Assembly (NCBI RefSeq): GCF_030846775.1
Contig: NZ_CP132910.1
Coordinates: forward strand, 3,971,001-4,035,000
Length of the DNA: 64,000 nucleotides
Reading direction: 5' to 3'
Source of the DNA: Geothrix sp. 21YS21S-2
GTDB taxonomy: Bacteria > Acidobacteriota > Holophagae > Holophagales > Holophagaceae
Shown here: positions 1 through 64,000 of the stretch, one piece after another
Position numbering within the stretch: the stretch's first letter is position 1
How the letters are laid out: each line of letters opens with the position of its first letter
Notes under the pieces: generated by a model
The model's input: the letters and a program-made list of their open reading frames with translations, nothing else
The model's database searches: none
What the model was told of the DNA's origin: nothing
Position numbers and translations under genes: made by a program

Positions 1-621
1 GGCCATGGCCGGCCAGGACCCGCTCATGCCCAAACGGCTGATGCGCCGCCAGAAGAGCACGCCCATGCGCACGTCCCTGCCGCTCTGGTAGCGGATGCTC
101 TTGAGCGGCAGGCGGACCTCCACGGTGTAGCCGTCGGGTTGCCGCTTCGCCCTGGACTCCCACACCCAGTCCGGGGCCGGGTCCTCGCCCCCGTTCACGG
201 AATCCAGGGCGTCGGCCTGGATGCCCAGGGGGTTCACGAAGAAATGGAGGGCGTTGTGGCCCGTGCCGAAGGTGTCCAGGGAGAAGCCCACCCAGTCGTC
301 GTTCCACAGGTCGTCCCGCTTGCTCAGGCTGGCCTTGATGCGGTCCGGTTCCGTGTCATGACACCTGAATCCGACATACAGCGCCTCGGCGTCGTACGCG
401 AGGTAGACCTCCGTCTCCTGGGGCATGGGGTTGCCGCGCATGGGGTTGTAGGTGCCGAAGGCCCCCGTGGGGAGCCTGGCCCCCGCCCAGGCGGGGTCGC
501 TCAGATCGCCGGTGAGGACGGGGCCGTGGTCCAGGCGCACCGGACGCAGCTCTGGGGCGGCCGCAAGGCCGGGCAGGGCGAGGACCACCAGGAACAGAAG
601 GCTGGGGACAAGGCTTCGCAA
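1..621 (-). CDS. DUF5916-type exported protein, N-terminal part (runs off the window)
   Basis: Only the first 207 codons are present; the 3' end lies beyond base 1. Translation from a TTG start at 621 gives a clear signal peptide (MRSLVPSLLFLVVLALPGLA followed by AAPELR). After it comes a beta-rich region resembling the carbohydrate-binding-like domain at the N-terminus of DUF5916 proteins, with recognisable stretches such as YLAYDAEALYVGFRCHD and DDWVGFSLDTFGTGHNALHF. An in-frame TGA lies two codons upstream, so the TTG is effectively the only useful start. Family members are usually 700 or more residues long, with an outer-membrane-barrel-like C-terminal part. The function is unknown and the location is probably the cell envelope. 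No strong ribosome binding site is visible, so the start is moderately sure and the family assignment fairly sure. Confidence 0.7.
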   Translation of the reverse strand, partial: MRSLVPSLLFLVVLALPGLAAAPELRPVRLDHGPVLTGDLSDPAWAGARLPTGAFGTYNPMRGNPMPQETEVYLAYDAEALYVGFRCHDTEPDRIKASLSKRDDLWNDDWVGFSLDTFGTGHNALHFFVNPLGIQADALDSVNGGEDPAPDWVWESRAKRQPDGYTVEVRLPLKSIRYQSGRDVRMGVLFWRRISRLGMSGSWPAMA

Positions 622-673
622 AGATCACATCCGTGGGCAATCAGGCGGGTTACGCCCGACCCCTCCCGGCGGT

Positions 674-1570
674 TTACGCCTGCGGCCCGGGGAACTCCCT
701 GCCCACCATCTCCAGGAAGGCCTTGCCCGCGATGGAGTGCGACCTGGAGGTGCGGTACACGATGCGAACGTCGCGTCCGATGGCCATCCCCTTCACCGGG
801 GGGGAGACCAGCTCGCCGGATTCCAGCTCCTGCTTGACGCACATGCGGGGGATGAGGGCGATGCCCTCCCCGGCCTTGACGAAGTCCTTGATGGTCTCCA
901 GGTTGGAGAGCTCCATGACGATGCGCAGGGGCACCCGCTCCCGGGCGAAGAAGTCCAGCAGGTGGGTGCGGGTGGGGGTCTGGGCGTGGTGGGCGATGAA
1001 GCTTTCCCGGCCCAGCTGCTCCAGGTCGACCACCTTGTGGGAGGCCAAGGGGTGCCCGGGGAACAGCACCAGGGCCAGCTCGTCCCGGAAGAGGAGCCGG
1101 GTGGTGAGGTCCTTGTGCACCGGGGCGTAGGACAGGAACCCGAAGTCCACGTCCTGGTCCATGAGCAGGGCGGGGATCCCGGAGGAGGGGCAGTGGGCCA
1201 CCTCGATCTTGATGGACTGGTAGGCCCTCCGGAAGGCCCGCACCAGGGGGGGCAGCACATAGCCGCTGACGCTCTCGTTGGCCGCCAGGCGCAGCACTCC
1301 GCGCTTGAAGTGGCGCAGGTTCTCCAGGGTGTGGAAGGCGTCCTGGCGCAGCTGGGCCATGCGCAGGGCATAGTCCAGCAGCGCCGAACCCGAGGCCGTG
1401 AGGGTCACCTTCCGGCTCGACCGGTCCAGGAGGGGGGTGTCGAGCTCGTCCTCAAGACGGCGCAGGGCCTGACTGACCGCCGGCTGGGAACGGTTCAGCT
1501 TCTCCGCCGCCCGGGAGAAACTCCCTTCCTGCGCCAGGCTGATCAGCACTTCCAGTTCCGGAAAGTCCAT
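674..1570 (-). CDS. LysR-family transcriptional regulator
   Basis: This 298-residue protein has the standard LysR layout. The N-terminal winged helix-turn-helix covers about residues 1-60 (FSRAAEKLNRSQPAVSQALR). The rest is a periplasmic-binding-protein-like effector domain from about residue 90, containing ALVLFPGHPLA and the conserved VKAGEGIALIP. It starts 31 bp after ilvC on the same strand and is probably the last gene of the ilvBNC transcript. Control of branched-chain amino acid synthesis is therefore plausible but unproven, since LysR genes more often sit divergent from their targets. It has a normal length and no obvious defects. Confidence 0.88.
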   Translation of the reverse strand: MDFPELEVLISLAQEGSFSRAAEKLNRSQPAVSQALRRLEDELDTPLLDRSSRKVTLTASGSALLDYALRMAQLRQDAFHTLENLRHFKRGVLRLAANESVSGYVLPPLVRAFRRAYQSIKIEVAHCPSSGIPALLMDQDVDFGFLSYAPVHKDLTTRLLFRDELALVLFPGHPLASHKVVDLEQLGRESFIAHHAQTPTRTHLLDFFARERVPLRIVMELSNLETIKDFVKAGEGIALIPRMCVKQELESGELVSPPVKGMAIGRDVRIVYRTSRSHSIAGKAFLEMVGREFPGPQA

Positions 1571-1601
1571 CGGTCCCCAAACCCTCCCCCAAGGGGTTAG
1601 G

Positions 1602-2627
1602 TTATACCTTTGCCTCCGAGGGAGCGAGCATATCCACCGGATCGAGGAAGGGCATGGCCTTGCGGAGGTCGCGGCCCACCTTCTCGATGGGCTCCTGCTT
1701 TTCCGAGGCCCGCTGGGCCTCGAACCAGTTCCGGCCGGTGCGGTTCTCCTTGATCCAGCCCTCGGCGTAGGAGCCGTCCTGGATCTCCTTGAGGATCTTC
1801 TTCATCTCCTCGCGGGATTCGTCGTTGATGATCCGGGGGCCGCCGGTGTAGTCGCCGTATTCCGCGGTGTCGCTGATGGAGTGGCGCATGTAGGTGAGGC
1901 CCCCCCGGTACATAAGGTCCACGATGAGCTTGAGCTCGTGGAAGCATTCGAAGTAGGCGATCTCGGGCTGGTAGCCCGCGTCCACCAGGGTCTTGAAGCC
2001 GGCCTTCACCAGGGCCGACACCCCGCCGCAGAGCACGGCCTTCTCCCCGAAGAGGTCCGTCTCGGTCTCCTCGGTGAAGGTGGTGTCCAGCACCCCGGCG
2101 CGGGTGGCGCCCAGGGCCTTGGCGTAGGCCAGGGCGAAGGCCTTGGCCGTGCCCGAGGCGTCCTGGTGCACGGCCACCAGGGCCGGAACGCCGCCCCCCT
2201 CCACGAACACCTCGCGCACGCGGTGCCCGGGGCCCTTGGGGGCGATCATGCTCACGTCCACGCCTTCCGGAGGCACGATGAGGCCGTAGCGGATGTTGAA
2301 GCCGTGGGCGAACATGAGCGTCTTGCCGGCGGTCAGGGCGGGCTTGATGGCCGAATCGTAGAGCGCGGCCTGGCCGGTGTCGGGGGTGAGCACCATGATG
2401 ACCTCGGCCCAGGCGCAGGCCTCGGCGGGCTCGGGCACCTCGAAGCCGTCCTGCTGGGCCTTGGCGCGGCTTTTGGACCCCGCGGGCAGGCCGATGCGCA
2501 CCAGGGCGCCGCTGTCGCGGAGGTTCTGGGCGTGGGCGTGGCCCTGGGATCCGTAGCCGAGGACAGCGATCCGCTTCCCCCGGATGAGGCCGAGATCGGC
2601 GTCGTCGTCGTAGTAGAGCTTGGCCAT
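1602..2627 (-). CDS. ilvC: Ketol-acid reductoisomerase (class I, NADP-dependent)
   Basis: This 341-residue enzyme converts acetolactate or acetohydroxybutyrate to the dihydroxy acid in valine, isoleucine and leucine synthesis. The N-terminal Rossmann domain has [20 protein letters not shown]. The following beta2-alphaB loop ([12 protein letters not shown]) carries basic and serine residues typical of NADPH use. The C-terminal all-alpha knotted domain contains the metal-binding region [16 protein letters not shown] and the [11 protein letters not shown] segment. The length is that of short class I enzymes. It lies 12 bp downstream of ilvN in the order ilvB-ilvN-ilvC, a classical operon. Confidence 0.97.
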
Positions 2628-2639
2628 GGCGGGAACCTT

Positions 2640-3155
2640 TCAGAAGGAGACGGCGGTCTCGAGGGAGGTGGCGGCCTGCACCGCGCACCGCTGCATGGCC
2701 ACGGCGCCGGTGCGGCCCATTTCCAGCAGGCCGTAGGGGCGCAGGGAGGTCATGAAGGCTTCGATGCGCTCGGGGCTGCCGGAGCTGGCCATGACCATGC
2801 TGTCGGCGCCCACGTCGAGGATCTCGGCCTGGAAGAGGTTGGCGATCTGGAAGAGCCCGGCCTGGGTGGCCCCGGTGGCCGCGACCCGCAGGAGGACGGT
2901 GTCGCGCAGCAGGGGCGTGGCGCCGGTGACGTCCACGACGCTGTGGATGTTCACCAGGCGCTCCAGGAAGTTCTTGGCGGCCCGGGCGGCCTTGTCGTCC
3001 AGGTCGGTGACGAGGGTGAACCGGCTCACGGCCGGGTCCAGGGTGGGGCTGACGGTGAGGCTGTGGATGTTGAAGCCGCGGCGCCGGAAGGTGGAGGCCA
3101 GGCGGTCCAGGACCCCGGGCTCGTTGTCGGTGATGGCGATGAAGATCCTCAGCAT
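2640..3155 (-). CDS. ilvN: Acetolactate synthase small (regulatory) subunit
   Basis: This 171-residue subunit starts at the ATG at 3155. An AGGAGG ribosome binding site overlaps the end of ilvB. The N-terminal ACT domain (residues 1-75) reads RIFIAITDNEPGVLDRLAST, followed by GFNIHSLTVSPT; such domains bind valine and give feedback inhibition. The C-terminal part is the conserved ALS_ss_C domain (LFQAEILDVGADSMVM). It should form the holoenzyme with the adjacent IlvB. The same frame stays open far upstream into ilvB, but that longer reading has no biological support. Confidence 0.95.
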   Translation of the reverse strand: MLRIFIAITDNEPGVLDRLASTFRRRGFNIHSLTVSPTLDPAVSRFTLVTDLDDKAARAAKNFLERLVNIHSVVDVTGATPLLRDTVLLRVAATGATQAGLFQIANLFQAEILDVGADSMVMASSGSPERIEAFMTSLRPYGLLEMGRTGAVAMQRCAVQAATSLETAVSF

Positions 3156-3163
3156 GGCTCCTC

Positions 3164-4897
3164 CTAGCTCGGGGGTTCGTGGATCATGTCCTGGATGCGC
3201 GCGCCAGGGGGGATGAGGGGGTAGACGCTGGCCTCCGGGTCCACCTGGAACTCGATGAGCGTGGAGGTGGCGCTCGCCCGGGCCTCCCGGATGGCCTCGG
3301 CGGCCTCCTCCGGGGTGCGCGCCAGGGCGCCGCGCAGGCCGTAGGCCCGCGCCAGCATGGGGAAGTCGGGGCTGATCGTGAGGGTCGAGGCCGAGCGGCG
3401 GTCCTGGTAGAAGTGCGTCTGCCACTGCCGCACCATGCCCAGGTTGAAGTTGTTGAGCACCGCGATGTCGATCTTCAGGCCCTCCTGGGTGAGGGTCATG
3501 AGCTCCTGGGAGTTCATCTGGATGCCGCCGTCGCCGGCCACCACCCAGACTTCCGCGTCGGGGCAGGCGATCTTGGCGCCGATGGCCGCGGGGAGGGCGA
3601 AGCCCATGGTGCCCAGCCCGCCCGAGGTGATCAGCGTGCGGGGCCGCTGGTGGCGCATGACCTGGGCCTCCCACATCTGGTGCTGGCCCACGTCCGAGAC
3701 CATCACGGAGCCCGGCGCCTGGGTCTGCAGCTCCCGGAGCACGTCCACGGGGCTCATGCCCTCGCCCTTGCGCACCCGGGGCCACTGGGGGGAATCGAAC
3801 AGGGCCTTCATGCCGTCCAGGGTCTCCAGCCAGGGGCCGGTCTCCAGGACGGGGGTCCGCGGCACGAGGCGGTCCAGGACGGCCTTGAGGTCGCCCAGCA
3901 GGGCCAGGTCCACGGGGATGTTCTTGCCCACCTCGGTGGCGTCGATCTCCACGTGGATCTTGCGGGCGTGGGGCGCGAAGGTGGCGGGGTCCCCGGTGAC
4001 CCGGTCGTCGAAGCGCATGCCCAGGGCGATGAGCAGGTCCGCCTCCTGGATGGCGAGGTTGGTCCAGGGGGAGCCGTGCATGCCCATGAAGCCCAGGAAC
4101 AGCGGGTGCCCCGGGGGGAACGCGTCCAGGCCCAGGAGGGTGGCGGCCACGGGGATCCCGGCCCTCTCCGCGAACTCCACGAGGGCGCGGTTGGCGCCGC
4201 TGAGGGTGATGCCGTGGCCGGCCAGGATCAGCGGCCTCCGGCTGCTCTGGATCATGGCCACGGCCCTGGCCAGCAGCTCCTCGGGCACGGGCGGGGGCAC
4301 GTGGCGCAGGTGGCGGCGGGGCGCCGCGGCCTCCCAGTCGAACAGGGCGGTGCGGGTCTGGGCGTCCTTGGTGATGTCCACCAGGACGGGGCCGGGCCGG
4401 CCCGACCGGGCCAGGGCGAAGGCCTCGCGCAGGGCCGGGGCGATGTCCCGGGGGTCGCGCACCAGGTAGTTGTGCTTGGTGATGGGGATGGTCACGCCGG
4501 TGACGTCCACCTCCTGGAAGGCGTCCGTGCCCAGCAGGGGCCCGGACACCTGGCCCGTGATGGCCACCAGGGGGACCGAGTCCATCATGGCCGTGGCCAG
4601 CCCCGTCACGAGGTTCGTGGCGCCCGGGCCGGACGTGGCGATGACCACGCCGGTGCGGCCCGAAGCCCGGGAGTAGCCGTCGGCCATGTGGGTCGCGCCC
4701 TGCTCGTGGCGGGCCAGGACGTGGCGGACGTTGGCGTCCACCATGGCGTCGTAGGTGGGGAGGATGGTGCCCCCCGGGTAGCCGAAGACCACGTCCACGC
4801 CTTCCCGTTCAAGGCACTCCCAGATGATCTTCGCGCCGGAGAGCTCCACCTTGGCGGAGGCGGAGGCGGAGGTGGGGGGCTGGGGAGGGCGTTCCAT
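3164..4897 (-). CDS. ilvB: Acetolactate synthase large (catalytic) subunit
   Basis: This ThDP-dependent enzyme condenses two pyruvates, or pyruvate and 2-oxobutyrate, as the first common step of branched-chain amino acid synthesis. The 577-residue reading from the ATG at 4897 has all three ThDP-enzyme domains. The N-terminal Pyr domain carries the catalytic glutamate (ARHEQGATHMADGYSRASG). The central FAD-binding-type domain follows. The C-terminal PP domain has GDGGIQMNSQEL followed by the NN pair of the ThDP motif. A TTG start 36 bp upstream is possible but adds residues that the family lacks. A hydrophilic Ser/Ala-rich leader precedes the conserved domain. It is the first gene of ilvBNC. 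Confidence 0.95.
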   Translation of the reverse strand: MERPPQPPTSASASAKVELSGAKIIWECLEREGVDVVFGYPGGTILPTYDAMVDANVRHVLARHEQGATHMADGYSRASGRTGVVIATSGPGATNLVTGLATAMMDSVPLVAITGQVSGPLLGTDAFQEVDVTGVTIPITKHNYLVRDPRDIAPALREAFALARSGRPGPVLVDITKDAQTRTALFDWEAAAPRRHLRHVPPPVPEELLARAVAMIQSSRRPLILAGHGITLSGANRALVEFAERAGIPVAATLLGLDAFPPGHPLFLGFMGMHGSPWTNLAIQEADLLIALGMRFDDRVTGDPATFAPHARKIHVEIDATEVGKNIPVDLALLGDLKAVLDRLVPRTPVLETGPWLETLDGMKALFDSPQWPRVRKGEGMSPVDVLRELQTQAPGSVMVSDVGQHQMWEAQVMRHQRPRTLITSGGLGTMGFALPAAIGAKIACPDAEVWVVAGDGGIQMNSQELMTLTQEGLKIDIAVLNNFNLGMVRQWQTHFYQDRRSASTLTISPDFPMLARAYGLRGALARTPEEAAEAIREARASATSTLIEFQVDPEASVYPLIPPGARIQDMIHEPPS

Positions 4898-5151
4898 CTT
4901 CCAGGAATAGACGAGACCCGCTCCGACCCCCAATGAATTACTGGGTACTTTCAGAATTGGAATAGACCTATTGGCGGGGCTGGGGTGGGCCGCCGCCGTT
5001 TACGGAGGTGGACGTCTTCATAAGTTGAGAATCATTCCCTGCAGAAAGGGTAGTTATAACCATTTATCCGACCGATTGAATCACCTACAATGATCAACCG
5101 CCGGATGAACGACCCGTCCGGCATGCTCTTTCCCACCCCAGGAGACCTTCC
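4898..5151. other. Divergent intergenic region between ilvB and the RND operon
   Basis: This gap of about 254 bp separates two divergent operons and must hold both promoters. It is locally AT-rich (around 5040-5100). I see no T-box, no leader peptide rich in Leu/Ile/Val codons and no strong terminator hairpin, so ilv attenuation is not supported. A GGAGA ribosome binding site precedes the adaptor gene at 5152. Confidence 0.5.
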
Positions 5152-6300
5152 ATGGCTACCGATACCACGATGGATGCCCCCCCCAGCACCCGCAGGAGGA
5201 TGGTGATCATGCTCCTGGCCCTGGGACTCCTGCTCGGGCTCCTGGCGGGCTTCAACCTGTTCAGGAACGTCATGATCGGACGCAGCCTGCAGGGCGGCCA
5301 CGAGCCCCCGCAGAGCGTGACCACCGGCGAGGCCCGCCTGGAAAGGTGGCAGCCGGCCCTCAGCGCGGTGGGGACGGTGCGGGCCATCCGCGGCGCCGAC
5401 CTCGCCTTCGAGGTGCCCGGGGTCGTGGTGAAGGTGGAGGCCGCCGCGGGCGCCACCGCCCGCGAGGGGCAGCTGCTGGTCTCGCTCAACGACGAGGCCG
5501 AGCAGGCCCAGTACCGCGCCCTCCAGGCCGCGGCCGACCTGGCCAGGGTCACCTTCCGGCGCGCCAAGGAGCAGATGCAGTCCCGCATCATCAGCCAGGC
5601 CGACTACGATTCCATCGAGGCCGACCTCAAGGCCAAGGACGCCTCCGCCCAGGCCCTGAAGGCCGCCGCCGCCAAGAAGCGGCTCGCCGCGCCCTTCGCG
5701 GGGCGCGTGGGCATCATCGCCACCAGCCCCGGCGCCTACGTGACGCCGGGCACCGCCGTGGTGACCCTGCAGCAGCTGGACCAGGTCTTCGTGGACTTCG
5801 CCCTGCCCCAGCGGGAGATGGGCCGCGTCAAGCCCGGCCAGAAGGTGGCCCTGGCCCTGGACGCCTACCCGGGCCGCACCTTCGCCGGGCGCGTGACCAC
5901 CGTGAACCCCAAGGTGGACGGCGGCACCCGCAACGTCCAGGTGGAGGCCACCTTCGCCAACCCGGGCCAGGCCCTGGTGCCGGGGATGTTCGCCACCGTC
6001 ACCCTGGAGGAAGGCGCCCCGGCCTCCTACCTGACCCTCCCCCAGACCGCGGTGACCTACAACCCCTACGGCTCGATCGTCTTCCTCGCCGTGCAGGGCC
6101 AGGGCGGGCTCCACGCCCAGCAGGCCTTCGTGACCACCGGCCCCACCCGCGGCGACCAGGTGGCCATCCTGAAGGGGCTGGAACCGGGGGCCCAGGTGGT
6201 GACCAGCGGCGGCATGAAGCTGCGCAACGGCACCCCGATCAAGGTGGACAACCGCGTCACGCCCGCCAACGATCCCAGCCCGGCCCCCCAGGAAAAGTGA
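5152..6300 (+). CDS. RND efflux periplasmic adaptor (membrane fusion protein, HlyD/MexA type)
   Basis: This 382-residue protein links an inner-membrane RND pump to an outer-membrane channel. An N-terminal membrane anchor covers about residues 17-40 (MVIMLLALGLLLGLLAGFNL). It is followed by the lipoyl/barrel-sandwich half (GADLAFEVPGVVVKVEAAAG), a short alpha hairpin (residues about 120-170), the second lipoyl half (RLAAPFAGRVGIIATSPGAY) and beta-barrel/MP domains. It has no lipobox, so it is anchored by a transmembrane segment. The AGGAGA ribosome binding site sits well before the ATG. It is 10 bp upstream of the pump gene. No TolC-like channel gene is adjacent. Confidence 0.93.
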   Translation: MATDTTMDAPPSTRRRMVIMLLALGLLLGLLAGFNLFRNVMIGRSLQGGHEPPQSVTTGEARLERWQPALSAVGTVRAIRGADLAFEVPGVVVKVEAAAGATAREGQLLVSLNDEAEQAQYRALQAAADLARVTFRRAKEQMQSRIISQADYDSIEADLKAKDASAQALKAAAAKKRLAAPFAGRVGIIATSPGAYVTPGTAVVTLQQLDQVFVDFALPQREMGRVKPGQKVALALDAYPGRTFAGRVTTVNPKVDGGTRNVQVEATFANPGQALVPGMFATVTLEEGAPASYLTLPQTAVTYNPYGSIVFLAVQGQGGLHAQQAFVTTGPTRGDQVAILKGLEPGAQVVTSGGMKLRNGTPIKVDNRVTPANDPSPAPQEK

Positions 6301-6310
6301 GGCCGCGCGC

Positions 6311-9300
6311 ATGAACTTCACCGATCTCTTCATCCGCAAGCCCGTCGTGGCCACGGTGGTGAGCGCGCTCATCCTCGTGCTGGGGCTGCGCTCCATCTTC
6401 AACCTGCCCGTCAACCAGTACCCCAAGACCGAGCACGCCGTGGTGACGGTGAACACCTCCTACTACGGCGCCGACTCCGGCACGGTGGGCGGCTTCATCA
6501 CCCAGCCCCTGGAGTCCAGCATCGCCCAGGCCCAGGGCATCGACTACCTCTCCTCCACCAGCGTCAACGGCCTCTCCACCATCGTCGCCACGCTGCGCCT
6601 GAACTACAGCGCCAACAAGGCCCTCACCGAGATCACCACCCAGGTGAACGCCGTGAAGAACCAGCTGCCCCCCGCCGCGCAGCAGCCGGTGATCACGGTG
6701 CAGATGAGCGACAACACCGACGCCATGTACATGGGCTTCTACAGCGAGGTCCTGCCCACCAACAACATCACCGACTACCTCTCCCGGGTGGTCAAGCCCC
6801 GGCTCGACTCCATCCCCGGCGTGCAGACCGCCGAGATCCTGGGCGCCCGCAACTTCGCCCTGCGGGCCTGGCTGGACCCGGTGCGCATGGCCGCCCACGG
6901 CGTGACCGCCACGGACGTGAGCAAGGCCATCCAGAACAACAACGTCCTCTCGGCCCTGGGCAGCACCAAGGGTCAGATGGTCACCGTGGACCTGCTGGCG
7001 GCCACGGACCTCCACACCGTGGAGGAGTTCCGCAAGCTCTCGGTGCGCCAGGCCGGGGGCGCCATCGTGCGCCTGGAGGACGTGGCCACCGTCAGCCTCG
7101 GGGCCGACGACTACTCCTTCAACGTCTCCTTCGACGGGCGCCAGTCGGTCTTCATCGGCATCAAGGTGGCCCCCGAGGCCAACATCCTGGAGGTGGCCAA
7201 GCGGGTGCGCAACGCCTTCCCCGAGATCCAGTCCCAGCTGCCCACCGGGCTCACCGGGCAGATCGTCTACGACGGCACCCACTTCATCAACACCTCGATC
7301 GAGGAGGTCATCAAGACCCTGGTGGAGGCCCTGCTCATCGTCACGGTGGTCATCTTCCTCTTCCTGGGCACCCTGCGGGCCGTGGCCGTGCCGGTCATCG
7401 CCATGCCGCTGTCCCTGGTGGGCACCTTCGCGGTCATGCTGGCCCTGGGCTACACCATCAACCTCCTGACCCTCCTGGCCCTGGTGCTGGGCATCGGCCT
7501 GGTGGTGGACGACGCCATCATCGTGGTGGAGAACGCCGACCGCCACATGCGGGAGGGCAAGAGCCCCCTGGAGGCCGCCATCCTCGCCGCGCGGGAGCTG
7601 GGCGGGCCCATCCTGGCCATGACCGTGGTGCTGGTGGCGGTGTACGTGCCCATCGGCTTCCAGGGGGGCCTCACGGGGAGCCTGTTCACCGAGTTCGCCT
7701 TCACCCTGGCCGGGGCCGTGGCCGTCTCGGCCGTGGTGGCCCTGACGCTTTCGCCCATGATGTGCGCGAAGTTCTTCAAGGCCGAACAGGACTCCAACCG
7801 GTTCGTGAGATTCATCGACGGCCAGTTCGAGTGGTTCCACGGGCACTACCTGCGCCTCCTGAGGAGCGTCCTGGCCACCTCGGCGGTGCCGGCGGTCATG
7901 GGCCTGCTGATCCTCGTCGCCACGGGCTTCCTCTTCGCCACCTCCAAGTCCGAGCTGGCGCCCCAGGAGGACCAGGGCTTCATCCTGGCCTCCATCACCG
8001 GCCCCCCCAACTCCACCGTGCAGCAGATGCAGACCTACGCCGACCAGGTGTACGGCATCGCCAAGTCCTACCCCGAATACCAGGCCATGTTCCAGTTCAC
8101 CAACGCCGGCAGCGCCTTCGCGGGCCTGATCCTGAAGCCCTGGGACCAGCGGACCCGGTCCGGGGAGACGGTGCAGCAGGCCTTCCAGGGGGACACCTCG
8201 GGCATCGCCGGGGCCCAGGTGGCCACCTTCCAGCCGCCCTCCCTGCCCGGGGCCTCGGGCCTGCCGGTGCAGTTCGTCATCAAGACCACCGAGCCCTTCG
8301 AGCGCCTGGACGAGGTCTCCAGGGCCGTCCTGGACAAGGCCCGCGCCAGCGGGATGTTCTACTTCGTGGACACCGACCTGAAGATCGACAAGCCCCAGAG
8401 CACCCTCGTGGTGGACCGGGACATGGTGGCGACCCTGGGCCTGACCCAGCAGGACGTGGGCGGGGCCCTCACCGACGCCCTGGGCGGAAACTACGTCAAC
8501 TATTTCGCCATCGGCGGCCGGTCCTACCGCGTCATCCCCCAGGTGCTGCAGGTGGACCGCCTCAACTCCGATCAGGTGTTGGACTTCCACCTGCGCAACG
8601 GGGACGGGACCCTCTTCCCCGCGGGCACCGTGGCCACCCTGAAGGACTCCGTGGCGCCCCAGGCGATCCGGCGCTTCCAGCAGCTGAATTCCGCCACGAT
8701 CTCGGGCGTCTACGGCCCGAACTTCTCCCAGGAGCAGGTGCTGGACTTCTTCCGCAAGGCGCTGCGCGACAGCGCCCCCCCGGGCTACCAGGCCGACTAC
8801 TCCGGCGTCTCCAGGCAGTACATGCAGGAGGCCGGGGGCTTCGTCATCACCCTGGGCTTCGCGGTCATCATCGTCTTCCTGGCCCTGGCCGCGCAGTTCA
8901 ACAGCCTGCGGGACCCGCTGATCATCCTGGTCTCCGTGCCCATGGCGCTCTTCGGGGCCCTGATCTTCATCAACCTGGGCCTGGCCTCCCTCAACATCTA
9001 CACCCAGGTGGGCCTGGTGACCCTCATGGGCCTGATCAGCAAGCACGGCATCCTCATCGTGCAGTTCGCCAACGAGCTGCAGGCCGCGGGGCGAACCCGC
9101 CTGGAGGCCATCGCCGAGGCCTCCGCCATCCGGCTCCGCCCCATCCTCATGACCACCGCGGCCATGGTGCTCGGCGTGTTCCCCTTGGTGATCGCCGGGG
9201 GCGCCGGGGCCGCCGGGAGGCGGGCCATGGGCCTGGTGATCTTCACGGGGCTTTCCATCGGGACGGTCTTCACCCTCTTCGTGGTGCCGGCCTTCTACAA

Positions 9301-9334
9301 CCTCTTCGCCTCCCAGCGGCGTTCTGGAGACTAG
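6311..9334 (+). CDS. RND efflux transporter, inner-membrane pump (AcrB/MexB superfamily, HAE1-like)
   Basis: This 1007-residue protein has the duplicated RND fold: 12 predicted membrane segments with large periplasmic loops after TM1 and TM7. The proton-relay aspartate pair is intact in TM4 (LGIGLVVDDAIIVVENADRH). The second half has the matching GLISKHGILIVQFANE region. The N-terminus (MNFTDLFIRKPVVATVVSAL) is typical of pumps exporting drugs, detergents or other amphiphiles. It forms an operon with the adaptor 10 bp upstream. The substrate cannot be told from sequence. It ends 51 bp before lpxD. Confidence 0.95.
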   Translation: MNFTDLFIRKPVVATVVSALILVLGLRSIFNLPVNQYPKTEHAVVTVNTSYYGADSGTVGGFITQPLESSIAQAQGIDYLSSTSVNGLSTIVATLRLNYSANKALTEITTQVNAVKNQLPPAAQQPVITVQMSDNTDAMYMGFYSEVLPTNNITDYLSRVVKPRLDSIPGVQTAEILGARNFALRAWLDPVRMAAHGVTATDVSKAIQNNNVLSALGSTKGQMVTVDLLAATDLHTVEEFRKLSVRQAGGAIVRLEDVATVSLGADDYSFNVSFDGRQSVFIGIKVAPEANILEVAKRVRNAFPEIQSQLPTGLTGQIVYDGTHFINTSIEEVIKTLVEALLIVTVVIFLFLGTLRAVAVPVIAMPLSLVGTFAVMLALGYTINLLTLLALVLGIGLVVDDAIIVVENADRHMREGKSPLEAAILAARELGGPILAMTVVLVAVYVPIGFQGGLTGSLFTEFAFTLAGAVAVSAVVALTLSPMMCAKFFKAEQDSNRFVRFIDGQFEWFHGHYLRLLRSVLATSAVPAVMGLLILVATGFLFATSKSELAPQEDQGFILASITGPPNSTVQQMQTYADQVYGIAKSYPEYQAMFQFTNAGSAFAGLILKPWDQRTRSGETVQQAFQGDTSGIAGAQVATFQPPSLPGASGLPVQFVIKTTEPFERLDEVSRAVLDKARASGMFYFVDTDLKIDKPQSTLVVDRDMVATLGLTQQDVGGALTDALGGNYVNYFAIGGRSYRVIPQVLQVDRLNSDQVLDFHLRNGDGTLFPAGTVATLKDSVAPQAIRRFQQLNSATISGVYGPNFSQEQVLDFFRKALRDSAPPGYQADYSGVSRQYMQEAGGFVITLGFAVIIVFLALAAQFNSLRDPLIILVSVPMALFGALIFINLGLASLNIYTQVGLVTLMGLISKHGILIVQFANELQAAGRTRLEAIAEASAIRLRPILMTTAAMVLGVFPLVIAGGAGAAGRRAMGLVIFTGLSIGTVFTLFVVPAFYNLFASQRRSGD

Positions 9335-9385
9335 ATTTCCCGAGGTTCCGCCGGATAATGTCGGTGGATCCCAAAGGACGAACCG

Positions 9386-10384
9386 ATGCCCACGACTCCC
9401 ATCTCCGCAGCGGAACTCGCCGAACGCCTGGGGGGCGACCTCCGGAACTGCCCCGGGGACCGGGTCCTGGGCGAAGTGCTGCCCCTGGACCAGGCCGGCC
9501 CGGGGTCCGTGAGCTTCCTGGCCAACCCCAAGTACCACGCCCGGGCCCTGCAGAGCGCGGCCGGGCTCATCCTGGTGGACCCCGGCACCGACCTGGGGGA
9601 CCGTCCCCAGCTGGTCATGAAGAACGCCTACTGGGGCTTCGCCCAGGCCCTGGGGTGGCTGAACCCCGAGCCCGAGACCGAGTGGTGCGACCGTCCCGTG
9701 CACCCCTCCGCGAAGCTCGGCCTGGACTGCAAGGTGGGCCACGGCTCCACCATCGGCGCCCGGACCGTGGTGGGCGACGGGGCCCGCATCCATCCCGGCG
9801 TCCACATCGCCGAGGACTGCGTGCTCGGCGCCGGCTGCGAGCTCTTTCCCGGCGTCGTGCTCTACCGCAGGACCGTGCTGGGCGACCGCGTGCGCATCCA
9901 CGCCAACGCCGTGCTGGGCTCGGACGGCTTCGGCTACGTGCCGGTGCAGGGCGTCCACATGAAGATCCCCCAGGTGGGCTGGGTGGAGGTGGGCGACGAC
10001 GTGGAGATCGGCGCCGCGAGCACCGTGGACCGCGGGGCGCTCGGACCCACCCGCATCGGCGCCGGCACCAAGATCGACAACCTCTGCCAGGTCGCCCACA
10101 ACGTCCAGGTGGGCGAGCACTGCGTCCTCGCCTCCATGACCGGCATCTCAGGCAGCACCACCCTGGGCGACCACGTGACCCTGGCCGGCAAGGTGGGAAC
10201 CGCGGGCCACATCCACATCGGCCGCGGCAGCACGCTCACCGGCAACACGATGGTGGGCAAGGACGTGCCCGACAACAGCTTCATGTCCGGCTACCTGGCG
10301 CGGCCCCACCGGCAGTGGCTGGAGTGCCAGGCCGCCCTGAACCGCCTCCCGGCGATCCTCAAGGCCCTCAAGGCCAAGGCCTGA
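9386..10384 (+). CDS. lpxD: UDP-3-O-(3-hydroxyacyl)glucosamine N-acyltransferase
   Basis: This 332-residue enzyme performs the third step of lipid A synthesis, adding the N-linked 3-hydroxyacyl chain. An N-terminal uridine-binding domain (ISAAELAERLGGDL, and later GSVSFLANPKYHARAL) is followed by a left-handed beta helix of hexapeptide repeats. The catalytic histidine region is TKIDNLCQVAHNVQVGEHC and the C-terminal helical tail ends in KALKAKA. Its presence supports an outer membrane with lipopolysaccharide. The ribosome binding site is AAAGGACG. The stop codon overlaps the next start (TGATG). Confidence 0.96.
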   Translation: MPTTPISAAELAERLGGDLRNCPGDRVLGEVLPLDQAGPGSVSFLANPKYHARALQSAAGLILVDPGTDLGDRPQLVMKNAYWGFAQALGWLNPEPETEWCDRPVHPSAKLGLDCKVGHGSTIGARTVVGDGARIHPGVHIAEDCVLGAGCELFPGVVLYRRTVLGDRVRIHANAVLGSDGFGYVPVQGVHMKIPQVGWVEVGDDVEIGAASTVDRGALGPTRIGAGTKIDNLCQVAHNVQVGEHCVLASMTGISGSTTLGDHVTLAGKVGTAGHIHIGRGSTLTGNTMVGKDVPDNSFMSGYLARPHRQWLECQAALNRLPAILKALKAKA

Positions 10385-11262
10385 TGCTCCACCGGCTCGT
10401 CTACGCGGACTGGGAGAATCCCCCCGACGCCATGGACTTCGAGGCCCCGTACGAGGACGTGCTGGCCGAGATCCGCGCCCTCCTGCCCGGGGTCCTGGCG
10501 GGCCGGGACGCCGCCCTGGCCGACCCCGCGGCGGCCCCGGCCCCGTTCTGGGACGCCTGCATGAAGCTGTACCTGCTCACCCCGGCCCTGGTGAACGTGG
10601 CCCTCAACTACAAGATCTGCGTGGAACAGGGTCTGCCCCTGCATCCCACGTACTACTTCGAGGTGTCGGAAAGGAGCCGGTTCCAGGCCCACTATCCGCC
10701 CCTCATGGTCGAGCACGCCAACCGGATCTTCCTGGATTCCATCGCCACGGCCCGGGCCCTCTACGCCCTGACGGACGAGGCCCCCGCCGCGCTCAGGCGC
10801 TTCCGGAAGGCCCTGCCCGAAGTCCTGCGCGGGTTCGTCTACGCCAACGCCAAGGACAAGTACACCTGGCGGGCCTCCAATCCCAAGTGGATCAGGAGCC
10901 TGGCCGACTCCGTGACGGCGTCCTTCCGGCCCGCGGTGGTGGTGGGCGCGGCCCACGGGTCCATCATGTCGGGCCTGGTGTTCGCCACCCTGGTGGATGC
11001 CCCCTTGTATTTCGTGCGCTTCTCCATGTTCAAGCGCAACGACCAGGACCCCATCCTGGCAGGGAGCGACCTGGCCCACCTCGCCGCGTTCCGGCAGGGC
11101 CCCGCGCTCCTCTTCGACGAGGACGTGGCCAAGGGCACGACGCTCACGAGGTTCGAGGAGGTGATGAAGCCGCTGTTCCTCGAATCGCACACGGGGAGCG
11201 TGCTCAGACACGTGCTGAGCCCCTGCAGGCCCGAGTTCATCGGGCATGCCTGGAGCGACTAG
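10384..11262 (+). CDS. Phosphoribosyltransferase-like protein of unknown function
   Basis: The 292-residue product is translationally coupled to lpxD by a one-base overlap. Near the C-terminus, ALLFDEDVAKGTTLTRFEEV resembles the PRPP-binding loop of type I phosphoribosyltransferases: four hydrophobic residues, an acidic pair and a Gly-Thr turn. The preceding strand PAVVVGAAHGSIMSGLVFA fits the core fold. The N-terminal 150 residues show no motif I recognise and no signal peptide. The role is unknown. Placement after lpxD may only reflect shared transcription. Confidence 0.6.
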   Translation: MLHRLVYADWENPPDAMDFEAPYEDVLAEIRALLPGVLAGRDAALADPAAAPAPFWDACMKLYLLTPALVNVALNYKICVEQGLPLHPTYYFEVSERSRFQAHYPPLMVEHANRIFLDSIATARALYALTDEAPAALRRFRKALPEVLRGFVYANAKDKYTWRASNPKWIRSLADSVTASFRPAVVVGAAHGSIMSGLVFATLVDAPLYFVRFSMFKRNDQDPILAGSDLAHLAAFRQGPALLFDEDVAKGTTLTRFEEVMKPLFLESHTGSVLRHVLSPCRPEFIGHAWSD

Positions 11263-11272
11263 GCATCCCTCC

Positions 11273-11407
11273 CGGCGAACCTCGGCCCCTCGTCCACCTC
11301 GGCGATGCATTCTGTTCCCAAAACCAAGCGGCGCATCAAATCGATGCGCCGCTGGAGTGGGGAAGAGAAAGGCATCGCCGAGGTGGACGAGGGGCCGAGG
11401 TTCGCCG
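11273..11407. repeat. Long nested inverted repeat between convergent genes
   Basis: Arms 11273-11308 and 11372-11407 are perfect 36-bp reverse complements. In the 63 bp between them is a second perfect hairpin, 11327-11337 pairing with 11343-11353 (11 bp, 5-nt loop). The structure lies between the PRTase-like gene (stop 11262) and malic enzyme (stop 11429 on the other strand), so it could end transcription in both directions. It is far longer than ordinary terminators and has no T-run. Confidence 0.9.
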
Positions 11408-11428
11408 TGAAAAGATGGGGAAGGGACG

Positions 11429-13141
11429 TTAGCCGGCGCGGTAGGGGGTGAAGTGGGGATCCCACTGCGCGCGGAGCACGGTCTTCTCGATGGTGGCGTC
11501 GTCCATGATCCGGCCCAGGCCCTCCTCGCGGGCCTGGCGGGCCACGGCGACGGCCACGGCGGTGGAGACCTTGCGAATGTCCTCCATCTCCGGGAGCATC
11601 ATGCCCTGGGCCTCCTGCTCGGGCGTGACCATCTCGCTGATGGCGCGGCTCGCGGCCAGGAGCATGCCGTCGGTGATCTTGGAGGCCTTGGCCACCAGGG
11701 CGCCCAGGCCCACGCCGGGGAAGATGTACATGTTGTTGCACTGGGAGGACCGCAGCACCTGGCCCTTCCACTCCATGGGCGGGAAGGGACTGCCGCAGGC
11801 CACGAGGCCCTTGCCGTCCGTGGCCTTCCACACCTGCTCGGGAGTGGCCTCGCACTTGGAGGTGGGGTTGCTCAGGGCGAAGACGATGGGGCGGTCCGTC
11901 ACCTTGGCCACCTCCTGGAGGATGGCTTCGCTGAACAGGCCGGTCTGGGCGGTGACGCCGACGAGCACCGTGGGCCGGCCGTTGCGCACCACGTCGAGCA
12001 TGCCGATCTTCCCGGGGGCGTCCAGCTTCCAGCCGGCCACCGCCGCGCGGCGCTGGGCCATGGGGCGCTGGGGTTCCTCGAGAAGCGGGTCGTCCTCCAC
12101 CAGGAGGCCCTGCATGTCGATGCAGAAGACCCGGGCGCGGGCTTCCTCGTCCGAAAGTCCCTCCGCCTTGAGGGCGGCCTGGATGTTCATGGAGATGCCG
12201 GTGCCCGCCTGGCCCATGCCCACGATCATGTACCGCTCGTCGCTGAAGCGGCTCTTCTTGATGCGCATGGCGGTCATGAGGGCGGCCAGGGACGTGGAGC
12301 CGGTGCCCTGGATGTCGTCGTTGAAGGAGAGGATCCGGTCCTTGTAGCGCTCGAGGTTCTTGAAGGCGGTGGACTTGCCGAAGTCCTCCCACTGCAGGAG
12401 CGCGTCGGGGAAGTGGCGCTTCACGGCCATCACGAAGGTCTCGACGATCTTCTCGTATTCTTCGCCGCGCAGGCGGGGCTGACGGTAGCCCAGGTAGTAG
12501 GGGTCGTCCAGGAGCCGCTGGTTGTTGGTGCCGACGTCCAGGCACACCGGGAGGCATACGTGGGGATGCAGGCCGCCGGCGGCCACGTAGAGGCTCACCT
12601 TGCCCACGGGGATGCCCATGCCGTCCGAGCCCAGGTCCCCCAGGCCCAGGATGCGCTCGCCGTCGGTGACCACGATGAGGTTGACCATGGGCAGGGTGAT
12701 GTTCTTGAGCAGGGTGTCGATGTGGTCGATGTTCTCGGGCGTGATGTAGACGCCCCGGAAGCGCCGCTGGATGCTGCTCATCTGCAGGCAGGCCGTGCCG
12801 ACGGTGGGGGTGTAGACGATGGGCACCATCTCCTTGAGGTGGTCGGTGACCAGCTTGTAGAAGATCACCTCGCTGCGGTCCTGCAGGGCCACCAGAAAGA
12901 TGTATTTTTCAAGATCATCCGGCTTGTGATTGAACGCCTCGTAGGCTCGGCTGACCTGGTGCTCCAGGGGCAGGATCGCGGAGCGCACCAGGCCCTCCAG
13001 CCCGAGGGTCAGGCGCTCCTCCTTGGTGAAGCTGGCGGCCTTGTTGAGATGGGGGTCGTTGAGGAGCTGGCGGCCACGGGCGTAAACCTCGTAGTACTCC
13101 TCGCCCGTCATGGGGTCGATCTTGAAGGCGAAAGTCTTCAT
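11429..13141 (-). CDS. NAD(P)-dependent malic enzyme (large, MaeA/eukaryote-like type)
   Basis: This enzyme decarboxylates malate to pyruvate with reduction of NAD(P). The 570-residue reading from the ATG at 13141 has an AGGAGA site at good spacing; the frame stays open 18 codons further upstream without a ribosome binding site. Family motifs include YTPTVGTACLQMS, VTDGERILGLGDLGSDGMGI with the GxGDxG dinucleotide site, FNDDIQGTGSTSLAALMTAM and MIVGMGQAGTGISMNIQAAL. The length matches the ~560-residue ME class rather than the MaeB-PTA fusions. It is convergent with the lpxD operon and divergent from the Fe-S/NrfD operon. Confidence 0.95.
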   Translation of the reverse strand: MKTFAFKIDPMTGEEYYEVYARGRQLLNDPHLNKAASFTKEERLTLGLEGLVRSAILPLEHQVSRAYEAFNHKPDDLEKYIFLVALQDRSEVIFYKLVTDHLKEMVPIVYTPTVGTACLQMSSIQRRFRGVYITPENIDHIDTLLKNITLPMVNLIVVTDGERILGLGDLGSDGMGIPVGKVSLYVAAGGLHPHVCLPVCLDVGTNNQRLLDDPYYLGYRQPRLRGEEYEKIVETFVMAVKRHFPDALLQWEDFGKSTAFKNLERYKDRILSFNDDIQGTGSTSLAALMTAMRIKKSRFSDERYMIVGMGQAGTGISMNIQAALKAEGLSDEEARARVFCIDMQGLLVEDDPLLEEPQRPMAQRRAAVAGWKLDAPGKIGMLDVVRNGRPTVLVGVTAQTGLFSEAILQEVAKVTDRPIVFALSNPTSKCEATPEQVWKATDGKGLVACGSPFPPMEWKGQVLRSSQCNNMYIFPGVGLGALVAKASKITDGMLLAASRAISEMVTPEQEAQGMMLPEMEDIRKVSTAVAVAVARQAREEGLGRIMDDATIEKTVLRAQWDPHFTPYRAG

Positions 13142-13234
13142 GGTCCGGTCTCCTGCCTGAAAAAGGTTCCGGACCATCTTATCCCTTTTGTCCACCGATT
13201 CCGGGCCGCCTTATCGCCCGGCCAGCCCGAATTG

Positions 13235-13250
13235 GGTGATCGCCATCACA
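13235..13250. promoter_or_regulatory. Candidate CRP/FNR-family operator
   Basis: The sequence GGTGA-N6-TCACA is a near-perfect dyad close to the CRP-type consensus TGTGA-N6-TCACA, with one mismatch. It lies in the divergent region between malic enzyme (start 13141) and the Fe-S operon (start 13377) and could serve either. A single 16-bp match is weak evidence. Confidence 0.35.
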
Positions 13251-13376
13251 TAAAACGACCTCTTTGTCGTGAAAGGAGTAATATCAGGGAATCCAGCGAC
13301 ATAGGCTTGAGATCTAACCCCTGCCGCCCGACGAAAGACCCCGCAAAGGTTCAGTAATCTTCATTTGGAGACATCC

Positions 13377-14141
13377 ATGGGTCAGAAAAAAGCACTGCTG
13401 ATCGATATCACGCTCTGCATCGGCTGCAACGCATGCCAGGCCGCTTGCAAGACCGAGAACAAGCTGCCGGAAGGGGACGAAAAGGCCCTCTCCCTGAGTG
13501 CCTTCACCGCCCTGAGCGAGCATGACGGCCTCTTCGTGAGGCACATGTGCCAGCACTGCGATATTCCTACCTGCGTGTCCGCTTGCCCGGTCGCAGCCCT
13601 GAAGAAGCAGGCCGACGGCCCGGTCCTCTACGACGGCGAGAAGTGCATCGGCTGCAGGTATTGCATGCAGGCGTGCCCCTTCCACATCCCCCGCTACGAA
13701 TGGAAGAGCACCCGGCCGGGGATCAAGAAGTGCATCCTGTGCGCCCCCCGCCTGGACAAGGGCCTGCCCACCGCCTGCGCCGAGGCCTGCCCGACCGGGG
13801 CCACGAAGTTCGGCGACCGGAACGATCTGCTCATCGAAGCCACGAACCGGATCACCGCCGATCCCGGCAAGTTCGTGCCCAAGATCTACGGCAAGTCCGA
13901 TGTGGGCGGCACCTCCGTCCTCTACATCAGCCCGGTCCCCTTCGAGAAGCTGGGCTTCGACACCCACCTGGGCCAGGAACCCATGCCCGTCCTGACCATG
14001 AACGCCCTGTCCAAGGTACCCAACGTCGTCGGCGTCGGGAGCGTCATGCTCGCCGGCATCTGGTGGATCACCAACCGCCGTGAGGACGTCGCCCGCAAGG
14101 AAGACCCGAAGCACGACTCCAACCACAAGAACCGGGGTTAA
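13377..14141 (+). CDS. Four-cluster ferredoxin-like electron-transfer subunit (HybA/HmcB/DmsB-like) with C-terminal membrane anchor
   Basis: The 254-residue protein has four cysteine clusters of the DmsB/HybA fold: CIGCNACQAAC, CQHCDIPTCVSAC, CIGCRYCMQAC, and CILC followed by CAEACPTGA. These predict four [4Fe-4S] centres. There is no Tat or Sec signal at the N-terminus (GQKKALLIDITLC), unlike HybA, so the clusters probably face the cytoplasm. A C-terminal hydrophobic segment (VVGVGSVMLAGIWWI, about residues 213-230) anchors it. The start at 13377 uses GGAGA; a TTG four codons upstream is weaker. It is followed at 2 bp by the NrfD-like partner. Confidence 0.9.
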   Translation: MGQKKALLIDITLCIGCNACQAACKTENKLPEGDEKALSLSAFTALSEHDGLFVRHMCQHCDIPTCVSACPVAALKKQADGPVLYDGEKCIGCRYCMQACPFHIPRYEWKSTRPGIKKCILCAPRLDKGLPTACAEACPTGATKFGDRNDLLIEATNRITADPGKFVPKIYGKSDVGGTSVLYISPVPFEKLGFDTHLGQEPMPVLTMNALSKVPNVVGVGSVMLAGIWWITNRREDVARKEDPKHDSNHKNRG

Positions 14142-14143
14142 GC

Positions 14144-15316
14144 ATGAAAACCTTCAAATTCCCCCGCATCACCTTCTGGGGCCTGGTCGCCACCACCCTG
14201 ATCGTCCTCGGCGTAGGCGCCGCCATCGCCCGGTTCACCCTGGGCCTGGGCGCCACCACGAACCTCACCGACGAGTTCCCCTGGGGCCTCTGGATCGGCT
14301 TCGACTTCCTGGGCATCGGGCTGGCGGCGGCCGGCTTCACCATCGTCGCGGCGGTGCACCTCTTCCACGCCAAGGCCTACGAGCCCATCGTGCGCCCTGC
14401 GATCCTGACCGCCTTCATCGGCTACCTCCTCGTGGTGCTGGTGCTCGTCATCGACCTGGGCCGCCCCGACCACTTCTGGCACCCCCTGGTGATGTGGAAC
14501 CACCATTCGGTGATGTTCGAGATCACCTGGTGCGTCATCCTCTACACCACGGTCCTGTCGGCCGAATTCGCGCCGATCGTGCTGGAGAAGTTCAACCTCC
14601 ACGCCCCCATCAAGTGGATCCACAGCGTGTCCCTGCCGCTGATGATCCTCGGCGTGCTGCTGTCCACCCTCCACCAGTCCTCCTTCGGCTCGCTCTACCT
14701 GATCGTGCCCAACCGGCTCCATCCGCTCTGGTACACGCCCCTGCTGCCCATCCTCTTCTTCATCTCCTGCATCGCCTCGGGCGTCTCGATGGTGATCCTG
14801 GAGACCCTCGTCCTGTCCCGGAGCGGCCGCACCCTGCTGCCCCCGGAACTCCGGGCCAACCTGGCCAAGATCACCGCCATCGCGCTGGCCGTGTACCTCG
14901 TGGTGCGCTTCCAGGACATGTTCACCCGCGGCGCCCTGGGCGAGCTCAAGCACCTGACCTACCACAGCACCGCGTTCTGGTTCGAGATCCTCGTGGGCTT
15001 CGTCATCCCCTTCATCCTGCTGATGTCCAACCGCATCCGCCACTCCCGGCGCGGCCTCTACGTCACCACCGTCATGGTGCTGGCGGGCTTCGCCGCCAAC
15101 CGCATGAACGTGGCCATCACCGGCCTGGAGAGCTATCCCACCCGCACCTACTTCCCGTCCCTTCTGGAAGTGCTCGTCATGACGGGCATCGCGGCCATCG
15201 GGTTCACGGCGTTCACCCTCATCGCCCGCTACCTCCCCATCTTCCCGGACGTGGCCCCTCCCGAGCCCGACGAACACCCGTTCTCCAGCCTCACCCCCGC
15301 GATGGAAGGGGAATGA
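14144..15316 (+). CDS. NrfD/HybB-type polytopic quinone-interacting membrane subunit
   Basis: This 390-residue protein has about ten hydrophobic segments and belongs to the NrfD/PsrC/HybB group, which passes electrons between the quinone pool and a partner Fe-S protein. Characteristic parts are the first membrane helix (TFWGLVATTLIVLGVGAAIA), WGLWIGFDFLGIGLAAAGFT, LDLGRP-like VIDLGRPDHFWHP and HQSSFGSLYLIVPNRLHPLW. The partner is the Fe-S protein 2 bp upstream. No molybdopterin enzyme, hydrogenase or cytochrome gene is adjacent, so the electron donor or acceptor is not identifiable here. Confidence 0.92.
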   Translation: MKTFKFPRITFWGLVATTLIVLGVGAAIARFTLGLGATTNLTDEFPWGLWIGFDFLGIGLAAAGFTIVAAVHLFHAKAYEPIVRPAILTAFIGYLLVVLVLVIDLGRPDHFWHPLVMWNHHSVMFEITWCVILYTTVLSAEFAPIVLEKFNLHAPIKWIHSVSLPLMILGVLLSTLHQSSFGSLYLIVPNRLHPLWYTPLLPILFFISCIASGVSMVILETLVLSRSGRTLLPPELRANLAKITAIALAVYLVVRFQDMFTRGALGELKHLTYHSTAFWFEILVGFVIPFILLMSNRIRHSRRGLYVTTVMVLAGFAANRMNVAITGLESYPTRTYFPSLLEVLVMTGIAAIGFTAFTLIARYLPIFPDVAPPEPDEHPFSSLTPAMEGE

Positions 15317-15317
15317 C

Positions 15318-16829
15318 ATGGGCACGCGCATCGGCACGCGCCTGATCCTGGGGGCCGGCCTGGTTTCGGCCCTGGCCATCGGGCTCATGGCGGGGCTGAT
15401 CATGCGCTCGCACAACGAAGGCCTGGTCTCCCAGCTCACCCGCAACGCCAACCAGCTGGGCGAGACCATCAAGAGCAGCACCCACTACGACATGCTCGAG
15501 AACCGCCGGGACGGCCTCCACAGGCAGATCCGGACGATGGGCACCCTGCGCGGGGAGGGCATCCGCAAGGTCCGGCTCTTCAACAAGGAGGGCCGGATCA
15601 TGTTCTCCTCGGACAGCGCGGAGATCGGCACCGCCGTGGACAAGCGCGGCGAGGCCTGCTACGCCTGCCACGCCGAGGGCCGCCCCCTGGAGAAGCTGGA
15701 CGTGAACGCCCGGGCCCGCGTCTACAGGGATGCCGACGGCACCCGGGTGCTGGGGATCATCAATCCCATTCCCAACGAGCCCTCCTGCTACACCGCCGAC
15801 TGCCACGCCCACGCCGCCTCCCAGCGCGTGCTGGGCGTCCTGGACGTGAACGTCTCCATGGCCGAGGCCGACAAGGAGATGGCCAGAGGCCGCCAGGTCA
15901 TGGCCGGCTTCGCGGCCCTGGCCATCCTCTGCAGCAGCCTCATCATCTGGTGGCTCAACCGCAAGCTGGTGGTCCGGCCCGTGGAGGCCCTCATGGAGGG
16001 CACCCTCCGGGTGGCCCAGGGCGACCTGGCCACGGTCATCAAGGTGGAGGGCCACCACGAGCTCAGCCATCTGGCCGAGGCCTTCAATGCGATGACGAGC
16101 CAGATTTCCGAAACCCGGCTCCAGCTCACCCAGGCCGACAAGCTCGCCTCCGTGGGCCGGCTCGCCGCGGGCATCGCCCACGAGATCAACAATCCCCTCA
16201 CCGGGGTCCTGACGTACGCCTCCCTCATGGCCAAGCGTCTTCCGGAAGGGGACCCCAACGCCGAGGACGTGGAGGTCATCGTCCGCGAGACCAAGCGCTG
16301 CCGGGCCATCATCAAGGAGCTCCTCGACTTCGCGCGGCCCGCCCCCCCCTCCCGCAGGCCGACGGACCTCAACGAGGTGGTGCGCCACTCCCTGGCCGTG
16401 GTGATGAACCAGCTGAGTCTCAATCACATCAACCTGGCCCTGGACCTCGCCCAGGACCTGCCGGAAGCCTACGCCGACGGCAACCAGGTGCAGCAGATCG
16501 CCGTGAACCTCCTCCTCAACGCCGCGGACGTCGTGCAGCCCGGAACCGGCCAGATCCGTCTGGCCACGCGGGTCTTCGACGACGCGTTCGTGGAGCTCCA
16601 GGTCACGGACAACGGCTCGGGCATCGCCCCCGAGGACCTGCCCCACCTCTTCGAACCCTTCTTCTCCACCAAGGGGAACCGCGGCACGGGCCTTGGCCTG
16701 GCCGTGACCTGGGGTATCGTGGAGAGTCACGGCGGCTCGATCGACGTCCAGACCGAACTGGGCAAGGGCACCACCTTCTCGATCCGCATCCCCATTCTCA
16801 ACCCTGAAGCCGGAATCTCCCCATCCTGA
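15318..16829 (+). CDS. Membrane sensor histidine kinase with c-type haem motifs in the periplasmic domain
   Basis: 503 residues: TM1 (about 9-30), periplasmic sensor (31-195), TM2 (196-213), HAMP (214-266), HisKA with phospho-acceptor His288 (AAGIAHEINNPLTGV), and a HATPase domain with N box NLLLNAADV, G1 DNGSGIAPEDL and G2 GTGLGLAVTWGI. The sensor contains CYACH (114-118), a haem c motif, and C157-YTAD-C162-H163, a CX4CH variant. Covalent haem makes redox or gas sensing likely, by analogy to haem-containing sensor kinases. It starts one base after the NrfD gene stop, so it is co-transcribed with the module it probably monitors. Confidence 0.9.
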   Translation: MGTRIGTRLILGAGLVSALAIGLMAGLIMRSHNEGLVSQLTRNANQLGETIKSSTHYDMLENRRDGLHRQIRTMGTLRGEGIRKVRLFNKEGRIMFSSDSAEIGTAVDKRGEACYACHAEGRPLEKLDVNARARVYRDADGTRVLGIINPIPNEPSCYTADCHAHAASQRVLGVLDVNVSMAEADKEMARGRQVMAGFAALAILCSSLIIWWLNRKLVVRPVEALMEGTLRVAQGDLATVIKVEGHHELSHLAEAFNAMTSQISETRLQLTQADKLASVGRLAAGIAHEINNPLTGVLTYASLMAKRLPEGDPNAEDVEVIVRETKRCRAIIKELLDFARPAPPSRRPTDLNEVVRHSLAVVMNQLSLNHINLALDLAQDLPEAYADGNQVQQIAVNLLLNAADVVQPGTGQIRLATRVFDDAFVELQVTDNGSGIAPEDLPHLFEPFFSTKGNRGTGLGLAVTWGIVESHGGSIDVQTELGKGTTFSIRIPILNPEAGISPS

Positions 16830-16843
16830 TAGGAGTCATTGCC

Positions 16844-17944
16844 ATGACCGTGCTGCTCGTAATAATCATGCTGCTCGCCTTCGTGGGCATCGACTACCTG
16901 GTGCGCGAGACCACCCGCCGGATGCGCGAGAAACGCCAGCGGGCCGCCCGCGAGGAGATCCTCAAGGTCGCCATCCGCCTGGACATCGCCGGCGAGGTCA
17001 AGACCCTCAAGCGCATCGAGGTCCCCGAGCCCCGCGCCCGCATCCTCGCCGTGGACGACGAAGGCATCGTGCTGGATTCCTTCCGCCGCATCCTCGTGCT
17101 GGAGGGCTACAACGTCGACACCGTCGAGAACGGCCCCGAGGCCCTGAACCTCGTCCAGCGCCACGACTACGACTTCGTCTTCACCGACCTGAAGATGCCC
17201 ATCATGGACGGCGTCGAGGTCGTCAAGGCCGTCAAGCACCTCCGTCCCGACGTGGACGTGGTCGTCATCACCGGCTACGCCACCATCGAGACCGCGGTGG
17301 AGACCATGAAGCACGGCGCCTCCGAATACGTGCAGAAGCCCTTCACCGCCGAGGAGCTCTCCGAATTCGTCAACCGCCTCCTGGTCAAGCGCCAGTCCCG
17401 CCTGGAAGGCCAGAAGGAGCCCACCGTCCGCATCGTCTCCCCCACCCAGGCCGAGAACGCCCCCGCCGGCGAGTACTGCGTCCCCGGCGGCTCCTTCATC
17501 TCCCCCGGCCACGCCTGGGTCCGCATCGAGCCCGACGGACAGGTGCGGGTCGGCGTTGACGACTTCGCGCACAAGGCCCTGGGCGAAGTGAGCGAGGTTG
17601 TCCTGCCCGATCCCGGCAAGACCTTCCAGGTGGGCGACCCCCTCTTCTCCTTCAAGCGCGGCGCCGAGGAGATCCGGTTCTTCGCCCCCATCACCGGGAA
17701 GGTGGTCGAGGACAACGCCCGGCTCAAGGCCGAGCCCTTCCTGGTGGCCAGCAGCCCCTACAAGGACGGCTGGGTCTGCCGCATCAAGCCCGCCGACCTG
17801 GCTTCCGAACTCGGCGCGCTGCGCATCGGCCGCCCCGTGGTCGAGTGGTACGGCGAGGAGATCAAGCGCCTGCGCGAGCTCAAGGTCGAGAACAACGGCC
17901 AGGACCTCGCCTGGGGCACCCTGGAGACCCGGTTCCTCAAGTAG
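16844..17944 (+). CDS. Membrane-anchored receiver domain fused to a GcvH-like domain
   Basis: The 366-residue protein begins with one hydrophobic segment (about 2-20) and a basic coiled stretch. A CheY-type receiver follows (about 65-180, phospho-acceptor Asp115 in FVFTDLKMPIMDG, lysine in EYVQKPF). The C-terminal domain (about 216-330) resembles glycine-cleavage H protein: SPGHAWVRIEPDGQVRVGVDD, LGEVSEVVLPDPGKTFQVGD, FFAPITGKVVEDN, YKDGWVCRIKPADL. Where GcvH has its lipoyl lysine, the loop reads FSFKRGAEEIRF and is about three residues longer, so lipoylation is doubtful. There is no DNA-binding domain. It is 14 bp downstream of the haem kinase, its obvious partner. Confidence 0.88.
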   Translation: MTVLLVIIMLLAFVGIDYLVRETTRRMREKRQRAAREEILKVAIRLDIAGEVKTLKRIEVPEPRARILAVDDEGIVLDSFRRILVLEGYNVDTVENGPEALNLVQRHDYDFVFTDLKMPIMDGVEVVKAVKHLRPDVDVVVITGYATIETAVETMKHGASEYVQKPFTAEELSEFVNRLLVKRQSRLEGQKEPTVRIVSPTQAENAPAGEYCVPGGSFISPGHAWVRIEPDGQVRVGVDDFAHKALGEVSEVVLPDPGKTFQVGDPLFSFKRGAEEIRFFAPITGKVVEDNARLKAEPFLVASSPYKDGWVCRIKPADLASELGALRIGRPVVEWYGEEIKRLRELKVENNGQDLAWGTLETRFLK

Positions 17945-17961
17945 AAGACCCGGAACGGAGA

Positions 17962-17986
17962 AACGGCCCCCTTCCAGGGGGCCGTT
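17962..17986 (+). terminator. Rho-independent-type hairpin after the receiver-GcvH gene
   Basis: A perfect 10-bp stem (AACGGCCCCC with GGGGGCCGTT) and a 5-nt loop lie 17 bp after the stop codon. Only a weak T-rich tail follows (CGCGTTT). It probably closes the Fe-S/NrfD/kinase operon. Confidence 0.75.
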
Positions 17987-18072
17987 CGCGTTTCCGGCTG
18001 CATGTAACACTTATGACAGAGCTCTTGAATTATTGAAGGTAAGCTAGTCCTTCCAACCGCCAGGGGGTAGCC

Positions 18073-18810
18073 ATGAAGTTCCTCGATGCGCTCAGGACCG
18101 TCCTCGTTCTCGCCGCCTGCGCGTTCGCACAGGCCCAGACCGACGTCACCGTCTACACGTACAACGACCGGCCCCCCTTCGTGGTGGACAAGGCGAAGCA
18201 GGACGGCCTCGAGTACCGCCTCTGCCAGTGGCTGACGAAGGAGAGCCGGACCTACCGCTTCACCCTCAAGGTGGTCACGGCCCCCGAGGCCAAGGCCATG
18301 GTGGACAAGGGCGAACTCAAGGGCGTCCTCCTGGGCGTCAACAAGGTCTGGTTCCCGGAACCGGTGCGGGCCGCCAGCCTGTGGACCCCCGCGATCCTGT
18401 GGGACCGCAACCTGGTGGTGTCCCTCGACGCGAAGAAGGTCGAGTACGCCGGACCCGCGTCCCTGGCGGGCCTGAAGCTCGCCGGCGTCGGCGGCTACGC
18501 CTACCCCGCCCTGACCGAGGCCGTGAAGGAGGGCCGCATCCAGCGTCTGGACTGCGGATCCGAGATCCTGGCCCTCCAGGCGGTGGCCGGAGGCAAGGCC
18601 GACGTGACCATCGTGAGCGAGTGGACGCTGATGTACGCCCAGCTCCGCCTGGACATCCCGGGCAACTTCTACCAGTCCAACAAGCCCTTCCTGGAATTCG
18701 AGCGGGTCATCCTCGTGCCGCCCGCCCAGAAGGAGCTCTACGAGCACCTGGTGAAGCTGCTCACCGACGTGCGGAAGAACGCCGGCTGGCAGGAGGCGAC
18801 CTCGCTCTGA
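18073..18810 (+). CDS. Periplasmic solute-binding protein, family 3 type (ABC/MltF-like)
   Basis: This 245-residue protein has a signal peptide (MKFLDALRTVLVLAACAFAQA) and a type II periplasmic-binding fold. Its start is VTVYTYNDRPPFVV, with GLEYRLCQWL and later LAGLKLAGVGGYAYP and GGKADVTIVSEW. No transporter genes flank it, so it may act as a receptor, for example for the upstream kinase system, or serve a remote ABC importer. The ribosome binding site is the G-rich CAGGGGGTAG. A terminator hairpin precedes it, so it has its own promoter. The ligand is unknown. Confidence 0.75.
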   Translation: MKFLDALRTVLVLAACAFAQAQTDVTVYTYNDRPPFVVDKAKQDGLEYRLCQWLTKESRTYRFTLKVVTAPEAKAMVDKGELKGVLLGVNKVWFPEPVRAASLWTPAILWDRNLVVSLDAKKVEYAGPASLAGLKLAGVGGYAYPALTEAVKEGRIQRLDCGSEILALQAVAGGKADVTIVSEWTLMYAQLRLDIPGNFYQSNKPFLEFERVILVPPAQKELYEHLVKLLTDVRKNAGWQEATSL

Positions 18811-18829
18811 GCCGGGCCTGACGCGGAAA

Positions 18830-18853
18830 CGCCGGGGCCCAGGGGCCCCGGCG
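18830..18853. terminator. Bidirectional hairpin between convergent genes
   Basis: A 10-bp GC stem (CGCCGGGGCC with GGCCCCGGCG, 4-nt loop) lies between the binding-protein stop (18810) and the peptidase stop (18873, other strand). There is no strong T-run on either side. Confidence 0.65.
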
Positions 18854-18872
18854 CCGGATCCGCACGCTGATC

Positions 18873-21800
18873 CTAGAAGCCGGCCTTGTTGGGATACGCG
18901 GGCTTCGCGGGGTGTTTGGGCGGATTCTTCCTCAGGGCGTCCTCCACTTCCCTGATCGCCCTGTCCAGCTGCGGATCCTTGCCCTGGGCCGTGAGGGCCG
19001 GGTCGTCGATCACCTCGATGTCGGGGTCGACGCCGTGGCCCTCGATCATCCACTTCCCGTCGGTGGAGTAGATGCCGAAGGTGGGCACGGTGATGTTCCC
19101 GCCGTCGATGAGGGCGGGGGCGCCGCTGATGCCGATGAGGCCGCCCCAGGTGCGCCGCCCGATGAGGGGGCCCAGGCCCGCCTGGCGGAAGTAGAAGGGG
19201 AAGCAGTCGCCGCCCGATCCGCTCCAGCCGTTGATGAGCATGGCCATGGGGCCGTTGTGGGCGGTGACGGGCCACTGCCAGTCCTTGCCGTCCCGGACGC
19301 CCCAGTAGTTGAGGACCTTCCGTCCCAGCAGCTCGGTGAAGCGGTCGGGGATCTGGCCTCCGCTGTTGAAGCGCTCGTCGATGACGAGGCCTTCCTTGTC
19401 CCACTGGCCCTGGAACTGGCGCACCAGGTCGGTCTGGCCGCCGATGCCGGTGTCGGGGACGTAGATGTAGCCGATGCGGCCCCCCGAGGCCTTGTCGACG
19501 TAGGCGCGCATGGCCTCCACCCAGGCCTGGTAGCGCAGCGGGCCTTCGTTGCCGATGGTGTCGACCAGGATGTCCCGGGCGCCTTCCCTGCCGGGCTTGT
19601 CGTTCACGGTCAGGAGCACGGTCTTGCCCGCCAGGCCCTGGAAGGCGGCCCAGGGGTCCGATTTCGTGTCCAGGGCCACGTGGTCCACCGCCAGGAGGTA
19701 GTCGCCTTCCTTGACGTTGAGGCCGGGCTGGGCCAGCGGCGCCTTGGCGGCGGCGTCCCAGGAGGCGCCGCGCAGGATCTTCTTGATGCGGAACTGGCCG
19801 TTCTCCAGGGCGAAGTCCGCCCCCAGGAGGCCGACGGCGCGCCTCTGCGGCGTCTCCACGTCCCCGCCGCCGCGGTAGGCGTGGGAGGCGTTCAGTTCGG
19901 AGATGAGCTCGCCGATGACGAAGTTCACGTCCTCGCGGGTGGCGCATTCGTCCAGGAGCTTGCCGTAGCGGGCCTTCATGACCTTCCAGTCCACCCCGTG
20001 CATGGCCGGATCGTAGAACAGGTCCCGCTCCAGGCGCCAGGTGTCGTTGAAGATCTGCCGCCACTCCGCGGCGGGGTCGACCTCCATGGGAAGGTCGGCG
20101 GTGGGCATCTTCTTGTCCAGCTTCTGGTCGGCCTTGATGTCCAGGAAGGCATAGGTGTCCTTGCGCTTCACCAGGACCTTGCCGCCTTCGGCGGCCACGG
20201 CCGCGCCGTCCACGTCGGCCAGGATCGTCTTCTCCTCCCGCTCCTCCAGGTCGTAGAAGTGGAGGTTGCCCTTGGATTCCCCGTCGGGGTTCTGCTGGGG
20301 GATGCGCCGGTAGACCAGCTTGCCCTTCACGGCGGCCAGGTCGGCGATGTTCCCGGCGGGCGGGGGCAGCAGGACCATGCGGCCCTCGAGGCCGTCCAGG
20401 TCGATGTCCACGGGCTTGGGGGCGGGCTTGTCGGCCTTCTTCTCGGCTTTCTTCTCGTCCTTCTTGTCGTCCTTCTTCTCATCCTTCTTGTCGGCGTCGG
20501 CGTCGTTGCGCGCCGCCACCGGCGAGGCCACGTCCTTGCGGAGGGGGATGGCCGCCAGGCGCGTGGTGTTGGCGTAGACCCAGGTGGGGTCCAGGTCGCT
20601 GTAGGTGGGGCTGAAATTCTGGCCCGTGGTGAGGAACAGGTACTTCCCTTCCGGGTCGAAGGCCACGTCGCCGGCGCTGTAGTAGGGGGAGGTCGCCTGG
20701 GTGACCTTGCCGTCCCGGGTGTCGTAGAGCTTGACCACGCCGTTGCGCCGGGGGGAGTCGATGACGTACCCGAACCAGCGGCTGTCGGAGGACCAGCTGC
20801 CCCGGAACTGCTCCATGCCGCCATCCATCATGAAGAAGCCCTTGTCGATGGCCGTGACCTTGCCCGTCTCAAGCTCGCAGACGTGGATGCGCATGGCCTG
20901 GTCGCCGAAGACCACCCGCTTGCCGTCGGGGGACCACTGGATGTTGTAGCGGAATCCGGGCCCCAGGTGGGTCACCTGGCGCTCCTCCCCGGAGCCGTCC
21001 GCGGCCTTCAGGCAGAGTTCGTACTCGCCGCTGCGGTCGCTGAAATAGGCGACCTGCCTGCCGTCGGGGGAAAGGGAGGGGAAGCGCTCGGCGACGCCGG
21101 GCGTGTGGGTGAGGTTCATCACGTAGCCCCGCTCCGCGGGCACCGAGAACACCTCGCCCCGGGCCTCGAACACGGCGCGTTTGCCCTGGGGGGAGGGCGA
21201 GGCGTTGCGGATGAGCTTGGAAGCGTTGTCCGTGCGCGGCTTGAGGGCGGCGCGATCGGTCACCGCCTCCACCTTCACCTCGGAGATGCTTTCCGTGGCC
21301 AGGTCGATGCGGTGGAGCCGGCCCCCGGCCTCCAGGACGATGTCGCTCGGGCCGATGGCCGGGAAGTGGGCGTCGAACTCCTTGAAGAAGGTGATCTGCT
21401 TGAAGGCCTTGGTCTTCATGTTGTAGGACCAGACGTTGCCGCGCTTGACCGCGTCGCGGTCCGACAGGAAATAGAGGGTGTCGCCGTGCCACATGGGCAT
21501 GGAGTCGTTGGACCCGCCTTCGCTGGGGAGGCGCAGGGACGTCTTCTTCTCCAGGTCGTAGAACCAGATCTCCGAGGCCATGCCGCCCCGGTACCGCTTC
21601 CAGGTGCGGAAATCGGTGGAGATGGGCATGTAGGCCAGGGTCTTCCCGTCGGGGGAGAGCGCGCCGAACTCCCCGTAGGGCACGGGCAGCGCCTGGGGGA
21701 GGCCGCCTGCCTTGGGCACGGTGAAGAGCTTGCTGAACCGGTCCCGGCCCGATTCCATGCCCGAGGCGAAGAGGATGGACTTCCCGTCGGGGGTCCAGCC

Positions 21801-22139
21801 CACGACCCGGTCCGGGGCGGGGTTGTGGGTGACGCGCACCGGCACGCCCCCGCCCACGGGCATGACGTAGACATCCATGTTCCCGTCATAATTTGCGGAG
21901 AAGGCGATCTCCTTGCCGTCGGGCGAGAACCGGGCGAACATCTCCTCCCCCTTGGGGGTGGAAACCCTCTGGGCAAGGCCACCGGTCTTGGCCACGACCC
22001 AGATGTCGGACGCGTAGGTGAAGGCGATGCGGGTGGCCGAGACATCGGGATACCGCATTAATCTCGCATCGATCTGGGCGTGGGCGGAGGCCCCCGCCGC
22101 CAGCACCATGGGCACCGTCAACCAGGTCAACGAACGCAT
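18873..22139 (-). CDS. Tricorn-like S41 peptidase (exported, with beta-propeller, PDZ and S41 domains)
   Basis: The 1088-residue protein starts at the ATG at 22139 with GGAGA upstream and has a signal peptide (MRSLTWLTVPMVLAAGASAHA). TolB/WD-like propeller repeats follow (FARFSPDGKEIAFSANYDG, FPSLSPDGRQVAYFSDRSGE). Next come a Lys/Asp-rich linker at about residues 535-565 (DKKDEKKDDKKDEKK), the tricorn C1 region (WRQIFNDTWRLERDLFYDP), a PDZ domain (VKEGDYLLAVDHVAL) and the S41 catalytic core (GYIYVPDTGIGG, GPMAMLINGWSGSGGDCFPF containing the nucleophile Ser). It probably degrades peptides in the periplasm. It follows the acyl-CoA synthetase gene by 61 bp on the same strand. Confidence 0.93.
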   Translation of the reverse strand: MRSLTWLTVPMVLAAGASAHAQIDARLMRYPDVSATRIAFTYASDIWVVAKTGGLAQRVSTPKGEEMFARFSPDGKEIAFSANYDGNMDVYVMPVGGGVPVRVTHNPAPDRVVGWTPDGKSILFASGMESGRDRFSKLFTVPKAGGLPQALPVPYGEFGALSPDGKTLAYMPISTDFRTWKRYRGGMASEIWFYDLEKKTSLRLPSEGGSNDSMPMWHGDTLYFLSDRDAVKRGNVWSYNMKTKAFKQITFFKEFDAHFPAIGPSDIVLEAGGRLHRIDLATESISEVKVEAVTDRAALKPRTDNASKLIRNASPSPQGKRAVFEARGEVFSVPAERGYVMNLTHTPGVAERFPSLSPDGRQVAYFSDRSGEYELCLKAADGSGEERQVTHLGPGFRYNIQWSPDGKRVVFGDQAMRIHVCELETGKVTAIDKGFFMMDGGMEQFRGSWSSDSRWFGYVIDSPRRNGVVKLYDTRDGKVTQATSPYYSAGDVAFDPEGKYLFLTTGQNFSPTYSDLDPTWVYANTTRLAAIPLRKDVASPVAARNDADADKKDEKKDDKKDEKKAEKKADKPAPKPVDIDLDGLEGRMVLLPPPAGNIADLAAVKGKLVYRRIPQQNPDGESKGNLHFYDLEEREEKTILADVDGAAVAAEGGKVLVKRKDTYAFLDIKADQKLDKKMPTADLPMEVDPAAEWRQIFNDTWRLERDLFYDPAMHGVDWKVMKARYGKLLDECATREDVNFVIGELISELNASHAYRGGGDVETPQRRAVGLLGADFALENGQFRIKKILRGASWDAAAKAPLAQPGLNVKEGDYLLAVDHVALDTKSDPWAAFQGLAGKTVLLTVNDKPGREGARDILVDTIGNEGPLRYQAWVEAMRAYVDKASGGRIGYIYVPDTGIGGQTDLVRQFQGQWDKEGLVIDERFNSGGQIPDRFTELLGRKVLNYWGVRDGKDWQWPVTAHNGPMAMLINGWSGSGGDCFPFYFRQAGLGPLIGRRTWGGLIGISGAPALIDGGNITVPTFGIYSTDGKWMIEGHGVDPDIEVIDDPALTAQGKDPQLDRAIREVEDALRKNPPKHPAKPAYPNKAGF

Positions 22140-22200
22140 AGCTATCTCCTGCAGGATGGATTCCTGCAAGGGTAACGCCGGAAGGGGGCCCGGGGTTTAG

Positions 22201-24165
22201 CTAGTCGGCCAGGGTGGAGAGGTCCCCCGGGTCCTCGCCCATCTCGATCGCCTTGAGGTAGCGGCGGACGATCTTCCCGGAGCGGGTCTTGGGCAGCGAC
22301 GTGCGCACCTCGATTTCCGAAGGCGTCGCGATGGGGCCCAGGTCCTGGCGCACGTGGTCCTTCAGCGAGGCCAGGAGGCCGGGTCCCTGCTCGACGCCCA
22401 CGCGCAGCACGACGAAGGCCTTGATGCGCTCACCCTTGACGGGGTCGGGGAGGCCGATGACGGCGGCTTCCGCCACGGCGGGGTGGCGCACCAGGGCGCC
22501 CTCGACGTCCGCGGTGCCGATGCGGTGGCCGGCCACGTTCATCACGTCGTCGGACCGCCCCAGCACGGCGAAGTAGCCGTCGGCGTCCTTCACGGCGATG
22601 TCGCCGGCCGTGTAGACGCCGCCCGGCACCTGGTTCCAGTAGCGCTCGTAGCGGGGGTGGTCGCCCCACACGGTGCGCATCATGTAGGGCAGGGGCCTGC
22701 GGAGGATGAGGAGGCCGCCGGACCCGGCGGGAACGGGGTTGCCTTCGGCGTCCACCACCTCGGCGGCCACGCCGGGCATGGCCTTGCCCACCTTGCCCGG
22801 GCGGGCCTCGAACGTCGGCAGGGTGCCCAGCACCGGCGCGGCGATCTCCGTCTGCCACCAGTTGTCCACGACCATGCCGTTGCTCTGGCCCGCCAGGTGC
22901 TTCTGGGCCCAGTGGTGGGCCTCGGGGTTGAGGGGCTCTCCGGCGCAGGCGATGAGGCGCAGGCGGGAGAGGTCGTACTTGGCGGGGGCCGAGGGCCCGT
23001 GGCTCATCCACATGCGGATGGCCGTGGGGGCCGTGAACATCAGGTTCACGCCGTACCGCTCGCAGAGCTCCCAGGTGACCTCGGCGCTGGGGTAGTCGGG
23101 CACGCCCTCCCGGCAGAACACCGTGGCGCCGCAGGAGAGGGGGCCGTAGACGATGAAGGAGTGCCCCACGATCCAGCCGATGTCCGACGTGCTCCAGTAG
23201 ATGTCCCGGTCGGTGATCTGGAAGAAGGCGCGGGCCAGGTAGGTCACGCCCACCAGGTAGCCGCCGGTGGCGTGCACGACGCCCTTGGGCTTGCCGGTGG
23301 TGCCGGAGGTGTAGAGGATGAACAGCGGATCCTCCGCGTCCATGGGCTCGGGCGTGCAATGGATGCTGTGGGCCTCCTGGCAGTCGTAGAAGTCGTGCTC
23401 GCGCTCGGACTCGAAGGTGAAGGGCTCGTCCCCGGGCCGGGAGCCCCGGCGGTGCACGATGACGTGGTCGACGCTGAACAGGTCGCGCACCGCCTCGTCC
23501 ACGGTGGGCTTGAGGGGTACCTTCTTGCCCCGGCGGAACGTGAAGTCGGAGCACACGACCAGCTTGGCCTGGCAGTCCTCGATGCGCGCGCGCAGTGCCT
23601 GGGTGCCCATGCCGGCGTAGACGACCGAATGGATGGCGCCGATGCGGGCGCAGGCCAGCATGGTGATGATCCCCTCGGGGCACAGCGGCATGTAGATGAT
23701 GACCCGGTCGCCCTTCTTGACCCCCATGTTCTTGAGGGTGTTGGCGAAGCGGTTCACCTCCCGGTAGAGCCGGCCGTAGGTGTAGGCGTGCTCCTCGCCG
23801 TCCTCGCCCACCCAGATGAGGGCGGCCTTGTTGCGGCGCTCCGAGTACACGTGGCGGTCGATGCAGTTCACCGTCACATTGAGCTTTCCGCCGACGAACC
23901 ACTGGTGCGCGGGGGGGTCGAAGTGGCTGACGGCGGTGTAGGGCTCCATCCAGTCCACGAGCTTGGCCCGGTCCGCCCAGAAGCCGTCGGGATCGGATTC
24001 CGCGTGGGCCCGCTCCACCGCGTCGTTGGCGAGGTGGGCTTGGCGGGAGAGCCAGATCGGCGCGGGAATGACGTTCTCGTCCCGCTGCAGGCGCTGGATC
24101 GCGGCCTGCTGGGATTCGCTCAACTGCGCTGCAACATGAAGGTCGTCACGGGGTCCGGTGGCCAT
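22201..24165 (-). CDS. Acetyl/propionyl-CoA synthetase-type AMP-forming ligase
   Basis: The 654-residue adenylate-forming enzyme starts at the ATG at 24165 behind AAAGGAG. It contains the AMP-binding P-loop YTSGTTGKPKGVVHATGGYL, the acyl-pocket motif WWQTE, the hinge region GRSDDVMNVAGHRIGTADVE and the catalytic lysine motif [12 protein letters not shown]. It belongs to the ACS/PrpE group and differs from the second, more standard Acs at 31.5-33.5 kb. It is divergent from an OYE-type gene. Substrate choice between acetate, propionate and another short acid is open. Confidence 0.88.
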   Translation of the reverse strand: MATGPRDDLHVAAQLSESQQAAIQRLQRDENVIPAPIWLSRQAHLANDAVERAHAESDPDGFWADRAKLVDWMEPYTAVSHFDPPAHQWFVGGKLNVTVNCIDRHVYSERRNKAALIWVGEDGEEHAYTYGRLYREVNRFANTLKNMGVKKGDRVIIYMPLCPEGIITMLACARIGAIHSVVYAGMGTQALRARIEDCQAKLVVCSDFTFRRGKKVPLKPTVDEAVRDLFSVDHVIVHRRGSRPGDEPFTFESEREHDFYDCQEAHSIHCTPEPMDAEDPLFILYTSGTTGKPKGVVHATGGYLVGVTYLARAFFQITDRDIYWSTSDIGWIVGHSFIVYGPLSCGATVFCREGVPDYPSAEVTWELCERYGVNLMFTAPTAIRMWMSHGPSAPAKYDLSRLRLIACAGEPLNPEAHHWAQKHLAGQSNGMVVDNWWQTEIAAPVLGTLPTFEARPGKVGKAMPGVAAEVVDAEGNPVPAGSGGLLILRRPLPYMMRTVWGDHPRYERYWNQVPGGVYTAGDIAVKDADGYFAVLGRSDDVMNVAGHRIGTADVEGALVRHPAVAEAAVIGLPDPVKGERIKAFVVLRVGVEQGPGLLASLKDHVRQDLGPIATPSEIEVRTSLPKTRSGKIVRRYLKAIEMGEDPGDLSTLAD

Positions 24166-24226
24166 GCGATCAGCTCCTTTGTTGGGAAGTGACCCCGATG
24201 CTAGACGCAATCTCATAATAGTCGAT

Positions 24227-24248
24227 GGGAAACTCCTGAAAGTTTCCC
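24227..24248. promoter_or_regulatory. Small inverted repeat in a divergent promoter region
   Basis: A perfect 8-bp dyad, GGGAAACT and AGTTTCCC with a 6-nt spacer, lies midway between the acyl-CoA synthetase (start 24165) and the OYE gene (start 24294). Its size and place suit an operator for a dimeric regulator, but no regulator gene is adjacent. Confidence 0.35.
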
Positions 24249-24293
24249 CGTGGGCCATGGTGAAATGGAGGTTCCCCCTTGTCGAGGTCGTCC

Positions 24294-25406
24294 ATGCCCG
24301 TGCTAACCGATCCATTCCAATACAAAGGCCTCCGCCTGGGCAACCGGCTGGTAATGGCCCCCATGGCCACCGGCATGGCCGAGGGCCACCGGGCCACCGA
24401 GGCCCAGGTCGAGTGGTACCGGCAGCACGCACGTTCGAGCGTGGGCCTGGTCATCGTCGAAGCGACCGCCATCCTGCCCGACGCCATCATCCTGCCCCGG
24501 AACCTGGGCGTCTGGGAGGATGCCCAGATCCCCGGCCTCGCCGCCATCGCCGGGGCCATCCAGGCCGGAGGGGCCGCCGCGGTCCTCCAGCTCGTCCACG
24601 GCGGAGGCCGCTCCGTGCGGGCCGACCCGGCCGCGGAGCGCATCGCGCCCTCCCCCGTGGCCCTCCTGCCCGGACCCGCGCCCCGGGAGATGACCGAGGC
24701 CGAGATCCAGGACGTCATCCGCGCCTTCGCCGAGGGCGCCGCCCGGGCCCGGCGCGCCGGGTTCGACGGCGTGGAGATCCACGCCGCCCACTACTACCTC
24801 CTCTCCCAGTTCCTGTCGCCCCGCACCAACCACCGCACCGACCGGTGGGGGGGGAGCGAGGAGAACCGCTTCCGCCTGGGCATCGAGGTGGCCAGGGCCG
24901 TGCGCCTCGCCGTGGGCCCCGACTGCCTCGTCTTCTGCCGCATGCACAGCGTGGAGAACGTGGAGGGCGGGCTCGGCACGGACGAGGCCGTCCGTTTCGC
25001 CCAGGCCCTGGAGGCCGCGGGCGTGGACGTCATCGACGCCTCCGGCATCGGCCAGTCCAGCCTGGGCGACTGGGAGGGCCAGCCCTTCCTCAACACCAGC
25101 TCCGTGCCCCCCAAGGGCTCCCCCGGGGGCTCCTACGCCGCCTCCGCCAGGCGCATCCGCCAGGCGGTGGGGATTCCCGTCATCACCGTGGGCAAGCTCT
25201 CCGGCCCCGGTCTCGCCCAGCGCGTCCTGGACGCGGGCCAGGCCGACCTGGTGGCCCTGGCCCGGCCCCTCATCGCCGACTTCCGCGTGGCGGAGAAGCT
25301 CCTGGCGGGCCGGGACGCGGAGATCGAGCCGTGCCTGGAATGCCTGTCCTGCTTCGCCTCCATCCGCAAGGGCTCCATCCACTGCGCCGTGAACAAGGCC
25401 CTCTGA
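24294..25406 (+). CDS. NADH:flavin oxidoreductase / old yellow enzyme family with C-terminal cysteine cluster
   Basis: The 370-residue TIM-barrel FMN enzyme starts at the ATG at 24294 (GAGGT upstream). Motifs are NRLVMAPMATG, FDGVEIHAAHYYLLSQFLSP with the HxxH/Y substrate site, NHRTDRWGGSEENRFR and DLVALARPLIADF. The last 25 residues carry CLECLSCFASIRKGSIHC, the four-cysteine pattern that ligates [4Fe-4S] in 2,4-dienoyl-CoA reductase and enoate reductase. The FAD/NADH domain that normally follows is absent. It may be a truncated or stand-alone relative needing a separate electron donor. It is convergent with the thioredoxin gene with a 1-bp gap. Confidence 0.88.
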   Translation: MPVLTDPFQYKGLRLGNRLVMAPMATGMAEGHRATEAQVEWYRQHARSSVGLVIVEATAILPDAIILPRNLGVWEDAQIPGLAAIAGAIQAGGAAAVLQLVHGGGRSVRADPAAERIAPSPVALLPGPAPREMTEAEIQDVIRAFAEGAARARRAGFDGVEIHAAHYYLLSQFLSPRTNHRTDRWGGSEENRFRLGIEVARAVRLAVGPDCLVFCRMHSVENVEGGLGTDEAVRFAQALEAAGVDVIDASGIGQSSLGDWEGQPFLNTSSVPPKGSPGGSYAASARRIRQAVGIPVITVGKLSGPGLAQRVLDAGQADLVALARPLIADFRVAEKLLAGRDAEIEPCLECLSCFASIRKGSIHCAVNKAL

Positions 25407-25407
25407 C

Positions 25408-25845
25408 CTACTTGCGCAGGCTGGCCATGTAGGCCGCGGGTCCCTGTCCCGTGGCGTAGCCCTGGTGCCTCGCCAGCTCCTCTCCCGTCCCCGACAGCAC
25501 GAGGACCGTGGGGAAGCCCGAGATCCGGTACTGCTCCTTGAGCGCCATGAGGGCCTTGAGGGCGGGATCGGCGGCGATCCGCTCCGGGGTGCGCCCGCTC
25601 ATGCGCGGGTAGTCCAGCTTGAGCAGGACGTAGTCCCTGGCCAGGCCCGGGAAGGCCGGGGTGGAGAACACCTCCTTGTCGAGCAGGACGCAGTAGGGGC
25701 ACCAGCCCGAGCCCGTGAAATCCGCCAGGATCTTCTTGTTCTGGGCCACGGCCGCGGCCTTGGCCTGGGCCAGGTCGGTGAGCCAGGCCGGCTCCTGGGC
25801 GGCGGCGGGGAGCAGGAGGGCGAGGCAGAGCGTGAGGATGCGCAT
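25408..25845 (-). CDS. Exported thioredoxin-fold protein
   Basis: 145 residues with a signal peptide (MRILTLCLALLLPAAAQ) and a thioredoxin-like domain. The active site is W48-C49-P50-Y51-C52 in the context ADFTGSGWCPYC, and the cis-proline segment is ISGFPTVLVLS. Similar DUF255/thioredoxin_7 proteins act as periplasmic thiol oxidoreductases or chaperone-like factors. It is monocistronic and divergent from the sirtuin gene. Confidence 0.85.
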   Translation of the reverse strand: MRILTLCLALLLPAAAQEPAWLTDLAQAKAAAVAQNKKILADFTGSGWCPYCVLLDKEVFSTPAFPGLARDYVLLKLDYPRMSGRTPERIAADPALKALMALKEQYRISGFPTVLVLSGTGEELARHQGYATGQGPAAYMASLRK

Positions 25846-25920
25846 GGACGGCTCCAGGGGATCCCGGGATTATCCCCCATCCCCCGTCCGGTGGACAATG
25901 GGGCATCCTCCGGAGTCCCC

Positions 25921-26625
25921 ATGCGCCCATCGCCGCGGTCGTCCATCGTCATCCTCACCGGTGCCGGCATCTCCGCCGAGAGCGGCCTGAAGACCTTCCG
26001 GGACGCCGGCGGGCTCTGGGAGAACCACCGGGTGGAGGACGTGGCGACGCCCGAGGCCTTCCAACGGGACCCGGCGCTGGTGCACGCGTTCTACAACCAG
26101 CGCCGCGCCCAGCTGAAGGAGGCGCAGCCCAACGCCGCCCACGCCGCCCTGGCGCGCCTGGAAAGGGAGTGGCCCTCCGAGGTGCTCGTGGTCACCCAGA
26201 ACGTGGACGACCTCCATGACCGCGCCGGCAGCCGGAACCTCATCCACATGCACGGGGAGCTTCTGAAGGTGCGCTGCGCGCGCTGCGCCAGGGTCCACCC
26301 CTGGGAAGGGGAGACCACCGTGGAGACCCCGTGCCCCGCCTGCGGGCGCAGCGGCGCGATGCGCCCCCACATCGTCTGGTTCGGCGAGATGCCCCTCGAG
26401 ATGGAGCGGATCGGGGAGGCCCTGGCGCGCTGCGGCCTGTTCGTGGCCGTGGGCACCTCCGGCAACGTATACCCGGCCGCGGGCTTCGTGGAGCAGGTTC
26501 CGGCCTGGACCCACACCCTGGAACTGAACCTGGAGGCCTCCAGCGTCAGCTCGAGGTTCCTCGAGCAGCGCCAGGGGGCGGCCACCGTGCTGGTGCCGGC
26601 CCTGGTGGAGGAGCTGCTGGGCTAG
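25921..26625 (+). CDS. cobB: NAD-dependent protein deacylase (sirtuin, SIRT5/CobB-like)
   Basis: The 234-residue sirtuin has the NAD site GAGISAESGLKTFRDAGGLW, TQNVDDLHDRAG, the catalytic histidine in LIHMHGELL and a zinc ribbon (CARCARV, CPACGRSG). Y58 and R61 in HAFYNQRRAQ match the Tyr-x-x-Arg signature of class III sirtuins that remove succinyl or malonyl groups. The symbol is by family similarity. It removes acyl groups from lysines in the cytoplasm, in keeping with the acyl-CoA synthetases nearby. Its stop overlaps the convergent dioxygenase stop through the shared CTAG. Confidence 0.9.
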   Translation: MRPSPRSSIVILTGAGISAESGLKTFRDAGGLWENHRVEDVATPEAFQRDPALVHAFYNQRRAQLKEAQPNAAHAALARLEREWPSEVLVVTQNVDDLHDRAGSRNLIHMHGELLKVRCARCARVHPWEGETTVETPCPACGRSGAMRPHIVWFGEMPLEMERIGEALARCGLFVAVGTSGNVYPAAGFVEQVPAWTHTLELNLEASSVSSRFLEQRQGAATVLVPALVEELLG

Positions 26626-27383
26626 CCCCAGGCCAGGCACCTCAGGCTCATCGTCGCCAGCTGCCACCCGTCGAAGACGGTGCGCACGGGCCCGTCCGCG
26701 GCGCCCATGGCCACGAAGAGCGGATCCAGGTGCTCCGTCGTGGCGGCGGCCCTCCGGCTCTGGGGCCAGGCCCGGCGGTGGTCCAGCAGCTCCTCCCGGC
26801 GGCCGTCCCCGAGCCGCTCCAGGAACCAGCGCTCGGCATCCAGGGCCCAGGTTTCCGCCTGCCCATCGGGAGCGGCCCAGTCCACCAGGCTCAGGTTGTG
26901 CACCAGCCCGCCGCTGGCCAGGATCAGGATCCCCTCCTCCCGGAAGGCGCGCAGGGCCTCGCCCAGGGCCACGAGGTCCGGCGGGGCGGCGCGCGGCAGG
27001 CTCACCTGGACCACCGGGACGTCGGCCCCGGGGAACAGGTGGCGCAGCACCGCCCAGGCCCCGTGGTCCAGGGGGCGCAGGGGGTCGGCCTCCGCGCCCA
27101 GGGCCGCGGCCGCCCGGGCCGCGAGGTCCAGGTCGCCCGGGGCGGGGTAGTCCAGGGCGTAGAGCTCCCGTGGGAATCCGCCGAAGTCGTGGAGCACCCC
27201 GGGCCTTCGGCTGGAGGTCACCCGCAGGTCCGGGGTCTGCCAGTGCGCCGAGACCACCAGGACCGCCCGGGGCCGCTCCGGCAGGCCTGCCGCGAACGCG
27301 CCCAGGGCCCGGGCATAGGCGGAGTCCCCCAGGGCGAGCATGGGGGAGCCGTGGGAGACGAAGAGGACAGGCTGGGTGCGCAT
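26622..27383 (-). CDS. 4,5-DOPA dioxygenase extradiol-like protein (YgiD/DODA family)
   Basis: The 253-residue class III extradiol (LigB-type) dioxygenase homologue has the expected metal ligands in VSHGSPM and VLVVSAHWQT, and the downstream conserved ILILASGGLVHNL. Bacterial members are usually of unknown physiological substrate. It overlaps the sirtuin gene end by 4 bp, tail to tail, and the N-terminus is a clean ATG at 27383. Confidence 0.88.
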   Translation of the reverse strand: MRTQPVLFVSHGSPMLALGDSAYARALGAFAAGLPERPRAVLVVSAHWQTPDLRVTSSRRPGVLHDFGGFPRELYALDYPAPGDLDLAARAAAALGAEADPLRPLDHGAWAVLRHLFPGADVPVVQVSLPRAAPPDLVALGEALRAFREEGILILASGGLVHNLSLVDWAAPDGQAETWALDAERWFLERLGDGRREELLDHRRAWPQSRRAAATTEHLDPLFVAMGAADGPVRTVFDGWQLATMSLRCLAWG

Positions 27384-27475
27384 GGCGTTTGAACCTCGGG
27401 GGACGGAGACCGCTCCGCCCGAATTAGATGTTCAAACACCAATCTACGCTCCGGCCTCCTCCGGCGCAATGAAAA

Positions 27476-27694
27476 TCAGTGCAACGCCAGGAACAGGATC
27501 CCGACCCCGATGAGGGCCCCCGCCACGGCATAGACGAGGATGCGTCCGGGGCTCGCCTCCAGGGACCTCTCCAGGCGCGGCAGGCGGGGGTCGCCCCGGC
27601 GTTCGCCGTTCCACTTCCATGTCTGCGGCCCGCGACGGCGCTCCCAGGGGGGAATCTTGGACTTGGGGAGGTTGGGGCCGGGGGTGGGGGGCAT
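27476..27694 (-). CDS. Small hypothetical protein with C-terminal membrane segment
   Basis: A 72-residue product with a proline/arginine-rich N-terminal half and one C-terminal hydrophobic helix (ILVYAVAGALIGVGILFLAL). An AAGGA sequence lies about 9 nt before the start. No family is recognised. A tail-anchored or inner-membrane location is inferred from the helix alone. Confidence 0.55.
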   Translation of the reverse strand: MPPTPGPNLPKSKIPPWERRRGPQTWKWNGERRGDPRLPRLERSLEASPGRILVYAVAGALIGVGILFLALH

Positions 27695-27992
27695 CGGTTA
27701 TGAATCCTTCACGATGGATGGAAGGAAATATATATTATTAATTCATTCGCGCAAGGGCTTTGCCCACGGGGCGAACCCGCCCCTTTCCGGGAAGCGGCCC
27801 AACCCGGCGCCCACCCTCACGTCCGGCCCGGACGCCGCCGCCATCGAGCCAAAGAGGCCGTCATCCCTTTCACATCACCCTCCATCCCTGGCAAATTCAA
27901 TCGCTTATTGCAGCCGGGGTAGGGCGAATGGGCCACTCGCCTGGACCCACTCCGGCAGGAATCAGCCGGGGATGCACAGGGATAGACGGGGA
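27695..27992. other. Non-coding stretch upstream of the group II intron
   Basis: 298 bp with an AT-rich patch at about 27720-27745 that could be a promoter for the minus-strand gene at 27476-27694. I see no gene, tRNA or strong hairpin. The intron 5' end follows directly. Confidence 0.5.
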
Positions 27993-29991
27993 GTGCGCCA
28001 GGCCAAGCCTGGGCGAGGAGGATGGATGACCTAAGACAGACTGAAACCTCGCAATGGAGCCCAGCGGGGAGGCAGCAAGCCCCGCCCGGCAAAGCTGGCC
28101 AGCAGCCGGAACCGAGTCTTGCGTGGGGAAGGGCGACCGACCTCGTGAAGCGTAGACAGGGAGTGCATGGGCCGTGTGATGGAGCCCCGAAAGCATCCAA
28201 CCGTGGGAGTCGACGCCGTTCTCCGATCGGAAGACAGCACCCGAAGGTCGCAAGGGCCTGACCGTAGGGTCCCACCGGGGTCATAGAGCAGGGCACGTGC
28301 ACAGGGGTTCCCCAGGAACCTGGGAGATCCAGCCATCTCCGCCAACAACCCAGTGGTGAGGGAAGCCACGTAAAACGAACCCAGGCTCGCCGGGGGGTGC
28401 CGCCCCCGGCGGGAGCGAACAGCCGGCACAGGGCGGTACCGCAAACTGAAGGAAACGAAGGAGCGCGGGAGGGGTGGCCGGAAGTCGGAGCAGCTCATAG
28501 TAGCGATGATCGCGGGGAACCGGGCCGCCGGGACCCGCTGGAGCCAAGGAGCTGCCGGATCACGGAACCGTTGAAGGGAAAGATAATGGGTGCAATGACA
28601 TCCAACAGCGTCTCCACGAAACAACAACGGATCGCAGAACTGGCCAGGATCCACCCGGAGGTGGCTTTCACCTCCTTGGCCTACCACATGGACCTGGACT
28701 GGATGAAGGAAGCCTTCGGGCGCACCCGCAAGGATGGGGCGACCGGGGTGGACGGCGTGACGGGCAAGGAATACGGGGAAAACCTGGAGTCCAACCTCCA
28801 GAGCCTCCTGAACCGGGCTAAGAACGGCGACACCTACAAGGCCCCTCCAGTCCGGAGAACCTACATCCCGAAAGGGGATGGCAGCCAACGCCCCCTGGGC
28901 ATTCCCGCCTTCGAAGACAAGGTCCTGCAAAGGGCCGTGGTGATGGTGATGGAACCGCTCTATGAGCAGGACTTCCTGGACTGCTCCTACGGGTTCAGGC
29001 CCGGGCGCTCCGCGCACATGGCGCTGGAGGCGATTTGGCAGGGGTTGATGGACATGGGGGGAGGCTGGGTGCTTGACGTGGATATCCGTAAGTATTTCGA
29101 TACTTTGGACCACGGGAAGCTGCGGGAAATCCTTGACCTGCGGATGAAGGACGGCGTTCTGAGGCGCCTGATCGGCAAATGGCTCAACGCGGGCGTGCTG
29201 GAGAAAGGATGCATCACGCACCCGGAAACCGGCTCGCCCCAGGGCGGGGTGGTCAGTCCGATGCTCGCCAACATCTACCTCCACGAGGTGCTGGACGTGT
29301 GGTTTGAAAGGGAGGTCAAGCCCCGACTCCGGGGTCGGGCCTTCCTGGTGCGCTACGCGGACGACTTCGTGATGGGCTTTGCCCAGGAGGAGGATGCCAA
29401 GCGGGTTATGGAAGTCCTGCCCAAGCGGTTCGAGCGGTATGGCCTGACGATCCACCCGGATAAGACCCGGCTGGTGGAGTTCTGGAAGCCGAGGGAGCCC
29501 AGGGACCCCAATGGGGGACCAGGCCACTTCGACTTCCTGGGATTCACCCACTACTGGGCCACGGCCAAGAACGGCCGGTGGGTGGTGAAGCGGAAGACCG
29601 CGAAGAGCCGGATGAGTCGGGCGCTCACGAAGATCGGGGAGTGGATGGCCAAACACCGCCACCTCCCGGTGCGCGAGCAATGGCGGACGATCAACCAGAA
29701 ACTGGTCGGTCACTTCAGGTATTACGGGATCACGGGGAACTCCAGGGCCCTGGCGCACTTCCGCTATGAAGTTGGGCGAAGGTGGCGTGGATGGCTCAAC
29801 CGGAGGTCCCAGCGGGCCCGCATGACCTGGGATCGCATGAACAAGCTTCTGGCTCGGTTCCCACTGGCCCCAGCCATCAGTTACGCATCGAAACTACGTC
29901 CTCAGCGACCGTGACGAGGAGCCGGATGCGGTAGTCCCGCACGTCCGGATCTGAGGGGGGCCGGGGGCGCAAGCTCCCCGGCCTACCCGAC
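27993..29991 (+). mobile_element. Group II intron, apparently full length
   Basis: The 5' end GTGCGCC matches the group II GUGYG rule, and the first domain I stem (CGCCAGGC-CAA-GCCTGGGCG) folds as expected. A ribozyme of about 590 nt precedes the ORF. After the ORF, 29919-29951 folds into a domain V hairpin (GCCGGATGCGG with CCGCACGTCCGG). Domain VI, about 29957-29991, is a GC stem with a bulged A and ends in AC. The total is about 2.0 kb. It sits between the small gene at 27.5 kb and glpK, so it breaks no recognisable gene. Confidence 0.9.
28586..29914 (+). CDS. ltrA: Group II intron-encoded reverse transcriptase/maturase
   Basis: 442 residues from the ATG at 28586, preceded by AAGGGAAAG. 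RT blocks are present: RRTYIPKGDGSQRPLGIPAF, SYGFRPGRSAHMAL, the active-site YADDF in FLVRYADDFVMGF, and SPQGGVVSPMLANIYLH. The maturase X/thumb region follows (WMAKHRHLPVREQWRTINQK, FRYYGITGN). It ends ISYASKLRPQRP without an HNH endonuclease domain, so the intron would move by an endonuclease-independent route. All catalytic residues look intact. It helps splice its own intron and reverse-transcribes it into DNA. Confidence 0.95.
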   Translation: MGAMTSNSVSTKQQRIAELARIHPEVAFTSLAYHMDLDWMKEAFGRTRKDGATGVDGVTGKEYGENLESNLQSLLNRAKNGDTYKAPPVRRTYIPKGDGSQRPLGIPAFEDKVLQRAVVMVMEPLYEQDFLDCSYGFRPGRSAHMALEAIWQGLMDMGGGWVLDVDIRKYFDTLDHGKLREILDLRMKDGVLRRLIGKWLNAGVLEKGCITHPETGSPQGGVVSPMLANIYLHEVLDVWFEREVKPRLRGRAFLVRYADDFVMGFAQEEDAKRVMEVLPKRFERYGLTIHPDKTRLVEFWKPREPRDPNGGPGHFDFLGFTHYWATAKNGRWVVKRKTAKSRMSRALTKIGEWMAKHRHLPVREQWRTINQKLVGHFRYYGITGNSRALAHFRYEVGRRWRGWLNRRSQRARMTWDRMNKLLARFPLAPAISYASKLRPQRP

Positions 29992-30050
29992 TGAGATCGG
30001 TCAGGCAGATCCCTGCCGTTGCGGCCTATTCCTCGGACGGGAAGCACACC

Positions 30051-31520
30051 CTAGGACTCCCAGCCCCGGGTGCGCTCCACGGCCTTGCGCCACTCGCCCA
30101 GGAGGGCCGAGCGCTCCGCGGCGGCCATGGCCGGTTCGAAACGGGCCCCTGGACGCCAGTTCTCCGAGATCTGGCCGGAGTCCTTCCAGAAGCCCACGGC
30201 GAGGCCGGCCAGGTAGGCCGCGCCCAGGGCGGTGGTCTCGGTGACCTGGGGCCGCACCACGGCCACGTCGAGGATGTCGGCCTGGAACTGCATGAGCAGG
30301 TCGTTGCGCGAAGCTCCGCCGTCCACCCTCAGCTCCGTGAGCCGGATGCCGGAATCCGCCTCCATGGCGCCGATGACGTCGGCGGTCTGGTAGGCGATGG
30401 ACTCGAGCACGGCCCGGGCGATGTGTCCCCGGCCGCTGCCGCGGGTCAGCCCGAAGAAGGCCCCCCGGGCGCCGGCGTCCCACCAGGGCGCGCCCAGACC
30501 GACGAAGGCGGGCACGTGGTAGACGCCGCCGTTGCCGGGCACGCTGCGCGCCAGGGGCTCCACCTCGGCCGACGAGGCGATGATCCCCAGGCCGTCCCGC
30601 AGCCACTGCACGGCGGCCCCGGCCATGAAGACGCTGCCTTCCAGGGCGTAGGACGTGCGGTCCCCCAGCTTCCAGAGGGTGGTGGTGAGCAGGCGGTTCC
30701 GGCTGGTGGTGGGGCGGTCGCCGGTGTTGAGGAGGAGGAAGCAGCCGGTGCCGTAGGTGTTCTTGGCCATGCCGGGCGCCAGGCAGGCCTGGCCGAAGGT
30801 GGCGGCCTGCTGGTCCCCGGCGATGCCGGCCACGGGGATGGAGCCTCCCAGGAGGCTGGTGGTGCCCACGACGCCGCTGGAGTCCACGACCCGGGGCAGC
30901 ACCTCCCGGGGGATCCGCAGGACCGCCAGGAGCTCCTCGTCCCAGGCGCCGGTGTGGATGTTGAAGAGGAGGGTGCGGGACGCGTTGCTGGGATCGGTGA
31001 CGTGGGCGCCGGTGAGCTTCCAGGTGAGCCAGGTGTCGACGGTGCCGAAGGCCAGCTCACCCCGTCCGGCCCGCTCCCGGGCGCCGGGGACCGTGTCCAG
31101 CAGCCACTGGAGCTTCGTGCCGGAGAAATAGGCGTCCAGCACGAGGCCCGTGCGCTCCTGGAAGAAGTGGGCGAGGCCCTGGGCCTTCAGCTCCTCGCAG
31201 ATGCCGGCGGTGCGCCGGTCCTGCCAGACGATGGCCTTCGCCAGGGGCACCCCCGTGGCCCGGTCCCACAGGACCGTGGTCTCCCGCTGGTTGGTGATGC
31301 CGATGGCGGCGACGTCCGGATTCCCGGCCCGGGCCAGGACCTCCCGGGCCACGTCAAGCTGCGAGGCCCAGATCTCCAGGGCGTCGTGCTCGACCCGGCC
31401 GGGTTCGGGGAAGAACTGCGTGAATTCCTTCTGGGCCACCCCCAGCACCGCGCCCCCCTCGTCGAAGAGGAGCGCGCGGCTGCTGGTGGTGCCCTGGTCC
31501 AGGGCGAGGATGCAGGCCAT
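30051..31520 (-). CDS. glpK: Glycerol kinase
   Basis: This 489-residue FGGY-family kinase phosphorylates glycerol to glycerol-3-phosphate. It has the N-terminal ATPase motif [29 protein letters not shown], the [13 protein letters not shown] segment and the FGGY C-terminal signature region with [20 protein letters not shown]. It starts 3 bp after the acs stop codon and is therefore almost certainly co-transcribed with it. No glycerol facilitator or GlpD is nearby, an unusual partnership for glpK. Confidence 0.95.
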
Positions 31521-31523
31521 GGA

Positions 31524-33494
<1,971 letters not shown>

Positions 33495-33587
33495 GATGTC
33501 TCCTGGATGGGGGGGGAGGCTGGGTGGTGGAACATCGTATATCACTTTTTCCACCCAAGACATGTTGAAGTCATTCAAACTTCGGCC

Positions 33588-34055
33588 ATGGAGAATCCCG
33601 CCCCCGCCGAACAGGCCCTTCAACTGCTCTTCAAGAAACTGCACCCCCACCTGGAGGACGTGGCCCACGCCCTGGCCACCGGGGCCGGTCCCAGGGACCT
33701 GGAGCGGCTCCACCAGAAGCTCACCCTCGCCTGCCACCAGGCCTCGGAGGTCCTGGACGGCCTGGCCGCCCAGACCGAAGGCCCCCTTGCCGAGACCCTG
33801 GACACCCTCTCCGCCAACCTGCTCCCGGTGGGCGGAAGCTTCCAGCAACTCCTTATTTTGGTTCAGTTGTGTCTCGAGGAGGCGCCTGCCGACCTCCTGC
33901 CCTTCACGCCGCCCGGCAGCGCAGCGGCCACGGGGTGGGGCAAGCGCATGGTGGCCTTCCTGGCCCGCCTGGAGGATCCCGCCTTCCAGGCCCGGGCCCG
34001 GTGGGCTGCCGTGGACCCTGACCTCGGCGACGAGGCCCTGGCCGGGGATCTATAG
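33588..34055 (+). CDS. Hypothetical cytoplasmic helical protein
   Basis: 155 residues, leucine- and alanine-rich and largely helical, with no signal peptide or membrane segment and no motif I know. It is divergent from acs with 93 bp between starts. Its stop codon lies in the arm of the hairpin at 34050-34091. Codon use matches its neighbours, which supports it being real. Confidence 0.6.
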
Positions 34056-34091
34056 GAGCCTGCCTCCTATTACGTAGACAGGCTCCTATAG
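34050..34091. terminator. Symmetric hairpin that contains the stop codons of two convergent genes
   Basis: 13-bp perfect arms, CTATAGGAGCCTG (34050-34062) and its complement (34079-34091), flank a 16-nt loop. The plus-strand gene ends at TAG 34053-34055 in the left arm. The minus-strand gene ends at 34086-34088 in the right arm. It probably terminates or protects both transcripts. Confidence 0.7.
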
Positions 34092-36212
34092 GACGAACAG
34101 CGTGGTGACCGCGAAATAGGAGGCCATCAGGACCGGCCAGAACGCCCGCTTGACCCAGGCGTTGTCGCCGGCCCGGAGCCCGTGGCCGCTGCCGCGGGCG
34201 TAGGCCAGGGCATCCGCGGAGACCAGGAGGATGAAGGCGTACAGGATGAAATAGTACCATTCGAGGTTCAGCACCCCGCTGGCCACGATGCGGTTGCGGA
34301 TGTTGAACTGGGACACCACCAGGGAGAAGAACAGGGCGATGGTGGTGCGCAGGAAGTTCAGGTAGCTGTAGCCGGTGGCCCTGGTCCAGGGCCCGTCCCG
34401 GCCGACCGTGAGGGTCATCGTGAACAGGAGTCCCGCCACCGCAAGCAGGGGCAGGAACACCATGATGCAAGGCCCCAGCCACTGCCGGCGCATCCGGACG
34501 GACATCACCAGTTCGGGCGACTGCCGTTCCCTCAGGAAGCCTTCGGCCCCCAGGCGGGTGTTGTAGTTTTCCAGGAGGTAGACGAATTCGTTGCCCTCCA
34601 CGTCCCAGCCCGGCAGGCTCAATTCCGGGTCCATGCCCGGGCCGTTCCCGAAGGCCAGGACCGGATAGCTGGCCAGGTCCGGCACCAGGATCTGGTTGCC
34701 GTGGATGGCCTTGGGCCAGATGCGCAGCCTGGCCCGGATGCGGTCGAAGGGGTAGATCCGGGTGCTGTCCAGGTCCGGCTCCACCGTGACCCGGAACGGA
34801 TAGAACTGGACGACCCAGTCCTTCTCCTCCTTCTCGGCGCCCACGCTGATGTCCCCGGCCAGGGCCTCCGGCAGGGTGACCCCGCGCTGCTCCCTGGGCG
34901 TGCCCTTGGGCAGGCGCTGCCAGACCATGCCCGTGATCTTCACCTGGCTGGGACCGGTGATCTCCAGGGTCTGCAGGAGGACCCCCGTCGGGACGAACTC
35001 GGCCTTCACCGCGTCGAGGCCCGCCATCAGCGAGCCGTGGCTCGCCTTGAACCGTTCCAGGCTCAAGGGATCCATCATCTGGATCTCGTTGTCCGGGGGG
35101 GGCGGGGGCGTCGCGTAGGCGAACCGGAACAGCACCCCGATGCCGGCGGCCACCGCCAGGGAGCCCAGGGCCACCGTCCACCAGAGGCTCCACGGCGCCA
35201 GCCATGGACCCTTGAAGGCCAGGAACAGGAGCACCCACGCCAGGGCGACGGCCAGGGTCACGATGCGCAGCACCTGCCTGTTCAGGTCGGAGGGCGCGAG
35301 CTTCAGGTCGTCCTTGAAGAGAAGCACGCAGGCCGACCACCCGGCGGATGGGACCGGTTCCAGGAACGTGATCCCGTCCTGCCCCGTGGCCAGGGCGAGG
35401 GTTTCGGCATGGCCGGCGCGCCCCTTGAGCGCGCACTCCGCCAGGTAGGCCTGGGCCGGGTCCCCCCTCTCCTTGGCCAAGGCCGCCAAGGTCCTGCCCT
35501 CCCTCACCCGTTCGGGCAATGGGAAGGCGATGAAGGCCGTGCGGGCCGACAGGAGGAAGGCGTACCCCTCGTGACCCATGCCCAGGTCCTGGAGCCGTTT
35601 CTGCAGGTGGGCCAGGGACACCTCCAGGCGCACCAGGCCCGAGGGGGCGGCGGCCCCGGGCAGGCGGAACGGTTCGAGGTAATCCACCAGAAAGGCCTTG
35701 CCGTCGGTGGACCGGTGGGGTTCCGTCCAGGCGGGCCCGCCCTGGTCCGGCTTGAACCATGGTTTGAGGGTGTAGTCCCCCTGGCGCCCGTAGTCGTAGA
35801 CCCGCAGCGGGCCATGGTCGCGGGCAGCATAGGGGGCGAACCGGGCCGGTTCCCCGCCCCGTGCGCCGGGCTGGAACAGCACGCCCATCCGGGCGATGCT
35901 GGGCGGCGCCTGGTCCAGGGCCGGGCCAAGCCTCGCCCCGATCGCCTCCGGGGCGAGCCGGCCGTCTTGCAGATCCGTCACCAGGCCGTGGGCCACCTGC
36001 GCCAGACTGGCGAGCTCCTCGTCGATGGCCTGGGCGGTGCGCCTTGCCCCCGCCTGGCCTGCGGCCACGGCCAGGGCCTGGAGGGCCCGGGTCTCCTGCT
36101 GGACCCGCCGGATGGCGAGGCCCAGCAGCAACCCCATCAGGCCCGCCAACCCGCAAGCCGCCGTGAAGATCCGGCGGGGGGTCAGAAGGCGAAGCAGGAG
36201 GGGAGGGGGCAT
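34086..36212 (-). CDS. Cache-domain protein fused to a pentameric ligand-gated ion channel-like module
   Basis: 708 residues from the ATG at 36212. Order: TM (about 14-36); extracytoplasmic double-Cache-like domain (about 40-310; VYDYGRQGDYTLKPWFKPD, GKAFLVDYLEPFRL); two TM segments (314-333, 341-366); a beta-sandwich (376-572); four C-terminal TM segments (579-601, 614-640, 651-671, 687-708). The sandwich and last four helices match the Cys-loop/pro-loop receptor plan: IYPFDRIRARLRIW (486-499, the PFD signature), an arginine-rich entry with Pro-rich M1 (MRRQWLGPCIMVFLPLL), M2 YLNFLRTTIALFFSLVVSQF, and M4 at the extreme C-terminus. Inferred role: ligand-gated channel or receptor in the inner membrane. 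The start lacks a good ribosome binding site. Confidence 0.65.
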   Translation of the reverse strand: MPPPLLLRLLTPRRIFTAACGLAGLMGLLLGLAIRRVQQETRALQALAVAAGQAGARRTAQAIDEELASLAQVAHGLVTDLQDGRLAPEAIGARLGPALDQAPPSIARMGVLFQPGARGGEPARFAPYAARDHGPLRVYDYGRQGDYTLKPWFKPDQGGPAWTEPHRSTDGKAFLVDYLEPFRLPGAAAPSGLVRLEVSLAHLQKRLQDLGMGHEGYAFLLSARTAFIAFPLPERVREGRTLAALAKERGDPAQAYLAECALKGRAGHAETLALATGQDGITFLEPVPSAGWSACVLLFKDDLKLAPSDLNRQVLRIVTLAVALAWVLLFLAFKGPWLAPWSLWWTVALGSLAVAAGIGVLFRFAYATPPPPPDNEIQMMDPLSLERFKASHGSLMAGLDAVKAEFVPTGVLLQTLEITGPSQVKITGMVWQRLPKGTPREQRGVTLPEALAGDISVGAEKEEKDWVVQFYPFRVTVEPDLDSTRIYPFDRIRARLRIWPKAIHGNQILVPDLASYPVLAFGNGPGMDPELSLPGWDVEGNEFVYLLENYNTRLGAEGFLRERQSPELVMSVRMRRQWLGPCIMVFLPLLAVAGLLFTMTLTVGRDGPWTRATGYSYLNFLRTTIALFFSLVVSQFNIRNRIVASGVLNLEWYYFILYAFILLVSADALAYARGSGHGLRAGDNAWVKRAFWPVLMASYFAVTTLFVL

Positions 36213-36305
36213 GTCCGGGCAGAAGGAAGGTGCCAAACTATGGGGCTGCCGGCTGAGCCTGTCAAAGCAAAAGTATGAATAGTTTGTTAATTCTTGGTTT
36301 GACGT

Positions 36306-36324
36306 TGCCTCACGAAGTGAGGCA
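36306..36324 (+). promoter_or_regulatory. Short hairpin in the leader of the oligopeptidase gene
   Basis: An 8-bp stem (TGCCTCAC with GTGAGGCA) with a GAA loop lies 22 bp before the ATG, in an otherwise AT-rich promoter region (36270-36300). It could stabilise the mRNA or act as a weak control element. Confidence 0.35.
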
Positions 36325-36345
36325 TCCTGCCACCTGGAGGCCATC

Positions 36346-38454
36346 ATGAAGTTGTTCCGGTTCCCCTTGATCGCGCTGGCGCTCGTGACCGCTGCCCAGG
36401 TGAGGGCCGCCGCGCCGGTCGCCCCCACCATCCCCCATGTGGACGTGCGCTTCGGCGAATCCGTTTCCGATCCCTACGCCTGGCTGCGGAACAAGGCGAA
36501 CCCCGAGGTGATCAGGTACCTGGAGGCGGAGAACGCCTACACGGAAACCCTCACCGCAGGCCTGAAGCCGCTGCGGGAGACCCTCTACAAGGAGATGCTG
36601 GGCCGCATCAAGCAGACCGACCTGTCGGTGCCGGTGCGCCGGGGCCGGTTCTACTACTACACCCGCACCGAGGAGGGCAAGCAGTACCAGGTGCACTGCC
36701 GCAAGGCCGCGGGCCCCGGCATGGCCTTCGACGCCGCCGCCCCCGAGGAGGTGCTCCTGGACCTCAACGAGATGGCCAAGGGGCTGGCCTTCCTGGGCGT
36801 GGCCGACGTCTCCGTGAGCGACGACGGGAACCTGCTCATCTACTGCACCGACACCACCGGCTACCGCCAGTACGACCTCCACGTCAAGGACCTCCGGGAA
36901 GGCAAGGTGCTGGCCCCCACCGCCCAGCGGGTCACCTCCGTGGAGTGGGCCGCCGACAACCGCACCTTCTACTTCACCACCGAGGACCCCGTCACCAAGC
37001 GCAGCGACACGGTCTGGCGCATGGGTCTGGACGGCAAGGCCACCCGGCTCTACGAGGAGAAGGACGAGCTGTACCGCGTGGGCCTGTACCGCACCAAGGA
37101 CGGCAAGTTCGTGATCATGAGCGTGGACAGCACCGACACCTGGGAGTGCAGCTACCTGGACGCCGCCGATCCCAAGGCCGCCTTCCGGGTCCTGCTGCCC
37201 CGGGAGAAGGGCCACAAGTACGCCGTGGACCACCGGGAGGGCCTCTTCTACCTGCGCACCAACAAGGGCGCGCTGGACTTCAGGATCGTCACCGTCCCCG
37301 TGACGGATCCCGGCACCAGGGACTGGAAGACCTTCGTGGCCCCCCGCGACGGCGTGCACGTGGAGGGCCTGGAGCTCTTCAAGGGCTTCGCCGTGGTGCG
37401 CGAGAAGCGGGAGGGCCTGGTGGTCTTCCGCGTGCTGGACTTCGCCACCGGGCAGTGGCACGAGATCACGCAGCCCGAGGCGGTCTACTTCGCCTCCGGC
37501 GGTTCCACCCCCGAGTACGACTCCGTGCAGTTCCGGTTCCACTACCAGTCCCAGGTGACCCCGGCCACCACGTTCGACTACCACATGGCGAAGCGGGAGA
37601 AGACCCTGCTCAAGCGCCAGGAGGTGCTCGGCTACGATCCCTCCCTCTACCAGTCCGAGCGGGTCTGGGCCACCGCGAGGGACGGCGTGAAGGTCCCCAT
37701 GAGCCTCGTCTACCGCAAGGGTCTCAAGCGCGACGGCAAGGCGCCCATGTACCTGTATGCCTACGGCTCCTACGGCTACGGATCACCCGCGACCTTCGAC
37801 TCCAACCGCGTCAGCCTCCTGGACCGCGGGGTGGTGTTCGCCCTGGCCCACATCCGCGGCGGCGACGAGCTGGGCGAGGCCTGGCACCGGGACGGCATGC
37901 TCATGAAGAAGATGAACACCTTCACGGACTTCATCGACTGCGCCCAGAGCCTGGTGGCCGGGAAGTGGACCTCCAGCGACCGCCTCGTCATCGAGGGCGG
38001 CAGCGCCGGCGGGCTCCTCATGGGCGCCGTCACCAACCTGGCCCCGGGCCTCTTCAAGGCCGTGCACTCCGCCGTGCCCTTCGTGGACGTCATGAACACC
38101 ATGCTCGACCCCACCCTCCCCCTCACCGTGGGCGAGTACCTGGAGTGGGGCAACCCCAACGAGAAGGCCGCCTACGACTACATGCGGTCCTACAGCCCCT
38201 ACGACAACCTCCGGAAGGGGGCCTACCCCGCCATCCTCGTCACCAGCAGCCTCAACGACAGCCAGGTGGGCTTCTGGGAGCCGGCCAAGTACGTGGCGAA
38301 GCTGCGCACCCTGAAGACCGACGGCAACGAGCTGCTGCTCAGGATGAAGCTGGAGCCCGGCGGCCACGGCGGCGCCTCGGGCCGCTACGACCGGCTCCGG
38401 GACAAGGCCTTCGAGTACGCCTGGATGCTGGGCCAGATGGGGATCACGAAATAA
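36346..38454 (+). CDS. Exported oligopeptidase B-type S9A serine peptidase
   Basis: 702 residues: signal peptide (LFRFPLIALALVTAAQVRAA), a seven-bladed propeller, then the alpha/beta-hydrolase domain. Catalytic Ser is at about 551 (IEGGSAGGLLMGAVTN), Asp at about 636 (SLNDSQVGFWEPAKYVAKLR) and His at about 672 (GGHGGASGRYD). The pattern is that of oligopeptidase B (cleavage after Lys/Arg in short peptides) rather than prolyl oligopeptidase. A GGAGG site precedes the start. Periplasmic location is unusual but common in this type of organism. Its last 11 bp overlap the convergent regulator gene. Confidence 0.93.
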   Translation: MKLFRFPLIALALVTAAQVRAAAPVAPTIPHVDVRFGESVSDPYAWLRNKANPEVIRYLEAENAYTETLTAGLKPLRETLYKEMLGRIKQTDLSVPVRRGRFYYYTRTEEGKQYQVHCRKAAGPGMAFDAAAPEEVLLDLNEMAKGLAFLGVADVSVSDDGNLLIYCTDTTGYRQYDLHVKDLREGKVLAPTAQRVTSVEWAADNRTFYFTTEDPVTKRSDTVWRMGLDGKATRLYEEKDELYRVGLYRTKDGKFVIMSVDSTDTWECSYLDAADPKAAFRVLLPREKGHKYAVDHREGLFYLRTNKGALDFRIVTVPVTDPGTRDWKTFVAPRDGVHVEGLELFKGFAVVREKREGLVVFRVLDFATGQWHEITQPEAVYFASGGSTPEYDSVQFRFHYQSQVTPATTFDYHMAKREKTLLKRQEVLGYDPSLYQSERVWATARDGVKVPMSLVYRKGLKRDGKAPMYLYAYGSYGYGSPATFDSNRVSLLDRGVVFALAHIRGGDELGEAWHRDGMLMKKMNTFTDFIDCAQSLVAGKWTSSDRLVIEGGSAGGLLMGAVTNLAPGLFKAVHSAVPFVDVMNTMLDPTLPLTVGEYLEWGNPNEKAAYDYMRSYSPYDNLRKGAYPAILVTSSLNDSQVGFWEPAKYVAKLRTLKTDGNELLLRMKLEPGGHGGASGRYDRLRDKAFEYAWMLGQMGITK

Positions 38455-39970
38455 GGGTGGTCCGCGCGATCCCCAGCTTCTTCATGCGGCTCTGCAGCGT
38501 GGTGGGCTTGAGCCCCAGCCGCAGGGCCGCGCCCCCGGCCCCGTAGACCCGGCCCGAGCACTGGCGCAGGGCCTTGAGGATCGCGCTGCGCTCGACGCTC
38601 TGCAGGTCCTCCCCCTGGGGTTCCGGAAGGGGCGCGGCCGCAGGGGACCGCAGGGCGGCCCCCAGGTCCAGGTCCCCCTGGGGAGCGAGGATCGTGGCCC
38701 GCTCCAGGACGTTGATCAGCTCGCGCACGTTGCCCGTCCAGGCATGGGCCTCCAGGCGGGCGGCGTCCCCGGGCGGGATGCGCCAGGGGCCCTGGCCGGT
38801 GCGCCGGGCCTGGCGGTACAGCCAGTCCTCGGCCAGCAGGAGGATGTCCTCCCGGCGCTCCCGCAGGGGCGGCAGGCGCAGGGGGAAGACGTTGAGGCGG
38901 TAGTAGAGGTCGGCCCGGAAGCGGCCCTCGGCCACGGCCCGCTCCAGGTCCACGTTGGTGGCGGCCAGGATCCGCACGTCCACCGTCACGCTGCGGTCCG
39001 AGCCCAGCGGCTCGAAGGTGCCCTCCTGGAGCACCCGCAGGAGCTTGGACTGCATGGGCAGCGGCAGGTCGCCGATCTCGTCCAGGAGCAGCGTGCCGCC
39101 GTCGGCCACCTGGAAGCGCCCCGGCCGGGCCTGGCTGGCCCCGCTGAAGGCCCCGCGCGTGTGGCCGAAGAGCTCGCTCTCCACCAGGTGCTCAGGCAGC
39201 GCCGCGCAGTTCAGGCGCAGGAAGGGGCGCTCAGAGCGCCGGCTCCACCCGTGGATGGCCCGGGCCATCACTTCCTTGCCGGTGCCCGTCTCCCCCGTGA
39301 TGAGCACGGCGGTCTCGGAGGCCGCCACCTGCCGGGCCAGGCCCGCCAGCTGGCGGAACGCCGGGTTCAGGCTGCGCTCCATGAGCGCCCCGGCGTCGTC
39401 GGCCCCCACCACCTCGCTGCGCAGGAGGCGGTTCTCGGCCTCCAGGAGCACCCGCTGATCCGCGCTCTGCTCCTGCGCCATCCAGGTCAGCGCGATGAGC
39501 TGGCCGTAGATGGTGGCCAGGCTCACGGTGAAGGGCTCGAAGGTGCCGCACGTGGCCCGGTCGAACGTGAGGGCCCCCAGCATGCGGCCCCCGCCGAGAA
39601 GCGGCACCACCATGCAGGCGTGGCCGTGGGGCAGGTCCAGCACGCCGTCGTAGGGGTCGCCGTCCCCCTCGGCGTGGTCGTGGGCGTCCATGACCCGGGT
39701 GCGCCCCGAGCGCATGGCCTCGCCGATGCTGGGGAAGCGCGCCAGGTCCAGGGTGTGGCCGCGCACCGGCTCCCCCGCCAGGGGTCCCCGGGCGCAGACC
39801 ACCCGCAGGCGCCCCTTCTCCAGGCGCAGCACCGCGGCCAGGTCGTAGGGCACGATGGCCGCCAGCGCGTCCAGGGCCGCGCCCAGGAAGGTCTCCCCCT
39901 GGGGCAGCCGCCCCGCCACCAGGGCCAGCTCCTTCAGGGCCTGGGCCAGATCGAGGGTCCCTTTGGGCAT
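38444..39970 (-). CDS. Sigma-54-dependent transcriptional activator (GAF-AAA+-Fis)
   Basis: 508 residues from the ATG at 39970 (GGAGG upstream). An N-terminal GAF-like domain (about 15-170) precedes the AAA+ domain: Walker A ITGETGTGKEVMARAI, the sigma-54-contacting GAFSGA loop, Walker B GTLLLDEIGDLPLPMQ and arginine-finger region FRADLYYRLNVFPLRLPPLR. A C-terminal helix-turn-helix (GGAALRLGLKPTTLQSRMKK) resembles NorR/FhlA-type activators. It lies divergent to the rubrerythrin operon, which has an exact -24/-12 promoter, so that operon is the likely target. An oxidative or nitrosative signal is inferred from the target. Confidence 0.93.
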   Translation of the reverse strand: MPKGTLDLAQALKELALVAGRLPQGETFLGAALDALAAIVPYDLAAVLRLEKGRLRVVCARGPLAGEPVRGHTLDLARFPSIGEAMRSGRTRVMDAHDHAEGDGDPYDGVLDLPHGHACMVVPLLGGGRMLGALTFDRATCGTFEPFTVSLATIYGQLIALTWMAQEQSADQRVLLEAENRLLRSEVVGADDAGALMERSLNPAFRQLAGLARQVAASETAVLITGETGTGKEVMARAIHGWSRRSERPFLRLNCAALPEHLVESELFGHTRGAFSGASQARPGRFQVADGGTLLLDEIGDLPLPMQSKLLRVLQEGTFEPLGSDRSVTVDVRILAATNVDLERAVAEGRFRADLYYRLNVFPLRLPPLRERREDILLLAEDWLYRQARRTGQGPWRIPPGDAARLEAHAWTGNVRELINVLERATILAPQGDLDLGAALRSPAAAPLPEPQGEDLQSVERSAILKALRQCSGRVYGAGGAALRLGLKPTTLQSRMKKLGIARTTLIS

Positions 39971-40001
39971 GGCGCCTCCGCGGCGCAAGTCTACCGCCAT
40001 T

Positions 40002-40088
40002 TCGGTGTAAACCCAAATTTTCGGTGAAATCAACGACATATCGGTGCACTCGCGGGTCACCCGATTCCCTTACCCCAGGTTTACCGGG
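40002..40088 (+). promoter_or_regulatory. Candidate enhancer (UAS) for the sigma-54 activator
   Basis: TCGGTG occurs three times in the same orientation at 40002, 40021 and 40041, spaced 19-20 bp (two helical turns). GTGTAAACC at about 40005 is mirrored by GGTTTAC at 40078. The array lies about 60-125 bp upstream of the predicted rubrerythrin transcription start, where activators of this class bind. Confidence 0.5.
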
Positions 40089-40100
40089 GACTTAAACTTG

Positions 40101-40115
40101 TGGCACCCGCCTTGC
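40101..40115 (+). promoter_or_regulatory. Sigma-54 promoter (-24/-12) of the rubrerythrin operon
   Basis: TGGCAC-N5-TTGC is an exact match to the RpoN consensus, with the invariant GG and GC at the right distance. It lies 51 bp before the rubrerythrin ATG and faces away from an RpoN-activator gene. Confidence 0.85.
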
Positions 40116-40165
40116 CTTGGTTTGAACGTCGAGGGCCCGTGGCCCCCGTTCCTGAGGAGAGATCG

Positions 40166-40585
40166 ATGACAACGCTCAAGGGCTCCAAGACCCACGCCAA
40201 CCTGAAGGCCGCCTTCGCGGGCGAGTCCCAGGCCAACCGCCGCTACCTCTACTTCGCCAAGGTCGCCGACATCGAGGGCTACCCCGAAGTGGCGGGCAAC
40301 TTCAAGGAGACCGCGGACGGCGAGACCGGCCACGCCCACGGCCACCTGGACTACCTCAAGGCCGTCGGCGACCCCGCCACGGACCTCCCCATCGGCGACA
40401 CCGCCCTGAACCTGAAGGCCGCCATCGCCGGCGAGACGCACGAATACACCGACATGTACCCCGGCATGGCCAAGGCCGCCCGGGAAGAGGGTTTCAAGGA
40501 GATCGCCGACTGGTTCGAGACCCTCGCCAAGGCCGAGAAGAGCCACGCGGGCCGCTTCCAGAAGATGCTCGAAAGCATCAGCTAG
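40166..40585 (+). CDS. Rubrerythrin (no rubredoxin domain)
   Basis: 139 residues forming a ferritin-like four-helix di-iron domain: [51 protein letters not shown] and AEKSHAGRF provide the Glu/His ligands. The C-terminal rubredoxin domain of classical rubrerythrin is absent, as in erythrin/sulerythrin-type proteins. Expected role: peroxide reduction in the cytoplasm, with electrons from a partner. It starts behind GAGGAGA, 51 bp after a sigma-54 promoter, and is the first gene of a three-gene operon. Confidence 0.95.
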
Positions 40586-40597
40586 ACCCCGACGTCC

Positions 40598-40624
40598 CCC
40601 GCCGCGGGCCTAGCCCGCGGCGGG
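40598..40624 (+). terminator. Strong GC hairpin between rubrerythrin and the Hdr-like gene
   Basis: A perfect 12-bp stem (CCCGCCGCGGGC and complement) with a 3-nt loop (CTA) lies 13 bp after the rubrerythrin stop and 17 bp before the next start. There is no T-run, so it is more likely an mRNA stabiliser or partial attenuator that raises rubrerythrin over the downstream genes. Confidence 0.6.
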
Positions 40625-40640
40625 AACCCCTGGAGAATCC

Positions 40641-42022
40641 ATGTCCGAGCACGCCCCCCTCGACCACGAGAAGCCGGAGACCACCCCGGGCCACCGCATC
40701 AGCTACGTGGCCGGGCCGTCCACCGTCTACGACCCCTCCGACCCCCGCTACTGGGACGAGGGGCTGCTCAAGGAGGAGGTGGAGCGCGCCTTCGAGATCT
40801 GCCACGGATGCCGCCTCTGCTTCAAGTACTGCGACTCCTTCCCCGGGCTCTTCAGCCTCCTGGACGAAAAGCGCCAGGGCGACGTGCGCGCCCTGACGGC
40901 CGAGGACCGGGACGGCGTCATGGACGACTGCTTCCAGTGCAAGCTCTGCGAGGTGCAGTGCCCCTACACCCCCCGGGAGGGCCACGAATTCGCCCTGGAC
41001 TTCCCCAGGCTGGTGCACCGCTACCAGGCCGTGCGCAAGAAGAAGGAAGGCTTCACCCTCCGGGACCGCGTGCTGGGGGATCCCGACCTGGCGGCCTCCC
41101 TGGCCCGCAAGAGCTTCGGCCTGGCCAACACCATGAACCGGGTGGCCATCCACCGCTGGTTCATGGACAAGGCCCTGGGCGTGCACCCCCAGGCCCATCT
41201 CCCGGAGTTCGCGTCGGCCACCTTCGAGGCCTGGGCGGAAAAGAGCGGGAAGATGGCCGCCGGACCCGGCGCGGAGGTGGTGCTCTTCCAGACCTGCTAC
41301 ATCCAGAACAACGATCCCCAGATCGGCAAGGACACCCTCGAGGTGCTCGAGAAGAACGGCTGCCAGGCCAAGTGCGTGGGCGGCCTGGTGTGCTGCGGCA
41401 TGCCGGCCTGGGAGCACGGGGACCTCGCGAGCCTGCGCAGGCAGGCCAGGCAGAACCTGGACGTCCTCATGCCCCACGTGGAGGCCGGCTCCAAGGTGGT
41501 GGTGATCAACCCCACCTGCGCCATGATGCTGCGCCGGGAGTACCCCGAGCTCCTTGAGGGCGAGGACCGCGAGCGCGCGAAAAAGCTCGCGTCCGCCGTG
41601 CGCGACACCGGCGAATTCCTCTGGAGCATCCGCAACGAGGAGCGCGCCCGGTGGGAGTTCCTCTCCAGCCCGGGCCCCGTCTCCTACCATGCCCCGTGCC
41701 ACCTGCGCGCCCAGTCCGTGGGCTTCAAGGGCCGCGACCTCCTCAAGAAGATCCCCGGCGTCTCCATCAACACCGTCATGGAGTGCTGCGGCCACGACGG
41801 CACCTACGCCATGAAGTCCGAGACCTTCGAGGACAGCCGGCGCATCGGGGCCAAGGCCTTCGCCGGCATGAAGGCCGACGCCGCGGCGGAGGTGTGGGCC
41901 ACGGAGTGCCCCCTGGCCGGCATCCAGTTCGAGCAGCACGCGGGCCGCAAGGCCCTGCACCCCATGACCATCCTGGCGAGGGCCTACCGCAAGGACGGCT
42001 TCCCCAATCCCGTGGAGCCCCA

Positions 42023-42026
<4 letters not shown>
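40641..42026 (+). CDS. Fe-S oxidoreductase, HdrD/GlpC-like (rubrerythrin-associated)
   Basis: 461 residues. Two N-terminal [4Fe-4S] motifs (CHGCRLCFKYC, CFQCKLCEVQC) are followed by two CCG domains (VCCGMPAWEHGDL and ECCGHDGTYAM) as in heterodisulfide reductase subunit D and GlpC. It probably shuttles electrons to rubrerythrin or an unknown thiol/quinone acceptor. The rubrerythrin-Hdr-DUF3501 gene trio is a recurring arrangement. The stop overlaps the next start (ATGA). Confidence 0.92.
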
Positions 42027-43652
<1,626 letters not shown>

Positions 43653-43704
43653 TCATCCGATTATAGGAAGTGCGCTACATTGGTGGAGGTAATGAGGGGT
43701 CGAC

Positions 43705-44082
43705 ATGGCCAAGATCGTGATCGTGGACGACAGCCGGCTGGCGCGGACCTTCACCGCCAGCTGCCTGAAGAAGCTCGACCACGAGGTCGAGGTCGCCGAG
43801 CCCACCAGCATCTTCGACGTGGTCAAGGTGCTCAAGGAACTCCGGCCCGACCTCCTCATCATGGACTTCCTCATGCCCAACTGCCCCGGCACGAGCCTGG
43901 CGAAGGTCGTGGGCGAGGACTCCGACCTCAAGGGCATGCGCACCATCGTCCTCACCGCCCACCACGACGAGGAGGTCGTGGCGCGGCTGAAGAACCTGGG
44001 CGTGGCCGTGGTGCTCTTCAAGCCCGCGGACCCCGAGGCCCTGGGCCGGGCCGTCGCCGACGCGCTGGCTACTCGAACGTGA
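43705..44082 (+). CDS. Stand-alone response-regulator receiver domain
   Basis: 125 residues, CheY-like only: acidic pair in IVIVDDSRLART, phospho-acceptor Asp in LLIMDFLMPNCPGT, the switch Thr in IVLTAHHDEE and the Lys in VVLFKPADPE. No output domain and no adjacent kinase gene. The partner is unknown. Its last 14 bp overlap the convergent ABC ATPase gene. Confidence 0.9.
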   Translation: MAKIVIVDDSRLARTFTASCLKKLDHEVEVAEPTSIFDVVKVLKELRPDLLIMDFLMPNCPGTSLAKVVGEDSDLKGMRTIVLTAHHDEEVVARLKNLGVAVVLFKPADPEALGRAVADALATRT

Positions 44083-45364
44083 GGACGCCCGGCTCCTTGC
44101 GGTAGGCGAAGAGCTCCCCGAACCGCCCCCAGGCCACGATGGTCTCGAAGGTGACTTCGGGATCCTCCATGGGCAGCCGGCTGGCGATCTCCCGGATCAG
44201 CTCCTCCCGGGCGAGGGACCCCTCCCGCAGCTCCAGCATGTCCTGCACCACCCGGAAGAGCTTGAGCTCCATGAGCTGGTCCCGCCAGATGAGCTTGCGC
44301 TCGTCCATGCCGCCCTGCACGAAGCGCCGGCCCAGCGGGGTCAGCACCACCTGCCGCTTGGGCGTGTCCACCAGCTCGAGCATCTCGAGCCCCTTGACGG
44401 TCGTGAGCACCTTCTCGAAGGGCACGTGGGTGTGGGAGACCACCTGGAACAGGTCGCAGGTGCCGCCCAGCGTGTCCAGCAGCTCCAGGAGGCCCAGCAT
44501 GTCGGCGTTCTGGGCCCCGGGCAGCGGCTCGACGATGTCGGCCTCCACGGAGGGCTCCACGGTGCTCACCTGGATGTCGGGCAGCTCGGCGCTGGTGATG
44601 ATGTCGTGGAGCTGGTCCACCAGCCGGATGAAGTCCGCGCTGCGCGTGTCCCGGGGGCGGGGCAGGGTGTTCTCCACGATGGTCCGGATGCGTCCGGGAT
44701 TGGCGGAGAGGACCACGATGCGGTCGGCCATGTAGGCCACTTCCTTGATGTCGTGGCTCACCATGAGGATGGAGGAGGGGTTGCGGTCCACGTCGTCCCA
44801 GATGTCCAGGATCTCGGCCCGGAGGCCCTCGGCGGTCAGCGCGTCCACCTGGCTGAAGGGCTCGTCCATGAAGAGGATCTCGGGGTTCACCGACAGGGCC
44901 CGGGCCATGCCCACGCGCTGCTTCATGCCGCCGGAGAGCTCCCTCGGGTAGGCCTCCTCGAAGCCCTCCAGGCCCACCATGCGGATGGCCTTGTTGGTGC
45001 GCTCGCGGATCTCCGCGCGGTCCAGGCCCTTGGCGATGAGGACGTTCTCCACGTTGGCCTCCACCGTCATCCAGGGATAGAGGGCGAAGCCCTGGAACAC
45101 GATGGCGACGTTGGAGTTCAGCCCGGCCTGCTTCTGGCCGCGGTAGCGCACCTGCCCCTGCGTGGGCTCGATCAGCCCCGCGAAGATCCGCATGATGGTG
45201 GACTTCCCGCACCCCGAGGGCCCGATGAGGCAGAGCACCTCGTTGGGGCGGATGTCCAGGTTGATGTCCTCCAGCACGCGCAGGGGCACGCCGGTGCCGC
45301 GGTCGAAGGACTTCTGGATGCCGCGGAGTTCGAGGATGGGCTGGGCGTTCGGGTCGAGGGCCAT
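44069..45364 (-). CDS. ABC transporter ATP-binding protein, nitrate/taurine/bicarbonate type, with C-terminal regulatory domain
   Basis: 431 residues from the ATG at 45364. Walker A is IGPSGCGKSTIMRIFAGL, Q-loop VFQGFALYPWMTV, signature LSGGMKQRVGMARAL, Walker B ILFMDEPFSQVDALT, and H-loop SHDIKEVAYMADRIVVL. The C-terminal ~170 residues form an AAA-associated winged-helix-like domain (VLTPLGRRFVQGGMDERKLIW) seen in NitT/TauT-like importers. It pairs with the permease 8 bp upstream. No substrate-binding protein is encoded here. Confidence 0.92.
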   Translation of the reverse strand: MALDPNAQPILELRGIQKSFDRGTGVPLRVLEDINLDIRPNEVLCLIGPSGCGKSTIMRIFAGLIEPTQGQVRYRGQKQAGLNSNVAIVFQGFALYPWMTVEANVENVLIAKGLDRAEIRERTNKAIRMVGLEGFEEAYPRELSGGMKQRVGMARALSVNPEILFMDEPFSQVDALTAEGLRAEILDIWDDVDRNPSSILMVSHDIKEVAYMADRIVVLSANPGRIRTIVENTLPRPRDTRSADFIRLVDQLHDIITSAELPDIQVSTVEPSVEADIVEPLPGAQNADMLGLLELLDTLGGTCDLFQVVSHTHVPFEKVLTTVKGLEMLELVDTPKRQVVLTPLGRRFVQGGMDERKLIWRDQLMELKLFRVVQDMLELREGSLAREELIREIASRLPMEDPEVTFETIVAWGRFGELFAYRKEPGVLTFE

Positions 45365-45372
45365 GGTCGTCC

Positions 45373-47115
45373 TCACTTCGTCAGGGAATAGCGGGTGTGG
45401 GCCAGCTGGTAGGTGGGCTTCCACACCAGGCGGTTGAAGATCACGACGATGGCGGACATGAGCAGCACGCCCGCGGCAAGCAGCGTCAGGTTGCGCTCGT
45501 AGGCGGCCTGGCTCACGGTGGCCCCCAGGCCGAAGGTCTTGAGGGTCTCGCCGTGGAAGGAATAGTACTCGGCCACGATGCTGGCGTTCCAGGCGCCGCC
45601 GGCGGCGGTGACCCAGCCCGTGACCAGGTAGGGGAAGGTCGCCGGCAGGTAGAGGGCCTTGAAGCGCTGCCACCGGGAGAGGCGGAAGCTGATGGCCGCC
45701 TCCTTGAGGTCCCCGGGGATGGCCATGGAGCCCGCGATGACGTTGAACAGGATGTACCACTGGGTGCCCAGCAGCATCAGGAGGACGCAGCCGTAGTTGA
45801 GGCCGATGTGGAAGCGCGCCAGGGTGGCGATCACCACGGGGAAGAGCATGGGGGCCGGGAAGCTCGCCGCCACCTGGACCACCGGCTGCAGGATCCGGCT
45901 GAGGCGCGGCGAGAGGCCGATGGCCAGGCCCGCGGGCACCGCCCAGAGCGTGCCCAGGGCCGTGGACACCAGCACCCGCACCAGGGTGAGCCCGCCGGCC
46001 TTGGAGAGGTAGGACCACTGGCGGCCGGGAATGGCGGAAAGGTAGTGCACGAGGCTGACGGCCGCCCACACGATGACCGCCAGCAGCGCCAGGAGCGCGG
46101 CGTTGGCCACGGCCCTCTGGATGGTGTTGGCGCGTTTGGCGGCGCGCGGCCTGGGCGCGGGCCGCGCCTTGCCCAGCCCCTGGTGGCGCCGGTGGACGCG
46201 GCGCGCCTCCAGCCACCGCACCAGCCGGGACCTTCGCAGCAGCCTCAGGAGCCAACTGCGGGGCTGCTCGCCCTGGGACGTCTCCTCCACCCGGAACCGC
46301 TGGGCCCACACCACCACGGGGCGCCAAAGCACCTGGTCCAGGAAGACGATCATGCACACCATGGCGAAGATGGCGCAGACCATGGCCCTGGTGTCGCCCT
46401 TGTCCACGGCCACGCTCATGTACGAGCCCAGCCCCGGCAGGCGGAAATCCTGGTCGCCCAGGGTGAAGGCCTCGGTGATCATCAGGAAGAACCAGCCCCC
46501 GGCCATGCTCATCATGCTGTTCCACACCAGGCCCGAGGTCCCGTAGGGCAGCTCCACCCACTTCAGGCGCTCCCACCAGGTGAACCCGTAGACCGTGGCG
46601 GCCTCCTGGAGGTCCTGGGGCACGGACTTCAGGGAGTGGTAGAGGCTGAACGTCATGTTCCAGGCCTGGCCGGTGAAGATCATGAGGATCGCCGCGAGCT
46701 CCAGCCCCAGGTTGCTGCGGGGGAAGATGGCCACCAGGGCCAGGACCAGGCCCGGCATGAAGCCCAGCACCGGGATGCTCTGCAGGATGTCCAGGAGCGG
46801 CACCAGGAGCTTCTCGGCCCGGCTGTCCTTGGCCGCCCAGTAGGCGTACACCAGGGTGAAGGCCAGGGAGATCACGTAGGCCACCAGCCCCCGCATCATG
46901 GAGAAGAAGGTGTAGAGGGGCAGGGACCACGGGGACAGGTCGATCTCCACGACCGGGCGCTTGGCGCCGGTCCACTGCTGCCCGAGCTGCACCAGGCCGA
47001 ACAGCAGGGCGCACCCCGTCAGGATGACGACCAGGTCCGCCCACCGGCGCCGCCGGAAGGGGAAGAAGAGGGCGTTGGCCTGGCCCCAGACAGTGTCGAT
47101 GATGCGGTTGAGCAT
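45373..47115 (-). CDS. ABC transporter permease with two fused BPD_transp_1 domains
   Basis: 580 residues starting at the ATG at 47115. Two permease units follow each other (about 60-290 and 350-575), each with an EAA-like loop: LQEAATVYGFTWWERLKWVELPYG and LKEAAISFRLSRWQRFKALYLPAT (excerpted). A basic linker (about 315-345) lies between. Most NitT/TauT permeases are half this size and homodimeric; here one chain supplies both halves. It is in an operon with the ATPase. The substrate is unknown. Confidence 0.9.
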   Translation of the reverse strand: MLNRIIDTVWGQANALFFPFRRRRWADLVVILTGCALLFGLVQLGQQWTGAKRPVVEIDLSPWSLPLYTFFSMMRGLVAYVISLAFTLVYAYWAAKDSRAEKLLVPLLDILQSIPVLGFMPGLVLALVAIFPRSNLGLELAAILMIFTGQAWNMTFSLYHSLKSVPQDLQEAATVYGFTWWERLKWVELPYGTSGLVWNSMMSMAGGWFFLMITEAFTLGDQDFRLPGLGSYMSVAVDKGDTRAMVCAIFAMVCMIVFLDQVLWRPVVVWAQRFRVEETSQGEQPRSWLLRLLRRSRLVRWLEARRVHRRHQGLGKARPAPRPRAAKRANTIQRAVANAALLALLAVIVWAAVSLVHYLSAIPGRQWSYLSKAGGLTLVRVLVSTALGTLWAVPAGLAIGLSPRLSRILQPVVQVAASFPAPMLFPVVIATLARFHIGLNYGCVLLMLLGTQWYILFNVIAGSMAIPGDLKEAAISFRLSRWQRFKALYLPATFPYLVTGWVTAAGGAWNASIVAEYYSFHGETLKTFGLGATVSQAAYERNLTLLAAGVLLMSAIVVIFNRLVWKPTYQLAHTRYSLTK

Positions 47116-47380
47116 GGGAAATCCGGAACGGAGGGGGGCAGGGCGGCTCCAGCCGCTCCCGCATCCTTGCATGCGTGTGTCACCAGCGTGTTACGCCTAG
47201 CGCGTCAGGGGCGGCACAAAGGAGGTTCTTCGACGGGGTTCATGTTCAGCATCGATACCTCCTTTCCGGGCAAATCCTCATTAGGCAGCATGCCCCCCCC
47301 TGATGAAAGGGTCAACCCCGATGCGGGAAATTGGACCTCCGGCTTCAGGTGGGTCAAAATCAACCCAAAGGAGCTTCACC
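47116..47380. promoter_or_regulatory. Intergenic leader with an inverted repeat that mimics a Shine-Dalgarno pair
   Basis: 265 bp between the divergent permease and PLP-enzyme genes. AAAGGAGGT (47218-47226) is perfectly complementary to ACCTCCTTT (47257-47265). A short stem GGGT-N8-ACCC lies just before the gene. I searched by eye for SAM-I/S-box and SAM-II signatures and saw none. A structured 5' UTR is possible. Confidence 0.4.
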
Positions 47381-48562
47381 TTGGACACCAGGAAAATGGG
47401 TTTCAATACCAAGTTGGTCCATGCGGGCATTCCGGACGATCCGATGGGCAGCGTCACCACGCCGGTCTACCAGACCTCCACCTTCGCGTTCCGCAACGCC
47501 CAGCAGGGCGCCGACCGCTTCGCGGGCAAGGCGTCCGGCTTCATCTACAGCCGCATCGGCAACCCCACCGTCTGCGCCCTGGAAGAGAACGTGGCCCAGT
47601 TGGAGAACGGCTTCGGCTGCACCGCCACCTCCTCGGGCATGGGCGCCGTCTCCACCGTCTACATGGCCCTCCTGAACCAGGGCGACCACATGGTGTCCAC
47701 CGCCGGCGTGTACGGCCCCTCCCGGGTGCTCATGGACAAGCACATGAGCCGCTTCGGGGTGGAGTCCACCTACCTGGACACCAACGACCTGGCCGCCCTC
47801 AAGGCCGCCATCCGCCCCAACACCAAGATCGTCTACATCGAGTCCCCCTCCAACCCGTCCATGATCGTCACGGACATCGCCGCCGCGGCCGCCATCGCCC
47901 ACGAGGCCGGCGCCCTGCTGGTGGTGGACAACACCTTCGCCAGCCCGTGCCTCCAGAAGCCCCTGGACCTGGGCGCCGACGTGGTCCTCCACTCCATCAC
48001 CAAGTTCATCAACGGCCACGCCGACGTGGTGGGCGGCGTCATCATCGCCAAAACCGAGGAGCTCCACAAGAAGCTGCGGGCCATGGTGGTGATCATGGGC
48101 CCCTGCATGGACCCCCACCAGGCCTCCCTGGTCAGCCGCGGCCTCAAGACCCTCGCCATCCGCATGGAGCGCGCCCAGGCCAACGCCATGCAGATCGCCC
48201 TCTGGCTGGAGAAGCACCCCAAGGTCGAGTGGGTGAGCTTCCTGGGCCTGCCCAGCCATCCCCAGCATGCCCTGGCCAAGCGCCAGATGGCCGGTCCCGG
48301 CGCCATGATCAGCTTCGAGGTCAAGGGCGGCGTCGAGGCCGGCGCGCGGCTCATGGACAGCGTCAAGCTGGCCGCCCTCGCCGTGTCCCTGGGCGGCGTG
48401 GAGACCCTCATCTGCCACCCCGCCTCCATGACCCACGCCAGCATGGGCCGGGAGGCCCGCCTGGAAGGCGGCGTCACCGACGGCCTCGTGCGCTACGCCG
48501 TGGGCATCGAGGACGTGGAGGATCTCATCGCCGACCTGGAACAGGCCCTCCAGAACGTGTAG
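47381..48562 (+). CDS. PLP-dependent gamma-lyase / trans-sulfuration enzyme (MGL/CGL/MetB family)
   Basis: The TTG at 47381 lies 7 nt after AAAGGAG and gives 393 residues, close to the ~398 of methionine gamma-lyase; the ATG at 47396 is the alternative. Motifs: GFNTKLVHAG, TPVYQTSTFAF, SRIGNPTVCALE, the PLP lysine in HSITKFINGHADVVGG and LGGVETLICHPASMTHASM. The loop equivalent to the active-site Cys of Pseudomonas MGL reads VYGPSRVLMD, so the Cys is missing and cystathionine gamma-lyase or gamma-synthase activity is equally likely. Role: methionine/cysteine interconversion or catabolism in the cytoplasm. Confidence 0.85.
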   Translation: MDTRKMGFNTKLVHAGIPDDPMGSVTTPVYQTSTFAFRNAQQGADRFAGKASGFIYSRIGNPTVCALEENVAQLENGFGCTATSSGMGAVSTVYMALLNQGDHMVSTAGVYGPSRVLMDKHMSRFGVESTYLDTNDLAALKAAIRPNTKIVYIESPSNPSMIVTDIAAAAAIAHEAGALLVVDNTFASPCLQKPLDLGADVVLHSITKFINGHADVVGGVIIAKTEELHKKLRAMVVIMGPCMDPHQASLVSRGLKTLAIRMERAQANAMQIALWLEKHPKVEWVSFLGLPSHPQHALAKRQMAGPGAMISFEVKGGVEAGARLMDSVKLAALAVSLGGVETLICHPASMTHASMGREARLEGGVTDGLVRYAVGIEDVEDLIADLEQALQNV

Positions 48563-48602
48563 TTCGCCGACTCCCGGCCGCCACCGGCCGATCTGCCCCT
48601 GG

Positions 48603-48642
48603 AACGCCTCCCGGACGGACCTATCCTCGTCCCGGAGGCGTT
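48603..48642 (+). promoter_or_regulatory. Hairpin that pairs with the ribosome binding site of the small membrane-protein gene
   Basis: AACGCCTCC (48603-48611) is complementary to GGAGGCGTT (48634-48642), which contains the Shine-Dalgarno of the gene starting at 48646. If formed, it would hide the site and lower translation. Confidence 0.4.
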
Positions 48643-48645
48643 TCC

Positions 48646-48834
48646 ATGATCAAGGTCCTGCTGTGGTTCATCCTGCTGGTCATCTGCTGGCCCCTGGCCC
48701 TGCTCCTGCTGGTCCTCTGCCCCCTGATCTGGCTGCTTCTCCTGCCCCTGCGGATCCTGGGCTTCGCGGTGGAGGGGGCGCTATCCCTGGTGCGGGGCGT
48801 CTTCCTTCTGCCCGGCCGGATCCTGGGGGGGTGA
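48646..48834 (+). CDS. Small hydrophobic membrane protein
   Basis: 62 residues, almost entirely two leucine-rich membrane helices (VLLWFILLVICWPLALLLLV and the following WLLLLPLRILGF). It has an excellent GGAGG site 8 nt before the ATG. The last 54 bp overlap the convergent NAT gene. No family is recognised; it is perhaps a stress or transporter-associated micropeptide. Confidence 0.7.
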   Translation: MIKVLLWFILLVICWPLALLLLVLCPLIWLLLLPLRILGFAVEGALSLVRGVFLLPGRILGG

Positions 48835-49593
48835 GAACCGGGTGCCGGGCGGGAAGCGCAGGCCGAAGACCGACTCCAGGACGGCCAGGAGTTCGTCCGG
48901 ATCCAGTTCCCGGGTGACGCCCCCCCGGGTCAGGGAGAGCCCCCGCAGCCAGGCCCGGTCCCCCGGGGCGCACCGCTGGGCCGTGAGCACCTGGGTGAAC
49001 TTCGAGTCCGGGTGGGTGCTGGTGTAGTGGTTGGCCACCTTCAGGTCCACCGGGAGGACCTCGCCGGGCTCCAGGGCGTAGAGGTCCTTCCAGGCCCCGT
49101 CCTCCCAGGCCTGGAGCACCTGCCGGGAGCCCTCCGGGACCACGCGGTTGCGGTCGCCGTGGCGCGCCGCTTCGCGGCCGTCCAGGGGCACCGGGCCCAG
49201 GACGCCGTCCCCCCCGAACCCCACGTCCGCCAGCCAGGGCCCGTCCTCCAGCGCCACCTCCAGGGCCAGGTGCGAGCGGGCCATGGGGCCGGTGGCGCCC
49301 CGGCGCACCCGGGCCTCCCGCAGCCGCACCGCGAACCCCAGCGCCTCCAGGGCCGCCGCGAACAGCGAGTTCTGCTCGAAGCAGTAGCCCCCCCGGCGCC
49401 CAGCCACCAGCTTGGCCTGCAGGGAGGCCAGGTCCAGCCGGATGGGCCGCCCCAGGTGGATATCCAGGTTCTCGAAGGGGATGGCGCGGGTGTGGGCCGC
49501 GTGCAGCGCCTCCAGGGCGGCAAGGGACGGCGCGGGCGCGCCCTGGAAGGCGATGCGCCCGAGGTAGGCTTCCAGGTCGAAGACGTCGGTCAT
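48781..49593 (-). CDS. nat: Arylamine N-acetyltransferase
   Basis: 270 residues. Catalytic triad: Cys in GRRGGYCFEQNSLFAAAL, His in ARSHLALEVAL and Asp in WLADVGFGGDG. Conserved RAIPFENLDIHLGRPI is present. It transfers acetyl from acetyl-CoA to arylamines or hydrazines; the natural substrate is usually unknown. The start overlaps the stop of the upstream membrane-protein gene (ATGA), so the two are co-translated. Confidence 0.93.
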   Translation of the reverse strand: MTDVFDLEAYLGRIAFQGAPAPSLAALEALHAAHTRAIPFENLDIHLGRPIRLDLASLQAKLVAGRRGGYCFEQNSLFAAALEALGFAVRLREARVRRGATGPMARSHLALEVALEDGPWLADVGFGGDGVLGPVPLDGREAARHGDRNRVVPEGSRQVLQAWEDGAWKDLYALEPGEVLPVDLKVANHYTSTHPDSKFTQVLTAQRCAPGDRAWLRGLSLTRGGVTRELDPDELLAVLESVFGLRFPPGTRFSPPQDPAGQKEDAPHQG

Positions 49594-50123
49594 GGGGCTC
49601 CCCGCAGGGCGGAACGGCCATAGCGTACCAGCACCGGCACCAGGAGCATCCCCCCCAGGACGATCCCCATGGTCAGGGTGGGGTTCCTGAAATACGCGTT
49701 CAGCCGGAGGGTCGTCACCGCGATGACGGCGTAGTAGAGCATGTCCCCCGCGATGGCGAAGGCCCAGCCCGCCACGAACCCGTGCCCCGCCGCCAGGGCC
49801 GCGGCGCGTCCCGTCATGGGGTCCACCCCGAAGGCGATCATCAGGAGCCCGAAGGGCCCGGCGCCCGTGCCGGTGAAGTGCCTAGCGCCCCGGGCCATGG
49901 CCAGCTTCATGGCGAAGCCCAGCCGGAACAGGAAGGGGACCCGGGCCCCCAGCTCCACCAGCAGCCGCAGGACCGGTTCGAAGGCCAGGGCCAGGATCAG
50001 GTCCGACACGAAGTAGATCCCCGCCGTCAGCGGCCAGGCCAGCCCCTGGGACCGGGCCAGCAGCACCCCGGCGGGAATCCCGCCGCCGACCGGGAGCAGA
50101 AAGAGCATCAGCACGGGGACCAT
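49590..50123 (-). CDS. Hypothetical polytopic membrane protein
   Basis: 177 residues from the ATG at 50123, with about four to five hydrophobic helices (VPVLMLFLLPVGGGIPAGVL, LTAGIYFVSDLILALAFEPV, and the C-terminal MGIVLGGMLLVPVLV). It is coupled to nat by a 4-bp overlap. A TTG 11 codons upstream is less likely. No recognised family. Confidence 0.65.
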   Translation of the reverse strand: MVPVLMLFLLPVGGGIPAGVLLARSQGLAWPLTAGIYFVSDLILALAFEPVLRLLVELGARVPFLFRLGFAMKLAMARGARHFTGTGAGPFGLLMIAFGVDPMTGRAAALAAGHGFVAGWAFAIAGDMLYYAVIAVTTLRLNAYFRNPTLTMGIVLGGMLLVPVLVRYGRSALRGAP

Positions 50124-50322
50124 GCTGGATGTTACCCCGGGTCCCGGCCGCCGCAAAAAAAGCGGGTCCTGCCCCGCTCCGGCGGCTTATTGGACAAGTC
50201 CTTTGGATAGAGTCTATGGCTCCGACAGGGGGCAGGTGGAGGAACCATACGTATAAATAATTTCTATTTAAGACCGGGCTTTCTGAAATCCCGGCCTATC
50301 CTTGCAGGTTGAGGAAAGGCCG

Positions 50323-51360
50323 ATGCCCAAGCCCAAGCGAATCCCCTTGAAACTGGCAACGCTCCCCGCTCCCCGGGCGTCCTGGGAATCCCCGGCCCCC
50401 GCCGCCCCCTCCGCGCCGCCCGAGGTGCGTTCCTTCCCTCCCACGCAGCCGGTCGCCCGGTTCTTCGGGGTGCCGTTCCTGAAGGGCGGCGCCCGGGAGG
50501 TCACCGCCATCCACCTGTGCCCGGAACGGGTCCACCTGGCCACCATCCGGGACGGCTCGAAGCTGGAGGTGTCCAACCGCCTCACGCTCAGCCGCCTCGA
50601 ATTGGGCGGCCTGACGTTCGCCAGGATGATCGCCTTTCGCCCCCGGCAGGGCACCGGGACCTCCATCGAACTGGCCATCGTCGGGCCCCCGGACCAGCCT
50701 GAGATCACCCGGTTCGACGTCCAGGCCGGGCAGCCCCTGGCCGGCCTTCCCCTCCAGGCGGTCACCGCCCTGGCCTACAGCTGCGATGGCCGCTTCGCGG
50801 CCGCCGGCAACCGCGACGGCAAGGTCCAGGTGTGGCTCCTGGGCCCCGGCCACCCCACACCCGTCCTGTCGGCCGGCTTCGAGGCCCAGGTGGAGAGCCT
50901 GGCCTTCCACGCCGAACATCCCACCGTCTACGCCACCCTGGCCACCGGCGCCCTGGTTCAGCTGGAGCTGGCGCCGAGCCCCGCCGTCGACGCCGTCCAG
51001 GCCCTGCGGCACTCGGCCCCCGGCGTCCTCGTGCACCGGGTCACCACGGGCCGCCGCGGCTACTCCATCTACCTGGCCGGGCGCGACGACCAGGTCTACG
51101 TGCTGGACACCGCCACCGGGGAGGTGGGCCTCTTCTCGCCCAACGTGGGGCCCATCACCGGCCTCCAGATCCTGCCCGCCAGCGGTCATCTGTGCGTGCT
51201 CGGCCCGCGGTCCGTCTACCTCATCGATCCGGTGGGCCCCAGCCAGCAGGAGCACCTAGCGCTCGTCTGCCCCTTCGACGACCCCATCTACGCCGCCTGG
51301 GAGCTGGACGGCGAAGCCGTCCTGGTCTTCCATGCCGCCGAGGGGGCCCTCAGCGCCTAG
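50323..51360 (+). CDS. WD40/beta-propeller-like cytoplasmic protein
   Basis: 345 residues with no signal peptide, a basic/proline-rich first 50 residues and then weak propeller repeats (TALAYSCDGRFAAAGNRDGKVQVW, excerpted; VESLAFHAEHPTVYATLATG; QVYVLDTATGEVGLF). A GAGGAAAGG site precedes the ATG. Probably a scaffold or interaction protein. The function is unknown. Confidence 0.65.
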   Translation: MPKPKRIPLKLATLPAPRASWESPAPAAPSAPPEVRSFPPTQPVARFFGVPFLKGGAREVTAIHLCPERVHLATIRDGSKLEVSNRLTLSRLELGGLTFARMIAFRPRQGTGTSIELAIVGPPDQPEITRFDVQAGQPLAGLPLQAVTALAYSCDGRFAAAGNRDGKVQVWLLGPGHPTPVLSAGFEAQVESLAFHAEHPTVYATLATGALVQLELAPSPAVDAVQALRHSAPGVLVHRVTTGRRGYSIYLAGRDDQVYVLDTATGEVGLFSPNVGPITGLQILPASGHLCVLGPRSVYLIDPVGPSQQEHLALVCPFDDPIYAAWELDGEAVLVFHAAEGALSA

Positions 51361-51383
51361 GCTGACGAGCCTTCGCTGGCGGG

Positions 51384-51839
51384 TCAAGGGACCTCCGGAG
51401 AGCCGCCCGGTCCCTGCGAAGCGTAGGTCACCTGGAATTCCCGGTTCTGGAACAGGGTTCCGAAGTCCCCGTTGCGCACCACGAAATTCCGGCCCGCCCC
51501 ATCCCTGGGGGCAACCTGGACCAGGATGACGTCGCCCAGGATGGGAGCGGCCGCCGGCGGGTAGGAGAAGGACACGGACCCGTCCGCCGTGGAGGCGCTC
51601 CCCGCATAGTACCGGACCGGATCCCCGGGATTCGTCCCGTACGATTTCGCCAGGTCGATGGTGATGGCCGCCTGCCCCGGAAGCCTGGCCGCGGCCACCA
51701 GGAATCCTCGCGGAGCCCTGGCCGCGGCCCGGGCCTGGAAGTCCCGGGCGCCACGGTGGGCGACCAGGAGAACAACCGTGCCACCCAGCGCGATCCCGGC
51801 CAGGAACAAACCTGCTTGTCGAACGGACATGAAACCCAT
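51384..51839 (-). CDS. Hypothetical membrane-anchored exported protein
   Basis: 151 residues from the ATG at 51839, placed 8 nt after GGGAGA. An N-terminal helix (AGLFLAGIALGGTVVLLVAH) anchors a soluble domain that ends in a beta-rich part (ILGDVILVQVAPRDGAGRNF). No motif is recognised. It is convergent with the propeller gene. Confidence 0.55.
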   Translation of the reverse strand: MGFMSVRQAGLFLAGIALGGTVVLLVAHRGARDFQARAAARAPRGFLVAAARLPGQAAITIDLAKSYGTNPGDPVRYYAGSASTADGSVSFSYPPAAAPILGDVILVQVAPRDGAGRNFVVRNGDFGTLFQNREFQVTYASQGPGGSPEVP

Positions 51840-52041
51840 GGGTCGGATCTCCCAGTTTGGAAGGGGGGCTGGATTTTCCCCCAGCTTACAACCTCGCCCC
51901 CCCCGTCCCTCGCGGGAATTCCCAACCCCATTAGTACAAATATTTGAGATAACATGGAAGGGACGCCCGCCTTCGCGGGCCCCCGACAGCCCCCGGCCTT
52001 CCAGCGGTCCGCCGCATCGGAGGCGGACCCCAGGATGGACC

Positions 52042-52770
52042 ATGAACCCGAATGAACCCAAACCTCGGCCCCTGTGGCTGATCCTCCTCGCCGTGCTGGC
52101 CTTCCGCTACCTCTGCCATGCCGCCGCCCTGCTCCTGATCCTGCCCAACGAGATGCAGCCCGGAAGCGCGCTGCCCGACCTGCTCCTGCGCCATGTGCCC
52201 TACGTGGCGGTCCTGGCCCGGTGGAACTACGTGCTGTGGCTCCTCTGCTACATCCCCTCGGCCCTCTGGATCGGGCGGCAGGACCGCGAGCTGTTCATTC
52301 GGCTGGTGGTGACGGACGGTCTCCTCTCGCTGCTGCGCGGCCTCATGATCCCGCTCACCGGCATCGGCCCGGTCCTCGGCGCCGACATCAACGCCCTCCA
52401 CCCCTTCGCGGTGTGGCCGGCCCTGCTGTCCATCCTCAACCCCCTGAAGGCCATCGGGGAGAATTCAGCGGGCGTCTACCTGACCAAGGACCTCTTCTTC
52501 AGCGGGCACATCGCCACGACGTTCCTCCTCTACCTCTTCTCCCGCCGGTTCGGCAAGGCCAGCCGCGTCTTCCTGGCCCTGAACCTCTTCACGCTGGCCG
52601 TGGTCCTGCTGGCGCACCTCCACTACACGATCGATATCATCGCCGGGTATTCCATCACCTACGGCGTATACCGAGCGAGCGAGCTTTGCGGGTTCTCCTT
52701 CGCCTGGGTCTGGAATCCCTCCTGGGAACTGAAGGACGACCCGGAAGCGGAGTGTCCGTCCCAGGATTGA
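52042..52770 (+). CDS. PAP2-type membrane phosphatase / sphingomyelin-synthase-like protein
   Basis: 242 residues, about six membrane helices. LFFSGHIATTFLLYLFSRRF followed by LLAHLHYTIDIIAGYSITY forms the SGH...H...D active-site pattern of the PAP2_C group, which includes sphingomyelin synthases and related phospho-alcohol transferases. Expected role: lipid phosphate hydrolysis or head-group transfer at the inner membrane. AGGA precedes the ATG. Confidence 0.8.
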   Translation: MNPNEPKPRPLWLILLAVLAFRYLCHAAALLLILPNEMQPGSALPDLLLRHVPYVAVLARWNYVLWLLCYIPSALWIGRQDRELFIRLVVTDGLLSLLRGLMIPLTGIGPVLGADINALHPFAVWPALLSILNPLKAIGENSAGVYLTKDLFFSGHIATTFLLYLFSRRFGKASRVFLALNLFTLAVVLLAHLHYTIDIIAGYSITYGVYRASELCGFSFAWVWNPSWELKDDPEAECPSQD

Positions 52771-52786
52771 GGCACACTGGTTCACG

Positions 52787-53365
52787 ATGCCCTTCCCCAA
52801 ACGGAAATCCCCCCGCCCCGCGAAGACCGGCCTAAACCGCGCCAAGCCCAGGGCGAAGCCCCTGCGCCGCGCTTCCGGCCTGGGCCGGGCGCGCGGGACC
52901 ACCGTCCTCCATGCCTGCGGCCACAAGGAAAAGCACGCCTTAAGCGGTCCCAAGTGGAAGAAGGAGAAGGACGCCCTGTGGCAGAAGGGCCAGGCCTGCA
53001 CCGCCTGCTGGTCGATGGGGAAGGCCGAGGAGCAGGAAGCCCTCTGCGACCTTCCGGGGCTGCCCGAGCTGGAGGGCGCCCCCCGCCAGGTGTCCTGGGC
53101 CCGCTCCCTGCGCGCGGCGGTGATCGCCCAGGTCAAGCTGGAGGCCTGGCGCCTGGACCAGGAACGCAAGCGCAAGGGCCTGGCGCTGGCGGCGGAGCGC
53201 TACCTCGCCCTGGTCCTGCCCCCCGTCCTGGCGAGGACCGACGCCGGCTGGTGGATCGACAACCGGGAGGCGGACCTCCTGGCGCTGATCCTGGACTTCC
53301 AGACCCAGGATGACCTGGAGGCCCTGCGCCAGGAGACGGCCCAGGCCGTCGACTGCCCTTTCTAG
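52787..53365 (+). CDS. Hypothetical protein with putative zinc-binding N-terminal segment
   Basis: 192 residues; a very basic first 40 residues (KRKSPRPAKTGLNRAKPRAK) and then a possible metal site VLHACGHKEKHAL with KGQACTACWSMG. The rest is helical. It follows the PAP2-like gene by 16 bp on the same strand. A nucleic-acid-binding role is a guess from the charge. Confidence 0.6.
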   Translation: MPFPKRKSPRPAKTGLNRAKPRAKPLRRASGLGRARGTTVLHACGHKEKHALSGPKWKKEKDALWQKGQACTACWSMGKAEEQEALCDLPGLPELEGAPRQVSWARSLRAAVIAQVKLEAWRLDQERKRKGLALAAERYLALVLPPVLARTDAGWWIDNREADLLALILDFQTQDDLEALRQETAQAVDCPF

Positions 53366-53431
53366 GCGCTTAAATTGATTGGATTTTGGCGGTCGCGCGC
53401 ACAGAATTAGGGGTCTTCGACGGGCCCACCC

Positions 53432-54175
53432 ATGAAACGCATCCTCCTCTCGCTCCTGCCCTGCCTCCTGGCGGCCCAGACCGTCCCGGCCCACATCGAG
53501 GCCTTCCAGACCACGGCCAAGGCCGTGCGCAGGGGCGGCACCGTGACCCTGAGGTGGTCCGCCACCGGCGTCGACCAGGTCCGCCTGGATCCCCTGGGCC
53601 TGATCCTGCCCGCCAAGGGTGAGATCACCCACCTGGTCACCGGCCGCACCGTCTACTGGCTCCATGTCACCAACGGGGCCGGCGGCCAAAGCGCGCCCCT
53701 GGTCGTGGACCTCCTGCCGGAGGAACCGGTTCCGGCCCCTCCCCCCACCCCGGCTCCCTCCGTCCTTCCGCCCATGATGCCCCTGGAACGGCCCCGACTG
53801 GCGGCGCTTCCGGCCGTTCCCTCCTCCCCGGCGCCCGTTCTGCGGGTGGCGCTGCCCCTGCCGCACCACGCGCCCCGCGCCGTCTGGATCCAGTTCGCCG
53901 CCACCGTCAGCCCCCGGGGGGCCGCGCGGTTGCAGCGGACCCTCCTGCGCACCGCCGCCACCGAATCCTCCCTGGTGGTGCGCCATCGCCGGGCCGGGCG
54001 CCCCTACCAGCTGGTCCGCAGCGGGCCGTTCCCCTCCGTCCAGGCCGCGCGGCTGCACCTCCAGGGCCTGGCCCCCGCCATGAAGGCCCTGAGGATCCGG
54101 CCGATCGTCGTCCTCGGCCCGGCCCAGCCCCTTTCCCTGGGCACCACCTACATCGCGGATTCCCGCCAGCCCTGA
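53432..54175 (+). CDS. Exported SPOR-like domain protein
   Basis: 247 residues with a signal peptide (MKRILLSLLPCLLAAQTVPA) and an Ig-like beta segment (RRGGTVTLRWSATGVDQVRL). A proline-rich linker follows at about 100-125. The C-terminal ~75 residues resemble a SPOR peptidoglycan-binding fold (VWIQFAATVSPRGAARLQ, then YQLVRSGPFPSVQAARLHLQ). Probably periplasmic and cell-wall associated. Confidence 0.65.
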   Translation: MKRILLSLLPCLLAAQTVPAHIEAFQTTAKAVRRGGTVTLRWSATGVDQVRLDPLGLILPAKGEITHLVTGRTVYWLHVTNGAGGQSAPLVVDLLPEEPVPAPPPTPAPSVLPPMMPLERPRLAALPAVPSSPAPVLRVALPLPHHAPRAVWIQFAATVSPRGAARLQRTLLRTAATESSLVVRHRRAGRPYQLVRSGPFPSVQAARLHLQGLAPAMKALRIRPIVVLGPAQPLSLGTTYIADSRQP

Positions 54176-54182
54176 CGGCCGT

Positions 54183-55073
54183 TCAGCGCGGACCCAGCAC
54201 GCGCCCGGCGACCGCGTCGAGGTTGCGCAGAAGTTCCGGATCCCGGTGGCCCGGAGCGGTGATGAGGGCATGCTCCAGGGCGGTGCGGCAGGAGCATGCG
54301 GGCGCCTTGGCATCGGCCTGGATCCGGGGCACCGCGTGCCCGGCCAGACTGCGGGCCCGGTCGGCGTTGGCCAGCAGCACCTTGACGATGGCGTCCACCG
54401 TCACGTGGTCGTGGTCCGGGTGCCAGCAGTCGTAGTCCGTCACCATGGCGACCGTGGCGTAGCAGAGCTCCGCCTCCCGGGCCAGCTTGGCCTCCGGCAT
54501 GTTGGTCATCCCGATCACGTCGCAGCCCCAGGACCGGTAGAGCCTGGATTCGGCCAGGGTGGAGAACTGGGGTCCCTCCATCACCAGGTAGGTGCCGCCC
54601 CGCACCGCCTCGATGCCCGCCTCGGCGGCCGCGGCCTCCAGGTGATCGCCCAGGCGGCTGCACACCGGGTGGGCCATGGAGATGTGGGCCACCAGGCCGC
54701 TGCCGAAGAAGCTCTTCTCCCGGGCGAAGGTCCGGTCGATGAACTGGTCGGCGATGACGAAGGTGCCCGGCTTGAGGTCCTCCCGCAGGGAACCCACCGC
54801 GCTCACCGAGACCAGGTCGGTGACGCCGGCCCGTTTCAGGGCGTCGATGTTGGCCCGGTAGTTGATCATCGACGGCGAGATCCGGTGCCCCCGGCCATGG
54901 CGGGGAAGGAACACCAGGGGCTGCCCGTCCAGGTCCCCGAACAGCAGTTCATCCGAGGGTTCGCCAAAGGGAGACTTCACCTTCTCCCAGCGCTGATGGG
55001 AAAGGCCCTCCAGGTCATAGACCCCGCTGCCCCCGATGAACCCGATGACCGTCCGGCCGCCCTTTTCGCTCAT
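54183..55073 (-). CDS. mtnP: S-methyl-5'-thioadenosine phosphorylase
   Basis: 296 residues from the ATG at 55073 (GGAGA upstream). It has the PNP/MTAP family-2 fold: IGFIGGSGVYDLEGL, FLPRHGRGHRISPSMINYRA, VSVSAVGSLRE, MEGPQFSTLAESRLYRSWG and NMPEAKLAREAELCYATVAM. It cleaves MTA phosphorolytically to adenine and methylthioribose-1-phosphate in methionine salvage, in keeping with the gamma-lyase-type gene upstream in the window. The C-terminus is of normal length with a short cysteine pair (ACSC) as in many MTAPs. Confidence 0.94.
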   Translation of the reverse strand: MSEKGGRTVIGFIGGSGVYDLEGLSHQRWEKVKSPFGEPSDELLFGDLDGQPLVFLPRHGRGHRISPSMINYRANIDALKRAGVTDLVSVSAVGSLREDLKPGTFVIADQFIDRTFAREKSFFGSGLVAHISMAHPVCSRLGDHLEAAAAEAGIEAVRGGTYLVMEGPQFSTLAESRLYRSWGCDVIGMTNMPEAKLAREAELCYATVAMVTDYDCWHPDHDHVTVDAIVKVLLANADRARSLAGHAVPRIQADAKAPACSCRTALEHALITAPGHRDPELLRNLDAVAGRVLGPR

Positions 55074-55101
55074 GGTCTTCTCCACCAGGGATTATCGCAG
55101 A

Positions 55102-55686
55102 TCACCGGGAGGTCGGCCCCAGCAGCCTGGCCGCGAGCTGAACCAGGGGGGACGGCAGCTGGCCAGGATCCATGGCTTCCACGAGGCTCTGCGCGCAACG
55201 GATCTTCCGCGTCGCCCGGGTTCCCAGGAAGCGGCGCAGCTGGCGATGCACCGGGGAATGGCGGTGCTGGGGCATGGCCTGGAACCGCCGGAACGAGTTG
55301 AGCTCGGCCTGGGCCTCGAGGACCCGCTCCACGGCCCCGGTTCCCAGGGCCCGGATGAGTTCGTCCTCGAGGTCGTCGACGCACGCGAAGAAGCCGGACG
55401 CATCCAGGGATTCGTGGGGGGCGGCCCCAAGGGAGGCGTTCTCGAGCGCACGGCGGACGTGCCGCTCGTCGGCGACGTCGTACAGGCCGCAGAAACCCGC
55501 ACGGGGGTTTCCGCGCACAAGCTCCGCCAGCACCTTCGGGAAGTTGGTGACGCCGCCCGCCGGCCAGATCTGGATGCGACGTGAGCCCAGGTCGCAACCG
55601 ACGAGATCGGCCAGCGCGCGGACCGCGGCCGCATCGCTGTCGCCTTCGACGAGCACCAGGGTCCGGATCATGGTCGCGGGTGCCAT
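55102..55686 (-). CDS. TOPRIM-like (OLD-family type) domain protein
   Basis: 194 residues. The N-terminal part LVLVEGDSDAAAVRALA and the later GLYDVADERHVRRAL have the Glu and Asp-rich spacing of a TOPRIM fold as in OLD nucleases and DUF4435 proteins. No ATPase domain accompanies it. The start could also be the ATG at 55671. The function is unknown; nuclease or nucleotide-binding is possible. Confidence 0.6.
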   Translation of the reverse strand: MAPATMIRTLVLVEGDSDAAAVRALADLVGCDLGSRRIQIWPAGGVTNFPKVLAELVRGNPRAGFCGLYDVADERHVRRALENASLGAAPHESLDASGFFACVDDLEDELIRALGTGAVERVLEAQAELNSFRRFQAMPQHRHSPVHRQLRRFLGTRATRKIRCAQSLVEAMDPGQLPSPLVQLAARLLGPTSR

Positions 55687-55712
55687 TCGGGAGCGTCAAG
55701 CACCGTGCCGGT

Positions 55713-56099
55713 TCACTGGCCGGCCGGGGGTTCCCAGAGTTCCACCTTGTTCCCCTCGGGGTCGATGACCCAGGCGAAGATGCCGTATTCCGACGCTTCG
55801 ACCTTCTCGAGGACGTTGCAGCCCTCCGTCCGCAGGACCGCTACGAGGGCCTGAAGGTTCTCGACCCGGTAATTGATCATGAAGGAGGCCTTGCTCGGGG
55901 CGAAGCCCTCCCCCTCTTCGCCCCCGATGCTCCAGATCGTCGTTCCCCCCGTGGGGGTCCCCTGGCTGTCGGCCCAGCTGAATGCCGCCCCGCCCCAGGC
56001 CTGGACATCGATCCCCAGGTGCTTCTGGTACCAGGCCCGAAGTGCGACCGGGTCCTTTGCCTTGAAGAAGATTCCACCGATACCCGTGACTCTGTTCAT
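55713..56099 (-). CDS. VOC-superfamily (glyoxalase/bleomycin-resistance-like) protein
   Basis: 128 residues with two beta-alpha-beta-beta-beta modules: ITGIGGIFFKAKDP-like start, YQKHLGIDVQAWGGAAFSWA, ASFMINYRVENLQALVAVLR and the family-typical end WVIDPEGNKVELWEPP. Such proteins act as dioxygenases, isomerases or resistance proteins. It is the first of a run of small accessory genes. Confidence 0.85.
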   Translation of the reverse strand: MNRVTGIGGIFFKAKDPVALRAWYQKHLGIDVQAWGGAAFSWADSQGTPTGGTTIWSIGGEEGEGFAPSKASFMINYRVENLQALVAVLRTEGCNVLEKVEASEYGIFAWVIDPEGNKVELWEPPAGQ

Positions 56100-56289
56100 G
56101 GGTGACTCCTGGACATCGAAGAAGGGAAAATCGAAGGCCCCGGGTTGGGCGGGCGGCTGGGCCCTGCCGCTTGAACGAACTATGACATTCCTGGGAGGTG
56201 TTTTGAACCGCCCGGCTGGGGGTCGGGTGCCGACGCCGGACGGACCCCATGGTAGACTCCCCCAGCTTGCAGCGCCAAGGGGGACGCCG

Positions 56290-56802
56290 ATGGCCAGGAA
56301 CGTGATCTGCCTCTGGTATGACGACGCGGCTGAAGAAGCGGCCAGGTTCTACGCGCGCACGTTTCCGGACAGCGCCCTGAAAGCCGTTCACCGCGCTCCT
56401 GGCGATTTTCCGGGGGGCAAGGAGGGGCAGGTCCTCACGGTCGAGTTCACGGTGCTGGGCCTGCCCTGCCTTGGCCTGAATGGCGGTCCGCATTTCAGGC
56501 ACAGCGAAGCCTTTTCCTTCCAGATCGTCACCGAGGACCAGGAGGAGACGGACCGCTACTGGGATGCCATCGTCGGGAATGGCGGCACCGAGAGCGCCTG
56601 CGGGTGGTGCAAGGACAGATGGGGCCTGTCCTGGCAGATCACGCCCCGCGTCCTGCTGGAGGCGACGACCGGTCCCGATCCTGCGGCAGCGAAGCGCGCG
56701 TTTGAGGCGATGATGGGAATGACGAGGATCGATATCGCCGTGATCGAGGCCGCACGTTCCGGAACCGCGCGGTCCTGGCCTGCCGGCAGGCCATCCGGTT
56801 GA
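56290..56802 (+). CDS. VOC-superfamily PhnB/3-demethylubiquinone-methyltransferase-like protein
   Basis: 170 residues from the ATG at 56290. LWYDDAAEEAARFYARTFPD and VLTVEFTVLGLPCLGLNGGP, with CGWCKDRWGLSWQITPRVL, are typical of the PhnB-like group. This is the only plus-strand gene in the small-gene cluster. The function is unknown. Confidence 0.85.
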   Translation: MARNVICLWYDDAAEEAARFYARTFPDSALKAVHRAPGDFPGGKEGQVLTVEFTVLGLPCLGLNGGPHFRHSEAFSFQIVTEDQEETDRYWDAIVGNGGTESACGWCKDRWGLSWQITPRVLLEATTGPDPAAAKRAFEAMMGMTRIDIAVIEAARSGTARSWPAGRPSG

Positions 56803-56810
56803 GTTCCGGG

Positions 56811-57200
56811 CTACCTGGGCAGGGGCTGGGATGGAGCCGGCTGGAAGGTTGCTGCCGTTTCGGAAGCCGCGGATGGCGTGGGGTGCTGAGCCCGGTAGCG
56901 GGCTGCCCGCAGCAAGGCCTCGGCCGATCCTGGATCCTTGCGCTTGAAGTGATCCACGTAGAACCTCAGGCCCGCGACATCTCCGTCAAGCAGGATTTCA
57001 TGCTCGGCGATGGCCGTCGGATTTTCCTGGGCCCTGAGGTGCTGAAGGAGCCGCGTTCGCTCGAACGTCGAAACCCTGAGCCGAAGCTCAGCTGATCGCG
57101 TGTTTGCGTCCAGCCAATAGATCGTGGCCGCGCCACCGCCGAGAGCGGCGCCGATGGCCAGCGTCACGATGGGGATCACGAGATGACGGTTCATTCGCAT
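56811..57200 (-). CDS. Hypothetical membrane-anchored protein
   Basis: 129 residues from the ATG at 57200, with AGGAG 7 nt upstream. One N-terminal helix (LVIPIVTLAIGAALGGGAAT) is followed by a helical, charged domain and a proline-rich tail. The Shine-Dalgarno lies inside the decayed repeat copy A1, which ends about 8 bp before the start, as in an integron cassette. Confidence 0.65.
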   Translation of the reverse strand: MRMNRHLVIPIVTLAIGAALGGGAATIYWLDANTRSAELRLRVSTFERTRLLQHLRAQENPTAIAEHEILLDGDVAGLRFYVDHFKRKDPGSAEALLRAARYRAQHPTPSAASETAATFQPAPSQPLPR

Positions 57201-57207
57201 GTGGGCT

Positions 57208-57253
57208 CCTGACGCTGACAAGGGAGCCGGCCCCAGCCTGGCGGCGCGGACGT
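57208..57253 (-). repeat. Repeat A, decayed half copy A1
   Basis: It matches the left arm of the attC-like unit (CTGACGC, then CCGGCCCCAGCCTGGCGGCGCG) and lies exactly between the RidA stop and the next start on the minus strand. The R box has changed from CTAAC to CTGAC. Confidence 0.65.
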
Positions 57254-57717
57254 CACCCTTCCTTGATTTCAACCGTGGCCTTGACGGTCAGTGGCACGCC
57301 GTTGCGAAGCGAATTCACCCCGATGACGGAGCGGACATGAACACCTGCCGGGCCGAAAACCTCCACCAGCAGGTCGGAGGCACCATCCAGGACCTTTGCA
57401 TGCTCTTCGAATTCGGCGGTCGCGTTGATCGAACCGTGGAGCTCGACGAATCGGACGACCCTGTCAAGCGAACCGAGGTGATCCTTCAATGCCGAAATCA
57501 GATCTATGCAGGCGGAACGGGCGAAGGCGTAGCCCTGGGCGGTGGAGTATTCACTCCCCAGGCGGCCCTTTGGCTTTTTCCCGTCGATGGGCAGAGGCGC
57601 CCGGCCCGAGGTGAACAGGAGATTCCCGGACTGCACGACCGACACGTAATTGCCCGCAGGTGCGCCGCCGGCGGGGAGATCGATTCCAAGCTCCTTGATT
57701 CGTTGTTCAGCACGCAT
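57253..57717 (-). CDS. RidA/YjgF-family protein
   Basis: 154 residues from the ATG at 57717. The family pattern is NYVSVVQSGNLLFTSGRAPL, GYAFARSACIDLISALKDHL, VVRFVELHGSINATAEF and GVHVRSVIGVNSLRNGVPLT. RidA proteins deaminate reactive enamine/imine intermediates; this is the long YjgF-like subgroup and its arginine finger is plausible in HVRSVIG. Its stop abuts repeat A1. The gene type is common in integron cassettes. Confidence 0.87.
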   Translation of the reverse strand: MRAEQRIKELGIDLPAGGAPAGNYVSVVQSGNLLFTSGRAPLPIDGKKPKGRLGSEYSTAQGYAFARSACIDLISALKDHLGSLDRVVRFVELHGSINATAEFEEHAKVLDGASDLLVEVFGPAGVHVRSVIGVNSLRNGVPLTVKATVEIKEG

Positions 57718-57761
57718 GAAGAACCCCGGTTCCATTTGACGTGGAATCACACCTCACGAAA

Positions 57762-57950
57762 TCAGCTGGCCGAAAGCGTACCACCTCCCTTGCCGGAGAA
57801 GCGCATGAAAAGCCACCCGCAACCCAGTGCCAGGATACAGGCGCCCATGCAGCAGACCGGGAAGGAGCGGTTGTTGATCCGGCTCGCAACCCAGAAGGCC
57901 GGGAGAAGGCTGAGGAGAAAGGCGACTGCGAATCGAGTCCGGTCCTTCAT
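57762..57950 (-). CDS. Small two-helix membrane protein
   Basis: 62 residues. The second ATG (57950) is chosen because AGGAG lies 7 nt before it, while the first ATG adjoins the AGGAG. Two hydrophobic stretches: FAVAFLLSLLPAFWVASRI and FPVCCMGACILALGCGWLF. No family. It lies in the small-gene cluster. Confidence 0.65.
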   Translation of the reverse strand: MKDRTRFAVAFLLSLLPAFWVASRINNRSFPVCCMGACILALGCGWLFMRFSGKGGGTLSAS

Positions 57951-58007
57951 GGCTTTCATCTCCTGGAACGTCCCGGCCGGGGTTGAGCGGAATGGCGGCT
58001 GGAAGGG

Positions 58008-58220
58008 CTATTGCTTGGGCTTCCTTGGGCGGTCATCGTCGGACATCTGATAGAGGGAATTTGCATTATGCAGGCCTGTCGGACCCATCCTGTTCTCCGG
58101 AGCGTCCCGCATGCCTTGGAGATCGCCGAGGGCCTCCCGGTACATTCGGGATCGAAACAATAACCAGAAGATCAGGGCTATTCCCATCATGGCGAGGAAG
58201 ATGATCAACCCGGATGGCAT
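58008..58220 (-). CDS. Small membrane protein with one N-terminal helix
   Basis: 70 residues from the ATG at 58220, preceded by a perfect AAGGAGG. One helix (LIIFLAMMGIALIFWLLF) and a charged tail (MSDDDRPRKPKQ). The start is about 30 bp from repeat copy A2. Unknown function. Confidence 0.7.
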   Translation of the reverse strand: MPSGLIIFLAMMGIALIFWLLFRSRMYREALGDLQGMRDAPENRMGPTGLHNANSLYQMSDDDRPRKPKQ

Positions 58221-58249
58221 GGGGCCCTCCTTGGAGGATTCCTGGAGCG

Positions 58250-58329
58250 GAAGTCGGGTCGGCCCCAGCTTGGCGGCGCGATCGGGGACGAAGGGGGATG
58301 GGAAAGACGATACCACCTTGGGCGAGAGG
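58250..58329 (-). repeat. Repeat A, partial copy A2
   Basis: It aligns with unit A over GTCGGCCCCAGCTTGGCGGC and the central block GGGAAAGACGATACCACC, but the outer CTAAC/GTTAG boxes are gone. It lies between the SnoaL-like gene stop and the next gene start. Confidence 0.7.
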
Positions 58330-58411
58330 CCGGCAGGGGTCCGTCAGGAGCAGAGGGTCAGGCAGGGTGGCTTGAAGCCCTGGATAAAGGGAATCTCATG
58401 ATCCCCCTCCG

Positions 58412-58798
58412 TCAACCGGGGGACAACGTATGGGCATCGCGGGCCAGGAGCCACCGGCCATCCGCCTGTTTGCGGTAGATCGTTATCCGATGGCCGGCCA
58501 ACCGGGTCCTTTCCCCACTTCCGGGCCGGGTGACCGACAACGTGTCCCGGCTCCGCGTATACGCGACTGCGCCGACGACCACGACCTCCTCCAGTTCGCT
58601 GGTGCACAGGAACCGTATCCGTTGGCGAGCTGCCGAGAAGTTGGCTGAGAATCCATCCCGGCCGAATGGCGCCTGGCCGGGACCGAGGAATACGGCATCG
58701 TCCGCCATCAAGGTGAGTAGGCGGGCCAGATTGCCGTCATTGACGGCGCCCAGCCAGGTCGAATGAACCTCACGGATTTCTTGTTCATCGGATCCCAT
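58412..58798 (-). CDS. SnoaL/DUF4440-like (NTF2 fold) protein
   Basis: 128 residues: EQEIREVHSTWLGAVNDGNL, LLTLMADDAVFLGPGQAPFG and the C-terminal ITIYRKQADGRWLLARDAHT follow the NTF2-like YybH/SgcJ pattern. Members are small isomerases or hydrolases, or have no known activity. Typical accessory-gene content. Confidence 0.85.
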   Translation of the reverse strand: MGSDEQEIREVHSTWLGAVNDGNLARLLTLMADDAVFLGPGQAPFGRDGFSANFSAARQRIRFLCTSELEEVVVVGAVAYTRSRDTLSVTRPGSGERTRLAGHRITIYRKQADGRWLLARDAHTLSPG

Positions 58799-58864
58799 CC
58801 GTCACCTCCGACCCTGAATGATAAGCCGCATCGAAGGATGGTTTGCGAATCCCTTTCCTGGCCT

Positions 58865-60025
58865 TCAGGGGGCCCTTTCGGGTTCAGGCGTTCGCTTCGC
58901 CCCGCGCAGGGGCACGAAGTCGCCCTTCACGTCCTGGTAGGCGCCAGGACCTGGGATCTCGTCGCCGAGCTTGAATTCCGAGACAATCGAACCCTTCTCG
59001 CCGTCCAGGGTGAAGGTGTGGGCGGCGGCCCGGTCCATGTTGAACATCAGGGCTGTGGCGTGGACGCTGCCGTCAGCCTCCAGGGCGAAATCGATGGCCT
59101 CCGGTACCAGGGGCGTCGAGCAGGTGGCGCTGGAGTCGACCCCTGTCCATCGGGGAGATTGGCCCTTCCGGGCGAAGGCGACCTTCATCCAGGGGACGGT
59201 GATCTCCTTGAGGTTGTAGGAATCCAGGTTCATCCTATAGAACCGCCCCGTGCCCCGCAGATATACGAAGAGCGATCCGTTCGAGACGCAGAAGACCGGC
59301 GTGGCCCGGTTCGGGTAGGACTCCGCGTCGCACCCGAGGACATCGTAGTCGATTGTTTTCACGATCGTGGCCTCACCGGGCCCCGAGCCCGGTTCCAGGA
59401 CCTCGATGAAGTTCACCTCCCCCCCGAACAGGGCGATCCGGTGCCCCGGAAGCACCACCAGTCCCGCTCTCGGGGACTGGCGCCCATTGCGTTTGGCGAA
59501 GGACGGCCGCAGCTTGTAGACCTGCACCCACGCCTGGTCCACGTGCTTGAAGAGGGCGGTGGAACCCACCCAATACAGGGCCCCGGTCTCGTCCAGCTGG
59601 AAACCGATGCTGGAATTGAGCGAGCGGTCAGACCGCACAAAGCCCTCTCGCATCGCATCACTCAGTCCCGGGTCAGCGTCGAACCGGCTTAACGTCTCTT
59701 CCACCGGCGCCTCCGGCAAGGCTTCCCTGGACCGGAGGGCAAAACCGCTCTCCCGCTTCTCGAAGCGGTAGATGCTCGACTCGAAGATCAAGGCCTGGTC
59801 GGTCCCGCTGGGGTCGTAGGGCGCCAGGACGACGGGCATCCCGAAATACCCCGTGCGGAAGAGAGGGGCCGGCGCCTGGCCCGTGGCCGCAAAGGTCACC
59901 GTATCGCCGTTGGGTAGCCGATCGATGGCCACGTAGGTCGATGGGCGCACCTCCGGCGGGGCCGGTTCTGCGCCCAAGGCGCAGGCCGTTGCGATCAGGA
60001 TGGGCCAACGCGATCGAAAAGCCAT
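58865..60025 (-). CDS. Exported hypothetical protein, probably beta-propeller-like
   Basis: 386 residues with a short signal peptide (SRWPILIATACALGA). The rest is beta-rich with spaced WVGST, LVVLPGHRIALFGG and FCVSNGSLFVYLRG segments that suggest propeller blades, but no clear repeat consensus. GGAGG precedes the ATG. Unknown function. Confidence 0.65.
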   Translation of the reverse strand: MAFRSRWPILIATACALGAEPAPPEVRPSTYVAIDRLPNGDTVTFAATGQAPAPLFRTGYFGMPVVLAPYDPSGTDQALIFESSIYRFEKRESGFALRSREALPEAPVEETLSRFDADPGLSDAMREGFVRSDRSLNSSIGFQLDETGALYWVGSTALFKHVDQAWVQVYKLRPSFAKRNGRQSPRAGLVVLPGHRIALFGGEVNFIEVLEPGSGPGEATIVKTIDYDVLGCDAESYPNRATPVFCVSNGSLFVYLRGTGRFYRMNLDSYNLKEITVPWMKVAFARKGQSPRWTGVDSSATCSTPLVPEAIDFALEADGSVHATALMFNMDRAAAHTFTLDGEKGSIVSEFKLGDEIPGPGAYQDVKGDFVPLRGAKRTPEPERAP

Positions 60026-60166
60026 TTGCCGCCTCCGCAGGATGTTCCGTTAATGCAACGGGGATTGGAAGACAGGATAGCTGTCCAGCCTATGCACCCA
60101 CAACGAGGAGGGAAGATCCCAAATCCATAATCGGTTTTAACCATTCCTTCAGGTGGTCCGTGCGCG

Positions 60167-60214
60167 CCCAACGCCGAAGGCGAGTCGGCCCGAACCTGGA
60201 CGCCGTCGCGGGGC
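60167..60214 (-). repeat. Repeat A, decayed copy A3
   Basis: CAACGCCGAAGGCGAGTCGG followed by CCCGAACCTGG recalls the left arm of unit A with several changes. The right arm is not recognisable. Confidence 0.5.
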
Positions 60215-60241
60215 CTTCCATCCAGCCGACACCCTCCATGG

Positions 60242-60405
60242 GCCGGCATGTGAAAATCACCTCGTTGGGAAGGCGCGGTGGGATTGGCGTCCAATTGAAA
60301 CGCCGGGGGGGAAGGGCGCTGATTGCCCATCGGACGGCGGCCTGCCCTGGTGATGGAGCTGGACTTTTCGCTCACCGAGGCCGGTGCAGAGAAGCCCGCC
60401 AACCG
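60242..60405. repeat. Repeat B, copy B1
   Basis: About 160 bp that aligns with 63608-63765 (B4): shared blocks ACCTCGTTGGGA, GGGCGCTGATTGCCCATCGG, TGCCCTGGTGATG and GAGGCCGG, GCAGAGAAGC. Not coding in any convincing frame. Confidence 0.75.
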
Positions 60406-60462
60406 AGGCCTTCTGGGGGCCCACAGCTGGACGCGCGCAAAAAATATATGGCCCGACCCGTC

Positions 60463-60636
60463 TTATCTGGAAGGGCTTCCAGATATACCCATCGAGGAAT
60501 TGAATTTATTGACAATCTTGGCTGTCGCCAGCGCAGCAATGCAGCATACCAGGATGCCAATCAGGAGGATTCCCATTTTCCAGGCAGTGGAAATGCCTCG
60601 CGTGGATCCGATTGTGCGTGAAGGTTCGTCTAGCAT
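60463..60636 (-). CDS. Very small membrane protein between repeats
   Basis: 57 codons plus stop, start ATG at 60636 with AGGAG 7 nt upstream. It reads MLDEPSRTIGSTRGISTAWK, then a membrane helix (MGILLIGILVCCIAALATA) and a short polar tail ending GSPSR. The local DNA is much more AT-rich than the chromosome. It lies between repeats B1 and B2 like a cassette gene. Unknown function. Confidence 0.65.
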   Translation of the reverse strand: MLDEPSRTIGSTRGISTAWKMGILLIGILVCCIAALATAKIVNKFNSSMGISGSPSR

Positions 60637-60639
60637 TGA

Positions 60640-60800
60640 AGGACTCCTGTCTCAACATGTCCCTGATCAGGGCGTTGATGGACCATTGTCTCTATTGCTG
60701 GGTTGGGATTTGATTGTAAATTGATTGGAATAAACCATTATATCGCCACTTTGAATTTTCGGATCAACAATTGATAAAGTTTAAAAATAATCGACCGATT
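60640..60800. other. AT-rich stretch without a recognised gene
   Basis: About 160 bp of strikingly low GC before repeat B2. It probably contains the promoter of the 57-residue gene on the minus strand. No RNA gene seen. Confidence 0.4.
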
Positions 60801-60935
60801 CCAGGCATTCAGTTGAAGCGCTCCAGGGAGACGGGCGCTAATTGCCCATCGGCCTGCCCTGGTAATGTAGCTCCGGGATTTTCGCCTGATGAAGTCGGCG
60901 TGGAGAAACCCGCCTTGCCTTGGCCTCCAGGGAAA
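60801..60935. repeat. Repeat B, diverged copy B2
   Basis: TTCAGTTGAAGCGCT, GGGCGCTAATTGCCCATCGG, TGCCCTGGTAATGTAGCTC and GAAACCCGCC match unit B with point changes. It is followed by a linker (GGCCCTGGGGTTTTGCGCCC) also found before copy A8. Confidence 0.7.
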
Positions 60936-60989
60936 CTGCCTCATGACGCGGCGCAGACCTGTGGCCCTGGGGTTTTGCGCCCCATGGCA

Positions 60990-61081
60990 TGGCACCGAAG
61001 TTGGTTCGGCCCCCGTAGGGCGTCGCGAACGGGGGAGGAGGATCGGAAAGACGGTACCACCAAGGGGAGCCGTGCAGGTTG
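60990..61081 (-). repeat. Repeat A, copy A4, cut by the IS3-family element
   Basis: It aligns with unit A through CACCGAAGTTGGTTCGGCCC, GCGAACGGGGGAG, GGTACCACCAAGGGGAG and GTGCAGGTTG, then stops abruptly at 61081 where the insertion sequence begins. Confidence 0.75.
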
Positions 61082-61148
61082 TGGCCTTTCCCCAAATCTG
61101 AGTACCAAATGAAACGTTAGGGCTCATCCTGAACGAGGAGAACCCTGA

Positions 61149-61418
61149 ATGCGCAAGCCCAAGCTCACCGACGAGCAGATCGTCGCCCTTCTGCGTGAGG
61201 CAGAACGAGGCGAAAACACCATCACCGAGCTTTGCAAAAAGGCCGGCGTCTCCGAGGTGACCTTCTACCGGTGGCGGAACAAGTTCTCCGGGAACACCGT
61301 GCAGGACGTCCGGAAGCTCAAGCAGTTGGAGAAGGACAACGCTCGCCTCCTGCGGCTCCTTGGGCAGCGGGACGTCGAGATCGACGCCATGAAGGAACTG
61401 CTCGCAAAAAAATGGTGA
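61149..61418 (+). CDS. IS3-family transposase OrfA
   Basis: 89 residues: helix-turn-helix (ITELCKKAGVSEVTFYRWRN) followed by a leucine-zipper-like coil (LKQLEKDNARLLRLLGQRDV). It binds the IS ends. Its 3' end carries seven consecutive A (61406-61412) before TGG, a classical slippery site for -1 frameshifting into orfB. The frames overlap by a few bases. Confidence 0.94.
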   Translation: MRKPKLTDEQIVALLREAERGENTITELCKKAGVSEVTFYRWRNKFSGNTVQDVRKLKQLEKDNARLLRLLGQRDVEIDAMKELLAKKW

Positions 61419-62401
61419 GCGCTCCTCAGAAACGCGAGGGGGTAAGGCTCTTGAAGGCTGAAGGGATTTCGGAGCGCAGGATCGCTGTGCTTCTGGGCAT
61501 CACAAGGACTGGGCAGCGCTACCAAGCCCGGCCCAAGCCCCAGGACCACCAGGCTGACCTGATCAAGGCCCTGAGCGCCGAACACCCTCGCTACGGGCAG
61601 AACCGCGTCTGGGCCCTGCTCCGGCGCAGCGGCGTCGTCATCAACATCAAAGCCGTGAACCGCATCTGGCAGAAGTACGGCCTTCAGGTTTCTCGGCGGC
61701 CAAGGCGGAAGAAAATCAGGACCGGGGACAGCGTTCCTCGGAAGGCCGAGTTCATCAACCATGTCTGGACCTACGACTTCGTCTTCGACTGGTCGTTCAA
61801 TGGCGTCTCCTTGAAGTTCCTGACCTTGGAAGACGAGTTCACTCGGGAGTCGCTGGCCATCGAGGTTGGGCACACCTTCAATTCCCTTCAGGTCCGTGGC
61901 GTGCTGGCCCGGGTCTTCCAGGAGCGCGGCGTACCCAAGTTCTTGCGCAGCGACAACGGCTCAGAGTTCATCGCCATCGACCTGAAATTATGGATCGGGG
62001 ACCTGGGCATCGACACTCACCTCATCGACCCCGGCAAGCCCTGGCAGAACGGCTACGCCGAGAGCTTCAACGCCAGGTTCCGGGACGAATGCCTTAACCA
62101 GGAAACCTTCCACGGCGTGCGGGAGGCCGCCGTCATCATCAAGGCCTTCAGCAAGCGATACAACGAGTGCCACCCGCATTCCAGCCTCGGATTCTATACG
62201 CCCAGGGAGTTTGCCCGGCTTTCCAAGTCGGGGGCTCTGCCCCCGGACCCCCGGGATTTACCGCCTTGGGGCCTACCCGCGGTCAGCAAGAGGACCGCAC
62301 GCGGCCCCCTTGCTCCTGCAGTGCAGGCCCCTGGGATGGCGCTCGAGTCGGATCCCTCCGGCGCTCTATCCTCCACCCAGGCAGCGGAGAAGGTATCATG
62401 A
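61412..62401 (+). CDS. IS3-family transposase OrfB (DDE integrase fold)
   Basis: 329 residues from the ATG at 61412, in the -1 frame to orfA, probably made as an OrfAB fusion. N-terminal helix-turn-helix, then an rve domain with the catalytic acids in VWTYDFVFDWSFNG (first D), FLRSDNGSEFIA (second D) and WQNGYAESFNARFRDECL (E). The usual end NECHPHSSLGFYTPREFA is followed by a further ~65-residue tail rich in Pro/Ala, which is longer than normal. It looks intact and possibly active. Confidence 0.94.
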   Translation: MVSAPQKREGVRLLKAEGISERRIAVLLGITRTGQRYQARPKPQDHQADLIKALSAEHPRYGQNRVWALLRRSGVVINIKAVNRIWQKYGLQVSRRPRRKKIRTGDSVPRKAEFINHVWTYDFVFDWSFNGVSLKFLTLEDEFTRESLAIEVGHTFNSLQVRGVLARVFQERGVPKFLRSDNGSEFIAIDLKLWIGDLGIDTHLIDPGKPWQNGYAESFNARFRDECLNQETFHGVREAAVIIKAFSKRYNECHPHSSLGFYTPREFARLSKSGALPPDPRDLPPWGLPAVSKRTARGPLAPAVQAPGMALESDPSGALSSTQAAEKVS

Positions 62402-62407
62402 ACCCGA

Positions 62408-62434
62408 CCAAGCCTGCGGCTTGGCGGTCTTTTT
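62408..62434 (+). terminator. Rho-independent terminator of the IS3 element
   Basis: Stem CCAAGCC/GGCTTGG with a TGC loop, followed by CGGTC and TTTTT, directly after the orfB stop. Confidence 0.8.
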
Positions 62435-62492
62435 GCCCCCAATTTAACCGAGGACTAACCTTCCACTTGGTTCTCAATTTGGGGAAAGGCCA

Positions 62493-62587
62493 ACAGGGCG
62501 GCTTTGGTGACCAGTTGCGGCAATGGCAATGCAGCATGCACCAAGGTGCCACCGCTTGGAATTCTTGCAACTACGGCGCCTCGATGG
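62493..62587. other. Unassigned gap between the IS and repeat A5
   Basis: About 95 bp with no gene or repeat that I can recognise. It is not the continuation of the A4 copy that the IS interrupted. Confidence 0.4.
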
Positions 62588-62712
62588 GCCTAACGCCGAA
62601 GTTGAGTCGGCCCCAACCTGGCGGCACGAACGGGGGAGAAGGGAGGTTGGAAAGATGTGACCTCAAAGGGAGAAGGTCAGGTTGGGGTCCGACCTCGAAC
62701 GCTGGGTTAGGT
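62588..62712 (-). repeat. Repeat A, full copy A5: attC-like site
   Basis: 125 bp. Outer boxes GCCTAAC (62588-62594) and GTTAGGT (62706-62712) fit the integron R-box rules; read on the minus strand they are ACCTAAC and GTTAGGC. Inner arms GTCGG-CCCCAACCTG (62606-62620) pair with CAGGTTGGGG-T-CCGAC (62678-62693), leaving one extrahelical T at 62688. The centre is unpaired. It lies 36 bp after the stop of the membrane-protein gene on the minus strand. Confidence 0.8.
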
Positions 62713-62747
62713 CCGGCGCGTGTGTTACTGCCGATCTCGGTGCTGCC

Positions 62748-63275
62748 CTAACGAGTGGCGCTACCCGGCCGCGCCTTCGCTGAGACGAAGGACGAAGCCG
62801 AGCCTGTGAGATTAGAGAGAGCGGAAGATAATGCTGGCGGGGTCCGATTTGGCCATTGGGTTGGACCGCAGGATCCTCGCGAATGAGGTAAAGGAGATTT
62901 TGGTAGAATAGCCACTACTAGCCAAACGATGACAATTGGAACTGCGTAAAGAAGCCGCTGGAGAGTTACGAAAGCAAAAATTCCGACAACAATAATAGGG
63001 CCCTTCCAAATGATGGAGCATCCGGAAGTGTTCCGGAGCCTGGAGTAGTAGTATTCAGCCTTCGAGTTCTCTTTAGGGATCTTAGAGATCCTTTCCGCAA
63101 TCAAATAGCGGCCTAAGGTCCAAACGTAGCTTGTTACAAATGCAATTATTGGGACAAGGTACCAATCCTTAATGGATTCATTGCTTGTGATCAGGGTAGA
63201 AAGCAGGGTGTAACCCAGCGCCCACAGCACCGATTTGAAGTGGATATCCGAATTGTCTGTTTCAGGATGGAGCAT
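62748..63275 (-). CDS. Cassette-like polytopic membrane protein
   Basis: 175 residues from the ATG at 63275; the upstream extension of the frame runs through repeats and is not real. At least three helices (VLWALGYTLLSTLI, YLVPIIAFVTSYVWTLGRYL, IIVVGIFAFVTLQRLLYAVP). The gene is markedly AT-rich compared with the chromosome. It starts 10 bp after one attC-like site (A6) and stops 36 bp before the next (A5), with the stop inside a CTAAC-like motif, exactly as a gene cassette would. Unknown function. Confidence 0.75.
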   Translation of the reverse strand: MLHPETDNSDIHFKSVLWALGYTLLSTLITSNESIKDWYLVPIIAFVTSYVWTLGRYLIAERISKIPKENSKAEYYYSRLRNTSGCSIIWKGPIIVVGIFAFVTLQRLLYAVPIVIVWLVVAILPKSPLPHSRGSCGPTQWPNRTPPALSSALSNLTGSASSFVSAKARPGSATR

Positions 63276-63284
63276 ATCGATGCG

Positions 63285-63400
63285 GCCTAACGCCGAAGTT
63301 GAGTCGGCCCCAACCTGGCGGCGCGAACGGGGGAGAAGGAGGATTGGAAAGACGATACCACCAAGGGGAGAAGTGCAGGTTGGGGTCCGACCTCGAACTG
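63285..63400 (-). repeat. Repeat A, copy A6 (attC-like, right end altered)
   Basis: GCCTAAC at 63285-63291, both inner arms and the central GATTGGAAAGACGATACCACC-type block (first 20 bases shared) are intact. After CCTCGAAC the sequence diverges and the GTTAGG box is lost. Confidence 0.8.
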
Positions 63401-63410
63401 GGGGGATTAA

Positions 63411-63515
63411 GCGAGGATTGGCGTTCAGTTGAAGCGCTGGGAGGGGAAGATCGGGCTGCGGCTTGCCCGATAGCTCTGGGCTTTTCCTCACTGAGGCCGG
63501 GGAGAAGCACGCCTA
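63411..63515. repeat. Repeat B, shortened copy B3
   Basis: GGATTGGCGTTCAGTTGAAG onward matches B4 but lacks the GCGCTGATTGCCC segment. It ends at GAAGCACGCCTAG. Confidence 0.75.
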
Positions 63516-63529
63516 GAAGTGCAGGTTGA

Positions 63530-63600
63530 GGGATTGGAAAGACGATACCACCAAGGGGAGAAGTGCAGGTTGGGGTCCGACCTCGAACGCTGGGTTAGGA
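63530..63600 (-). repeat. Repeat A, right-half copy A7
   Basis: From the central block through CAGGTTGGGGTCCGACCTCG to GTTAGGA (63594-63600). The left half is missing. Confidence 0.8.
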
Positions 63601-63607
63601 CCGGCGC

Positions 63608-63765
63608 GTGAATATTACCTCGTTGGGACGGCGCGACGGGATTGGCGTTCAGTTGAAGCGCTGGGAGGGGAAGGGCGCTGATTGCCCATCGGGCTGCGGC
63701 TTGCCCTGGTGATGTAGCTCTGGGCTTTTCGCTCACTGAGGCCGGCGCAGAGAAGCACGCCTACC
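63608..63765. repeat. Repeat B, complete copy B4
   Basis: Reference copy of unit B, about 158 bp, from GTGAATATTACCTCGTTGGG to AGAAGCACGCCTACC. It contains GGGCTGCGGCTTGCCC, a partial dyad. No coding signal. Confidence 0.8.
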
Positions 63766-63833
63766 GTGACCTTCGAGGGAGCCGCAGCAGGGCGCGGCGC
63801 GATGCTGGGCCCTGGGGTTCTGCGCGCCCCATG

Positions 63834-63959
63834 CCCTAACGCCGAAGTTGAGTCGGCCCCAACCTGGCGGCGCGAACGGGGGAGAAGGGGGATTGGAAAG
63901 ACGATACCACCAAGGGGAGAAGGACAGGTTGGGGTCCGACCTCGAACGCTGGGTTAGGA
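63834..63959 (-). repeat. Repeat A, full copy A8: attC-like site
   Basis: 126 bp with CCCTAAC (63834-63840) and GTTAGGA (63953-63959), the same paired inner arms and extrahelical base as A5, and the central block. The R boxes deviate by one base each from consensus. Confidence 0.8.
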
Positions 63960-63964
63960 CCGGC

Positions 63965-64000
63965 GCGCGAATATTACCTCGTTGGGACGGCGTGGTGGGA
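63965..64000. repeat. Repeat B, start of copy B5 (cut by window end)
   Basis: GCGAATATTACCTCGTTGGG repeats the beginning of B4, so the A-B alternation continues past the window. Confidence 0.75.

Follow-up and report, generated by a model that had tools for sequence, protein, structure and literature searches.

The window analysed here is a stretch of 64,000 nucleotides from the genome of Geothrix sp. 21YS21S-2 (contig NZ_CP132910.1, positions 3,971,001 to 4,035,000). Its forward strand carries an operon that encodes, in this order, a Fe-S subunit, an NrfD-type membrane subunit, a sensor histidine kinase and a response regulator whose receiver is fused to a GcvH-like domain, with gaps of 2, 1 and 14 bp between successive genes. 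The features of the operon and of its last product are the following, in positions of the window:

13365..14141, plus strand: Fe-S subunit, HmcB/HybA/FdnH-like, with four 4Fe-4S cysteine sets; first gene of the operon (Pfam, NCBIfam, sequence)
14144..15316, plus strand: NrfD-type quinone-interacting membrane subunit, HybB/HmcC-like (PF03916, E 5.7e-28; NCBIfam matches below the equivalog cut-offs)
15318..16829, plus strand: sensor histidine kinase with a periplasmic sensor containing CYACH and CYTADCH, HAMP, HisKA and HATPase (Pfam, motifs)
16844..17944, plus strand: membrane-anchored response regulator of 366 residues with a GcvH-like output domain that lacks the lipoyl lysine (ORF, Pfam, AF2 model, relatives)
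16847..16903, plus strand: hydrophobic N-terminal helix, residues 2-20, followed by the basic residues R21, R25, R26, R28, K30, R31 and R33 (sequence; AF2 helix 2-48)
17042..17371, plus strand: receiver domain, residues 67-176 (PF00072 Response_reg, E 5.4e-29; VIA-align; conserved residues)
17186..17188, plus strand: phospho-acceptor Asp115 (conserved in all 35 membrane-bound and all 22 soluble fusions)
17474..17878, plus strand: GcvH-fold domain, residues 211-345 (PF01597, Foldseek, VIA-align)
17639..17683, plus strand: counterpart of the lipoyl hairpin of true H-proteins, residues 266-280, with A274 (17663-17665) at the lysine position and K271 at 17654-17656
17831..17938, plus strand: C-terminal helical extension after the GcvH fold, residues 330-365 (AF2 secondary structure; alignments)

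The Fe-S subunit matches Fer4_11 (E 6.4e-24) and has 16 cysteines in four sets. The kinase is probably a di-heme sensor; one CxxCH and one Cx4CH motif are conserved in 69 of 73 related kinases. Its sensor resembles the Mcp40H-20 sensor family only weakly and below threshold (17.7 bits against a Pfam cut-off of 27). According to the available part of one source, heme-c Cache sensors of the DUF3365/GSU0582 group show nitric-oxide-sensor properties when fused to signalling modules (PMC12889525). The operon kinase is similar to kinases with such sensors in its periplasmic CxxCH sensor, with a sub-threshold Pfam match, and differs from them, as there described, in the second motif, CxxxxCH, that is conserved in its own group. 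A promoter and terminator scan of the operon returned two promoter-like and two terminator-like sites, and neither promoter-like site precedes the first gene on the same strand. The operon is flanked by a divergent, malic-enzyme-like gene (11429-13195, minus strand) and, just downstream, by a gene for a solute-binding-like secreted protein (18073-18810) that no Pfam family matches even at E 1, both named by eye.

The last gene opens with an ATG at 16844. A first-pass annotation of this DNA had read its product as a membrane helix, a receiver with an intact Asp115 and a domain resembling the glycine-cleavage H protein, without any DNA-binding part, and our data agree with this outline. In the AF2 model, built from 15 sequences and with a mean pLDDT of 85.5, residues 2-48 form one helix. 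Since its first 20 or so residues are hydrophobic and a run of arginines and lysines stands right behind them, the positive-inside rule predicts that the remainder of the protein, including the C-terminus, is cytoplasmic. The receiver, whose best VIA-align match is 3crn (Z 22.5), was typed by NCBIfam comparison as the NtrC/AtoC kind. Its residues D71, D72, D115, T143 and K165 are all intact and were kept in all 35 membrane-bound fusions among the loci read. Response_reg and GCV_H, each by a wide margin, are the only domains to pass the Pfam cut-offs; no third domain does so, and the AAA+ and DNA-binding domains of NtrC-type proteins are absent among the passing matches.

The identity of the output domain is supported by sequence, profile and structure. 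PF01597 (GCV_H) matches residues 223-321 with an E value of 9e-21, far over the Pfam cut-off, and the Thermus H-protein 1onl is the top PDB match in Foldseek (E 9.2e-13, TMt 0.90). Moreover, the H-protein 1htp superposes with a VIA-align Z of 19.8 and an rmsd of 1.5 over 131 aligned residues, and the 10-residue pLDDT means are 85-97 across the domain. The similarity to GcvH thus covers the fold and the whole scaffold, with about 33% identity and with the invariant H, W, G, P and Y positions retained. The differences are A274 in place of the lipoyl lysine, NCBIfam gcvH scores of 70.6 and 78.3 bits that stay under the respective cut-offs of 115.85 and 117, the fused receiver and membrane helix, the extra C-terminal helices and the absence of linkage to gcvT or gcvP. 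Kinship with the barrel-sandwich domains of NqrA and RnfC was also considered and is kept as a lead; the Pfam matches are all sub-threshold, that is, 13.8 bits for NQRA_N in the 366-residue protein (cut-off 25) and 22.3 bits for RnfC_N in a related locus, L008 (cut-off 25.6).

The first-pass annotation had also proposed an insertion in the lipoyl-lysine region and, as a check, asked whether K271 is at the tip of the hairpin. Neither was borne out. The phmmer alignment to three solved H-proteins runs through the hairpin stretch without a gap, and in the AF2 model the two strands (266-272 and 275-280) leave G273-A274 as the tip. In the HMM alignment A274 occupies the lipoyl-lysine column and K271 stands three columns earlier. 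On the strength of alignment and model, a loop insertion and lipoylation at K271 were rejected. The accompanying suggestion of a non-lipoylated binding module stands, as a prediction from sequence and model: a GcvH fold with no conserved lipoyl lysine.

It might still be argued that the domain serves as a redox carrier, with a lipoyl or octanoyl group on a lysine close to the site, such as K271. Lysine or arginine is indeed frequent in the column of K271, with K in 26 and R in 8 of the 58 receiver-fused rows, and some relatives have a lysine at or beside the lipoyl position, including 7 of these 58 rows at the true position. However, besides the position of the hairpin tip, the lipoyl-lysine column itself varies: all five canonical rows have K (four distinct genes, one taken twice), the receiver-fused rows have N (12), D (10), K (7), G (7), E (6), A (5), T (5), Q (2) and a few others, and K is found in only 3 of 107 stand-alone rows, one of them the canonical GcvH of this same genome. 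Apart from that GcvH, the 10 rows outside the canonical group with lysine in this column lack the E-S-x-K context. It follows that lipoylation is not conserved across the family, and a conserved lipoyl function is, judging from the alignments, unlikely. The comparison with LbpA of the sHdr sulfur-oxidation pathway points the same way: this lipoate-binding, GcvH-like family strictly retains its lysine, as described in the available part of PMC6067878. LbpA offers, within that same description, a precedent for a GcvH-like protein recruited to a redox system, but it keeps the lysine, binds lipoate, lies among sHdr genes and has no receiver; here the lysine is absent and the neighbours are Fe-S, NrfD and kinase genes. 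An acylated domain is hardly credible on this evidence. Glycine cleavage as the main role was likewise rejected, because the lysine is gone and the canonical genes lie elsewhere in the 5.25-Mb contig: a gcvH that has the lipoyl lysine at 1612103-1612456, gcvP at 3320990-3323294 and two genes over the lipA cut-off.

Relatives were found in Acidobacteriota, in Bacteroidota and in Myxococcota, in the last mostly as stand-alone membrane proteins. At a threshold of E <= 1e-30, the GcvH-like profile matched 80 of 297 genomes of the window's phylum (five of the 80, at about 1e-31 and ending near position 132-137, look canonical), 22 of 146 in the phylum of Anaeromyxobacter and 21 of 148 in the phylum of the Ignavibacteriales record. 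In a scan of one genome per species, membrane-bound fusions came from records named Holophagaceae, Bacteroidetes, Ignavibacteriales and Melioribacteraceae. In the window's own family group 26 of 27 genomes have a GcvH-like match. Because the match is near-full-length in 25 of these 27, and also in three other families of the phylum and in Bacteroidota, the combination of receiver and GcvH fold in one ORF is not a product of chance. Rare output domains are a common finding in response regulators, and the protein might for that reason be regarded as an unusual but unremarkable regulator, or as a decayed fusion with no present function. Nevertheless, its presence in nearly all genomes of the family group, together with its conserved residues and neighbours, indicates that the receiver-GcvH protein is under selection, and we consider this reading very improbable.

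The gene neighbourhood was read in 109 loci with a member of the family, of which 99 came from a set of 100 fetched stretches (the other being a control) and 10 from the 79 loci of the scan; they had been picked by a GcvH-like or fusion match, not by NrfD, and the receivers were counted with a model of five seed sequences. Among the 35 loci with a membrane-bound fusion, NrfD and Fe-S genes were present in 33 and the heme kinase in 34; where the locus was well flanked (at least 6 kb on both sides), all three were present in 25 of 25. By comparison, no NrfD or Fe-S gene was detected at the same threshold in 66 loci (687 kb) fetched for receivers alone. The first-pass idea that the domain docks to the NrfD/Fe-S complex is thus strongly backed as regards a link with these genes. 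Loci with only a stand-alone GcvH-like gene have NrfD and Fe-S in 43 of 71 cases (28 of 44 when well flanked). No NrfD was seen in the stretch read at the other 28, some of which are contig ends and 16 of which are well flanked; stand-alone membrane GcvH-like genes of this kind are those of L100-L104, L136-L138, L140 and L186. In seven stand-alone loci without NrfD, no shared partner was recognised by eye among the neighbours. The remaining three loci (L096, L097 and L098) have soluble receiver-GcvH fusions only; their kinase carries no heme motif and NrfD is missing from the stretch read, which places the output domain in a further setting.

These data bear on two other ways of seeing the protein. 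The GcvH-like domain may be a constitutive part of the NrfD complex with a role in its structure or assembly, to which the fused receiver adds a phosphate sink or an anchor for the kinase and no regulation. The 43 loci with stand-alone membrane GcvH-like proteins beside NrfD, with no fused receiver, suggest that the basic job of the domain is independent of phosphorylation, and some operons have two or more GcvH-like genes. On the other hand, all five receiver residues are kept in every membrane-bound fusion. We hold this possibility to be unlikely, if the least so of the rivals. The second is that the protein is an adaptor which, by mimicry of the H-protein surface, relays the phospho-signal to some other cytoplasmic protein (a transcription factor, dihydrolipoamide dehydrogenase, GcvP or a lipoate enzyme). 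The retained scaffold, the presence of canonical glycine-cleavage genes in the genome and the 28 stand-alone loci with no NrfD in the stretch read would all fit such a role. Yet the operon contains no glycine-cleavage or lipoate gene, the canonical gcvH, gcvP and lipA are far away, and it is NrfD/Fe-S that forms the conserved neighbour, which makes an adaptor of this kind improbable.

Further information came from the other regulators in these operons. The GAFTGA sequence, which we take to be the sigma-54 motif that marks NtrC-type receiver proteins, was found in a receiver protein in 26 of the 33 stand-alone-GcvH operons that have NrfD and the heme kinase, against 0 of 33 fusion operons (Fisher p 5e-12, with loci that are not independent), and in none of the 35 membrane-bound fusion loci. 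With no GAFTGA receiver protein in the fusion loci, a pure phosphate sink would deprive the heme kinase of any nearby output. Of the seven stand-alone operons that lack GAFTGA, six encode a separate receiver ORF of 470 residues or more. In the last one, L008, the receiver is membrane-anchored and has no GcvH part, and a membrane GcvH-like protein is encoded by a gene of its own. Receiver and GcvH-like protein therefore occur together, fused or not. The NtrC/AtoC-type regulators of the related operons have the same kind of receiver as the 366-residue protein, and are likewise paired with a related di-heme kinase next to NrfD/Fe-S; the latter protein differs in having no AAA+ or DNA-binding domain, a GcvH-like output and a membrane tether.

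In quick trees, the GcvH domains of the membrane-bound fusions form one group of 37 rows, one of them a contig-end fragment (SH-aLRT 88), and those of the soluble fusions form another (SH-aLRT 95); all trees use segments cut with the first receiver model, made from four seeds of which one was in the wrong frame. The respective trees place both the kinase and the receiver of the window's operon in the fusion group. The kinase and receiver of L008 also fall within that group (SH-aLRT 99 in each set), and its GcvH-like domain falls outside. As the membrane-bound fusion is one clade, the neighbourhood and GAFTGA counts do not represent independent events, and the contrast of 33 against 33 operons amounts to a single evolutionary switch plus L008. 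In four loci a soluble fusion stands directly before the membrane-bound one (L004:5133-5936, L005:5069-5872, L006:5172-5969, L007:5178-5972); these soluble proteins belong to the separate clade and end in a conserved CSSD tail.

The location of the Fe-S subunit may vary among the operons. A Tat-like signal was recognised on this subunit, with a crude pattern for which L099 looks like a false positive, in 12 of 17 Bacteroidota fusion loci (at least three of the others, L004-L006, are cut at the locus end) and in 8 of 9 Myxococcota loci. In the 13 Holophagaceae loci (L001-L003 and L196-L205) the subunit has no Tat-like signal, and in the window none is in frame for 13365-14141. An ORF nearby with at least three CxxCH motifs is absent from all of these 13 loci, against 17 of 17 Bacteroidota fusion operons with one. 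Large multiheme ORFs, with up to 19 and 16 CxxCH, adjoin Bacteroidota operons in L156, L158, L159, L162-L164 and L168, which suggests extracellular electron transfer, and single ORFs of L008 (8159-10165) and L094 (3-3266) join NrfD to a multiheme cytochrome region, with 6 and 14 CxxCH. The complex may exist in two versions that differ in the side of the membrane holding the Fe-S subunit. A subunit with a Tat-like signal should be periplasmic, across the membrane from the receiver and GcvH domain, which must be cytoplasmic. Where such a signal is present, it is therefore doubtful that the protein docks to the Fe-S subunit, and the cytoplasmic face of NrfD is a likelier target.

We therefore favour, at about an even chance of being right, a membrane-tethered and phosphorylation-controlled docking module, free of lipoate, that would act on the NrfD complex at its cytoplasmic face. 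The computed architecture and fold, the absence of the lipoyl lysine, the phosphorylation residues, the operon with its conserved linkage and the replacement of the NtrC-type regulator are what this reading builds upon. The receiver-GcvH protein would be the output of a redox- or ligand-sensing two-component system placed inside an NrfD/Fe-S quinone oxidoreductase operon. The heme-bearing periplasmic sensor kinase would phosphorylate D115 of the tethered receiver, and this would shift the position of the attached GcvH-fold domain, which may then bind a protein at the cytoplasmic face of the complex. Such docking could alter assembly of the complex or its electron or proton flow, in either direction, so that the output would be a post-translational effect at the membrane and not transcription. 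An ordinary regulator with some other partner would also be compatible with the signalling neighbours, and the stand-alone loci without NrfD indicate that the GcvH-like domain may have one.

A cofactor-free subunit facing the cytoplasm has a precedent in ActD of alternative complex III, which makes up most of the cytoplasmic part beside the NrfD-like subunit, as given in the available part of PMC5928083. The likeness would be one of role, with no homology claimed: ActD, in that account, has two helices, a different fold and no receiver. In searches of open-licence PMC papers, no title or opening of an abstract described a response regulator whose output is an H-protein domain without its cofactor and tethered to the membrane, and the available part of a review of NrfD proteins (PMC8076601) makes no mention of response regulators, two-component systems or glycine cleavage. 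The protein would thus be a response regulator with a new output.

To our knowledge, very few response regulators act directly on an energy-converting membrane complex. More tentatively, we suggest that the system bypasses transcription altogether and gates a respiratory complex directly, from heme kinase to tethered receiver to a cofactor-less H-protein domain on the NrfD quinone module. This arrangement may have arisen when an NtrC-type output was swapped for the GcvH-like accessory protein of the complex, the soluble fusion having arisen separately. The case also shows an H-protein scaffold reused, as predicted without its cofactor, in a family that spans three phyla and whose members may be annotated as glycine-cleavage proteins, and a set of uncharacterised NrfD operons becomes testable. 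If the direct gating is true, bacteria with multiheme or extracellular electron pathways would be able to tune quinone-linked respiration rapidly from a periplasmic heme reading.

Follow-up and report, generated by a model that had tools for sequence, protein, structure and literature searches.

The 64,000-nucleotide stretch analyzed here (the window) encodes a 708-residue protein in which a membrane-bracketed double-Cache (dCache) sensor domain is followed by the core of a pentameric ligand-gated ion channel (pLGIC), a domain assignment that we regard as nearly certain. Judged from sequence profiles and a predicted fold, the protein is a bacterial relative of the animal neurotransmitter-gated channels. 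It belongs to a diverged, mostly unannotated clade that is missed by the Pfam and NCBIfam models; surveys of prokaryotic pLGICs based on these models will therefore undercount such proteins. A homopentameric, small-molecule-responsive channel is the most likely predicted function. The gene comprises the following features.

34086..36212, minus strand: whole gene, encoding the 708-residue dCache-7TM pLGIC-like protein (translation, orthologs, and GC3 of 0.93)
36114..36170, minus strand: transmembrane helix TM1, residues ~15 to 33, anchor of the sensor (hydropathy and AlphaFold model)
35313..36095, minus strand: double-Cache sensor domain, residues ~40 to 300 (Pfam, PDB profile, and Foldseek)
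35217..35294, minus strand: TM2, residues 307 to 332 (AlphaFold helix; conserved in relatives)
35112..35195, minus strand: TM3, residues 340 to 367, leading out to the channel ectodomain (AlphaFold model; conserved in relatives)
34485..35000, minus strand: pLGIC-type extracellular beta-sandwich, residues 405 to 576 (alignment, PDB profile, model, Foldseek, and VIA)
34743..34754, minus strand: pro-loop motif YPFD, residues 487 to 490 (Pro488 invariant in 43/43)
34407..34478, minus strand: M1 helix, residues 579 to 602, with the conserved pre-M1 Arg576 ahead of it (alignment and model)
34290..34364, minus strand: M2 helix, the predicted pore lining, residues 617 to 641 (model; Phe629 and Arg639 each in 40/43)
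34194..34271, minus strand: M3 helix, residues 648 to 673 (model)
34092..34160, minus strand: M4 helix, residues 685 to 707, ending the protein, with the C terminus predicted to lie outside the cell (model)

The 708-codon open reading frame (ORF) fills positions 36212 to 34086, with its stop codon at 34086 to 34088, and has codon-position GC contents of 0.69/0.48/0.93. Three further genomes of the same genus carry a full-length ORF (39 to 41% identity) in the same acs/prolyl-oligopeptidase neighborhood. Given the codon-position GC and the full-length conservation in the genus and in many other phyla, the minus-strand ORF is a genuine coding gene. The feature that a sequence-only reading had placed at this interval, strand unstated, is thus real and lies on the minus strand; the plus strand is also an open frame there, and the results obtained gave no support for a gene on it. 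One same-genus genome lacks the Cache-pLGIC gene. In another (G070), the copy (L008, L011, and L014; G070:C99:25845-27190) is broken across reading frames and contains an in-frame TAG; it is either a pseudogene or an assembly error. The window gene looks monocistronic; a prolyl-oligopeptidase-like gene (36346, plus strand) is divergent from it, a plus-strand ORF ending at 34055 is convergent with it, and no binding-protein gene was seen adjoining it. A terminator-like inverted repeat (GGAGCCTG...CAGGCTCC; 34041 to 34085) sits between these convergent genes, directly past the stop codon of the window gene.

Searched alone, the window protein had no pLGIC match in Pfam or among PDB sequences, and its C-terminal half had none in Pfam and NCBIfam. 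Pfam Neur_chan_LBD and Neur_chan_memb matched 0/43 family members, one relative weakly matched NCBIfam LGIC_1 (0.0028), and a PF02931 search of the protein's own genome gave no match, the control likewise matching nowhere. Profiles placed the C-terminal half among pLGICs. With a family profile of 43 rows (relatives from several phyla), hmmsearch against the PDB retrieved GLIC at 2.3e-7, and GLIC accounted for all 60 matches listed. Profile-profile comparison (hhalign) of the family with A5, a set of 26 bacterial pLGICs of the PBP-fused and canonical types (8 with a Neur_chan_memb match and 3 with a Neur_chan_LBD match), gave a probability of 99.6 and an E value of 7e-24. In the whole genome of the window (G000; 5.25 Mb), profile A6, which represents short, mostly canonical bacterial pLGICs, made a single match, and this was to the same gene (34413 to 34829; E value, 3.3e-6). 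Neither profile A2 nor profile A6 found a second pLGIC or partner subunit in that genome.

Predicted structures led to the same family. A first AlphaFold model drew on just 7 full-length sequences, too few to resolve the channel half (pLDDT, 58), and is usable for its Cache part only; Foldseek with this model still retrieved GLIC. A model of residues 304 to 708 on 43 homologs (pLDDT, 85.2; pTM, 0.81) contains, in order, helices 307 to 332 and 340 to 367, a short helix, a ten-strand sandwich (405 to 576), and M1 to M4. The sequence-only reading had described two extra helices ahead of a channel module with a sandwich, four C-terminal helices, and M4 at the protein's end, and the model bears out this plan in full. 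The best 50 chains retrieved from the PDB by Foldseek with the channel-half model were all pLGICs (GLIC, 5.9e-11; TMt, 0.75), as were the top VIA matches (GLIC, Z 19.0, 2.5 A over 270 residues), and the beta-sandwich matched those of GLIC, ELIC, and GluCl. The sandwich motif picked out earlier was also found, as IYPFDRIRARLRIW at residues 486 to 499 of the translation. Here the pro-loop xPFD feature is present as YPFD, and the two flanking cysteines are missing, as in other prokaryotic members. Pre-M1 Arg576 is nearly invariant across the 43 rows, while the M1 proline (Pro588) is invariant in the 7-row alignment only.

The N-terminal half is a two-lobed, PAS-like extracytoplasmic domain with a long N-terminal helix, flanked by TM1 and TM2 (profile, model, and hydropathy). 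In Pfam, the window protein matched MCP-like_PDC_1 at 1.7e-4 (22.5 bits, under the curated cutoff of 27) and dCache_1 at 13.9 bits (cutoff, 45); dCache_1 was matched in 28/43 relatives (E value of ≤0.01; best, 7e-19). Against the PDB, phmmer with the window protein found the sensor-kinase dCache structures 3li8 and 3lib at 4 to 7e-6, and a 7-sequence profile reached 3lib at 3.8e-15. Foldseek with the Cache part of the model retrieved 3li9 (3.2e-13) as well as chains of 3lib, for which the target TM-score reached 0.79. The membrane-anchored, dCache-like N-terminal domain proposed from the letters of the gene is therefore upheld by the PDB profile and the fold, with a Pfam match below cutoff. 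In PctA-type amino-acid-binding dCache domains (dCache_1AA), the ligand motif is Y...R.WY...D. The window protein has GDYTLKPWFKPDQGGPAWTEPHRS at this motif, retaining the W, with F in place of Y, and retaining neither the R nor the first D. Because the motif is only partly retained, the ligand is not readable from the sequence.

By hydropathy, the order TM1, Cache region of ~290 residues, TM2, TM3, ectodomain of ~220 residues, and M1 to M4 recurs in relatives, and the arrangement was found in Acidobacteriota, Cyanobacteriota, Chloroflexota, Nitrospinota, Pseudomonadota, and Bacteroidota. The phylum distribution is patchy. Any match to profile A2 was seen in 5/297 sampled genomes of Acidobacteriota, 16/194 of Cyanobacteriota, 8/251 of Chloroflexota, 23/349 of Pseudomonadota, and 18/326 of Bacteroidota, counts that include some genomes with distant PBP-fused or canonical forms only. 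A search within Cyanobacteriota yielded members (L084 to L088) with a shorter sensor of ~150 residues between TM1 and TM2 rather than a full double Cache, and other members (L029 to L033) have no Cache and retain the TM helices ahead of the ectodomain and M1 to M4. In the tree, a branch of 1.77 (support, 100/100) sets the 44 family rows apart from 23 rows of PBP-fused and 4 of canonical pLGICs, the exact position of the canonical rows being unsafe because of long branches; Cache-less rows nest among Cache-bearing rows. One Acaryochloris plasmid carries a copy whose annotation reads "hypothetical protein."

Several relatives lie, at individual loci, beside genes of potential partners; none of these occurs beside the window gene. 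The start of the Cache-pLGIC gene overlaps with or adjoins a PBP-I gene in Nitrosomonas (L023, 3772 to 4926; L025, 3727 to 4866) and in a gammaproteobacterium (L035, 3667 to 4839), with Peripla_BP_6 matches of 1e-40 for L023 and 1e-47 for L035. In an acidobacteriotal genome (G353; L106), a PBP-I gene (6403 to 7662) begins 2 nt past the Cache-pLGIC gene. ABC_sub_bind genes occur upstream of the Cache-pLGIC gene in L107 and, in L112, two genes downstream of it, next to a sodium:sulfate-type symporter gene; a dCache-HAMP gene follows the Cache-pLGIC gene in two Holophagaceae genomes. Finally, a short canonical-type pLGIC gene (~372 to 375 residues) lies about 30 to 100 nt after the Cache-7TM gene in three gammaproteobacterial genomes (pairs at L158:325-3567, plus strand; L149:296-3603, minus strand; and L151), an adjacency that suggests possible heteromers in those gammaproteobacteria. 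The Cache-pLGIC gene of a Nitrospinaceae relative (L017:7951-9288) is flanked on one side by a gene for a PAS/GAF histidine kinase and on the other by one that matches type VI secretion VasE/TssK.

The predicted pore-lining helix has an atypical composition. M2 was numbered by a gap-free HMM alignment to GLIC, in which residues 618, 622, 625, 629, and 632/633 correspond to positions 2', 6', 9', 13', and 16'/17', with a register that may be off by one. The M2 of the family is unusually hydrophobic and has no acidic ring at −1'/−2'. Position 6' holds small residues in the family, whereas the window protein and the other copies in its genus have an Arg at or close to it; 13' is Phe in 40/43, 19' is His or Gln, and 23' is Arg in 40/43. 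With such a composition and this uncertainty of register, conduction and selectivity are not predictable.

As a whole, the mechanism that we consider reasonably probable is that of a pLGIC subunit with an accessory dCache domain that forms a homopentamer and mediates a solute-gated ion flux. The predicted topology runs from an inside N terminus through TM1, a periplasmic dCache domain, the TM2/TM3 hairpin, a periplasmic ectodomain, and M1 to M4 to an outside C terminus. Five identical subunits would assemble, as suggested by the single pLGIC detectable in the genome with either profile. A small solute would bind the Cache domain, either directly or via a periplasmic binding protein, the latter route being suggested by the operons of relatives. 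A TM1/TM2/TM3 bundle around the rim, together with ectodomain contacts, would relay the change to the coupling zone of the pro-loop and M2-M3 loop, where pro-loop Asp490, pre-M1 Arg576, and Arg639 at the end of M2 are candidate residues. The M2 helices would then shift and the pore open, and the ion flux would report the solute. Domain identities, fold, homology, predicted topology, and family conservation, as seen in sequences and models, support this mechanism; assembly, conduction, and ligand binding are steps that we infer. Counting against it are the hydrophobic M2, the lack of a Pfam Neur_chan match in 43 members, and a window gene without a binding-protein neighbor. In addition, dCache domains often function as dimers, which fits poorly with five-fold symmetry.

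Because of the atypical M2, a serious rival is a receptor that has kept the pLGIC shape but, its pore being degenerate, has lost conduction and signals to a partner by conformational change. The hydrophobic M2, the conserved 13' Phe, the missing charged selectivity ring, the Arg of the genus near 6', and the other sensor and transport genes in operons of relatives would all suit such a receptor. We nevertheless consider it unlikely, as the protein has neither a cytoplasmic domain nor a long M3-M4 loop for output, M2 is strongly conserved across phyla, and closed pLGICs often have hydrophobic gates (e.g., L9'/F16' of DeCLIC [PMC9897478]). Alternatively, the true ligand site could lie in the channel ectodomain, with the Cache domain merely tuning gating or docking a binding protein. 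Cache-less members of the clade (L029 to L033) do retain the ectodomain, TM hairpin, and M1 to M4, and the accessory N-terminal domains of DeCLIC modulate gating (PMC9897478); most of the family, however, retains the full double Cache with its fold intact, and we judge an ectodomain site rather improbable.

It is very improbable that the window protein is one subunit type of a heteropentamer: a precedent would be the short canonical pLGIC gene after the Cache gene in L158, L149, and L151, whereas the genome of the window has no second pLGIC by either profile. Assignment to another family of four-helix membrane proteins, one with only a resemblance to pLGICs, would account for the absence of a Pfam Neur_chan match but is scarcely tenable, since sequence-profile and fold results all converge on pLGICs. 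A chance resemblance of the helices to those of pLGICs was likewise considered and was rejected by the PDB profile, Foldseek, VIA, the profile-profile comparison, and the reciprocal A6 search.

The fusion of a Cache domain to a pLGIC is not new. The available text of Tasneem et al. (2004) reports MCP-N and Cache fusions to bacterial pLGICs in Methanosarcina, Cytophaga, and Microbulbifer, as well as PBP fusions and operons that contain genes for PBP-II or Cache proteins; it also proposes a chemoreceptor-like function as homopentamers (PMC549065). In those Cache ART-LGICs, too, a Cache-type sensor precedes the bacterial pLGIC core, but they have their extra domains between the signal peptide and the ligand-binding domain, and the available text contains neither sensor-bracketing TM helices nor a TM2-TM3 hairpin (PMC549065). 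The novelty claimed by the sequence-only reading thus falls for the fusion, published in 2004 (PMC549065), and stands for the TM-bracketed arrangement to the extent that no description of it was found, the post-2004 search covering the open literature with most subscription journals outside its scope. The 2004 Cache examples likely belong to the same family, since the clade also occurs in Bacteroidota and Gammaproteobacteria. No experimental characterization of them or of any clade member was found in the literature, and no description of a separate Pfam-invisible clade, the M2 signature, two-subunit operons, or operons with binding proteins in the clade was found in the open literature.

Among characterized channels, GLIC (Gloeobacter) and ELIC (Erwinia) share the beta-sandwich ectodomain, pro-loop, and four TM helices (Z 19 to GLIC) but have no N-terminal sensor or extra TM helices, are ~17% identical, and line M2 differently. 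DeCLIC (Desulfofustis) is likewise a pLGIC with a gating-modulating accessory N-terminal domain, but this consists of two jelly-roll lobes packed on the ectodomain, is not a Cache, and has no membrane-helix tether (PMC9897478, PMC12664993); according to a 2022 statement, no pLGIC other than DeCLIC both carried an additional N-terminal domain and had its structure solved (PMC9897478). PBP-I-fused bacterial pLGICs (L058 and L103, among others) also join a sensor to a pLGIC core and match profile A2 at ~1e-8 to 1e-15, but they have one N-terminal TM helix or signal, carry the PBP immediately ahead of the ectodomain without an intervening TM helix, and form a separate clade. The TM-dCache-TM input module is shared with dCache chemoreceptors and histidine kinases (PctA/B and mmHK1), in which it leads to a cytoplasmic output (HAMP/MCP/kinase), whereas in the window protein a channel core follows after one more TM helix.

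For the clade at large, we tentatively suggest a widespread, database-invisible group of pLGICs in which a membrane-bracketed sensor (dCache, shorter, or none) may control the pore via the TM2-TM3 hairpin. The input would then pass through or beside the membrane instead of coming from a sensor on top of the ectodomain; in some bacteria, the protein may also form heteromers that include a short pLGIC subunit and a periplasmic binding protein. A well-understood, ligand-screenable dCache domain on a pLGIC core would make the natural stimulus of a bacterial pLGIC findable by thermal-shift screening of the sensor, and the topology would probe how an accessory membrane domain drives gating. The binding-protein and second-subunit genes beside relatives provide direct hypotheses. 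Elsewhere in the window, a plus-strand ORF at 28397 to 29914 resembles, by eye, a group II intron-type reverse transcriptase/maturase.
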